This document shows, piece by piece, positions 1 through 32,190 of a stretch of DNA of 32,190 nucleotides; the stretch's first letter is position 1, and every line of letters begins with the position of its first letter. The notes under the pieces are model-generated. The model saw only the letters and a list, made by a program, of their open reading frames with translations, was not told where the DNA came from and did not search any database. Source of the DNA: a virus; the IMG/VR virus record IMGVR_UViG_3300034060_001083, positions 1-32,190 of that record. One strand, given 5' to 3'. The position numbers and the translations under genes are program-made.

Positions 1-270
1 CTGAACATCTCTATCACCATTCACAATGCTTTCTGCTTCTGTAAGAATACTTTTTAATTCTGGTTTTGGATTTTGAATCGCATCCATTTCTTTCACTTTT
101 TCTTCTTCAAATATATCAAACAATTTTAGTAACCACCTATTTGAATGCTCCCCAACTTTTACATCTGTTCTATTACTTTCGATTACCACTCCTGCGAACT
201 CTCTTTCTCCAATATGTTTGACTTTTATTCTGAAGTGGAAATTATCTTTGTTTATTGCTATTCTTTGCAT
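1..270 (-). CDS. Hypothetical early phage protein, N-terminal 90 codons only
   Basis: The reading frame opens at an ATG at 270-268 (MQRIAINKDNF...) and stays open to the window edge, so the C-terminus is missing. The start lies 4 nt after the stop of the DnaA-like gene upstream, which suggests the same transcript. The first half is rich in beta-type residues and the second half is acidic and lysine-rich (FEEEKVKEMD). I do not recognise a family. Its place next to SSB and a DnaA-like protein suggests a DNA-metabolism role, but that is inference only. Confidence 0.7.
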   Translation of the reverse strand, partial: MQRIAINKDNFHFRIKVKHIGEREFAGVVIESNRTDVKVGEHSNRWLLKLFDIFEEEKVKEMDAIQNPKPELKSILTEAESIVNGDRDVQ

Positions 271-274
271 CTTT

Positions 275-640
275 CTAAATGTTAGGAGTTACTTTAAAAA
301 TACTTCTTAATTCTGTATCAATGTCATAAACAATTGTATTAAAATGTTTATCTCTAAACTTAATGAAATCATCAATTACTCTTCTGGAGTTTATAACTGT
401 CGCATGATCTTTTCCAAACATTTGACCTATTTCAAACAAAGTCATTTTGGTGTTTTGGCATAAATACCACATCAATAACTGTCTTCTATAAACGATTTCT
501 CTTTTTCTGCAATTTCTTGCAAGATCATATTCTGAAATTAAATCTTTTACTTTTTCAAATGATTGTGTTAATGGTTTTTTATTTCCAAACAATTCCATGA
601 TTCTATAATGAACGCTCATTTGTTTTATTTCTGCTCTCAT
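275..640 (-). CDS. DnaA domain IV-like DNA-binding protein
   Basis: The 121-residue protein carries the DnaA-box-binding helix-turn-helix without the AAA+ ATPase. Residues 66-95 contain the DnaA signature, with FGKDHATVIN (75-84) matching the family pattern FGxRDHxTVIH. The N-terminal 60 residues are helical and basic. In bacterial DnaA this domain contacts the 9-mer DnaA box in the cytoplasm. A stand-alone copy in a phage could target host-type boxes at the phage origin or act as a transcription regulator. The stop is 4 nt before the next gene and the start is 10 nt after ssb, so the three probably form one operon. The family call is firm; the role is inferred. Confidence 0.8.
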   Translation of the reverse strand: MRAEIKQMSVHYRIMELFGNKKPLTQSFEKVKDLISEYDLARNCRKREIVYRRQLLMWYLCQNTKMTLFEIGQMFGKDHATVINSRRVIDDFIKFRDKHFNTIVYDIDTELRSIFKVTPNI

Positions 641-650
641 AATTCAAGAA

Positions 651-1052
651 TTAAAAAGGTAAACCATTTTCATCAAGTGCTTCAATATTTACTTCTGGAG
701 TATTTTGATCTGGTTCCGTAAAACTTTTTGCAGGAGAAAGGAAAATAATATTTTCGCAAACAATATCAGTTGAAAATCTTTCAATTCCATCCTTCATGTA
801 TTTTGAATTTCTTAACCTTCCTTCAATGAATAATTTTGATCCTTGATTAACATACTTCTCACAAGTTTCAGCAAGTTTTCCATATACTGCTACCGAATGC
901 CAACTTGTTTCTTCTTTGAACTCTCCAGTTGTTGTTTTATATCCATAACTTGTTGCTATGGATATTTTTGTAAATACACTTTGATCATTTCTTTTTGTTT
1001 CAATTAATCCTACGTTTCCGATTAACTGAACTTTGTTTAAACTTTTTGCCAT
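651..1052 (-). CDS. ssb: Single-stranded DNA-binding protein
   Basis: The 133-residue protein has a typical SSB OB fold. It opens with KVQLIGNVG, continues with FTKISIAT and TSWHSVAVYGKLAE, and has the strand FIEGRLRN. These match bacterial SSB strands in order. The acidic C-terminus ends in DENGLPF, close to the canonical DDDIPF tail that docks partner proteins. It coats single-stranded DNA during phage replication and recombination. It sits between the DnaA-like gene and a small unknown gene with short gaps, in the same direction, in the replication block. The domain length is normal but the linker is short. Confidence 0.95.
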   Translation of the reverse strand: MAKSLNKVQLIGNVGLIETKRNDQSVFTKISIATSYGYKTTTGEFKEETSWHSVAVYGKLAETCEKYVNQGSKLFIEGRLRNSKYMKDGIERFSTDIVCENIIFLSPAKSFTEPDQNTPEVNIEALDENGLPF

Positions 1053-1057
1053 TTTAA

Positions 1058-1336
1058 TTAATTTACTTCTAATTCATAAATTGATATTCTTTCATACACT
1101 TCTGGTCCATCAAAAGATGCTTCGTTTTCAAGTATGAAAATATCTTTTTCTTCAGCTAACTCTTCATTGCTAACTATTTCTTCGAGAGTTACATTATTTT
1201 GTTTTAATACTGGAGTAACCATTTCTTCAAAAAGATTATTATATCTTTTTCTAGCATCTGATTCTTTTTCATATCCTTCAGTAAAACCTTCCGAAGTGTA
1301 ACCAGTATTGTATTGTACTATCCAAATTGATTTCAT
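1058..1336 (-). CDS. Hypothetical acidic protein
   Basis: This is a 92-residue acidic protein starting MKSIWIVQYNTG. The middle is helical (DARKRYNNLFEEM) and the C-terminus is beta-like (VYERISIYELEVN). There is no signal peptide, membrane segment or metal motif. It lies 5 nt upstream of ssb in the same operon. I do not recognise the family. Confidence 0.75.
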   Translation of the reverse strand: MKSIWIVQYNTGYTSEGFTEGYEKESDARKRYNNLFEEMVTPVLKQNNVTLEEIVSNEELAEEKDIFILENEASFDGPEVYERISIYELEVN

Positions 1337-1364
1337 TTTGATTTTGATTTTAAATTATTACTAT

Positions 1365-1802
1365 TTAAAGACTTCCATTATCTGCATAAGAATAATATCC
1401 ATCTTCTGTTATTATTATATGATCAAGTAATGTTACATCTAAAATTTTCCCTGCTTCCTTAATTTTATTTGTAATTAGATTATCTTCACTACTTGGGAAA
1501 AGTTGTCCAGAAGGATGATTATGTGAAATTATTATTCCACTTGCACCACATTTTAAAGCTACTGCAAAAATAATCCTTTGATCCATAATTGTCCCATTGA
1601 TTCCTCCCTGACTTAATTTGTACCACCCAATTGTTTTATTTGCTCTATTTAAGAAAATAACAATTGAAGATTCAATATATTCAATGGTATCACTATTGAA
1701 CATTTTTCTAAAACATTCTTCTGCAGTTTTAGAAGAAGTTATTTTGGTTTTTTCAATATCTGTACTTTTGTACTTGATTTCGATTTCTGGAATATTATAC
1801 AT
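1365..1802 (-). CDS. radC: RadC-like JAB/MPN domain protein
   Basis: The 145-residue protein matches the C-terminal JAB domain of RadC and lacks the N-terminal helix-hairpin-helix part of full-length RadC (about 225 residues). The JAMM metal motif is intact: H94-N-H96, then S104 and D107 in SHNHPSG...PSSED, followed by LLDHIIITEDGYYS, the typical RadC tail. The biochemical activity of RadC proteins is unsettled; phage and mobile-element copies are common and are often linked to DNA repair or anti-restriction contexts. It starts directly behind a good Bacteroidetes-type promoter (1822-1851), so it likely leads the transcript that continues into ssb and the DnaA-like gene. Confidence 0.9.
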   Translation of the reverse strand: MYNIPEIEIKYKSTDIEKTKITSSKTAEECFRKMFNSDTIEYIESSIVIFLNRANKTIGWYKLSQGGINGTIMDQRIIFAVALKCGASGIIISHNHPSGQLFPSSEDNLITNKIKEAGKILDVTLLDHIIITEDGYYSYADNGSL

Positions 1803-1821
1803 AACTTTTGATTTTTTTTTA

Positions 1822-1851
1822 CAAATATAAACAAACTTATTTATACAACAA
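1822..1851 (-). promoter_or_regulatory. Bacteroidetes-type promoter for radC-ssb-dnaA-like operon
   Basis: On the minus strand a -33 TTG (1851-1849) is followed after 19 nt by the -7 box TATATTTG (1829-1822), fitting the TTG...TAnnTTTG pattern of Bacteroidetes housekeeping promoters. The radC ATG is 20 nt further on. The gap of about 70 bp between 1802 and 1874 is the longest in this block, which supports a transcript start here. Confidence 0.7.
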
Positions 1852-1873
1852 GCATTTTAATAAATATTTTTAT

Positions 1874-2113
1874 TTATTTTTTATTAAAGTAATTTAAAAC
1901 TTCAGCTGTATTATCAAAATTGATTACTTCAAATTTCATTATTTCAAAGTTGTATCTAATAACAGAAAGAGTTTTCAATGCTTTGTTTAGTTCACAATCC
2001 TTACATACTTTGCAAGTTCCTTTATCTGTTTTTAGTTGGTATTTCATTCTGTCAATATCAAACTGATCCAAAGGCTTTTCTATTTTACAAGTGAAACATT
2101 TTTTAGATTCCAT
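1874..2113 (-). CDS. Small zinc-ribbon-like protein
   Basis: The 79-residue protein has two cysteine knuckles: KKCFTCKIEKP near the N-terminus (CxxC) and CKVCKDCE at about residues 34-40 (CxxCxxC), with the spacing of a treble-clef or zinc-ribbon fold. Such proteins bind Zn and often nucleic acid. The ATG abuts the stop of ninG (no intergenic base), so the two are probably translationally coupled. The promoter for radC lies just downstream. The specific role is unknown. Confidence 0.75.
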   Translation of the reverse strand: MESKKCFTCKIEKPLDQFDIDRMKYQLKTDKGTCKVCKDCELNKALKTLSVIRYNFEIMKFEVINFDNTAEVLNYFNKK

Positions 2114-2722
2114 TTATTTATAAAGATTAATTATTTTATTTAATTGATTTCTAGCTTGTATTGGATCATTAAAAATGAATGTTTCAAAATCTCTTATTAA
2201 CTTCCTTACAACTGGAATGGATTCATAAATTTCATTATTTGAAAAGTGCATTGATTTATATTTTTCTTTTATTCCAAATTCAATGTATTCTGCATATTCT
2301 TCACCGTATCTTTCGATTAATCCTTTTTGATACCCTTGTTTATTTCCAGAACTCCAAACGTTACAATGACCTAAACTCGCATGAATATTATGTAAGTTGT
2401 ATCTTATATTCTCGTTGCCACCAACATTATGGTAGTGCGATCCATGAACATCATCTTTTAAAATCCTTCCACAATCTATACAAGTTGAATAAAATTTCAA
2501 GTCAATCATTCTGGCCAACTTATTTATTTCCTTTTGAAGTTCATCTTTGTACTTACTTGAATAAGCACTTACTTTCATTTCAGTAAACTTCTTTTTCTTT
2601 ATTCCTTCCAGATTTTTTAATGCAAGTTGAGTTCTTTCCTCAATCTGGCATTCTTTTTTATCACAATATTTTTGAAGGAAACGTTTCTGTTCAAACTTCT
2701 GCTTACAACACTTACATCTCAT
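2114..2722 (-). CDS. ninG: NinG/Rap-like recombination protein
   Basis: The 202-residue protein resembles lambda NinG (Rap), a structure-specific nuclease acting on branched recombination intermediates. An N-terminal Cys cluster (C3, C5, C6, C20, C25) is followed by a Lys-rich helix. The core comes next: CIDCGR (81-86), GSHYHNVGG (94-102), RYNLHNIHASLGHCNVWSSGN (within 107-127) and YQKGLIERYG. This is the family's order of CxxCG, the His motif, NxHxxCxxCN-like and the GL-helix. One expected Cys is replaced in the GHCN motif. The gene overlaps its upstream neighbour by 11 nt in the replication and recombination block. Confidence 0.88.
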   Translation of the reverse strand: MRCKCCKQKFEQKRFLQKYCDKKECQIEERTQLALKNLEGIKKKKFTEMKVSAYSSKYKDELQKEINKLARMIDLKFYSTCIDCGRILKDDVHGSHYHNVGGNENIRYNLHNIHASLGHCNVWSSGNKQGYQKGLIERYGEEYAEYIEFGIKEKYKSMHFSNNEIYESIPVVRKLIRDFETFIFNDPIQARNQLNKIINLYK

Positions 2723-3011
2723 CTTTTTGAATACTAGTTATTATTCCATTAGATTTTAATACAAATTTTTCATCTGTATTATTTTCTTTTTTACTAATTC
2801 CACCGACTTCTCCTACGTCCCCACTCCATATAATTTTTTCAACTTCTCTTTTTAAATTTGAACGTAACCGATATGGTAATAAAATATTTTGAACTTTTCT
2901 ATCAAGTGTTAAATCTACATTTTGAGAAAGGTATTCTAATTCTGCATCATTTCTTTTAACTATGTATTCTAACAATTCAACTCTCTTTTTTAATTTTTGA
3001 TAGCTATTCAT
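2712..3011 (-). CDS. Hypothetical coiled-coil protein
   Basis: The 99-residue protein begins with a heptad-like helix (YQKLKKRVELLEYIV) and has a basic middle and a polar C-terminus. It overlaps ninG by 11 nt at its 3' end, and the zinc-knuckle mini-gene overlaps its start by 8 nt, so it is part of a tightly packed operon. No family is recognised. Confidence 0.7.
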   Translation of the reverse strand: MNSYQKLKKRVELLEYIVKRNDAELEYLSQNVDLTLDRKVQNILLPYRLRSNLKREVEKIIWSGDVGEVGGISKKENNTDEKFVLKSNGIITSIQKDEM

Positions 3012-3144
3012 TTTCTAACTTATTGAATTTATTAATTCTTTCGTTTATTGCTTGATTTATATTGTAAGCACAATTTTTTGAACAGTAAGAAACTTTTGTT
3101 TTAGCTTCAAATTCCTTCTTACACTTTTTACAAGTTTGTTTCAT
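3004..3144 (-). CDS. 46-residue zinc-knuckle mini-protein
   Basis: A short frame from ATG 3144-3142 to TAG 3006-3004 encodes MKQTCKKCKKEFEAKTKVSY followed by CSKNCAYNINQ. The Cys pairs CxxC (5, 8) and CxxxC (about 21, 25) could bind one Zn, like the N-terminal knuckles of NinG-type proteins. The ATG overlaps the upstream stop as ATGA, and its own end overlaps the next start by 8 nt. That coupling is the main argument that it is real. The function is unknown. Confidence 0.7.
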   Translation of the reverse strand: MKQTCKKCKKEFEAKTKVSYCSKNCAYNINQAINERINKFNKLENE

Positions 3145-3329
3145 AGTTTATTTATTTCTTGTTTAACTTCTTCCCAGTATTTAATAACAAAAGGGTCTTT
3201 AAATCTTTTAGATAATCTTATAACGTAATCAACTGCAATTAAGGCATATTGTTTAGCATCATAATTACCTCCACCAACAACATTATCCATTTTATTGTAC
3301 ATTTCGTCTGCTTTTTCTTTTGGTGTCAT
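3141..3329 (-). CDS. Small hypothetical phage protein (KYWEEVKxEI type)
   Basis: The 62-residue helical protein begins MTPKEKADEMYNKMDNVVGG and ends with a KYWEEVKQEINKL helix. The layout KAxE(M/L)...A...A(L/I)..(V/I)D.(V/I)....KYW(D/E)E resembles the protein at 10713-10949, so the two may be diverged paralogues. Such short proteins recur in Flavobacteriia phages without a known function. It overlaps the next gene by an ATGA junction. Confidence 0.75.
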   Translation of the reverse strand: MTPKEKADEMYNKMDNVVGGGNYDAKQYALIAVDYVIRLSKRFKDPFVIKYWEEVKQEINKL

Positions 3330-3343
3330 TTTTTTTTTATTTA

Positions 3344-3745
3344 TTAAATATGTTGTTGATTTCTATTAATCCATTCGTTTCTGCTTACTGCTATTGATTG
3401 GCTCATTGCAGAAAGAACTTCTTTGATAGCTTCCAGGTTTTCTTTATGAGCATAATAATTTCCTTCAGCTTGTTTTTCTATTGTAAGAAGTGAACTTGTA
3501 TTTGCTTTTGCAATTACTCTTGCTTTTGTACTTGATTTTTCAAGTGAAGTCATTTCACGTTTTGCGAGTTCATTTTCTTTTTGTGCTTGTGCCACGTTCC
3601 AAAGTTTTCTTAACTCTCCAAGTTGTGTTGCGTAATGAAAATAATATCCAACTAATCGCTGTCTATGGTACATTAATTCATTTACGTTACTATAATCTTT
3701 TGGTAAATTGCAATACCAGTTAATTATTTCATTGATTTCGTCCAT
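3344..3745 (-). CDS. Hypothetical helical protein
   Basis: The 133-residue, mostly helical protein starts MDEINEIINWYCNLPKDYSN. It has a central Lys/Glu/Ala-rich helix (about residues 45-110) and the C-terminal motif MSQSIAVSRNEWINRNQQ. The composition suggests a cytoplasmic accessory replication protein, but no family is recognised. The ATG lies 17 nt inside the end of the upstream gene. Confidence 0.75.
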   Translation of the reverse strand: MDEINEIINWYCNLPKDYSNVNELMYHRQRLVGYYFHYATQLGELRKLWNVAQAQKENELAKREMTSLEKSSTKARVIAKANTSSLLTIEKQAEGNYYAHKENLEAIKEVLSAMSQSIAVSRNEWINRNQQHI

Positions 3746-3962
3746 TTTGATTTCTTTTTTTGATTAATATTTCTAACAATTTTTTTGAAGCAAATTTCTT
3801 ATTTAAAGATTGTACAATTATTTCATTTCCTTTTCCACCTTTCAAAAAATAAGTTGGAATTTTATCCTTGAATGTAACTCCAACTTTTTCAATCTCTATT
3901 TCTTCAATTCCTTTATCTGATAAAATAAAAAGTTTACAACCTTCATTTAATTTAATTTCCAT
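3729..3962 (-). CDS. Hypothetical beta-rich small protein
   Basis: The 77-residue protein begins MEIKLNEGCKLFILSDKG and ends in a basic tail (KKRNQNGRNQ). Alternating hydrophobic residues suggest a beta-sheet core. Its ATG sits at the edge of a 9-bp inverted repeat (3962-4003), so a hairpin in the mRNA would reach the initiation region. The function is unknown. Confidence 0.7.
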   Translation of the reverse strand: MEIKLNEGCKLFILSDKGIEEIEIEKVGVTFKDKIPTYFLKGGKGNEIIVQSLNKKFASKKLLEILIKKRNQNGRNQ

Positions 3963-4003
3963 TTACAAGCGATTTAAACGCGTTTCTTCACGTTGCTTGT
4001 AAA
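3962..4003. repeat. Inverted repeat enclosing a 10-bp palindrome
   Basis: TTTACAAGC (3962-3970) pairs with GCTTGTAAA (3995-4003). The loop contains the perfect palindrome AAACGCGTTT (3976-3985). It fills the gap between two minus-strand genes and touches the start codon of the downstream one. It has no T tract, so it is a poor terminator; an operator or translational control hairpin is more likely. Confidence 0.55.
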
Positions 4004-4008
4004 GATAG

Positions 4009-4656
4009 TTACATTTCTATATAATTCTTTCGCTGTTGTAAGCAATGGTGGATGAAATACATTCCAGACAATCTTTTAAGTGAAGGAATAATCAAAAGTT
4101 TCATTGGATCATCTTGCGATTCAATTTTCAATCTTCTTTCTTCATCTTGTGCCAAAGCAATCATTTTCGGTCTAAGTTCAGCAAGTTGTTCTTCAATGTA
4201 AGCTTCCTTCATGTTTCCAACTATTGCATTGCATTCGTTTACATCCATGTCAATTATTCCAGTTTTTAAACAGTTAAGATACTTTTGTTTTGAATGTTCT
4301 TTGAACTCGATTTCTTTTTGGATATTTACCTTGTTCTCCATTTCTTCTTTTTCTATATTTTTTAATTCTTCGATTACTAATCTTTTTTTGCTCATGTATT
4401 TTTTTACTGGAGCAACTAATTCTTCAATTGTTAATTGTACAAATGGAATTTTTTCTGTATTGTTTTCTTCAAATCCATTTCTAATATCTTGAAAAGTTAA
4501 TTCTGGAAATTTTAAAACTAAATACTCAACCGCTTTTTGAATTAGTAAATCATTTATATTTTGTGGATTCACTCCTATCCACATTTGAGCGTATGTGATT
4601 AAAGTTAATCCTGCTTCAATTTGCTTTTCAGAAACAAGTGTACTTTCAATAAACAT
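4009..4656 (-). CDS. Hypothetical replication-region protein
   Basis: I place the start at ATG 4656 (MFIESTLVSEKQIEAG), 4 nt after the stop of the upstream replication gene. The frame is open further upstream to 4851, but that stretch lies entirely inside the neighbour and looks like out-of-frame sequence. The resulting protein has 215 residues. Residues 1-85 are hydrophobic-helical (LITYAQMWIG, LVLKFPELTFQDI), residues about 90-135 form a long charged coiled coil, and the C-terminus is amphipathic. The position directly after a replication-initiator-like gene fits a helicase-loader or replisome accessory protein, but I see no Walker motif. Confidence 0.75.
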   Translation of the reverse strand: MFIESTLVSEKQIEAGLTLITYAQMWIGVNPQNINDLLIQKAVEYLVLKFPELTFQDIRNGFEENNTEKIPFVQLTIEELVAPVKKYMSKKRLVIEELKNIEKEEMENKVNIQKEIEFKEHSKQKYLNCLKTGIIDMDVNECNAIVGNMKEAYIEEQLAELRPKMIALAQDEERRLKIESQDDPMKLLIIPSLKRLSGMYFIHHCLQQRKNYIEM

Positions 4657-4660
4657 ACTT

Positions 4661-5461
4661 TCAAGGGATTTCTTCGTAATCGTCAAAGCTTGTCCGTTCA
4701 GAAATGGTTTCGCTAACAGTCGGCTCTTGATTAACTCCGAATGATTGAGCATAAGATTTAAGTCTATTTTCGAGTGCTTCGTTAGCATTTGGTTTTGTGA
4801 ATTGTTTTCCATTGTTTTTAAAGTTTTTATCGTTTTTTGCCCATGTTTCAAGTCTTCTTTCTAAACTCCATGTTTTTTCTAATTCTTTTTTAAATTTTGT
4901 ATTTGATTGATTTGGTTCAGTCCAATATTTATAAAAGTCATTTAACATATCCTTACCATAAACATTCAAGTAAGGTGATAGAGTGGAAGAAAATTTTAAT
5001 TTTCGATCATTAATATTATTTAATTTATCTTTTACTTTATCTTTTACTGTATCTGTATCTGTTACTGTATCTTTAAGAGCGATTTTTGTGATAGTTTGCG
5101 ATTGCACATCATCGCTATGCGATTGTTTGCGATTCTCTGCGATTAATAATGCTTCATCTAAAGTTATTTTTCCAGAATCATAATCTTCAAATAAATCATT
5201 GTGCCATCTTTTAAGATTTCCTATTTTTCCTGCATTTGATTTACCATCTAATTTATTTTTATATTTTTTAAAATCTCTTTTCAATTGCTGTTTAATAGGT
5301 TCAAAAGTTAATTGAATAATAAGATCATCTGTTTCTGGATCTTTATCATTAACATAAGAAAGAATATGCTTTAATAATTGTCCTGCTTTATCATCTGGCA
5401 TTTTTTCAACTGTATGAATTAAATCTTTATACAGAATGAAACCTTTTTTATCTTCTGTCAT
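4661..5461 (-). CDS. Replication initiator/replisome organiser-like protein (DUF6291-like)
   Basis: The 266-residue protein begins at ATG 5461, forming an ATGA overlap with the GIY-YIG gene. Residues 1-85 (GFILYKDLIHTVEKM...AGQLLKHILSYVND...) resemble the DUF6291-type N-terminal domain found in phage replication proteins. Then comes a hydrophilic linker rich in T, D and K (DTVTDTDTVKDKVKDK), and a C-terminal domain with YWTEPNQSN and TWSLERRLETWAKND that recalls the C-terminus of DnaT/DnaD-type or phage O-like proteins. The linker-coding DNA holds phased iterons (5079-5144), as in lambda O, whose gene contains ori. A role in origin recognition is inferred. Confidence 0.75.
   Translation of the reverse strand: MTEDKKGFILYKDLIHTVEKMPDDKAGQLLKHILSYVNDKDPETDDLIIQLTFEPIKQQLKRDFKKYKNKLDGKSNAGKIGNLKRWHNDLFEDYDSGKITLDEALLIAENRKQSHSDDVQSQTITKIALKDTVTDTDTVKDKVKDKLNNINDRKLKFSSTLSPYLNVYGKDMLNDFYKYWTEPNQSNTKFKKELEKTWSLERRLETWAKNDKNFKNNGKQFTKPNANEALENRLKSYAQSFGVNQEPTVSETISERTSFDDYEEIP
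5079..5144. repeat. Phased TGCGATT iterons, candidate replication origin
   Basis: TGCGATT occurs at 5097-5103, 5118-5124, 5128-5134 and 5138-5144, with a weaker GCGATT at 5079-5084. The strong copies are spaced 21, 10 and 10 bp, i.e. whole helical turns. On the coding (minus) strand they are AATCGCA read in three different frames (IA, NR, QS), so peptide selection does not explain them. The flank is AT-rich. The lambda-like arrangement of origin iterons inside the initiator gene is the model. Confidence 0.6.
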
Positions 5462-5757
5462 GACTGTAAATAAAAACAATTATTAAAACCTCTTAATTCA
5501 CCAGTTAAACATAACATAGCATCTTTTGAATTTACCCATTCTTTACTTCCAAAAATAGAAATAAATCTAATTAATGAGTTTTCAGCAATTAAAGCGTCTT
5601 TTTTGGAATTATATTCTTTTAGAATAAAGAACTCATCAAATGATTTTGTTTTTTTATGATGTATTATTCTATTCTTAATATTAGAACTACATCCAACATA
5701 AATTGGTTTTTTATCTTTAATTAAGATATAAACACAATGTTTTTTTGTTTCTTTCAT
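5458..5757 (-). CDS. GIY-YIG endonuclease
   Basis: From ATG 5757 the protein has 99 residues; a GTG 9 nt upstream is also in frame. It shows the complete GIY-YIG core: HCVYILI (7-13), IYVG (19-22), R30 in NIKNRIIHH, and E59-N60 in the final helix (ALIAENSLIRFIS). This is the UvrC/URI-type minimal domain of a Mg-dependent DNA nuclease. Stand-alone phage copies are often free-standing homing-type enzymes or repair nucleases. It heads its own transcript, behind promoter 5866-5873 and a structured leader of about 100 nt, and overlaps the replication gene by 4 nt (ATGA). Confidence 0.88.
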   Translation of the reverse strand: MKETKKHCVYILIKDKKPIYVGCSSNIKNRIIHHKKTKSFDEFFILKEYNSKKDALIAENSLIRFISIFGSKEWVNSKDAMLCLTGELRGFNNCFYLQS

Positions 5758-5760
5758 AAT

Positions 5761-5859
5761 CTGCACCCTATTAAATACGAAAGCCTTTATACTTTCGGCG
5801 TGCAGTCCTACTCGTATAAAGGCTTTACTAATAATTTCTTTTAAGTTCCTGCACGAACT
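5761..5859 (-). promoter_or_regulatory. Structured 5' leader RNA with possible kissing-loop switch
   Basis: Read on the minus strand, the leader has hairpin 1 (stem AGTTC/GAACT, 5859-5844, with the 6-nt loop GTGCAG), then hairpin 2 (a perfect 13-bp stem, 5826-5814 with 5792-5780, and a 21-nt loop). Loop 2 contains CTGCAC (5805-5800), complementary to loop 1. A second GTGCAG (5766-5761) lies 3 nt before the ATG at 5757. Loop 2 could therefore pair with loop 1 or with the initiation region, but not both. This is a plausible translational switch; no known riboswitch or ribozyme consensus is recognised. Confidence 0.6.
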
Positions 5860-5865
5860 ACTTCA

Positions 5866-5873
5866 CAAATATA
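5866..5873 (-). promoter_or_regulatory. Promoter -7 box TATATTTG
   Basis: TATATTTG on the minus strand fits the Bacteroidetes -7 consensus. The -33 region is A/T-rich without a clear TTG. It lies just after a hairpin terminator, and transcription would begin right at hairpin 1 of the GIY-YIG leader. Confidence 0.55.
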
Positions 5874-5900
5874 ACAATTATTATTTAATAATAAATATAA

Positions 5901-5918
5901 AAGTAAGAATACTTACTT
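5901..5918 (-). terminator. Rho-independent terminator (weak, AT-rich)
   Basis: On the minus strand AAGTAAG (5918-5912) and CTTACTT (5907-5901) form a 7-bp stem with a 4-nt loop, followed by TTATATTT. It overlaps the stop codon of the excisionase-like gene and precedes the next promoter, marking a transcript boundary. Confidence 0.5.
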
Positions 5919-6203
5919 TTTCTTATTATTATAAAGGGTTTCTATTAATTCTGAATACTTAAAAAAACTACGATTTCCCATTTTATACATTTTAACTATA
6001 CCATCATTAACCCAATTATGTAAACAATTTGTACTTATGCCAAACATTTTTGCCGTTTCCTTTCTTGTAAGAAATTCAACAGTTTGTGTTTCTTTTATTT
6101 GAGTTTCATTTATTTGAGTTTCACTTATTTGAGTTTTTACTGCCTCATTTATCAATTGAACTAACTCATCTTTTGTAACTTGAATGATTTGAATTGCTTC
6201 CAT
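5913..6203 (-). CDS. Excisionase-like helix-turn-helix protein
   Basis: The 96-residue protein has a C-terminal HTH_17/MerR-like DNA-binding domain (about 44-87): FLTRKETAKMFGISTNCLHNW, then a wing VKMYKMGNRSFFKYSELI. This is the layout of phage Xis/AlpA-type proteins. The N-terminal 25 residues are helical. Between them lies a repeated linker, ETQIN-ETQIK-ETQTV (29-43), from 15-bp DNA repeats. It may act in excision or as a regulator; no integrase is present here, so a regulatory role is equally likely. It ends in a hairpin terminator. Confidence 0.8.
   Translation of the reverse strand: MEAIQIIQVTKDELVQLINEAVKTQISETQINETQIKETQTVEFLTRKETAKMFGISTNCLHNWVNDGIVKMYKMGNRSFFKYSELIETLYNNKKK
6096..6138. 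repeat. 15-bp tandem repeats in the HTH gene
   Basis: Units TATTTGAGTTTCATT (6096-6110) and TATTTGAGTTTCACT (6111-6125), plus a partial third (6126-6138), encode repeated ETQI pentads. A fourth, diverged unit (TTTGTGTTTC) precedes them. The high identity points to recent slippage, and the linker length may vary between relatives. Confidence 0.75.
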
Positions 6204-6215
6204 TATTTCACGATA

Positions 6216-7298
6216 TTATTTAATAAATAATCTTTCTTTTAAACTTTCTATTGCATTATTAATATCTGCATAGAATATCACAAATGAATTTGAAATGATT
6301 TGATTTTCATGAAGTTTTAAATCTGAAATTTCAACTTCATTCTCAATATTGTTTTTAAGAACTTCAAAGGCATCTTTTGAAAGTTCAGCAATATTTTGTT
6401 CAACTGCTAATCGTTCAGCTTCCAAGCGTTCTTTTTCTTCTTTTTCAGCTTTTTGATTGGCTTCAAGTTCGGCTTGTTGCTTTGCTTTTTCTTCAGCTTC
6501 TTTTTGATCCTGATCTGCTTTTTCTTTTGCCAAGCGTTCTTCATTAGCTTTTTGTTTTTCTGCTTCTAGTTCAGCTCTTTGCTTGTTGATTTCTTCTTGT
6601 TGTTGTCTTAATTGTTCTTGAAGTTTTTCCTGCTCTAATTTTTCAGCTTCCAATTTTACTTTTTCAGCTTCAAGTTGAATTTGTTCATTAATACGATTAA
6701 CAATCACTTGTCTTTTTTCCGTGAACTCCAGTATCAAATCTTCAGCTTCAAATTCAAATTCTTCAAAAGATTCTTTTGTTTCATTTAACGTTTGAATATA
6801 AGCATCAAATAATTTTAAATCTTCTTCTGTTTTACCAATCTGGAACTTGATTTCCATTCCTGCTCTTGCTTCTGCAATTCTTCTTGAAATACTAGCAACT
6901 CTTTCTGCTTCTGCTTTTTCTCTTGCTTCTTTTTCAAGTTGTTTTTTGTTTTCAATTTCTTTTATTTGAGAATCAATACGATCTTCAACTGGTGAAATAA
7001 TACCAATCAATTTTTCTGAAGCATCCTTCTGAATTTTCTTTGCATCATTTAAAAGTTTTGTGTTATGCTTTTCAATATTCTGAATTGAATATCTGAAATC
7101 TCTAATTTCTGCACGTATTTCTTTTGATTCTTTAAAGTTTTCATCTGTCACTTGATGATCAACATACTTTGAAGCAATTGAAGTCAATACTTCGCTTGTT
7201 TCATTGAAATCTAAAAGTGAAATTAATTCTCCTTTTGATCCTTTGATAATTTCTTTAATTGAAATTTTCTTTTCTTGTGCTTTTTCTAACTCTTGCAT
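6216..7298 (-). CDS. Coiled-coil protein of the recombination module (DUF1351-like)
   Basis: The 360-residue protein has an N-terminal region (1-130) resembling the DUF1351-type phage proteins that sit beside recombinases, including the segment EIRAEIRDFRYSIQNIEKHN. A long Glu/Lys/Ala/Gln coiled coil runs from about 105 to 300 (repeated LEAEK, QAELEAE). The C-terminal domain has SFVIFYADINNAIESLKERL. In other phages this family is encoded next to YqaJ or RecE/RecT-type genes and probably acts with them. Here it follows YqaJ with its own TATATTTG box between. The family assignment is tentative because coiled coils give unspecific matches. Confidence 0.7.
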   Translation of the reverse strand: MQELEKAQEKKISIKEIIKGSKGELISLLDFNETSEVLTSIASKYVDHQVTDENFKESKEIRAEIRDFRYSIQNIEKHNTKLLNDAKKIQKDASEKLIGIISPVEDRIDSQIKEIENKKQLEKEAREKAEAERVASISRRIAEARAGMEIKFQIGKTEEDLKLFDAYIQTLNETKESFEEFEFEAEDLILEFTEKRQVIVNRINEQIQLEAEKVKLEAEKLEQEKLQEQLRQQQEEINKQRAELEAEKQKANEERLAKEKADQDQKEAEEKAKQQAELEANQKAEKEEKERLEAERLAVEQNIAELSKDAFEVLKNNIENEVEISDLKLHENQIISNSFVIFYADINNAIESLKERLFIK

Positions 7299-7329
7299 TT
7301 GATTTGTTTTTAAACGTTAATAATTTTTA

Positions 7330-7337
7330 CAAATATA
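7330..7337 (-). promoter_or_regulatory. Promoter -7 box TATATTTG
   Basis: A minus-strand TATATTTG lies 32 nt before the ATG at 7298, in a 67-bp AT-rich gap after yqaJ. No clear -33 element is visible. It may give the coiled-coil and excisionase-like genes their own transcript. Confidence 0.5.
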
Positions 7338-7365
7338 TAAAGAATTATTTAATTAATAATATTAT

Positions 7366-8094
7366 TTAATTATATTTTTCTAATATTCTTTGTTTTTGTT
7401 TTATTGCTTGGCCTAATCTTCTTCTAAATTTCGCAATATCTTCTTCATTACGTTCTATTTTTAAAACGAATAAACGATTTGATTCTTTTTTGAATGCAGG
7501 ATCATAGGAAATGAAGTACCAAAACTTTGCATTTGTTACATACATACAAGTTTGAATTTGCCAGTAATACTTTGTGCATAGTTTTTTGAAAGTTTCATTT
7601 GTCAATTGATCCATGTAAAATAAATGAGTTTTTGAATCTGGACATTTTGTTTCAATTCCTGCTTCAATAAATCCATTTTCATCTTTTATTATTCCATCTG
7701 GAGTACAAGATAAATGTTCACCTTTTTCAAATAGTTCTTGATTGCTTCCATAGTTTTCAACTGTAATATTGAATCTTTCCATGAACACTTCACAAGCTTC
7801 TGATTCTGTTAAATTTCCCCATTCAACTGATTTAGAATTAATCTTTCGATCTTGTACGAATTCAGTTAAAACTTCAAGTGCTTTTTCGGTTGCATAAGTC
7901 ATTGCACCTTCTGGAAATTCAAGTTTATCTTCATATCCCATTAATCGAACTGATTCACTTGCTGTAAACCTTCCACGTCTTTTAATCAACCATTCAGTTC
8001 TTTTCAAATCAGAAGGTGATTCATAAGAAGAAAGGGAGTTAAAATCTAACTCCCCAACTTCTTGCTCAATTTGTTTTAAAATCTCGCTAAACAT
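7366..8094 (-). CDS. YqaJ-type viral recombinase/exonuclease
   Basis: The 242-residue protein is a lambda-exonuclease-fold nuclease of the YqaJ family. Motifs appear in order: RRGRFTASES (39-48), WGNLTESEA (92-100), the catalytic Asp in CTPDGII (130-136), ETKCP (148-152, the ExK pair), and YYWQIQTCMYV (177-187) with the family's conserved Gln. These enzymes degrade one strand of dsDNA so that a single-strand annealing protein can recombine it. It starts 5 nt after the upstream 132-residue gene and forms the core of a phage recombination module with the coiled-coil protein. Confidence 0.92.
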   Translation of the reverse strand: MFSEILKQIEQEVGELDFNSLSSYESPSDLKRTEWLIKRRGRFTASESVRLMGYEDKLEFPEGAMTYATEKALEVLTEFVQDRKINSKSVEWGNLTESEACEVFMERFNITVENYGSNQELFEKGEHLSCTPDGIIKDENGFIEAGIETKCPDSKTHLFYMDQLTNETFKKLCTKYYWQIQTCMYVTNAKFWYFISYDPAFKKESNRLFVLKIERNEEDIAKFRRRLGQAIKQKQRILEKYN

Positions 8095-8099
8095 TTCTA

Positions 8100-8498
8100 T
8101 TAATTTAATTTAGAAACTTCAAAAACACAAGTCATTCCATCTGTGGTTTTGTTTTTTGTTTTACCTCTGTAAATAATTTCAATCGGAGTTTTTGGGATCA
8201 AGTTTTGAACTGCATCTAATAACAACATTTGACCAGAAATAAAACATTCTTTTTGAGTGATGAATACTCCACAATTTACAAGTTCACCATTTTCATTTGG
8301 AATTGATTTAACACCCATGTAAAAGGCACGAACTGGAATATCTTTAAGAACTGCCCAATCATCTGTTGTTCTGTACTTCATTGTAAGATTGAACTGTTTT
8401 TCCATTGAATCCAATTGACCAAGTGATTCTGTGTCTGGCATTACAAAACTTACTTTTGTTCCTGCTAATTTTTCGATTTGATTTTCTTGATTTTCCAT
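8100..8498 (-). CDS. Hypothetical protein of the recombination module
   Basis: The 132-residue protein has no motif I can name with certainty. The core, FNLTMKYRTTDDWAVLKD followed by PVRAFYMGVKSIPN, and the C-terminal TPIEIIYRGKTKN suggest an OB-like or beta-barrel fold. Proteins of this look are encoded beside YqaJ in Bacteroidetes phages, so a single-strand-binding or annealing partner is possible but not shown. It is co-directional with yqaJ, 5 nt upstream of it, and 20 nt after the XRE gene. Confidence 0.75.
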   Translation of the reverse strand: MENQENQIEKLAGTKVSFVMPDTESLGQLDSMEKQFNLTMKYRTTDDWAVLKDIPVRAFYMGVKSIPNENGELVNCGVFITQKECFISGQMLLLDAVQNLIPKTPIEIIYRGKTKNKTTDGMTCVFEVSKLN

Positions 8499-8518
8499 TA
8501 TATTTATTTATTTAAAGA

Positions 8519-8749
8519 TTACTTATTAATTGTCAATGTATGTTTGTTTCCATTAGATAAAACAATTGTAATATCTTCAGAACAAGCATTCATGAACTGT
8601 TCAAATGTTACCATACTTATTTTTCCTTTTGAAAGTATAGTTGAAACATTAGCTTCTGATTTTCCAGATGCTTCTGCTAAATCTTTAATGCTCATTCCTT
8701 TTTGAGCTATCAAAGTTTTAAAAAATTCTTTTATTGTTAATTTTTCCAT
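8519..8749 (-). CDS. XRE-family helix-turn-helix regulator
   Basis: The 76-residue protein is a Cro/CI-type HTH domain: KTLIAQKGMSIKDLAEASGK (11-30) forms helices 1-2, and SEANVSTILSKGKISMVTFE the recognition helix and following helix. It has no C-terminal oligomerisation or protease domain, so it resembles Cro or a small early repressor. It has its own TATATTTG box (8764-8771) and leads into the recombination module, so it likely controls that transcript. Confidence 0.85.
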   Translation of the reverse strand: MEKLTIKEFFKTLIAQKGMSIKDLAEASGKSEANVSTILSKGKISMVTFEQFMNACSEDITIVLSNGNKHTLTINK

Positions 8750-8763
8750 TTCCTTTTTTTTTA

Positions 8764-8771
8764 CAAATATA
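8764..8771 (-). promoter_or_regulatory. Promoter -7 box TATATTTG for the XRE/recombination operon
   Basis: A minus-strand TATATTTG lies 15 nt upstream of the XRE ATG at 8749, in an A/T-only stretch. The -33 element is indistinct. A short leader is typical for this promoter class. Confidence 0.55.
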
Positions 8772-8785
8772 ACTATTTATTTTAA

Positions 8786-8917
8786 TTAATTAAACATTCT
8801 TTTATAATTTTTTAATTTTTCTTTTAAATTGTTGATTATAAAGTCTGAATTTATTTTTGGTTCAATACATTTCGCAATTACTGATCCTGGTTTTAATCCT
8901 TTACACTTACATTTCAT
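8786..8917 (-). CDS. Possible 43-residue Cys/Lys-rich protein
   Basis: ATG 8917-8915 to TAA 8788-8786 encodes MKCKCKGLKPGSVIAKCIEP and then a lysine-rich helix (NNLKEKLKNYKR). Three cysteines lie in the first 17 residues. The frame also stays open upstream through the array boundary (reading QLADRRNTLRKYIQQLIHKR). It could therefore be the tail of a gene once longer and interrupted by the cassette array, or simply chance. It is just upstream of the XRE promoter. Confidence 0.45.
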   Translation of the reverse strand: MKCKCKGLKPGSVIAKCIEPKINSDFIINNLKEKLKNYKRMFN

Positions 8918-8968
8918 TCGCTTATGTATTAATTGTTGTATGTATTTGCGTAACGTGTTTCGCCTATC

Positions 8969-8983
8969 AGCTAGTTGGGCGCA
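8969..8983 (-). other. Array boundary: AAC box of last cassette, degenerate attC
   Basis: TGCGCCCAAC on the minus strand (8983-8974) is the exact reverse complement of GTTGGGCGCA (9262-9253), the box before cassette gene A. It lies 10 nt after gene A's stop, as in the other cassettes. The following 5 nt (TAGCT) and the next 50 nt do not form the long stem seen in the other sites, so this attC appears degraded, or the array ends here by junction with phage DNA. Confidence 0.6.
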
Positions 8984-8993
8984 ATTGGACGAA

Positions 8994-9227
8994 CTACACC
9001 TTTGAAGCTACACGTTCACAATGTTTGCATTTTCCTAATTCTAAAACTTCATCTTTGTAATTCTTTACCAATTCGTTGAATGATAATTTCTCATCTTCGT
9101 AAATAGATATACGTCCACAAAGCGAAATATTACCATTCATTTTATCATCAATATATCCGTGTGGTTTTAACATTCTATTTTCATCATTTGCAGAAGCGAT
9201 AGAAATCCAAATTATTTTTTCTGACAT
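8994..9227 (-). CDS. Cassette A protein, Cys-containing hypothetical
   Basis: The start is ATG 9227 (MSEKIIWISIAS), because upstream in-frame codons run through the attC palindrome. The 77-residue protein has C37 in SLCGRI and a C-terminal CKHC (67-70), which could form a Zn site. The middle, DDKMNGNISLCGRISIYEDE, reads like a small phage or plasmid zinc-ribbon protein. The ATG is 25 nt after the GTT box and the stop 10 nt before the AAC box, so the ORF fills the cassette. The function is unknown; it may be a cargo gene unrelated to phage growth. Confidence 0.75.
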   Translation of the reverse strand: MSEKIIWISIASANDENRMLKPHGYIDDKMNGNISLCGRISIYEDEKLSFNELVKNYKDEVLELGKCKHCERVASKV

Positions 9228-9252
9228 ATTATTAAATTTAAAATTAAAAAAC

Positions 9253-9335
9253 TGCGCCCAACAGCAACTAGCCAATAAGGGCAAATGAGTATCTTTTGTT
9301 AGCCCTCATCGGCTAGTTGCAAAACGTTAGCACCA
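9253..9335 (-). other. attC-like site A (follows cassette B)
   Basis: Minus strand: R'' TGGTGCTAAC (9335-9326), spacer GTTTT, left arm 9320-9302, 19-nt loop, right arm 9282-9264, spacer T, R' GTTGGGCGCA (9262-9253). The 19-bp arms pair fully except for two G.T wobbles at arm positions 11 and 14. R'' does not pair with R', as expected when R' belongs to the next cassette. Confidence 0.75.
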
Positions 9336-9346
9336 ATTAAATGATG

Positions 9347-9625
9347 CTAATACTTAACATATCCTTTACCATAACAAGAACGACATTGAACTGTACAAGT
9401 TCCACTTGAAATCCAATTACCTGATGTTTGATTATAAAATCCATTATCAACAATACCATTTCCTTTACAAACAGGACAAAGTTGTACATTTGATAAGTTC
9501 ATTAATCTTATGTTGGATTTATTATCTATATATTTTACAATATCATCTATACAGTTATCAATATCTATTTCACTAAAGTTTGATTGATTATTTCTAAATA
9601 TTTGTTCTATATCTTTTTTTATCAT
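9347..9625 (-). CDS. Cassette B protein with DnaJ-type zinc finger
   Basis: The 92-residue protein has an N-terminal helical half (1-45) and a C-terminal pair of CxxCxGxG motifs, C50-PVC-KGNG and C81-RSC-YGKG, as in the cysteine-rich domain of DnaJ. Two motifs make one Zn centre. Small stand-alone proteins of this type occur in phages and plasmids and may bind unfolded proteins or RNA. The ATG is 25 nt after the GTT box and the TAG 11 nt before the AAC box. There is no J domain. Confidence 0.8.
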   Translation of the reverse strand: MIKKDIEQIFRNNQSNFSEIDIDNCIDDIVKYIDNKSNIRLMNLSNVQLCPVCKGNGIVDNGFYNQTSGNWISSGTCTVQCRSCYGKGYVKY

Positions 9626-9650
9626 AATACTTAAATTTTAAATTAAAAAC

Positions 9651-9734
9651 TGGTGCTAACAGCAATTAACCACTACAAGCCGAACGTACATACTGCTTAG
9701 GCTTGCATCGGTTAGTTGCAAAACGTTATAGGCA
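9651..9734 (-). other. attC-like site B (follows cassette C)
   Basis: Minus strand: R'' TGCCTATAAC (9734-9725), spacer GTTTT, arm 9719-9700 and arm 9681-9662 (20 nt, 16 Watson-Crick matches), spacer T, R' GTTAGCACCA (9660-9651). The wobble/mismatch cluster falls at the same arm positions (11-14) as in site A. The outermost arm bases GCAA...TTGC are shared with site A. Confidence 0.75.
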
Positions 9735-9740
9735 ATTATT

Positions 9741-10025
9741 CTATTTAGAAATAAAATCACTTTGTTTCAATTCTTTATCTTTCCAAAATGTATTTCTTAA
9801 AGTGTGATTTTCAATACTTCCAAACCAATAGCCTTTTAGTTGTAATTTTTCAAAAAGCTTTTCATTTATAGAATGTCCTTTTTCATCTTCTAATGAATTT
9901 ATAATTGTTATTTTACAACTGTAATCTCCTTTTTTACACGCTTTTTTAATTTCTAAAACTGCATTTTTATACAATATTTTAACCCTTGCTTTTAAGGTCT
10001 TTTCTAATGCTTTAGTTGCTTTCAT
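9741..10025 (-). CDS. Cassette C hypothetical protein
   Basis: The start is ATG 10025 (MKATKALEKTLKARVKI); the longer open frame runs into the attC box and is not used. The 94-residue basic protein begins with an amphipathic helix, has KKGDYSCKITI in the middle, and ends in FWKDKELKQSDFISK. No family is recognised. The ATG is 25 nt after the GTT box and the stop 6 nt before the AAC box. High Lys content with no membrane segment suggests a cytoplasmic protein. Confidence 0.75.
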   Translation of the reverse strand: MKATKALEKTLKARVKILYKNAVLEIKKACKKGDYSCKITIINSLEDEKGHSINEKLFEKLQLKGYWFGSIENHTLRNTFWKDKELKQSDFISK

Positions 10026-10050
10026 ATTTATTTTTTTTACAACCCATAAC

Positions 10051-10190
10051 TGCCTATAACAAGTGTTTGGCAAAAAAGAGGGTTCGGTTATTAATTTAAT
10101 TTTTGTTTTGTACTTTTAATTTTTAGGCTTAATCGAAGTTTTAGGCTTGTTTATTCACTTCTTCGCCAAGCACTCGAACGTTAGTAGGCA
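10051..10190 (-). other. attC-like site C (follows cassette D), long loop
   Basis: Minus strand: R'' TGCCTACTAAC (10190-10180), spacer GTTCG, arm 10174-10158, a loop of about 79 nt, arm 10078-10062, spacer T, R' GTTATAGGCA (10060-10051). The 17-nt arms differ at positions 5, 11 and 14, positions 11 and 14 again as in site A. The arm sequence is unrelated to sites A and B, so structure rather than sequence is conserved. The large variable loop recalls long attC sites. Confidence 0.72.
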
Positions 10191-10191
10191 T

Positions 10192-10419
10192 TTAAAACGG
10201 AGAATCAATCTCTGTCCAAAAATTTACATTATGAACTTCATAATCATCTTCATTATAAAAATCGCAAAAATATGAACCATCAATTGTACCCTCATACATT
10301 TCTGCGACATGATACTTGCCACTATGAGTAGACACTAATACTTTCCCACTCTTTAAACCATCCCAACAACCGCTTTCAGTTGCTATTGGTTTTTTAACTT
10401 CTAATTTATACCAAATCAT
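10192..10419 (-). CDS. Cassette D protein, DUF551-like
   Basis: The 75-residue protein has the layout of DUF551 phage proteins: MIWYKLEVKKP at the start, then GKVLVSTHSGKYHVAEMYEG, an aromatic stretch (YFCDFYNEDDYEVH) and a C-terminal VNFWTEIDSPF corresponding to the family's VTHWMPLPEPP ending. The function of DUF551 is unknown. The ATG is about 34 nt after the GTT box; the TAA is 1 nt from the AAC box. A phage-type gene as cargo suggests that cassettes are captured from, or move between, phages. Confidence 0.75.
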   Translation of the reverse strand: MIWYKLEVKKPIATESGCWDGLKSGKVLVSTHSGKYHVAEMYEGTIDGSYFCDFYNEDDYEVHNVNFWTEIDSPF

Positions 10420-10430
10420 ATTTTTAAATT

Positions 10431-10628
10431 TTAATTTACTGTGTGAATAAAACGCCTACTAACAACAGATATACAAAACGGCTTGACATATACTGTGTTT
10501 AGAGCCGTTTCGCATAGCTGTAAAACGTTATGGTAAAGTGGCTGATTTGAGTTATCTGCGAGGTAATCAATACACCAACAGCTTATCTTATCTAAATAGT
10601 TCCTAGAAACTAAAGCCACCATTCCCAT
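10431..10628 (-). pseudogene. Cassette E: minimal cassette, ORF reads into the attC
   Basis: The unit is only 168 bp (10463-10630). An ATG inside the GTT box (GTTATGGG, 10628-10626) opens a frame of 65 codons, of which only about the first 32 lie in the cassette body; the rest runs through site D and stops in the leader of cassette D. It has no recognisable domain (MGMVALVSRNYLDKI...). It is best read as an ORF-less or truncated cassette, although translated read-through into attC does occur in integrons. Confidence 0.4.
10454..10533 (-). other. attC-like site D (follows cassette E)
   Basis: Minus strand: R'' CCATAAC (10533-10527), spacer GTTTT, arm 10521-10504, 21-nt loop, arm 10482-10465, spacer T, R' GTTAGTAGGC (10463-10454). 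The 18-nt arms differ at three positions (5, 9, 11). The 5-nt and 1-nt spacers are the same as in sites A-C. Confidence 0.72.
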
Positions 10629-10653
10629 AACAGCAAATATAAGCAATAAGGGC
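10624..10653 (-). other. Half attC-like site at the upstream end of the array
   Basis: Minus strand: GCCCTTATTGCTTATATTTGC (10653-10633), spacer T, then GTTATGGG (10631-10624). The first ten bases (GCCCTTATTG) equal the right arm of site A. The matching left arm is missing; the 50 nt before it (10654-10707) contain only a GGTAG/CTACC pair. It may be a degraded attC, possibly of the gene at 10713-10949, or an attI-like entry point. Confidence 0.5.
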
Positions 10654-10712
10654 AGGTAGTAGAAAAGCAGTCATTAACTTTCGTTTGTACACAACGCTAC
10701 CTATTTTAAAGC

Positions 10713-10949
10713 TCACTGCCTCGCTCCCTTACTACTCAATTTTTCAACTTCATTATAAAGCTCATCCCAATATTTACGATGTGTTGAATTTAATCTATCC
10801 CAACCTTTATAATCTTCATCTAATGCACAAGTTTGAATGATCTCATCAATACATATTAAAGCACACTTAACAGCTCTTATTTCTCCTTCACTAGTGTTGT
10901 CCATTCTGAATTGTTCCACCAGTTCTTTTGCTTTGATTTCGATTTTCAT
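10713..10949 (-). CDS. Small hypothetical phage protein (KYWDELYxEV type)
   Basis: The 78-residue helical protein begins MKIEIKAKELVEQFRMDN, has a cysteine-containing central helix (AVKCALICIDEIIQTC), and ends in HRKYWDELYNEVEKL. It resembles the protein at 3141-3329 in layout. It borders the cassette array; the 81 nt between its stop and the first GTT box hold a half attC-like site. It could have been the first cassette, or the resident gene next to which cassettes accumulated. Confidence 0.75.
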   Translation of the reverse strand: MKIEIKAKELVEQFRMDNTSEGEIRAVKCALICIDEIIQTCALDEDYKGWDRLNSTHRKYWDELYNEVEKLSSKGARQ

Positions 10950-10962
10950 TTTATTTTGATTT

Positions 10963-11193
10963 TTAATTATTACATTTTAAACAATTTCCATGATGTTCTT
11001 TTTTGTTACATTTATCAAAACAGTAAACATCAATCATTTCTTTTTCTTTTTTGATAGCAAAGCTTCGATTTGAGCTTGTTTCTTCTTTGAAGTGTACTAT
11101 TTTATAATGGTATTCTTTTTGACTGTTTAGAATCGATAAATAAATAAGCAATCCAGTTGAAAGAATAAAACTAATTAATGCGACTTTTTTCAT
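10963..11193 (-). CDS. Small membrane-anchored Cys-rich protein
   Basis: The 76-residue protein has one N-terminal membrane segment (about 4-22, VALISFILSTGLLIYLSIL) after MKK, fitting an uncleaved anchor. A basic middle follows, and a C-terminal cluster CFDKCNKKEHHGNCLKC whose four Cys and two His could bind metal. The C-terminal part is predicted outside the cytoplasm. It starts inside the upstream 54-residue gene (23-bp overlap). The role is unknown. Confidence 0.7.
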   Translation of the reverse strand: MKKVALISFILSTGLLIYLSILNSQKEYHYKIVHFKEETSSNRSFAIKKEKEMIDVYCFDKCNKKEHHGNCLKCNN

Positions 11194-11335
11194 TTTGAAT
11201 TTCTTTTAATTTATTTTTCAAAAACTTTGATCCAAATTCTTTCTTTGGTTTGTAACTGTTACTATCCCAAGTTGCAGTTGATTGTGATTGCTGTTTAATT
11301 TTCTCACAAAATAAAGTATCAAATCCTTTTTTCAT
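11171..11335 (-). CDS. 54-residue hypothetical protein
   Basis: ATG 11335 to TAG 11173-11171 encodes MKKGFDTLFCEKIKQQSQST and then a Lys-rich tail (KPKKEFGSKFLKNKLKEIQ). The ATG shares one base with the upstream stop (TAATG) and the end overlaps the next start. The packing supports a real gene; no family is recognised. Confidence 0.6.
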   Translation of the reverse strand: MKKGFDTLFCEKIKQQSQSTATWDSNSYKPKKEFGSKFLKNKLKEIQNEKSRIN

Positions 11336-11493
11336 TATAATCTGTTTTTAAGTTTTTCAATTGTTTCTTTGTAGACTTGTGCAACATAAATTGCTTCCCT
11401 TCTTTCTGCTCCCTCCATTTCTGGAAGGAAGCATTCTAAATGATTTAATTTTTCTTCCAAGTAATTAATTTCTTCTTTGATTAGCTCTAACAT
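11335..11493 (-). CDS. 52-residue coiled-coil protein
   Basis: ATG 11493 to TAA 11337-11335 encodes a helical protein (MLELIKEEINYLEEKLNHLE, then AERREAIYVAQVYKETIEKL). It shares one base with the stop of the upstream gene (TAATG) and one with the next start, a chain of coupled small early genes. The function is unknown. Confidence 0.65.
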   Translation of the reverse strand: MLELIKEEINYLEEKLNHLECFLPEMEGAERREAIYVAQVYKETIEKLKNRL

Positions 11494-11738
11494 TATACTG
11501 AAAATTTAGATCGTAAATTACTTAATGATTGAACAGCAATTTCCTTCTGTTCTTTTTTGATTTGTTCAAGTTCTGATTCTGAAATAATTTCTTCATCTAA
11601 ATCTGAAATGAAATTATAAGCTAACAACCTTCCATCTTGTGGCGAAGCAATTAAGAATCTTTCTGTAATTGGATTGAATCCTGCAACAACACCTTCGATC
11701 CAGTATTGTTTGTTCATTGATATTTTAACTCTTTTCAT
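11493..11738 (-). CDS. Small beta-rich hypothetical protein
   Basis: The start is ATG 11738 (MKRVKISMNKQYWIEG); an in-frame TTG at 11756 overlaps the promoter -7 box and is rejected. The 81-residue protein has a beta-type N-terminal half (YWIEGVVAGFNPITERFLIA, then GRLLAYNFISDL) and a Glu/Lys helix at the C-terminus. It resembles small SH3-like barrels but no family is certain. It leads the chain of coupled small genes running down to the cassette array. Confidence 0.7.
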   Translation of the reverse strand: MKRVKISMNKQYWIEGVVAGFNPITERFLIASPQDGRLLAYNFISDLDEEIISESELEQIKKEQKEIAVQSLSNLRSKFSV

Positions 11739-11753
11739 ATTTGTTTTTTTTTT

Positions 11754-11761
11754 CAAATATA
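11754..11761 (-). promoter_or_regulatory. Promoter -7 box TATATTTG
   Basis: A minus-strand TATATTTG lies 16 nt before the ATG at 11738 in an A/T-rich gap. It would drive the small early genes and possibly the cassette array, which has no obvious promoter of its own. Confidence 0.5.
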
Positions 11762-11800
11762 AACATTTATTTTAATATAAAAACTATTTATTAAAAATAA

Positions 11801-12004
11801 TTAAATATTTTTTATTTTTTCGTAAAATAATATCAATCTATTGTAATAAGGAATGAAGCGTTTGTTTCCAGAATTTGCCTTCAGAATAGTTAAATGAGAA
11901 TCAATAAACTTTTGGCAATCTATAATATTTAAGTCGCTTTTAATTTTGATTGATTTAGGTATTTCAATCTTTTTAAGTTCCATTTCTAATTGATCCAATC
12001 TCAT
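11801..12004 (-). CDS. Small phage protein (DUF6965-like)
   Basis: The 67-residue protein has the pattern KFIDSHLTILKANSGNKRFIPYYNRLI, which resembles a family of short Bacteroidetes phage proteins (FLDSHxxxLxxN...PYYxRL; I associate it with DUF6965, from memory). The function is unknown. Its ATG directly follows the T tract of a hairpin terminator with no spacing. Expression thus depends on read-through or on hairpin refolding, an attenuation-like arrangement behind promoter 12094-12124. Confidence 0.7.
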   Translation of the reverse strand: MRLDQLEMELKKIEIPKSIKIKSDLNIIDCQKFIDSHLTILKANSGNKRFIPYYNRLILFYEKIKNI

Positions 12005-12042
12005 AAAACAAAAATAGCACTCTAAATTAATAAAGTGCTATT
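12005..12042 (-). terminator. Rho-independent terminator/attenuator abutting a start codon
   Basis: On the minus strand AATAGCACT (12042-12034) pairs with AGTGCTATT (12021-12013) around a 12-nt loop, followed by TTTGTTTT (12012-12005) and at once the ATG at 12004. It can end late transcripts coming from the lysis genes and also lies downstream of a promoter. Confidence 0.7.
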
Positions 12043-12093
12043 CGGAATCAAAAAAAAATCAAAAAGCTAATTGCTAGAAAAGTCGCTTCATGA

Positions 12094-12124
12094 CAAATGT
12101 AGTGTTTTTTATTTAATATCAAAA
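12094..12124 (-). promoter_or_regulatory. Bacteroidetes-type promoter for early genes
   Basis: Minus strand: -33 TTTTG (12124-12120, overlapping the endolysin stop), an 18-nt spacer, then -7 TACATTTG (12101-12094). It lies at the late/early boundary; the transcript would have a leader of about 80 nt ending in the terminator hairpin at 12005-12042. Confidence 0.65.
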
Positions 12125-12667
12125 TTCATTTAATAAAACATAAGTTGTAAATCCATTCTTTTTAATCATGGGAATAAAAGTTTCAGAATAAAATTTAATG
12201 TCATTCATCACTTGACAACCTTCGGACCAACCTCCAATATTTTTTTTTACAACATTTAAAGTAAGATCATATGAACAAGCATGGATATTCATTCCAATAA
12301 TATTTGAAAAAGTTTCTGTTGTTGGATTAGTTTTTAAATCGTTTGTGAAATCTCTTTTATAGTTAATTCCTTTCACTTGTTTTAATGAAGGCATTTTTCC
12401 TCTATGTAATCCATATGAATAAGAATCATAATAAATTCCTTCCAACATTACAGCTGTTCCCTTATTTCCTTTGTTAGTAGTTCCAGAAGTTACAGAAATA
12501 AATTCTATTCCTTTAAAGAAATAAAACTTATCATCATAAACATCATTTGCATCTTCATTTGATCTTATTCCAACAATCCAGAAATTAGAGGGGAAATGTT
12601 TGAATCCTTTTAATTCTTTGACTTGATTTAATATTTGTTGATCGGTGTATTTTTTAACGTTGCTCAT
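12119..12667 (-). CDS. Putative endolysin with YkuD (L,D-transpeptidase-like) motif
   Basis: The 182-residue protein has H129 (GMNIHAC) followed 19 residues later by S148-E-G-C151-Q, in GGWSEGCQVM. This matches the YkuD-type spacing H-x(14-18)-[ST]-x-G-C with a catalytic Cys, although the usual His before GC is Glu. YkuD-fold enzymes act on peptidoglycan peptides. There is no signal peptide, so it would need a holin. Membrane proteins are encoded immediately upstream (12654-13295), forming a lysis cassette at the end of the late operon. A fold check would be needed; the alternative is a virion-associated peptidase. Confidence 0.65.
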   Translation of the reverse strand: MSNVKKYTDQQILNQVKELKGFKHFPSNFWIVGIRSNEDANDVYDDKFYFFKGIEFISVTSGTTNKGNKGTAVMLEGIYYDSYSYGLHRGKMPSLKQVKGINYKRDFTNDLKTNPTTETFSNIIGMNIHACSYDLTLNVVKKNIGGWSEGCQVMNDIKFYSETFIPMIKKNGFTTYVLLNEF

Positions 12668-12737
12668 CTATATCAATTTTTGAAAGTATAAATATAACAA
12701 TTAAACATCCAAGAAAAAAAAGAGCTAAATCAATCAT
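12654..12737 (-). CDS. 27-residue membrane peptide overlapping the lysis genes
   Basis: ATG 12737 to TAA 12656-12654 encodes MIDLALFFLGCLIVIFILSK plus DIDEQR: a short acidic N-terminus, one membrane helix and a polar tail. It overlaps the upstream stop by 8 nt and the endolysin start by 14 nt, bridging the only gap in the lysis cassette. It could be a tiny holin or a regulator of lysis timing. The evidence is position and hydrophobicity only. Confidence 0.5.
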   Translation of the reverse strand: MIDLALFFLGCLIVIFILSKIDIDEQR

Positions 12738-12936
12738 TTGTAACAATTGCATGATTTGCAATTTCTCTTAAAAGAAGTCCTTCAGCAATTCCAACAACTT
12801 CTTTGAGTATTGGATATGGAGTTAATATGTTTGAATTATTTACAGCCACCAGGAGAGTCAAAGCGATTGTTTTTAATTGTCCTTTTCTTCTATTCTTTTT
12901 TGAAGATACTGCCAGAACTTTATCTATTAATTTCAT
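12730..12936 (-). CDS. Putative holin or membrane-associated lysis protein
   Basis: The 68-residue protein has a basic N-terminus (KVLAVSSKKNRRKGQLK) and two moderately hydrophobic stretches (TIALTLLVAV, 23-32, and ILKEVVGIAEGLLLREI, 43-59). The size, charge and location next to the endolysin fit a small holin-like protein, but the segments are short for two clear membrane helices. It sits 2 nt after the anchored coiled-coil gene. Confidence 0.6.
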   Translation of the reverse strand: MKLIDKVLAVSSKKNRRKGQLKTIALTLLVAVNNSNILTPYPILKEVVGIAEGLLLREIANHAIVTND

Positions 12937-12938
12937 AG

Positions 12939-13295
12939 TTATAAATTTATATTATTTTTTTTTAATTCCTTTAAAAGATCAACAAAGGCAGTAGCATTCA
13001 TGTTAATAGTTCTTTCAGCATGGCGAACAGCACTCTTTAATTCCTCAATGTTTTGATTCTGTTGTGTAAACTTCAGATCGATTATCTTTTCCAGATTATC
13101 AAATTTAGTATCGTGGGCTTGTTCTAATGCACTTACTTTGCTTTTTAAAACACTTACTTCATCATGAAATTTAATTGTTTTAGAATTGACATTATTATTC
13201 AAATCCTTTAACTGTTTTACTAAATCTCTTACAAAGTAACCTATTATAGCAACAACTAATCCAATTACTAATTTTATATAATCTTCTGCATTCAT
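12939..13295 (-). CDS. Membrane-anchored coiled-coil protein of the lysis module
   Basis: The 118-residue protein has one N-terminal membrane segment (6-22, YIKLVIGLVVAIIGYFV) followed by a long coiled coil (25-105, heptads in VSVLKSKVSALEQAH and FDNLEKIIDLKF). This is the form of phage spanin-like or holin-accessory (XhlA-like) proteins. It comes first in the lysis cassette, after terminator 13322-13356 and a TACATTTG box, so the lysis genes may have their own transcript. Confidence 0.65.
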   Translation of the reverse strand: MNAEDYIKLVIGLVVAIIGYFVRDLVKQLKDLNNNVNSKTIKFHDEVSVLKSKVSALEQAHDTKFDNLEKIIDLKFTQQNQNIEELKSAVRHAERTINMNATAFVDLLKELKKNNINL

Positions 13296-13314
13296 CCTTT
13301 AATCGCTTATTGAA

Positions 13315-13322
13315 CAAATGTA
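13315..13322 (-). promoter_or_regulatory. Promoter -7 box TACATTTG for lysis genes
   Basis: A minus-strand TACATTTG lies 19 nt upstream of the ATG at 13295 and directly after the terminator T tract. The -33 element is unclear. Confidence 0.45.
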
Positions 13323-13356
13323 AACAAAAAGCCAAACAGATTAATGCTTGGCTTTT
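13322..13356 (-). terminator. Rho-independent terminator after the fibre module
   Basis: Minus strand: AAAAGCCAA (13356-13348) pairs with TTGGCTTTT (13335-13327) around a 12-nt loop, followed by TGTTT. It lies 6 nt beyond the stop of the 13362-13655 gene and separates the fibre from the lysis genes. Confidence 0.75.
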
Positions 13357-13361
13357 GTCAG

Positions 13362-13655
13362 TTAGATTAAAGATTCTATTAATAAAATAAAATTATCAAA
13401 ATCTGTTTTTTGTTGTTCTGTCATTTCTGAATAAATAAACTCTCCAAATTCAGCAGTTGCTTCTAAAGCATTTAATTCAAAAAATTTAATAACTCTTTTA
13501 ATAGGTTGTGTTAAGTTAAATGTTAACATTTTACAACCATCTAAATACGTTAAATCTAAACCATCTAATGTATCTAAATTTAAAGAATTTATTAATTTAA
13601 AATTTTCATCATAAATTAATATATCTTTTCCTATAACATCAATTTTTTCCATCAT
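13362..13655 (-). CDS. Small protein following the tail fibre, possible fibre accessory
   Basis: The 97-residue acidic protein starts MMEKIDVIGKDILIYDENFK and contains LDGLDLTYLDGCKMLTFNL and a C-terminal helix (TEQQKTDFDNFILLIESLI). It shares one base with the fibre gene stop (TAATG), so translation is coupled. Genes in this position often encode fibre chaperones or attachment factors; no motif proves it. Confidence 0.7.
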   Translation of the reverse strand: MMEKIDVIGKDILIYDENFKLINSLNLDTLDGLDLTYLDGCKMLTFNLTQPIKRVIKFFELNALEATAEFGEFIYSEMTEQQKTDFDNFILLIESLI

Positions 13656-15868
13656 TATATTAATATATTACCGTAAGTATCTTGAGTATTAACCATTGTT
13701 TGTGTAATATTTGCATTTACTGGGGTGGTTGCTATTACATAAGTATTTTGAGCGTATTTAGTTGAAATTACTGATGCACTATATATACAATTAGCAGCAG
13801 TAGATCCAGCTGCTAAATAACCTTTAATAACTGTATTTCCAAATGAACCAATCTGTAAAGCATGACCAGCTGCGTTATTATAATATGAAATCGCTTTAGG
13901 AGTTACAACACCAAGGTTATTTGGTGTGAAATTACAAAAAATCCCTACATTTCCATAAGATACACCAGTGCAATTAATACATCCAGCTTGACTATCATTA
14001 CCATTTTCAATTGTTAGCCCTATGTTTGACATCGATACACCAGTGCAATCAATAGCCCTAGAACCATAAGAATAAAAACCAACATTTGAAGAACTATAAC
14101 CAGAACATTTTTCTAAAATATTTCCATTACCTTGACCAGAAAAGCCTCTACCTGATGTTGAAACACCTACACAGTTAATAGCAGCACCACCTGATCTAAA
14201 ACCAATAGTGCCAACTGATTTGCCACTACAATTAGTTGCAATTGCAGTAGCACCATCATTAAAAAAACCACCCCCGAAATTTCCAGTTACTGTTCCACTA
14301 CAATTAGTTGAAATACCACTATTATAAAATGAGTATTGGTATAAATTAAAACCTAAACCATGACAATTTACAGAAGTTCCACTTGAATAGATTGAATAAT
14401 GGTAATCTGCAGAATTAGTTTCTCCGTATACATTTTTCAATATACCATTAGAATAAACACCATGATAATTTGTTGTTGTTACACCATTGAAACCATTTAA
14501 TTCAGCAGCTGCATTGGTTATTAATATTGAAACACCACAAGAACTAGAACACAATGCATTACCAGTTATTTTAGATGCACCACTTAATAAAATAGCTGCC
14601 GTATTTGATGTTGATGCAGTTCCTCCAGTTCTTTTAAAGATAATATTTGAAACATCACAAGTACAAGCAACTGCATTATCAGTAATAGTTGATGATGTAC
14701 TTGCTTGTGTTAAAGTATATGTATGACCATTTCCTTGGATATTAACACCATTCTTTAATATTAATGAAACATCAGTGGTTTCTACTATATCTGCAAATAG
14801 TTCTATTGTTTGTCCACTTGTTGCAGCAACTCTCGCTAATGCGTAAGTTGTATAATATGTATAAATTCCACTTGAATTTGCAATACCCCAAACACCACCA
14901 GAAGAAGGGTTTTGCCATGATCCATCTCCACGAAGAAATGTTGTTGAATTTGCTGTTCCACTTCCCATTCTTGCTGTTCCAATAGTACCAGAAGAAATAT
15001 TTGAAGCGTTTGTTGTATCAACGTTTACCACATTTCCAAGTCCAACTGCTGCTTTATCTAATGTTTGCCATGATTTATCACCTCTCCAGTATTGAGCTGT
15101 TGTTCCTGCTGTAATTGTGTTTTCTTTTGTTGCTAATTGTACAGTTGTTGCATAATTAGTCAATTGAGCATCAACAAGATCAACAACATCTGAAGTGATT
15201 TTATCTGCAACTGCTTCTGTTGTTGGAAAAGTAATATTATCAATTACTGAAAAATCAATTACTTTATTTGCTGTTGCTTCAGCTCCTAATGATTCAAGTG
15301 TTTGATCCCCAGAATTAATTCCAGATAATTGATTTAACTTTTGTTTATCCTCTGAAATAAGAAGTCCTGCTGTTGTTTCTGTTGCTCCTAATAAGGTAAC
15401 ATCACTTCCAGTTGAACTATTTATTTTTAAAGAAACATCTGTTTTTTCTGATAAAGAAAGATTAGTTGTTGAAGTTAATCCTGCATCAATGAAAGCACGA
15501 ATTTCTGAAGCTGTAACTTCATTCGTTCCACCTTCATCAAGAATTGTATCTGAATTTTTTCTATGAGCAAGTTCAGTTGGAAATACTTCAATCCAATACG
15601 ATTCATTTGTTCCTGGTGTTACATTTACAGAAGGAACAGCATTCACGAATTTCCAAAGCCTTCCATCATAAGTTACATAATTAATTACTGCATCATCATA
15701 TTCAGTTGAAATATCGTATGCAATAACTCCATTTGTTAGGCATAAAGCAACTAGATCATCATAAATATTGATCATGTTGCTATCAAAGTCGGCATTGTCT
15801 AAAAAATCATCCTTGTTTACTAATGGTGGATAATCTGTTTGCCTTAAAATTAAATTGTCTGTATTCAT
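13655..15868 (-). CDS. Tail fibre/receptor-binding protein with Cys-rich beta-helix
   Basis: The 737-residue protein has an N-terminal virion-attachment part (1-110, with YVTYDGRLWKFVNAVPSVNV and PGTNESYWIEVF). A stalk follows with motifs common in fibres (TAGTTAQYWRGDKSWQTLDK, AAVGLGNVVNVDTT, SSGTIGTARMGSG, TTFLRGDGSWQN). From about residue 350 a pectin-lyase-like right-handed beta-helix follows, with at least seven coils marked by NC[SHTV]G-type turns about 19-25 residues apart. Helix fibres bind or cleave surface glycans. It lies after the head genes and its small downstream partner overlaps its stop. No catalytic residues can be assigned. Confidence 0.85.
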   Translation of the reverse strand: MNTDNLILRQTDYPPLVNKDDFLDNADFDSNMINIYDDLVALCLTNGVIAYDISTEYDDAVINYVTYDGRLWKFVNAVPSVNVTPGTNESYWIEVFPTELAHRKNSDTILDEGGTNEVTASEIRAFIDAGLTSTTNLSLSEKTDVSLKINSSTGSDVTLLGATETTAGLLISEDKQKLNQLSGINSGDQTLESLGAEATANKVIDFSVIDNITFPTTEAVADKITSDVVDLVDAQLTNYATTVQLATKENTITAGTTAQYWRGDKSWQTLDKAAVGLGNVVNVDTTNASNISSGTIGTARMGSGTANSTTFLRGDGSWQNPSSGGVWGIANSSGIYTYYTTYALARVAATSGQTIELFADIVETTDVSLILKNGVNIQGNGHTYTLTQASTSSTITDNAVACTCDVSNIIFKRTGGTASTSNTAAILLSGASKITGNALCSSSCGVSILITNAAAELNGFNGVTTTNYHGVYSNGILKNVYGETNSADYHYSIYSSGTSVNCHGLGFNLYQYSFYNSGISTNCSGTVTGNFGGGFFNDGATAIATNCSGKSVGTIGFRSGGAAINCVGVSTSGRGFSGQGNGNILEKCSGYSSSNVGFYSYGSRAIDCTGVSMSNIGLTIENGNDSQAGCINCTGVSYGNVGIFCNFTPNNLGVVTPKAISYYNNAAGHALQIGSFGNTVIKGYLAAGSTAANCIYSASVISTKYAQNTYVIATTPVNANITQTMVNTQDTYGNILI

Positions 15869-15870
15869 TT

Positions 15871-16401
15871 TTATACTTGTCTAAATTTTACACCACTTCT
15901 ATACTTTTGTTCTTGTCCTTTTAACTTTCTCCATAATGGAAAATCTGAAGAATGCCAGTTTAAATATTTTTCAACTCTTTCTTCAAATACAGTTGCTGAA
16001 CTTCTCGCTTGTTGGATTAGTCTTGACATTGTTTTTTCGTCTGCTTTCTCGCTGTATTGATTTGTTTTTGATACAATACCATAAGGAGTTGAAGTAACGT
16101 TCGTATGAGAAAGAAAACGTGCATAAGAATGATGAATTAAAATTGCTTTCAATCCTTCATGCTTATATCTGTAACCTCCGTATTCGTATTCTTGACCTTC
16201 CCATAAATCATAATACTTAACCAAACTTGGAGAAGCAAAATAATCATCTATAAAGTCAAGATAAAAAGATTCTCCCATGAAGGCACGTAAATCAAAATCT
16301 TGTGCTTCAAGAATAAAAGGATCAAGTTCTTTTAAAGTATTGATATTTGAAGAAATACTTTTGTACTGCTTAATATCATTTATGCTAATCATTGTTTCCA
16401 T
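15871..16401 (-). CDS. Head-tail adaptor-like protein (DUF6712-like)
   Basis: The 176-residue helical protein resembles DUF6712 proteins of Bacteroidetes phages, which look like head-tail connectors: MISINDIKQYKSISSNIN, DLRAFMGESFYLDFI, the Tyr/Gly-rich GQEYEYGGYRYKHEGLK and a C-terminal WHSSDFPLWRKLKGQ. The N-terminal METMIS offers two starts. It overlaps the portal stop (TAATG), as adaptor genes usually do. It would sit at the portal vertex joining head and tail. Confidence 0.72.
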   Translation of the reverse strand: METMISINDIKQYKSISSNINTLKELDPFILEAQDFDLRAFMGESFYLDFIDDYFASPSLVKYYDLWEGQEYEYGGYRYKHEGLKAILIHHSYARFLSHTNVTSTPYGIVSKTNQYSEKADEKTMSRLIQQARSSATVFEERVEKYLNWHSSDFPLWRKLKGQEQKYRSGVKFRQV

Positions 16402-17747
16402 TATAATCCTAACATTTGATTTGATTGTGCTTCTGTAAGTCCAAATAATACCATCATTGAACCTTTCTTCTGTTCGTTTGTTAAAAGTGGATCAGAAAGC
16501 AAAGAAGTCAATGCCTGTGTTCCACCAACTCCAAGAGTTACTGCAAGTAAAGTTGTATCAGATTTTAAATCATCTGCAGGAGCATCACCATTACTTTCAC
16601 GAATTTCATTTTTAGTGTAATATTGGAAATAATCTGGTTCAATTGCTTTACGATATTTCAATGGTAAAATTGAATAATCATCTGAAGGACAAATATTGTA
16701 ATAAAATTTACTGAATATTTCTTTTAATATTTCTTCAATTACTAAACGATCATCATATGTGATTGTATTGTAATGATCCGAAGCATCTGAAATTTCTTTA
16801 CTTGTTCCAAGACTTCCTGCAGTTCTTAATAATAAAACTGGAGGGATCAAAAAGTTTTTAATAATTGAATCCCTTGAACTGTTTTCTGTATATTCATAAA
16901 GTTTATCGTAATTCTGAATGTCAACTTTTTTCAATTCAATTTGTTCATCATTATTTTCCCTTTCCAATACAAGTAATGTTCCTGCTCCATCACCACCTTG
17001 AAACCTTCTTAAATTTTCATCAAATTCTTCTGCATCATCTTCCGATTCAGATTTTCCAACTATCAATAAATGTGAAGCAAGAAAGTTTTTTGAAGCTGTA
17101 TTGTTTTTAAAGAATTTCAATTGTCCTTCAGTCATCATATCTTCAAGAACAGAATCATAAGGAGCAAGTGGATATTCTAAACCCTCTGGAGTCCAATAAA
17201 GAATTTGACCTTTATAGTTTTCCCACCCTCCTGCTTCTTCAACTTCTTGTAAAACGTTTGAAGGATTGTAAATATTTATAAAATCAACTTTCTTTTTATC
17301 AATACTTTTTTTCTTAACCTTTCCCCAATCATCATAGACTGCAATTTTTCCTGAATTATCAACATCATCTTGAGGAACTAATCTACAATACTCAAAAGGA
17401 ACAATTGAAGCTTCAGTAATTTGAAGTAATCCATTATAATTCACATGAAGAACAATCGATTGATACTTTCCTTTACTGTAAGTCATTTTTCTTATCAGTT
17501 TATCAACTGTAAGTCCTTTTGAATTTACTTTTGATTTGTAGAAAATTTCATCTTTTGCACCACCACCCATTACATATTTTGAATACATACGTAGGCAAGT
17601 AACTGCTGTTCCAGAATTGTTTACAATATCATTGATCCTTTGAGGGTAAAGATTATCAAAATCATAATTGATAATACCAAGCGATTTATTGTCTACTGCT
17701 GTAATTCTTTTTTCTACCTTGTCGGCTGTCGCTTTTACCTTTGCCAT
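16401..17747 (-). CDS. Portal protein
   Basis: The 448-residue protein has portal features: the N-terminal LGIINYDFDNLYPQRINDIV and TAVTCLRMYSKYVMGGG (first helices of the clip/stem family), a central beta-region with IVPFEYCRLVPQDD, a long-helix region (SRDSIIKNFLIPPVLLLRTAG) and the conserved IEEILKEIFSKFY with a C-terminal YYTKNEIRESNG. The portal forms the dodecameric DNA entry ring. In phages of this type the helix with NFLIPPxLL is diagnostic. The gene stands between a lysine-tailed protein and the adaptor, downstream of the capsid gene rather than upstream. Confidence 0.85.
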   Translation of the reverse strand: MAKVKATADKVEKRITAVDNKSLGIINYDFDNLYPQRINDIVNNSGTAVTCLRMYSKYVMGGGAKDEIFYKSKVNSKGLTVDKLIRKMTYSKGKYQSIVLHVNYNGLLQITEASIVPFEYCRLVPQDDVDNSGKIAVYDDWGKVKKKSIDKKKVDFINIYNPSNVLQEVEEAGGWENYKGQILYWTPEGLEYPLAPYDSVLEDMMTEGQLKFFKNNTASKNFLASHLLIVGKSESEDDAEEFDENLRRFQGGDGAGTLLVLERENNDEQIELKKVDIQNYDKLYEYTENSSRDSIIKNFLIPPVLLLRTAGSLGTSKEISDASDHYNTITYDDRLVIEEILKEIFSKFYYNICPSDDYSILPLKYRKAIEPDYFQYYTKNEIRESNGDAPADDLKSDTTLLAVTLGVGGTQALTSLLSDPLLTNEQKKGSMMVLFGLTEAQSNQMLGL

Positions 17748-17750
17748 TTA

Positions 17751-18281
17751 TTAAGATTTTTTTGCTGTTGGCTTTCTTTTCTTTACTAATGTAGTGCTTT
17801 CTTTTACATCTTCAACTGCATCTTTTATTTCAGATACAATTTCCTTTACTTCAGAAACAATTTCTTTTGCTTTACGTACAACTCTAACACCTTTTTTAAT
17901 TATTTGTTCCCAATTGTCTGGAACTTTATCAAAGAATTTAATCAATGCAGGATTACTTCTTAAAGCTTCGATTAATTGTTCATCACTTGAATGTTCAGAA
18001 ATAATATCATTTCCATAACTTTGAATCACTTTACCTTTTTGTAAGTGAAATTGTTTGTTTGCCTTTTCCATAGCTTTTTGTTTTGTATTATCTAATTTTA
18101 ACATAAAAAATAAATCTTCAACGCATTCACATTTTAAGGCTTTGTTTAATGGAATGCCAGTTAATAATCTGTTTAATTTACTTGCCTCAATAAATTCAAT
18201 TGAATCGTGTTTTGTTCTCCATAAATGCTTTGTGCATTCATAACTTTTTACTCTGTCGATTAATTCTTCTAATTCACTCAT
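17751..18281 (-). CDS. Hypothetical head-region protein with basic tail
   Basis: The 176-residue protein has an N-terminal segment with Cys residues (YECTKHLW, ALKCECVEDLFFMLKLDN) and a helical C-terminal region with a repeated EIVSEVKEIVSEIKDAVEDV heptad pattern and a KKRKPTAKKS tail. The basic end could contact DNA. It lies between the portal and the terminator at 18288-18315. The function is not recognised; a neck or internal head protein is possible. Confidence 0.7.
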   Translation of the reverse strand: MSELEELIDRVKSYECTKHLWRTKHDSIEFIEASKLNRLLTGIPLNKALKCECVEDLFFMLKLDNTKQKAMEKANKQFHLQKGKVIQSYGNDIISEHSSDEQLIEALRSNPALIKFFDKVPDNWEQIIKKGVRVVRKAKEIVSEVKEIVSEIKDAVEDVKESTTLVKKRKPTAKKS

Positions 18282-18287
18282 AATAAA

Positions 18288-18315
18288 AAAGGGAAAACAT
18301 TTATGCTTTCCCTTT
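18288..18315 (-). terminator. Rho-independent terminator between structural genes
   Basis: Minus strand: AAAGGGAAA (18315-18307) pairs with TTTCCCTTT (18296-18288) around a 10-nt loop, followed by a T-rich stretch (TTTATT). It would cut the level of the downstream portal transcript relative to the capsid genes. Confidence 0.75.
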
Positions 18316-18338
18316 CAAAATTAATGATTTATTTTGAA

Positions 18339-18911
18339 TTATAACAATCCATCAACTACTGCTTTCGATAAAGCATAAGAAGTAATAAATAATGAATTTG
18401 GTAAACGTGGTTCTTTGTTCACATCTGTAAAGAAAGTGAAATCAAATGCACCTTGTGTATCTGCATTATTTGGATCGCGTTCAATAACTGTCATTTCAAG
18501 TCCAGTTGTTAAACCATAAACCTCAAATGCAGATTCTCCTGCTGTACCTCTGAAATAGTTTTCAGTAATCACAATGAATTTTCCGTCTTTCATTGCATTC
18601 AATTGAGCTTTTGTTGCAGGTGAAATATCAAAACCTTTCATCATTACTGTATGATCAAACATTTTATTAAATCCAACTTTAACCATTGAAGCTTTTGGTG
18701 CAATAGAGTTGTTTTTACCATCGATTTGGTAAGCAACTGCACCAGAAACAAGAACGATATCTTCAATCACTTCTGTATTTGTTCCATTGTAAACAACTGA
18801 AGCAACATCCTCAAAGTTTATTACAACTGCTCTATCTCTTGTTCCACCTTGTAATGGATTAGTACAACTTTTTGAAATGTTAGCACTAATCTCTCCACAT
18901 ACTGTTGACAT
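18339..18911 (-). CDS. Second abundant structural protein, candidate tail tube or capsid decoration
   Basis: The 190-residue, beta-rich protein (RDRAVVINFEDVASVVYNG, AYQIDGKNNSIAPKASMVKV, GKFIVITENYF, YGLTTGLEMTVIERDP) has an N-terminal SANISKSCTNPLQGGT. It has its own flanking terminators, like the capsid gene. Size and composition fit a tail-tube or decoration protein; terminators on both sides suggest production in large amounts. No family is identified. Confidence 0.65.
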   Translation of the reverse strand: MSTVCGEISANISKSCTNPLQGGTRDRAVVINFEDVASVVYNGTNTEVIEDIVLVSGAVAYQIDGKNNSIAPKASMVKVGFNKMFDHTVMMKGFDISPATKAQLNAMKDGKFIVITENYFRGTAGESAFEVYGLTTGLEMTVIERDPNNADTQGAFDFTFFTDVNKEPRLPNSLFITSYALSKAVVDGLL

Positions 18912-18939
18912 ATTTTTTAAATTTTAATAGTGAAAAAAT

Positions 18940-18962
18940 AGGGGAGTTTTTTATGCTCCCCT
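18940..18962 (-). terminator. Rho-independent terminator after the capsid gene
   Basis: Minus strand: AGGGGAG (18962-18956) pairs with CTCCCCT (18946-18940) around a 9-nt A-rich loop, followed by ATTTTTTC. This is the most GC-rich stem in the window, 6 nt after the capsid stop. Confidence 0.8.
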
Positions 18963-18968
18963 TTTAAA

Positions 18969-20051
18969 TTAGTAAGCTACTTGAATTTCGTAATCCAATA
19001 CAACTTTTGCATCGATATTGAATAAGAAGTCAATGTAATTTTTCTTCGTTGTTCTATCAAAATGAACATCTAATTCTCCCATTGATCCTGCTTCTTCTGT
19101 TGCAACTTGTAAGTTTTCTGGAGTAACCAAAACAGCTCTGTGAGGTAAGAAGTATTTTGTTCCATTTTTGTAGTAAGAACGAATGATTCTATCCCATAAA
19201 TTGAAAGCATATAATTCAATTCCTCCAGATTTTAACAATGTAATTCCATTCTCTAATCTTTCAGTTGTGAAAGCAATATTTGCAGAAGTTAATTCTCTTT
19301 CATATTGATCAGCTACTGATTGAGTAACAACATAAACTAGATTTGCTTTTTCTCTTAATCTGTAATCAGCACCGTAACGCATATTCTGAAGAGCATTTGT
19401 AACAACTTTGTTTGTTGTATCAGTTGAATTGAACTCTTGAAGTGCATAAGTAGATTGACCATTTTTAGAAGCTAAATCAGTTGTTTTTCTTGTAGCATCT
19501 GCAGAAACAATTGCAAAAATTTGTTTCCAGAATCCATCAATTTTATTGAAATAAGTAACATCTGTTCCTGCAAATAAAACTCCTGCAGGAGAATCAGTTG
19601 TTGTTGCAGCATCAACATCACCGAACCATGCGATTCTGTAAATTGCTTCTTGAATTGCATCTGCTAATAAATCAGAAACGAAATTAAAGAAATCTGTTGA
19701 AGTCAAATCTTGTTTTTGAACTCCTGCTTTTAAACCATATAAAAAGAATGATTCTTGTAAGTCAGTCCAACAAGCTTCTAAACGATCAGAAACTGGAGCA
19801 GGATTCCAAAATTTTTCTGATAAAGAAATTGTATTTGTTCCAGATGCAGGAGCACAACCTCCAGAACCTTTTCCAACCATTCCAGATAAACGACCTAAAA
19901 TAGCGATTTGTTTTTTCGCAACAACTCCATTCACTATTGTGTGGAACTTGCTTAATTCTGGTTTTGAGAATCCACTCTCGAAAACTGCTTCACTTAATTG
20001 CTTGATTTCTTCTCCGTTGAAAGTCAAGTCTGCTGGTGTAATTAATGCCAT
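18969..20051 (-). CDS. Major capsid protein
   Basis: The 360-residue protein follows a capsid protease-scaffold gene by 14 nt and precedes a strong terminator, the usual place of the major capsid gene. It shows HK97-fold-like layout: helical N-terminus (ITPADLTFNGEEIKQLSEAV), a long spine-helix region (FFNFVSDLLADAIQEAIYRI), a P-domain with IAWFGDVDAAT, and the late segment LYAFNLWDRIIRSYY...PHRAVLVTP, common in Bacteroidetes phage capsids. The Met-Ala start has no long N-terminal delta domain, since the scaffold is fused to the protease instead. The fold call is by context and layout. Confidence 0.82.
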   Translation of the reverse strand: MALITPADLTFNGEEIKQLSEAVFESGFSKPELSKFHTIVNGVVAKKQIAILGRLSGMVGKGSGGCAPASGTNTISLSEKFWNPAPVSDRLEACWTDLQESFFLYGLKAGVQKQDLTSTDFFNFVSDLLADAIQEAIYRIAWFGDVDAATTTDSPAGVLFAGTDVTYFNKIDGFWKQIFAIVSADATRKTTDLASKNGQSTYALQEFNSTDTTNKVVTNALQNMRYGADYRLREKANLVYVVTQSVADQYERELTSANIAFTTERLENGITLLKSGGIELYAFNLWDRIIRSYYKNGTKYFLPHRAVLVTPENLQVATEEAGSMGELDVHFDRTTKKNYIDFLFNIDAKVVLDYEIQVAY

Positions 20052-20065
20052 AACTTTTTTCTAAA

Positions 20066-21178
20066 TTATTTTTGTTTGTAATTTGCTCTTTTTTCTTGAG
20101 CTTGTTCTTTCAATGATTTTTTAGAGTTGTTATCTTCAACCTTTCTGAATGCTTGTGCTTGAGCAGGTGGTGTGTATGTACTTTTTACATTCGCCAATTT
20201 TTCCAATTCAGCAACAACTTCTTCTGATTCTGATTTCAAAGTATTGTTTTCAGCTTTCAAAGTTTCATTTTCAGATTTTAATGCTTCAAATTCTGCTTTC
20301 AATGTTTCCAATTCAGCATTTGCATTATCTTCTGGCATAACTGGAATTAATTCTGTAATTAATCCTTCAACTGCAACAATGTCAATCATTCCATCTGGAG
20401 TTCTAAAAGTACCATTTGCAGGTTCTCCATTTAAAGTGATTACATCACCAACTGCTAATTCTTCTGTTGGAGTTTCAATCGTTCCATCTTCAGTATCAAA
20501 TGTCATTGCTTTCGCTCCCTCATTATTACTTCCTTCTGCAACTTTTGATAAACCCAACTTTGCTAAAGCTTCTTTCGTTCTTTCTAAAAGAGGTTTTTTC
20601 ATTTCGTTTTGTTTTTCATTATAAATAAGTGCAACCATTTGCACGTTTTCCTTTGGTAAAATTTCAGAGATAAATTTCATCTTTAAACATTGTTCAGAAG
20701 TCAATGCTGTTTCAACTGCCATTAATCCACTGATTGCTTCTTTACTTACTCCAGTTGCATTTGCGTAAAGTGAAACAAGTTCTTTTTCATTCTCCTTAAT
20801 CGAATCAGAATATTCCTGAAGCTTTTTAGCATCACCAGAAACATTCTGAAAATAAGGATTGTGAATTATATAAGAAACTCCTTCGATTGCTTTACGATTC
20901 TGCAATGGAGCAGCTAAATGAATAGCTGTTGCAATTGAAGCACATAAATCTTCTGCAATAGTTACAGCATTTGGAAGGCTTTTAATGAAATTTGCAATTG
21001 ATTCCCCAACTGTAATATACCCACCTTGTGAGTTAATATGGAATACTATCTGCTCAACTTCACCAAGTCCTTCTACTTGCTCAACAACATCTATCAATTC
21101 AACACCTCTTTCAGTTACGTTTCCATTTTCATCATAACTGTTACCGATTTGTCCTTTTATATAAACGTGTCCTATCAT
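20066..21178 (-). CDS. ClpP-like prohead protease fused to scaffold-like domain
   Basis: I start at ATG 21178 (MIGHVYIKGQIG); an in-frame GTG at 21244 would overlap the divergent gene. In the 370-residue protein residues 1-180 form a ClpP/S14 protease: INSQGGYITVG (48-58), nucleophile S81 in DLCASIATAIHLA, and H106 in SYIIHNP. A short beta segment follows (225-280), then a coiled coil at about 287-330 (repeated LKAEFEALKSENETLKAE) and a basic tail, as expected of an internal scaffold cleaved at maturation. It matures the capsid just downstream. The ClpP-type protease with fused scaffold is a known phage architecture. Confidence 0.85.
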   Translation of the reverse strand: MIGHVYIKGQIGNSYDENGNVTERGVELIDVVEQVEGLGEVEQIVFHINSQGGYITVGESIANFIKSLPNAVTIAEDLCASIATAIHLAAPLQNRKAIEGVSYIIHNPYFQNVSGDAKKLQEYSDSIKENEKELVSLYANATGVSKEAISGLMAVETALTSEQCLKMKFISEILPKENVQMVALIYNEKQNEMKKPLLERTKEALAKLGLSKVAEGSNNEGAKAMTFDTEDGTIETPTEELAVGDVITLNGEPANGTFRTPDGMIDIVAVEGLITELIPVMPEDNANAELETLKAEFEALKSENETLKAENNTLKSESEEVVAELEKLANVKSTYTPPAQAQAFRKVEDNNSKKSLKEQAQEKRANYKQK

Positions 21179-21195
21179 GTATTCAAAGATATTAT

Positions 21196-21203
21196 TATAT
21201 TTG
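21196..21203 (+). promoter_or_regulatory. Plus-strand promoter -7 box TATATTTG
   Basis: TATATTTG on the plus strand lies 29 nt before the ATG at 21233 and is the only good candidate for the lone plus-strand gene. The -33 region lacks a clear TTG. Confidence 0.5.
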
Positions 21204-21232
21204 CCCCTTAATAATGAACGAATTTTGTCAGT

Positions 21233-21763
21233 ATGAAAGTCCACGTTTTAGGATTGGGTGATAGTTTAGAATATTACAAGCCAGATAATAATATTACAAT
21301 TGGAGTAAATGATATTCATAAATATTATAAAACTGATTATGTTGTTTGTATTGATCATTTATTTGCATTCCCAAAAGATAGGCTTGAAACTATTTTAAAA
21401 ACAAAATGTAAAGGATTCTATTCTCAAATTGTTGACTGGGGAATGATGATCCCAAGTTTCAAATTAATTGAATTTAATATTGGAAGAGGTTTTCTTCATG
21501 AACTTGATAATGATAAATTTTGTTATTCAAATAATTCTCCATTTGTGGCTTGTATTTTGGCTTATAAACTTGGAGCAAAAGAAATTATTTTGCATGGAGT
21601 TGATTTAATTGATCATCCACACATAAAAGGAAATTCAAAAGAAAAAGCCTTGCTTGATTACAAGAATCTAAACAAGGCTTTCAATAGTAGAGGTGTAAAA
21701 TTGTTTGTCGGAAGTAAAGATAGTTCTTTATCTAATTTTTTAGAAGTTTACCAACCTTTCTGA
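21233..21763 (+). CDS. Lone plus-strand moron: Rossmann-like, MptE/sialyltransferase-like fold
   Basis: The 176-residue protein starts MKVHVLGLGDSLEYYKPD. The glycine-rich loop VLGLGDSL (5-12), GVNDIHKYYKTDYVVCIDHL (24-43) and KEIILHGVDLI later in the chain match the layout of DUF115/MptE-like and sialyltransferase-like proteins (G.G.SL...GVN....pDYyvcvD). These bind nucleotide sugars or phosphates. It is the only gene in the window transcribed toward higher coordinates; it overlaps its convergent neighbour by 16 nt. A self-contained promoter and reversed direction mark it as a moron, perhaps modifying the host surface. Confidence 0.75.
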   Translation: MKVHVLGLGDSLEYYKPDNNITIGVNDIHKYYKTDYVVCIDHLFAFPKDRLETILKTKCKGFYSQIVDWGMMIPSFKLIEFNIGRGFLHELDNDKFCYSNNSPFVACILAYKLGAKEIILHGVDLIDHPHIKGNSKEKALLDYKNLNKAFNSRGVKLFVGSKDSSLSNFLEVYQPF

Positions 21764-22230
21764 ATACAGTATTTTAATAAATCTTTTGGAGTATAGTTTT
21801 GTGGATTATCTAATCCTAAAACCCATGCAACAAATTCAGAACAAATCATTCTTTTGTTTTCATCCTTTACTCTACGAAGTTTGATTTCTTTTTTCGTGAA
21901 TAAACCCTTGATTATTTTAGAAGGGTAACGCAAAACAAATAATTCAAAATCATATCCAGTAGTTCCAGATTTTGAAAGTGCTTTTTCTAATGGATCAAAC
22001 TCCCAATTTGGAGAGCTTGATAGATATTTATATTTATACTTCGCCATCCATTTATCAAATGGTCTTAAATTTACCCCATCTTTTTGAGCATCTATAATAA
22101 AAGGTTTTCCATCTAACTCAATATATAAAGCTGTATGTGAAATCTCGCTTTGTATAAATAACTTTATACCTTTTGAAATAATGCTTTGACCAGAACAATG
22201 CAAAATATCTCCGTGTTTTAATTTTTCCAT
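21748..22230 (-). CDS. YiiX-like permuted NlpC/P60 (papain-fold) hydrolase
   Basis: The 160-residue protein has the permuted papain-like layout: HGDILHCSGQ (6-15), the catalytic His in SEISHTALYIELDG (28-41), a GYDFELFVLRYP core (92-103), and the catalytic Cys in RMICSEFVAWVLG (127-139). The YiiX/YebB type of this superfamily places His before Cys, as here. Cargo substrates are peptide or amide bonds; in a tail region a cell-wall hydrolase for DNA injection is likely. It lies after the small fibre-adjacent gene in the tail module. Confidence 0.8.
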   Translation of the reverse strand: MEKLKHGDILHCSGQSIISKGIKLFIQSEISHTALYIELDGKPFIIDAQKDGVNLRPFDKWMAKYKYKYLSSSPNWEFDPLEKALSKSGTTGYDFELFVLRYPSKIIKGLFTKKEIKLRRVKDENKRMICSEFVAWVLGLDNPQNYTPKDLLKYCIQKGW

Positions 22231-22233
22231 AAT

Positions 22234-22470
22234 TTATAAATAATAATTAATTGCAATATCTGGATAATAAGTTTGTAAAACATCAAACATTTCAGATTTA
22301 TGAGTTTCAATTTCAACTGCTACTGTTTCAGCAATAGTTCCAACTATTACATCATCATGACCGTATAGTAAAAAATCTTTTAATGCCAAATTTGTTGGAG
22401 ATAATTCATAATAAAAAGTTCCATTATTATTATCAACTATTCTATGAATCTCCACGTTAAATTGTTCCAT
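22234..22470 (-). CDS. Small hypothetical tail-region protein
   Basis: The 78-residue acidic protein is beta-rich at the start (QFNVEIHRIVDNNNGTFYYE) and helical at the end (VAVEIETHKSEMFDVLQTYYP). It is separated from both neighbours by 3 nt. The position between a fibre and a hydrolase suggests an accessory tail role; no family is recognised. Confidence 0.7.
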   Translation of the reverse strand: MEQFNVEIHRIVDNNNGTFYYELSPTNLALKDFLLYGHDDVIVGTIAETVAVEIETHKSEMFDVLQTYYPDIAINYYL

Positions 22471-22473
22471 AAT

Positions 22474-24450
22474 TTATAAAGAATAAGTAATTAAATGCGA
22501 CCATTGAGTAACCGTTGCCAATGCACTCACTCCATTTGTTCTAATTGATTGTGGTGCCAATAAAACAGTATCTAATGGTAAATCAGTTGTTAATGTTCCT
22601 TGTGCAACATTTCCAGTTACTCTATCAGTTATTCTATATTTAACCTGCATTGAATCGTGTTCATTGTATAAATCAAATACATAGAATTTATCTAATGTTG
22701 CTCCGACTGTTCTATTTGCTGGAAAGTTTGCACCTAAATCAATTTTACTAGCTGTTCCACTGGCATCATTGTAAAATACTTGTAAGTTTAAATCTGTTGC
22801 ATCTGAACCAACACCAATAAAATTGGTTAGAGAAACAACATCAACTAAATTACTTATTGTACTTAAAGTTGAAATTGGAAGTAATCCATGAAATTGTTTT
22901 GCACCAACTACATATGCAGCATCTTGAATACACCACCCAACCGAAAAGCTAAAACCTTGACCAACTGAATGCCTTAATGAAGCCGTTCTAATACCTGCCT
23001 TTGAACCAACTGTTGATGATGTAGGTATTTGTGTTCTTATTGTTCTTGTTATAATAGAAGTATTGGTAATTGAAATTGCGGCAGCGGTTCCACTTAATGC
23101 GGCAGTTGATACGTTACCAGATACCGAAAATGTAGCTGAACCATTATTGGCATAATATCCACCAGGAAATGCACTTGATGTAAGTTGTGGTATAAATGAT
23201 GCACCACTTGAAGGCTGTTTATTTTCCCATAAAGATGTTGAACTATTATACTGAATAATATCATTATTTGCTAATGTACCACTATCAATTTTAACATTGT
23301 GTAATTCATCTAATTCAAAACCATTTACAATTCTATAAACAATCCTCCCTAATGTTGGTGAAGTTCTTGCAACTATTCCAATAAATACAATATGGTTTGG
23401 AGCTTGTGGTTTTGTTTTTGTTACATAACCAGCATTATTTGGATCTAACCACAAAGCATCTCCATCAGCTAAAACATCAGCAGTAAATGGAAAAGGTGCA
23501 GTATCTCTAGTATCTAAATTATGAAGCGTTCCCATTGCACAAACTAATCCATCTGAATTTGGTGCAATATCTGAAATAACACTTCCAAAAGTTCCACTAG
23601 ATGTACTTTCAGCATTTGCTTGTGCCTTTATTGCATTTGGTCTGTAACCAGTTGAACCACTTAAATAAACAATCGTTCCTTTTCTTAAAGTATCAACTGA
23701 ACTATTATTTCTTACAACTACGGGCACAGTTTCAGAATAATCAACTATTCCATCATTATCAGTATCATAAGTTGTTTTCTGCATATCACCATTCCCAATT
23801 GTAATACTTTTATTTTCCCATTGAGAAGTGGTAAAATTGTATTGCAATAATTGACCATTTGTGGCATCTGTAATTGTAACATCATTCAAAGCATTTATTG
23901 AAATATTAGCATCTAGTTTTGTGGACCATTTACTTGCATTTTCAAAAGTTGAAGGAGTTAAATATTTTTCTGTTAACGTTCCTGCATCTACTTCAATTTG
24001 TGTTGCTGTTGTTGGAGCATCAATAAACTCCCAAGAAGTTCCATTTGAATAATATAATCCATTTGCTTTATATGTTCCTAATATTCTATAACCTTGTGAA
24101 GAAGAAACCCAATAAAAGTCATTTGGATAGGATGTTGCATCTGGCAAACTTGAAAAATTTGAAACGGTATTAATTACTGTTCCTGCTCCGCTACCTCCCG
24201 AAGCTGGATTAAAACCCGTATTTTCAGCATACCAAAGTTCCCAAGCTGAAACACTAGCATAAGCATTTCCATCTTCTTTTTTGATTTCTGAAAACTCAAC
24301 TTCATTCAATCCTAAATCATCTGAATAAATAGTATATTTTTCATTTGATACATTGCTTTTTGTTACCTTAACTTCGTTAGCATGATCCTGCTTTATATCA
24401 CCATTATTGTCAACGATATAAATGTAATTTCCTTTTTTGTAAATTTTCAT
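22474..24450 (-). CDS. Tail fibre/baseplate-distal structural protein
   Basis: The 658-residue protein resembles a long fibre. The N-terminus (MKIYKKGNYIYIVDNNGDIK) is a small attachment domain. A Gly/Ser-rich linker comes next (PASGGSGAGT), then repeated beta modules: SLPDATSYPNDFYWVSSSQG, GLYYSNGTSWEFIDAP, NGQLLQYNFTTSQWENKS, and later NNDIIQYNSSTSLWENKQ. The C-terminal 250 residues form a separate beta domain with TASKIDLGANFPANRTVGAT. Repeated 'LLQYN..TS.WENK' units are typical of fibre stalks. A second fibre gene lies at 13655-15868, so the virion may carry two receptor-binding proteins. Confidence 0.78.
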   Translation of the reverse strand: MKIYKKGNYIYIVDNNGDIKQDHANEVKVTKSNVSNEKYTIYSDDLGLNEVEFSEIKKEDGNAYASVSAWELWYAENTGFNPASGGSGAGTVINTVSNFSSLPDATSYPNDFYWVSSSQGYRILGTYKANGLYYSNGTSWEFIDAPTTATQIEVDAGTLTEKYLTPSTFENASKWSTKLDANISINALNDVTITDATNGQLLQYNFTTSQWENKSITIGNGDMQKTTYDTDNDGIVDYSETVPVVVRNNSSVDTLRKGTIVYLSGSTGYRPNAIKAQANAESTSSGTFGSVISDIAPNSDGLVCAMGTLHNLDTRDTAPFPFTADVLADGDALWLDPNNAGYVTKTKPQAPNHIVFIGIVARTSPTLGRIVYRIVNGFELDELHNVKIDSGTLANNDIIQYNSSTSLWENKQPSSGASFIPQLTSSAFPGGYYANNGSATFSVSGNVSTAALSGTAAAISITNTSIITRTIRTQIPTSSTVGSKAGIRTASLRHSVGQGFSFSVGWCIQDAAYVVGAKQFHGLLPISTLSTISNLVDVVSLTNFIGVGSDATDLNLQVFYNDASGTASKIDLGANFPANRTVGATLDKFYVFDLYNEHDSMQVKYRITDRVTGNVAQGTLTTDLPLDTVLLAPQSIRTNGVSALATVTQWSHLITYSL

Positions 24451-24458
24451 TTTTCTAT

Positions 24459-24683
24459 TTATTTAAACCTTTGTAAAATTCTGTAAACCATTCTATCAGA
24501 TATTCCAAATACATCTGCCACATCTGAAACTGCTTGAGTACTCTTTTCACCTTTTTCCATTTGTGAATGGTAAGCATGGTAAATTTTCCTCCAAAAAATA
24601 ACATTATGAGAAATCAGTCCTGCATGAACCAATTCTCTTAACTCTCCACTTTCGTGTAATTTATCTAAAATATCTATTGCCAT
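24459..24683 (-). CDS. Small helix-turn-helix protein within the tail module
   Basis: The 74-residue protein is helical (MAIDILDKLHESGELRELVH, VIFWRKIYHAYHSQM) and ends in a clear HTH, VSDVADVFGISDRMVYRILQ, of the kind in small terminase, transposase-like or response-regulator proteins. Its 3' end is 8 nt before the fibre gene and its start 12 nt after the tape measure stop. A DNA-binding gene in the tail operon is unusual; it may regulate late genes, and a misplaced small terminase cannot be excluded. Confidence 0.65.
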   Translation of the reverse strand: MAIDILDKLHESGELRELVHAGLISHNVIFWRKIYHAYHSQMEKGEKSTQAVSDVADVFGISDRMVYRILQRFK

Positions 24684-24695
24684 TTTTCAAAGGTA

Positions 24696-27482
24696 TTAAA
24701 ATTCTGCTCTATTAACAAGGTTAACATAATTTCGTACTCCATCATTAATATCTTGAACTGCAACAACTGGATTAGGCATTAATTGAAAAGCTCTAATCAT
24801 TTGGTTTTGCATTTCAATTCTGTTTTCAATCGAAGTACTTATTCCAGTTCCAACTGCTCCACCTTGTGCAAATTTAACTCCACCACCATTCTGAAAGAAA
24901 GAAACTCCACCACCTAACTGATTTAAGTTGCTTAATTGATTAATCATTGCAGAAGAACGTTTGTTAAGAATGAAGAATGCTTCATCTTTTTCCACTTCAA
25001 TTTGTGTTCCATCATCAAAATATCCTTTCGTTCCACCTGCAGAATGTGGTTTACCTCCGAACATACCACCTTTTTCAAATTTTGGTGTAGGCTGTGAAAC
25101 AATTGTTGCAACTTGAACAGCACCTAATGTAGCTGCAATTCCTGCTAAAACTAAATTTGGAAGTGATTGAGCAACTCCAGTCGCTGTTGCTATAATCGCA
25201 TTAATTAATTGAGCTTGTTTGTTTTTTTCAAAAGCTTCTTTTTTTAATTTTGCTTCTTGCTTTGCGTAATCAGAATCAAGTTTACTTTTTTGAGCATTGA
25301 ATTCAGCTTGAGAGATTATCCCTGCATCAAGTTGCTGTTTTAATAAAGTTTGTTTTTCATCATATTTATCTTTATCCTTATTTAATTCAGCTTGAATTTG
25401 ATTTTGTTGAATCTGAAATAAAGAATCTGTAAGCTGTTGAGCAGCGTTAACAATCGCCAGGATCTCATCTTTCTTTTGTTCTTTTGTTTTTTCAACTTGT
25501 TTTTTAGAATTATCATCCTGCTTATTAAAAGTTTGCTTTTGTAATTCCAATGAATCTTTCTGGAACTCTAAATCAATTTCTTTTTTCTTATCTGCATTAT
25601 CTTTATACTTCTCTAAATCTAAATTATAATTTTCTTCAAGTATTCTGAATTTTGCAAATTGTAATTCACTCCATGCATTAAATTCTTGTTCTGTTCCTTT
25701 TACTTTTTCTAAATTTATTTCTGCTTCAAGTAATGCGATTTTTTGTTTAATTTCAATTTTTTCTTTTTCAATATTATTTTCTGTTTCCAGTTTGAAATTA
25801 GCTAAATCAATTTCTGCTCTTTTAGAATCATTAATATATTTATCATCAATGATTTTTATTTCTTTTATTTTATTTTGTTTTAATACTGCAATTTGCTTAT
25901 CATTTCCTTTTGCATCTTCAATTTGTCTTTTATAATCTTCTATTACTGCATCTTTTTCAATTTGTCTATGCTTATCATTTAGTAGCTGAAATTCGGATAA
26001 TTTTGCTGATTCAATATCTACTAATTCTTTTGCATTATCTTTTGAGGTATTTGTTAAAAACTCATACTTTGCATCCAATTGCTGTTTTTCTTGCTCATAG
26101 GATAGTTCTTTTCCTTGCAATATTAAATCACTTAAACGTCTTTCAATTGCTAATCTATCATTATATTGTTTTTCTGCTTCTGCTTTTAATTTTTCATTGT
26201 GTGCCTTATCTCTTTCTTCAATATCTTTGTAAGCTTGTTTAACTGCTAATGATTTTTTTGTTTGATATAAGTCTAGTTCAAATTTTGAATTTTGATAAGC
26301 TTCCAATTCATTGTTTGCCCTTTCAACTAATTCCTTTACCTCGTCTGCAGTACCTTTTTTCATTGCAACATTTAACTGCTTTATTGTGTCCTCTCTTTTT
26401 TTCCATTGTTCATCTGCTAATTTTTGAAGTAAGGCATTATCTTTCTTCATGTTTTCAATCTTTAAAGCATTTATTTCCTCCAAAGATTTCCCTTCAAGTT
26501 CAGCTCTTTTAATTATTAAGTCTGAAACTGTTGCCATATTTGTTTTTTGTCTTTCAATAGCTTTTAAGTTTTTTTCAATTGCTGCTGTGTGCATTTCTTG
26601 AGCAAGAATTGCATCTTGTTCAACTGAATCATTCCACATCTTTAATGCTGCAACTATTCCTACAATTGCTCCAACCATTAAAAACATAGGATTCATAAGG
26701 ATTGTTTTTCCTAATGAAATTAATGCAGATCCCATGCTTTTCAAACCACCTAAAGCTTCTTTGAATGTCATTGATTTAGAAATTACAGCCATTTGTTTCA
26801 TTTTCTCTGAAACTCCTGCAAAGTCTAAATTTTCCAGATCTCCTTTTATTAATCCAATGTTATTAGACATTTGTTCAAAACCAGTTCCACCAGAAGAAGC
26901 CTTAACATTTTCATTTACTTCTTTTATTTTATCTCCAAGTTCTCCTGCTCTTTGTGTTGCTTTTTGATATTCTTCTGATCCTGCATCAAGACCAACCATT
27001 TGACTTTTTAAATCTTTCAATTCTTGTTTCAATCCAAGAATACCTTTTGCATAATTACCAACCGATCCAGTAAAATTTCCAACTGCTTCTTCTTGTTCAT
27101 TGATTGATTTTTTCAATGCAAGGTTTTGTTCTTGAAGTCTTTTTCCTTCTTCTGAATTTACTCTTTGTTCTTGTGTTAAATTATTAAATGCAATTATTCC
27201 AGATTTTAAAGCTTCACGCATCTCAACAATTGATCCAGTATTTTTTTGACTTAATCTATCATTAATTTCAATTGCACTTGCATTATCTTTAAGCTGTTTT
27301 GAAGTTGCTCTGATTTCATTTGCTAATTTAGCATACTCAACTGTTCCCTGCTTATTTTCGTTTTTCAGAATAGCTTGTTTGACTTTAAGCTCCTCTAATT
27401 TCCTTGAAGCTTCTTCACTATTCTTTTTTAAACTTGCAACATCAAGTTCAACTTTTAATAATACTGTTTTTGTTTCGCTCAT
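24696..27482 (-). CDS. Tape measure protein
   Basis: The 928-residue protein has the usual tape measure architecture. Residues 1-230 are helical with repeated coiled coils (SEEASRKLEELKVKQAILKN). A membrane segment follows at 261-283 (ILMNPMFLMVGAIVGIVAAL). A long charged coiled coil runs from about 290 to 750, and a second hydrophobic stretch lies at about 760-795 (INAIIATATGVAQSLPNLVL). The Gly-rich C-terminal region reads FEKGGMFGGKPHSAGGTKGY. It sets tail length and helps DNA passage through the envelope. It overlaps the large tail-tip gene upstream by 4 nt (ATGA). Most of its antisense open frames are shadows. Confidence 0.9.
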   Translation of the reverse strand: MSETKTVLLKVELDVASLKKNSEEASRKLEELKVKQAILKNENKQGTVEYAKLANEIRATSKQLKDNASAIEINDRLSQKNTGSIVEMREALKSGIIAFNNLTQEQRVNSEEGKRLQEQNLALKKSINEQEEAVGNFTGSVGNYAKGILGLKQELKDLKSQMVGLDAGSEEYQKATQRAGELGDKIKEVNENVKASSGGTGFEQMSNNIGLIKGDLENLDFAGVSEKMKQMAVISKSMTFKEALGGLKSMGSALISLGKTILMNPMFLMVGAIVGIVAALKMWNDSVEQDAILAQEMHTAAIEKNLKAIERQKTNMATVSDLIIKRAELEGKSLEEINALKIENMKKDNALLQKLADEQWKKREDTIKQLNVAMKKGTADEVKELVERANNELEAYQNSKFELDLYQTKKSLAVKQAYKDIEERDKAHNEKLKAEAEKQYNDRLAIERRLSDLILQGKELSYEQEKQQLDAKYEFLTNTSKDNAKELVDIESAKLSEFQLLNDKHRQIEKDAVIEDYKRQIEDAKGNDKQIAVLKQNKIKEIKIIDDKYINDSKRAEIDLANFKLETENNIEKEKIEIKQKIALLEAEINLEKVKGTEQEFNAWSELQFAKFRILEENYNLDLEKYKDNADKKKEIDLEFQKDSLELQKQTFNKQDDNSKKQVEKTKEQKKDEILAIVNAAQQLTDSLFQIQQNQIQAELNKDKDKYDEKQTLLKQQLDAGIISQAEFNAQKSKLDSDYAKQEAKLKKEAFEKNKQAQLINAIIATATGVAQSLPNLVLAGIAATLGAVQVATIVSQPTPKFEKGGMFGGKPHSAGGTKGYFDDGTQIEVEKDEAFFILNKRSSAMINQLSNLNQLGGGVSFFQNGGGVKFAQGGAVGTGISTSIENRIEMQNQMIRAFQLMPNPVVAVQDINDGVRNYVNLVNRAEF

Positions 27483-29425
27483 AATCGTACAAATTCACAA
27501 AGAGTTATATCTCCTTTGTAGTTTTCAATTTTGTTTAAATAAAAATATCCATCAATTCCAATTTCTGGAACGTGTAAATATTTTGGTATAATGAAATTCA
27601 ACTCCGAAATTTCCTTTGCTGAAAGTTTAATTGGAAGTTTAATTGCTTTTGTTTTGTCAAGTATTCCAGAAAGTGCTTCATAAAATTCTGGAATTGTTTT
27701 TTCAAATCCAACAAACTTTGTAAAAGGGATTGAAGTATTTTTATTTATTGTTGTTGTTCCATCTGTGTAAGCAACATTGAAAGAAGTATTCTGAACTTCT
27801 AATTGTAAGATTCTCCAATCTGGTTTGTTCCACACATAATTATTGTCAAATGCTTGAACCTTTGGAATATTATACCCTAAATATTTTCCTGCTTGTTCTG
27901 TTGCAGGATGATTTAATTGAACAACTGTTTTTTCAGCTTCAAAGTTTTCATTGTCAATAGTAAAATAATAATCTCCTAATTGATCGGTTACATCATCCCT
28001 ATCTTTAAAACGCATCCAATTCTTTTGTGCATAATTTCCAAATTGAAAGCTCATTGCTAAACTTCCTTTTTGAACCTTTTCACTCCAATCTTCTGCAATC
28101 GATTTATTTTTTATAATATCATCAAAGTAATTGAATTGAACGTTTCTGGTATAACCATTCGTTTGAATTACAACTCCTCTTAAATTCAAAATATCTTTTA
28201 ATACATCCTTAACCTTCATTCTGTATAAATCAGAAAAATTCGTATCAGTTAAATGAGTAATTTTTCCAGAAGGAGTAAATGTAAATTTACTTGAAGAAGT
28301 ACTTGCTTTTACTGTAATATTTGTATCTCCAAGAACTGCATCACATATTAATCTTATTCTTGTTCTATATGTTCTTGCAGGAGTTAAAAGAATATCTCCA
28401 GTATTAATATTGGCAACATAATTTAAAGTTGTAGGAAAAGATGTTACATATTGAGGAGCTTCTGTATATTCAGAAACAACAACATCAAGATCATCAACGA
28501 TTTGATAAACCATTGTAATTTCATAATTATATGTTTGACCTAATACGTTTACAACATTTGAAGCATAAATAACTGCTATATCAGAAACAAATGATAATGT
28601 TCCATTTACTTCATTTAAAACATTTACTGAATTTCCTAAAAAATCTCCATCTGAAATATTATAACTTGGATCGGTATAGAAATCAACATTCGTTGTAGCA
28701 TTATGAATTGTAGTTATTGTTTTTGACCACGTTCCTAATGTATCAGTTGATCCAGTTTTAAGTAATAAAAGGTTTTCTTCTTTTACACTTAAATCTGAAG
28801 GTGTAAGAATCATTTTTGAATGTTCTGAACTTGTCAAATAATCTCCATTAAAATTAAATCCAATATAATCTGAAAGCCTATTAAACATTTCTTTTACATT
28901 ACAACATGGTAACATATTGCGAATGTCAACTATTGTATCACCATCAAAAATATTATCTTCATTAATATAAAAGTCAACTAATGGATAAACAAGATATGCT
29001 GTTCCACTTCTTAATAAAACAGCAACATCAATAGTCCATGGAAAAACTTGATCATTTAAATATAAATCTCCAACTGTTAAATCTCCAATTGCTTCAAGTA
29101 AATCTACATTTCCAGAAATGATGTTCATATTAATGAAATTTGAATCAATACTTACAATCGTAGCTGTTCCATTTCCTATTATTTCAATACCATTTTCAAT
29201 ATATGTTGCAGATAATTTTCTATAAGGCAAAACAGTTGTACTTGTCATTTGATTAACAAGTTTCAATGCTTCAATATTTTCACGAACGATTGGAAGTTTA
29301 AATGTATTTGTAAACGTTCCTTGTCTATTCTGAAGCTCTCCAATGTTATTCGCTTGATATGTTATTCCAATCCTTGTTTGATCGGATAAAATCATTTCTT
29401 TACCGTTAACAATTAATTGATTCAT
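27479..29425 (-). CDS. Tail-tip/baseplate protein
   Basis: The 648-residue, beta-rich protein starts MNQLIVNGKEMILSDQTRIG and continues with RQGTFTNTFKLPIVRENIE. The same layout is common in Bacteroidetes siphophages just before the tape measure gene. Further landmarks are MLPCCNVKEMFNRLSDYIGF, KVKDVLKDILNLRGVVIQTN and a C-terminal IPKYLHVPEIGIDGYFYLNK. It is likely a tail-tip or distal-tail hub component. Its stop and start codons overlap both neighbours by 4 nt (ATGA), so the tail operon is tightly coupled. Confidence 0.72.
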   Translation of the reverse strand: MNQLIVNGKEMILSDQTRIGITYQANNIGELQNRQGTFTNTFKLPIVRENIEALKLVNQMTSTTVLPYRKLSATYIENGIEIIGNGTATIVSIDSNFINMNIISGNVDLLEAIGDLTVGDLYLNDQVFPWTIDVAVLLRSGTAYLVYPLVDFYINEDNIFDGDTIVDIRNMLPCCNVKEMFNRLSDYIGFNFNGDYLTSSEHSKMILTPSDLSVKEENLLLLKTGSTDTLGTWSKTITTIHNATTNVDFYTDPSYNISDGDFLGNSVNVLNEVNGTLSFVSDIAVIYASNVVNVLGQTYNYEITMVYQIVDDLDVVVSEYTEAPQYVTSFPTTLNYVANINTGDILLTPARTYRTRIRLICDAVLGDTNITVKASTSSSKFTFTPSGKITHLTDTNFSDLYRMKVKDVLKDILNLRGVVIQTNGYTRNVQFNYFDDIIKNKSIAEDWSEKVQKGSLAMSFQFGNYAQKNWMRFKDRDDVTDQLGDYYFTIDNENFEAEKTVVQLNHPATEQAGKYLGYNIPKVQAFDNNYVWNKPDWRILQLEVQNTSFNVAYTDGTTTINKNTSIPFTKFVGFEKTIPEFYEALSGILDKTKAIKLPIKLSAKEISELNFIIPKYLHVPEIGIDGYFYLNKIENYKGDITLCEFVRL

Positions 29426-29883
29426 TGTCTTTGTGTGTAAATGTATGGTAAGTCAAAAGATATTTCTATTGTTGTATGAGTTTCATTCGTGTTGGAAATT
29501 TTAAATGATCCAGTTTTCGGTCTTATAATTTGCCAAATTGGTGCAACTGTTGAACTCCATTCATTTGGGTTCATTAACATTTCAACACAAGTTGAATACA
29601 GAATTGTTTTCAATCCTTGAACATCTTCAATATCAACATAGGCATTCACAATTAATTGTGGAACTGCTCCAATTTCAGTTGTTTTTATTTGCCCTCTTGA
29701 ATTTTGTAAATCAGTAATGAAAGGTTCAAACTCTCCTTTCTCGCTTGTTGTTAATCCTATTGTTTGAACTCCAGAAAATAACCAATGTTCACGACCTCCA
29801 TATGTATTCAACCATGAAACGAAGATTGGATTCTTTACGCATTCACGATTAACTTTTATTTTTTTAATTTCTGTAATTATCAT
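29422..29883 (-). CDS. Tail protein of unknown role
   Basis: The 153-residue protein begins MIITEIKKIKVNRECVKNPI. It has WLNTYGGREHWLFSGVQTIG and IWQIIRPKTGSFKISNTNET, and is beta-rich. It is coupled by 4-nt overlaps to genes on both sides in the tail operon. It may be a minor tail-tip protein; no family is recognised with certainty. Confidence 0.72.
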   Translation of the reverse strand: MIITEIKKIKVNRECVKNPIFVSWLNTYGGREHWLFSGVQTIGLTTSEKGEFEPFITDLQNSRGQIKTTEIGAVPQLIVNAYVDIEDVQGLKTILYSTCVEMLMNPNEWSSTVAPIWQIIRPKTGSFKISNTNETHTTIEISFDLPYIYTQRQ

Positions 29884-30941
29884 CTTTCAAATTGTTGAGG
29901 TAAGAAAATTGATTCCAAAGGTTTAAAAGGATTAAATACTGCAGGAGTAAATATTCCATTATTATTGAAAGCATCATTTGGATTTAATGATCCAGATTCA
30001 AGCCACAAATCAATCGTTTTAACATTTGAAGTATAACCTTCTTTCAACATTAACCTGTTCGCGTTTTGTCTTTGGCTCATTAATAAGTTTGTACTTGTTT
30101 CTGCTATCTCAACTCCATTCAAATTAAATGTTTTTTCTTTTCTTATTATCTGGTAACTTGTTAAATTATCAGAATAAATAAAGTTCATTGAAAAAGGATA
30201 ACCAGGAAAGTAAGTCGGTTTTTTAAATACAGATTGAAACTTTGCTTTTTGAGTTCTTGCATTGTCTAATGTTGGAACGTAATCACCCATATTTTGCCCG
30301 TAAGCTTCTTGAATTTGTTTTGCTGAATTACTCCAATAAAATAAATTTAAAGATGATAGCGTTGAATAACCATAAGTATTTCCATTATAGTTTTCCCTAT
30401 ATCGAATATTAAATCTTGTTCCTTCACCTCTAATCATTTTGTTGATTACGTTATAAGCAAATTGATTTTCAAATTCGGTTTGAGTTCTTAACCATTCTTG
30501 AACATTTATTTTTACAATACCTTCTGGAGTTGGTGTATTTCTTGAAGTTCCTAAACTTACATAAACATTTGAATCGTTAACTCCGAAAATTTCAGTTTCA
30601 ACATAGTAATTTTTATATGATTCTGTAAAGATTACTGTACCACCATAAACAGTTCCTGCAAGTGTTGAATCTGTAACGATAATATTTGGCTGTATTAATT
30701 GAGTTATTTTTGCAGTTGTAACAACATTCAAAGTTTTGAATTTCAAAGTATGTCCGACTTGAACTGATGAAGGAATTGTTCCTGCAATTTTTAATCTTAC
30801 AAATCCAGATATTTTTTGTCTAAAAGTTAAACCAAAATCACTTCTTTGTAATTGAAATTCGATTGATTGGTGAACGCTGTTCCATTTAGAAAGATGTCCG
30901 TTGATATTAACTAATGGCTGTTTAATTACTTGTAAACTCAT
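29880..30941 (-). CDS. Tail structural protein
   Basis: The 353-residue protein starts MSLQVIKQPLVNINGHLSKW. A beta-sandwich N-terminal half follows (GFVRLKIAGTIPSSVQVGHT), then INVQEWLRTQTEFENQFAYN, YREYNG-type aromatics (NIRYRENYNGNTYGYSTLSS) and a C-terminal FNPFKPLESIFLPQQFER. It lies upstream of the tail-tip genes with 4-nt overlaps, consistent with a co-translated baseplate or tail-tip block. The exact role is unknown. Confidence 0.72.
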   Translation of the reverse strand: MSLQVIKQPLVNINGHLSKWNSVHQSIEFQLQRSDFGLTFRQKISGFVRLKIAGTIPSSVQVGHTLKFKTLNVVTTAKITQLIQPNIIVTDSTLAGTVYGGTVIFTESYKNYYVETEIFGVNDSNVYVSLGTSRNTPTPEGIVKINVQEWLRTQTEFENQFAYNVINKMIRGEGTRFNIRYRENYNGNTYGYSTLSSLNLFYWSNSAKQIQEAYGQNMGDYVPTLDNARTQKAKFQSVFKKPTYFPGYPFSMNFIYSDNLTSYQIIRKEKTFNLNGVEIAETSTNLLMSQRQNANRLMLKEGYTSNVKTIDLWLESGSLNPNDAFNNNGIFTPAVFNPFKPLESIFLPQQFER

Positions 30942-31396
30942 TTCACTGTAATGCTTTTAATTATCGTATAATATTGGTCTGCCAATAAAGATAATAAATT
31001 ATCAATTCGTTGAGGTGTAATAATGCTATCATAGATGTTATTACCTCCACCTCTTTGGTAAAGTCTATCACCGTATAAATGAATTGATTTTGAAATCGCC
31101 CATGAAAGTTGATCCTTTGTTGGGAGCCTTCCAGATTTATCAATTCTTGGAGTTATTCCTTTTTCATCAATCCATTTTCTTATTATTTGCTGAAGCGTTG
31201 GATTTCCTTTTGGTGCTCCAATTCTTGTTGGTCTTCTACCATCAATCAAAACATTAATGTAAGGCGAAGCAGTTATAACCAAACTTGTGTCGGTTACTTC
31301 TGCTTCGATTGAATCTGCAAATCGTTTTGAAACTGCTTTCATTTCTGGAACGATTACATCTGCAAACTGCTGTAATATTTCTGAATTAGTTCTCAC
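30938..31396 (-). CDS. Tail completion/gp10-like protein (GTG start)
   Basis: The 152-residue protein starts at a GTG (31396-31394) that overlaps the upstream TGA as GTGA; no ATG fits better. The helical N-terminus (SEILQQFADVIVPEMKAVSK) and the motif INVLIDGRRPTRIGAPKGNP, with PTLQQIIRKWIDEKGI, recall tail-completion or neck proteins of the HK97 gp10 kind, where a conserved GR/PTR segment precedes a helix. The C-terminal helix contains IDNLLSLLADQYYTII. It acts where head and tail join, by inference from family and place. Confidence 0.65.
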   Translation of the reverse strand: MRTNSEILQQFADVIVPEMKAVSKRFADSIEAEVTDTSLVITASPYINVLIDGRRPTRIGAPKGNPTLQQIIRKWIDEKGITPRIDKSGRLPTKDQLSWAISKSIHLYGDRLYQRGGGNNIYDSIITPQRIDNLLSLLADQYYTIIKSITVK

Positions 31397-31617
31397 CTAG
31401 TGAAAAAATAAGTAACAATTGAAATCATTACAATACCACTACAAAAAACTAATAAAGCGAATGCCATATCTTTTAAACGATTACTTCTTTTAATTTCAAA
31501 GTCGTTTAATTTTTCAATATCGTTTACATTATCGATACGATCCAGAACTACTTGCATCTTTGCATTATCGTTTAAACGTCTAAACATTGCTCTTTTTTGT
31601 TGTCTTGATAAACTCAT
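31393..31617 (-). CDS. Small membrane protein at the start of the tail operon
   Basis: The 74-residue protein has a basic helical N-terminus (SLSRQQKRAMFRRLNDNAK) and one C-terminal membrane segment (51-72, MAFALLVFCSGIVMISIVTY). Tail-anchored topology, basic side in the cytoplasm. Its stop overlaps the GTG of the next gene. A membrane protein inside a tail operon is odd; lysis or superinfection roles are possible. Confidence 0.7.
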   Translation of the reverse strand: MSLSRQQKRAMFRRLNDNAKMQVVLDRIDNVNDIEKLNDFEIKRSNRLKDMAFALLVFCSGIVMISIVTYFFTR

Positions 31618-31657
31618 AGGTTTACTTTTTAAGGTTTTTTATTAATATTTTTATTTA

Positions 31658-32101
31658 TTACAAACAAACTGAATCTGTATTTCTCAAAGTAACTTCCAAA
31701 GGCATCATCACTCCACTCATGTTACAATCGAATAGATTTAAAACTTGAATACATTCTCCAGAAGTCCATGTTGAAATATTATCTGAATCATTATCCAAAA
31801 TGATTTCAAATTGTTGTTGTGCATTTTCTGCTTTTAAGAACGTTTCTTCTTGTTGACCTGGTGAATCATCCAATTCAGATTTAAAAAGAAACAGAAGCAT
31901 TAAAATATAGGTCTTTTCCTTATATCCAGTTACACTTGTTTTTGTTCTGTACTTAATAGGCATATCCATATAAACAGCAGGAAGGATTTCTTCATCTGCA
32001 TTTAGGTTTTGCCAATCTTTTTCTGAATGTAAAAATGAATACGTTTCATTATTAGCATCCATTAATGCAACTTTGTCTGATATTAATTGTTTTATTGTCA
32101 T
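31658..32101 (-). CDS. Tail terminator-like protein
   Basis: The 147-residue protein begins MTIKQLISDKVALMDANNET and continues with a beta-rich core (AVYMDMPIKYRTKTSVTGYK, then EKTYILMLLFLFKSELDDSP) and a helix with NAQQQFEIILDNDSD. This alpha-beta layout with a 'YxM.M.F..K' strand resembles minor tail or tail terminator proteins of siphophages. It overlaps the partial gene upstream by 4 nt (ATGA). A 40-bp AT-rich gap separates it from the membrane protein gene. The function is by analogy. Confidence 0.62.
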   Translation of the reverse strand: MTIKQLISDKVALMDANNETYSFLHSEKDWQNLNADEEILPAVYMDMPIKYRTKTSVTGYKEKTYILMLLFLFKSELDDSPGQQEETFLKAENAQQQFEIILDNDSDNISTWTSGECIQVLNLFDCNMSGVMMPLEVTLRNTDSVCL

Positions 32102-32190
32102 TGCTCCTTCATTATTTCGCTGTAATTCTTTTCAAAGTTACTTGTTAATTTATTCTTATACAATATCAAAAAAATTAAATCGTATTCAAG
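32098..32190 (-). CDS. C-terminal fragment of a head-tail region gene
   Basis: The frame enters from beyond the window edge and ends in TGA 32100-32098, overlapping the next ATG (ATGA). Only 30 residues are visible (LEYDLIFLILYKNKLTSNF and then EKNYSEIMKEQ). The coupling shows it is translated; no identity can be given. Confidence 0.65.
   Translation of the reverse strand, partial: LEYDLIFLILYKNKLTSNFEKNYSEIMKEQ

Follow-up and report, generated by a model that had tools for sequence, protein, structure and literature searches.

We analyzed a window of 32,190 bases that corresponds to a complete IMG/VR record; the record is linear, so it may represent a fragment. The window encodes phage head and tail proteins, including a portal protein (PHROG 5e-80), and the host of this phage is probably a member of the Bacteroidota. 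On the minus strand, between positions 8948 and 10736, lies a series of small genes enclosed by GTT and AAC boxes and separated by hairpins, with an attI-like motif at one end of the series and an unrelated element at the other (Table 1).

Table 1. Features of the cassette array and of its two edges in the window.
Feature	Coordinates	Strand	Remarks
attI-like array end	8948..8973	-	TAGCTGATAGGCGAAACACGTTACGC follows the terminal AAC
Unit A	8974..9262	-	boxes GTTGGGCGCA (9262-9253) and TGCGCCCAAC (8983-8974); pairing 10/10
Gene A	8994-9227	-	77 aa
attC-like hairpin between B and A	9254..9334	-	65.0 bits, E 3.4e-14
Unit B	9326..9660	-	box pairing 10/10
Gene B	9347-9625	-	92 aa; CxxC zinc-ribbon-like
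attC-like hairpin between C and B	9652..9733	-	66.7 bits, E 1.3e-14
Unit C	9725..10060	-	box pairing 10/10
Gene C	9741-10025	-	94 aa
Long attC-like hairpin between D and C	10052..10188	-	both AAC/GTT boxes, paired arms; below covariance model threshold
Unit D	10180..10463	-	box pairing 10/10
Gene D	10192-10419	-	75 aa
attC-like hairpin between E and D	10455..10535	-	59.5 bits, E 8.3e-13
Remnant unit E	10527..10632	-	boxes pair 7/10; no ATG-to-stop frame of its own
Left edge of variable region, unrelated element	10633..10736	-	10645-10736 is 91% identical to L005 7388-7477

Comparison of genes A to D with Pfam and PHROGs gave no confident family, and a search of the viral contigs yielded no homologue of gene A. 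Gene B has a homologue in viral contig L001, located outside any cassette, and gene D has homologues in L156 (75% identical) and in L157 (58%), where it is an ordinary gene. Since homologues of B and D occur outside cassettes in other viral contigs, the phage cassette pool seems to draw on phage genes. The AT-rich leaders between GTT box and start codon are alike in A, B and D (TTTAATTTTAAATTTAATA-ATG; 9228-9250, 9626-9650 and 10420-10440), and are perhaps a cassette-borne promoter or ribosome site. At the left edge, the 92-nt element at 10645-10736, which precedes an unrelated ORF in L005, alters the C-terminus of the upstream gene (10713-10949) as compared with the relatives of the window. 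An earlier note on this DNA had taken this element for a partial attC; it has no clear attC form and is a different element. Elsewhere in the window, the stretches 1807-1885, 8748-8842 and 11722-11818 show cross-matches of 75-79% with related places in the relative G003, and are possibly a repeated promoter or operator element.

In each of units A to D (8974-10463), the GTT box ahead of the gene and the AAC box behind it are exact reverse complements over 10 nt. Across the whole window only five GTT 10-mers have an exact reverse complement 200-430 nt downstream, four of them being those of units A to D, compared with an average of 0.57 in order-1 Markov sequences. The four pairs of units A to D were found exactly where the earlier note had reported them, and the boxes of the remnant unit E pair at 7/10. 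The same note had counted four complete palindromes, of which three match our covariance model; the fourth (10052-10188) scores below its threshold but has the boxes and paired arms, and in other contigs long hairpins (95-137 nt) that end in the same way are frequent. Viral contigs L078 and L087 match the region of the hairpin at 10455-10535 with 98% identity. The covariance model (R1) was built here from 39 sites, and the three matching hairpins of the window are among its training sequences, so that independent support comes from the sites found elsewhere, namely about 200 sites across 100 viral loci. A pattern derived from the hairpins of the window matched 106 stretches of viral contigs, against just 10 in 84,980 prokaryote genomes, and nearly all of these 10 bear a Bacteroidota title. 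A pattern search for a GTGTATA hairpin type gave no match. The array DNA itself had no match among 50,697 phage records, and an Rfam search returned nothing relevant.

The hairpins show strong covariation, with 92.9% of cells paired as opposed to 76.8% after shuffling and at most 49% when slid, and the spacers that flank them are unequal (5 and 1 nt). Like the attC sites of integrons, they are imperfect palindromes with AAC/GTT boxes and a variable stem. Among 112 units, the boxes before and after the gene pair over at least five of seven bases beyond the core in 84, compared with about 15% when shuffled, whereas pairing between the boxes of a single in-array site does not exceed chance. Pairing within units and not within sites is what is predicted for cassettes that were circularized and reinserted, and supports the proposal of the earlier note that integron-like cassettes with unit-specific boxes, once circular, lie in a phage operon. 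With three R1 matches and one long site, and with no integrase, the window corresponds to a CALIN (at least two attC sites in the absence of an integrase), as judged by the covariance model made here.

The end of the array at position 8974, which had been read as a second partial attC, is instead an attI-like motif. Array ends of this kind carry TA-NNNNN-TA-NNCGCAA at a fixed distance from AAC; the motif is present in 29 of the 44 array ends that lack a further hairpin (top 2% of TAAC windows, leave-one-out), including that of the window (TAGCTGATAGGCGAAAC, 8948-8973), and the relative G003 has the same terminal motif (TAGCTTATTGGCGAAC). Downstream of the last site, a partner AAC was found in 71 of 101 cases compared with 7 expected, often followed by the attI motif. 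In integrons, attI lies at the array end beside intI; in the class described here, attI with an adjacent recombinase is present in five viral records, in Fluviicola and on one plasmid, while the window has the motif only.

The earlier note had assumed the order gene, then attC, and this orientation is reversed. One gene reading towards attI was found in 66 of the 76 viral paired-box units (the reverse in 6), with a median 3' tail of 14 nt, and the hairpin precedes its gene. Nearly all genes of chromosomal arrays read away from attI, which is the classical direction, and plasmid cassettes are mixed, with erm(F) reading towards attI and OXA-347 and tet(X) away from it.

Evidence of cassette turnover comes from relatives of the window and from other viral contigs. 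G002 and G003 share the flanks of the window, mostly at 92-97% identity. At this locus G002 has different genes and no hairpin, G003 has two cassettes, one with a gene that looks MazG-like by eye, and the window has four to five; the array is thus recent relative to its flanks, or was lost in G002. Neither relative shows the genes of the window in a fixed order without the palindromes, an outcome that the earlier note had held to be incompatible with its proposal; both carry other genes. Over 127+909+2122 nt (3.1 kb), the viral contigs L029 and L091 have 100% identity, and they differ in two places. One is a complete [hairpin - GTT - methyltransferase-like gene - AAC] unit located exactly between TAAC and attI, and the other is a second cassette inside the array, where the indel falls within a 17-nt shared stretch. 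DNA methyltransferases are apparently encoded by cassettes of several viral contigs (L091 10777-11411, L153 and L151), which agrees with the methyltransferase cassettes reported from phage CALINs.

Cassettes of the same design were found outside phages. In the Fluviicola genome G098, a chromosomal array that spans about 95 kb and has its own recombinase (4211544-4321440; L185-L190) contains five copies of one cassette, which have the same hairpin on the GTT side and differ in the sequence before the hairpin and after AAC. The genome paper of Fluviicola taffensis RW262T (chromosome of 4,633,577 bp) makes no mention of integrons. The resistance genes erm(F), OXA-347 and tet(X) are likewise carried in units that have paired boxes and this type of hairpin (L215 7592-9792, on the Flagellimonas plasmid NZ_CP092416; L219, L216 and L218), with the erm(F) cassette adjoining attI and a recombinase. 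Matches in other plasmids conserve erm(F) exactly from the AAC-hairpin to AAC (query 33-1325), and the Arenibacter plasmid pSMS7 has AAC, attI and the recombinase (query 1323-2241) without erm(F). Resistance genes of Bacteroidota may move as cassettes of this system. In addition, tet(X5) and estT are separated by a similar hairpin on an Acinetobacter plasmid, and in Myroides ere(D) lies ahead of the erm(F) cassette.

In the L029/L091 pair, the Fluviicola copies and the erm(F) plasmids, a gene and its attC-like site are thus gained or lost as one unit. The boundaries of these three cases indicate that exchange takes place at AAC (G^TT on the opposite strand) and that each hairpin belongs to the gene downstream of it. 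GTT as the sole exchange point was ruled out, as arrays open at the junction of AAC and attI, and the hairpins of the Fluviicola and erm(F) cassettes are on the GTT side.

No recombinase of this kind was found in the window, G002 or G003, so the enzyme would have to be supplied in trans, unless the record is incomplete. In five of 52 viral records (G036, G040, G108, G122 and G124), a tyrosine recombinase gene lies directly after attI and has the same direction as the array. In each of them the start of this gene is immediately preceded by an AAC boundary, and the tree places the five proteins in one group (94/90). The array-bearing Bacteroidota genomes G098, G069, G084, G014 and G010 encode a related enzyme at the AAC end, pointing towards the array. 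These array-adjacent recombinases match the IntI profile TIGR02249 but skip about 60 of its positions (about 180-238), and score below the NCBI cut-off for IntI. Residues about 208-242 of IntI4 (PDB 2A3V) have no counterpart in them, and alignment with IntI1 showed that the IntI-specific insert is missing. This additional domain is specific to IntI and has been treated as both defining and necessary (PMC9668308), so that an integron in the usual sense has an IntI with this domain; the enzymes described here do not have it. The recombinase class falls outside the IntI family as usually defined. The relatives of these enzymes in the PDB are XerA and IntI4, and the nearest curated family is NF040815 ("site-specific tyrosine recombinase/integron integrase"), which comprises XerA-like recombinases; the genuine Xer proteins of the hosts, however, lie mostly elsewhere in the tree, and the array enzymes adjoin attI and cassettes. 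IntI1 forms a long branch in this tree, and the lineage was left unplaced relative to it.

Phage arrays have a property that plain exchange at AAC does not predict. On plasmids and in Fluviicola the hairpin stays with its gene, whereas in phages, when one unit occurs in several contigs, its copies are mostly flanked by different hairpins on either side, and in most of 13 comparisons the upstream hairpins resembled each other no more than random pairs did. For example, L041 6569-7029 and L101 1764-2224 share 459/459 positions (98.5%) between hairpins that are unrelated on both sides. Identical units with unrelated hairpins on either side were likewise observed in L016 and L073. This decoupling may reflect either exchange on the GTT side as well, using the other folded strand, or a separate replacement of hairpins; the possibility that the two sides of a unit had swapped their hairpins was also considered and rejected, as no matching pair was found.

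Such decoupling would fit ordinary phage mosaicism, that is, homologous or annealing recombination at short, conserved stretches of the boundaries, in which the hairpin arms act as linkers for a recombinase of the phage and no site-specific enzyme takes part. The arms AACGTTTTGCARCTA and TGCTGTT are common to many sites, and the short stretch shared at the internal L029/L091 indel points in the same direction. Nevertheless, homology between phage unit copies stops flush at AAC even where no hairpin follows, the recombinase lies beside attI in all five viral records that have one, and the plasmid and Fluviicola cassettes are precise to the base. As mosaicism also gives no reason for the complementarity of boxes within units, we regard it as a quite improbable explanation. 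Dispersed palindromes of the REP or MITE type, independent of gene boundaries, would account for hairpins that recur in many contigs, but are contradicted by the complementary unit-specific boxes around them and by the uniform content of the paired-box units, most of which hold one gene in the same orientation. As hairpins were found at gene boundaries in about 100 viral contigs with the architecture of the window, and do not behave as a repeat family, the probability of this explanation is negligible.

It must also be considered that the array is a fossil CALIN, captured in another replicon, copied once into the phage and now inert. Because the window, G002 and G003 have no such recombinase, the array in the window may be inactive, as a fossil would be; unit E is eroded, and for published phage CALINs entry by off-target or illegitimate recombination was thought possible (PMC9892861). 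On the other hand, the boxes of A to D are perfect, three relatives have 0, 2 and 4-5 cassettes at one locus, and L029 and L091 differ by cassette turnover without any other change, which makes complete inertness since a single transfer unlikely.

In our view, the locus is very probably an integron-like array of cassettes that has no recombinase of its own. Direct support comes from the boxes, the hairpins, the attI motif, the cassette-sized gains and losses, and the empty and alternative sites in relatives, together with the adjacency of a recombinase in other phages, hosts and plasmids. Cassettes would have the layout [hairpin - GTT box - gene - AAC box], and a tyrosine recombinase acting at the AAC boundary would add or remove single cassettes, with new ones entering at the attI-like site, the array end that the genes face. 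The enzyme acting on the window would most likely be an IntI-like recombinase without the IntI-specific insert, encoded by the host or a plasmid, by a co-infecting phage, or in a missing part of the record, and it may recognize the hairpin as a folded single strand. Since the cassette genes are co-oriented with the phage operon and carry their own AT-rich leaders, they are probably expressed by read-through from this operon, and the phage could benefit from a rapidly exchanged reserve of small accessory genes.

Integrons share with this system the one-gene cassettes, the GTT/AAC hairpin sites, the cassette-specific box pairing, the exchange at G^TT, the location of attI beside the recombinase and the long chromosomal arrays. 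They differ in that the recombinase here has no IntI-specific insert, the hairpin spacers are unequal, and, in phages, genes face attI and hairpins are not kept with genes. Fluviicola and several other host loci, where the recombinase gene points towards the array, resemble the reverse integrons known from Treponema denticola, but in the phage layout genes, attI and recombinase all have one direction.

Arrays of attC-like sites without an integrase are already known in phages, including the virulent Polaribacter phage P12002L; a survey found 17 CALINs in 10,705 phage genomes, and IntI1 recombined five of the six phage sites tested (Qi et al., 2023; PMC9892861). The array alone would thus be one more of these, and the novelty that the earlier note claimed for Flavobacteriia phages does not extend to attC clusters as such, Polaribacter being flavobacterial. 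Model R1 found no site in P12002L, and the present set differs from those CALINs in that it consists of a single Bacteroidota type in about 100 viral contigs, has attI, and includes a recombinase in five cases. The novelty lies in the features of the class: its recombinase lacks the defining domain, attI-recombinase units occur in phages, and gene polarity is reversed. A non-exhaustive literature search found no description of an insert-lacking lineage, and neither the insert-less recombinase nor the reversed gene polarity nor the resistance cassettes seem to have been described before. IntegronFinder 2.0 counted one complete integron in Bacteroidetes proper, in Salinibacter (PMC9024848), which suggests that the lineage was missed.

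Taken together, we consider it likely that Bacteroidota hold a separate integron lineage whose recombinase never had, or has lost, the insert, and which spans chromosomes, resistance plasmids and many phages, with a phage clade in which genes face attI and hairpins are shuffled independently of genes. Among the known platforms for gene capture in bacteria, integrons are the main one. A system this widespread in phages, plasmids and chromosomes should be missed by standard integron searches, because its recombinase has no copy of the part they look for, and the lineage, if true, has gone unseen by tools that require the insert. A natural integron-like system without the extra IntI domain would make the necessity of this domain for folded cassette sites directly testable. 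In addition, it would explain the movement of erm(F), tet(X) and other resistance genes among Bacteroidota, and would show that phages keep their own pools of small-gene and DNA methyltransferase cassettes, and not merely bacterial ones.
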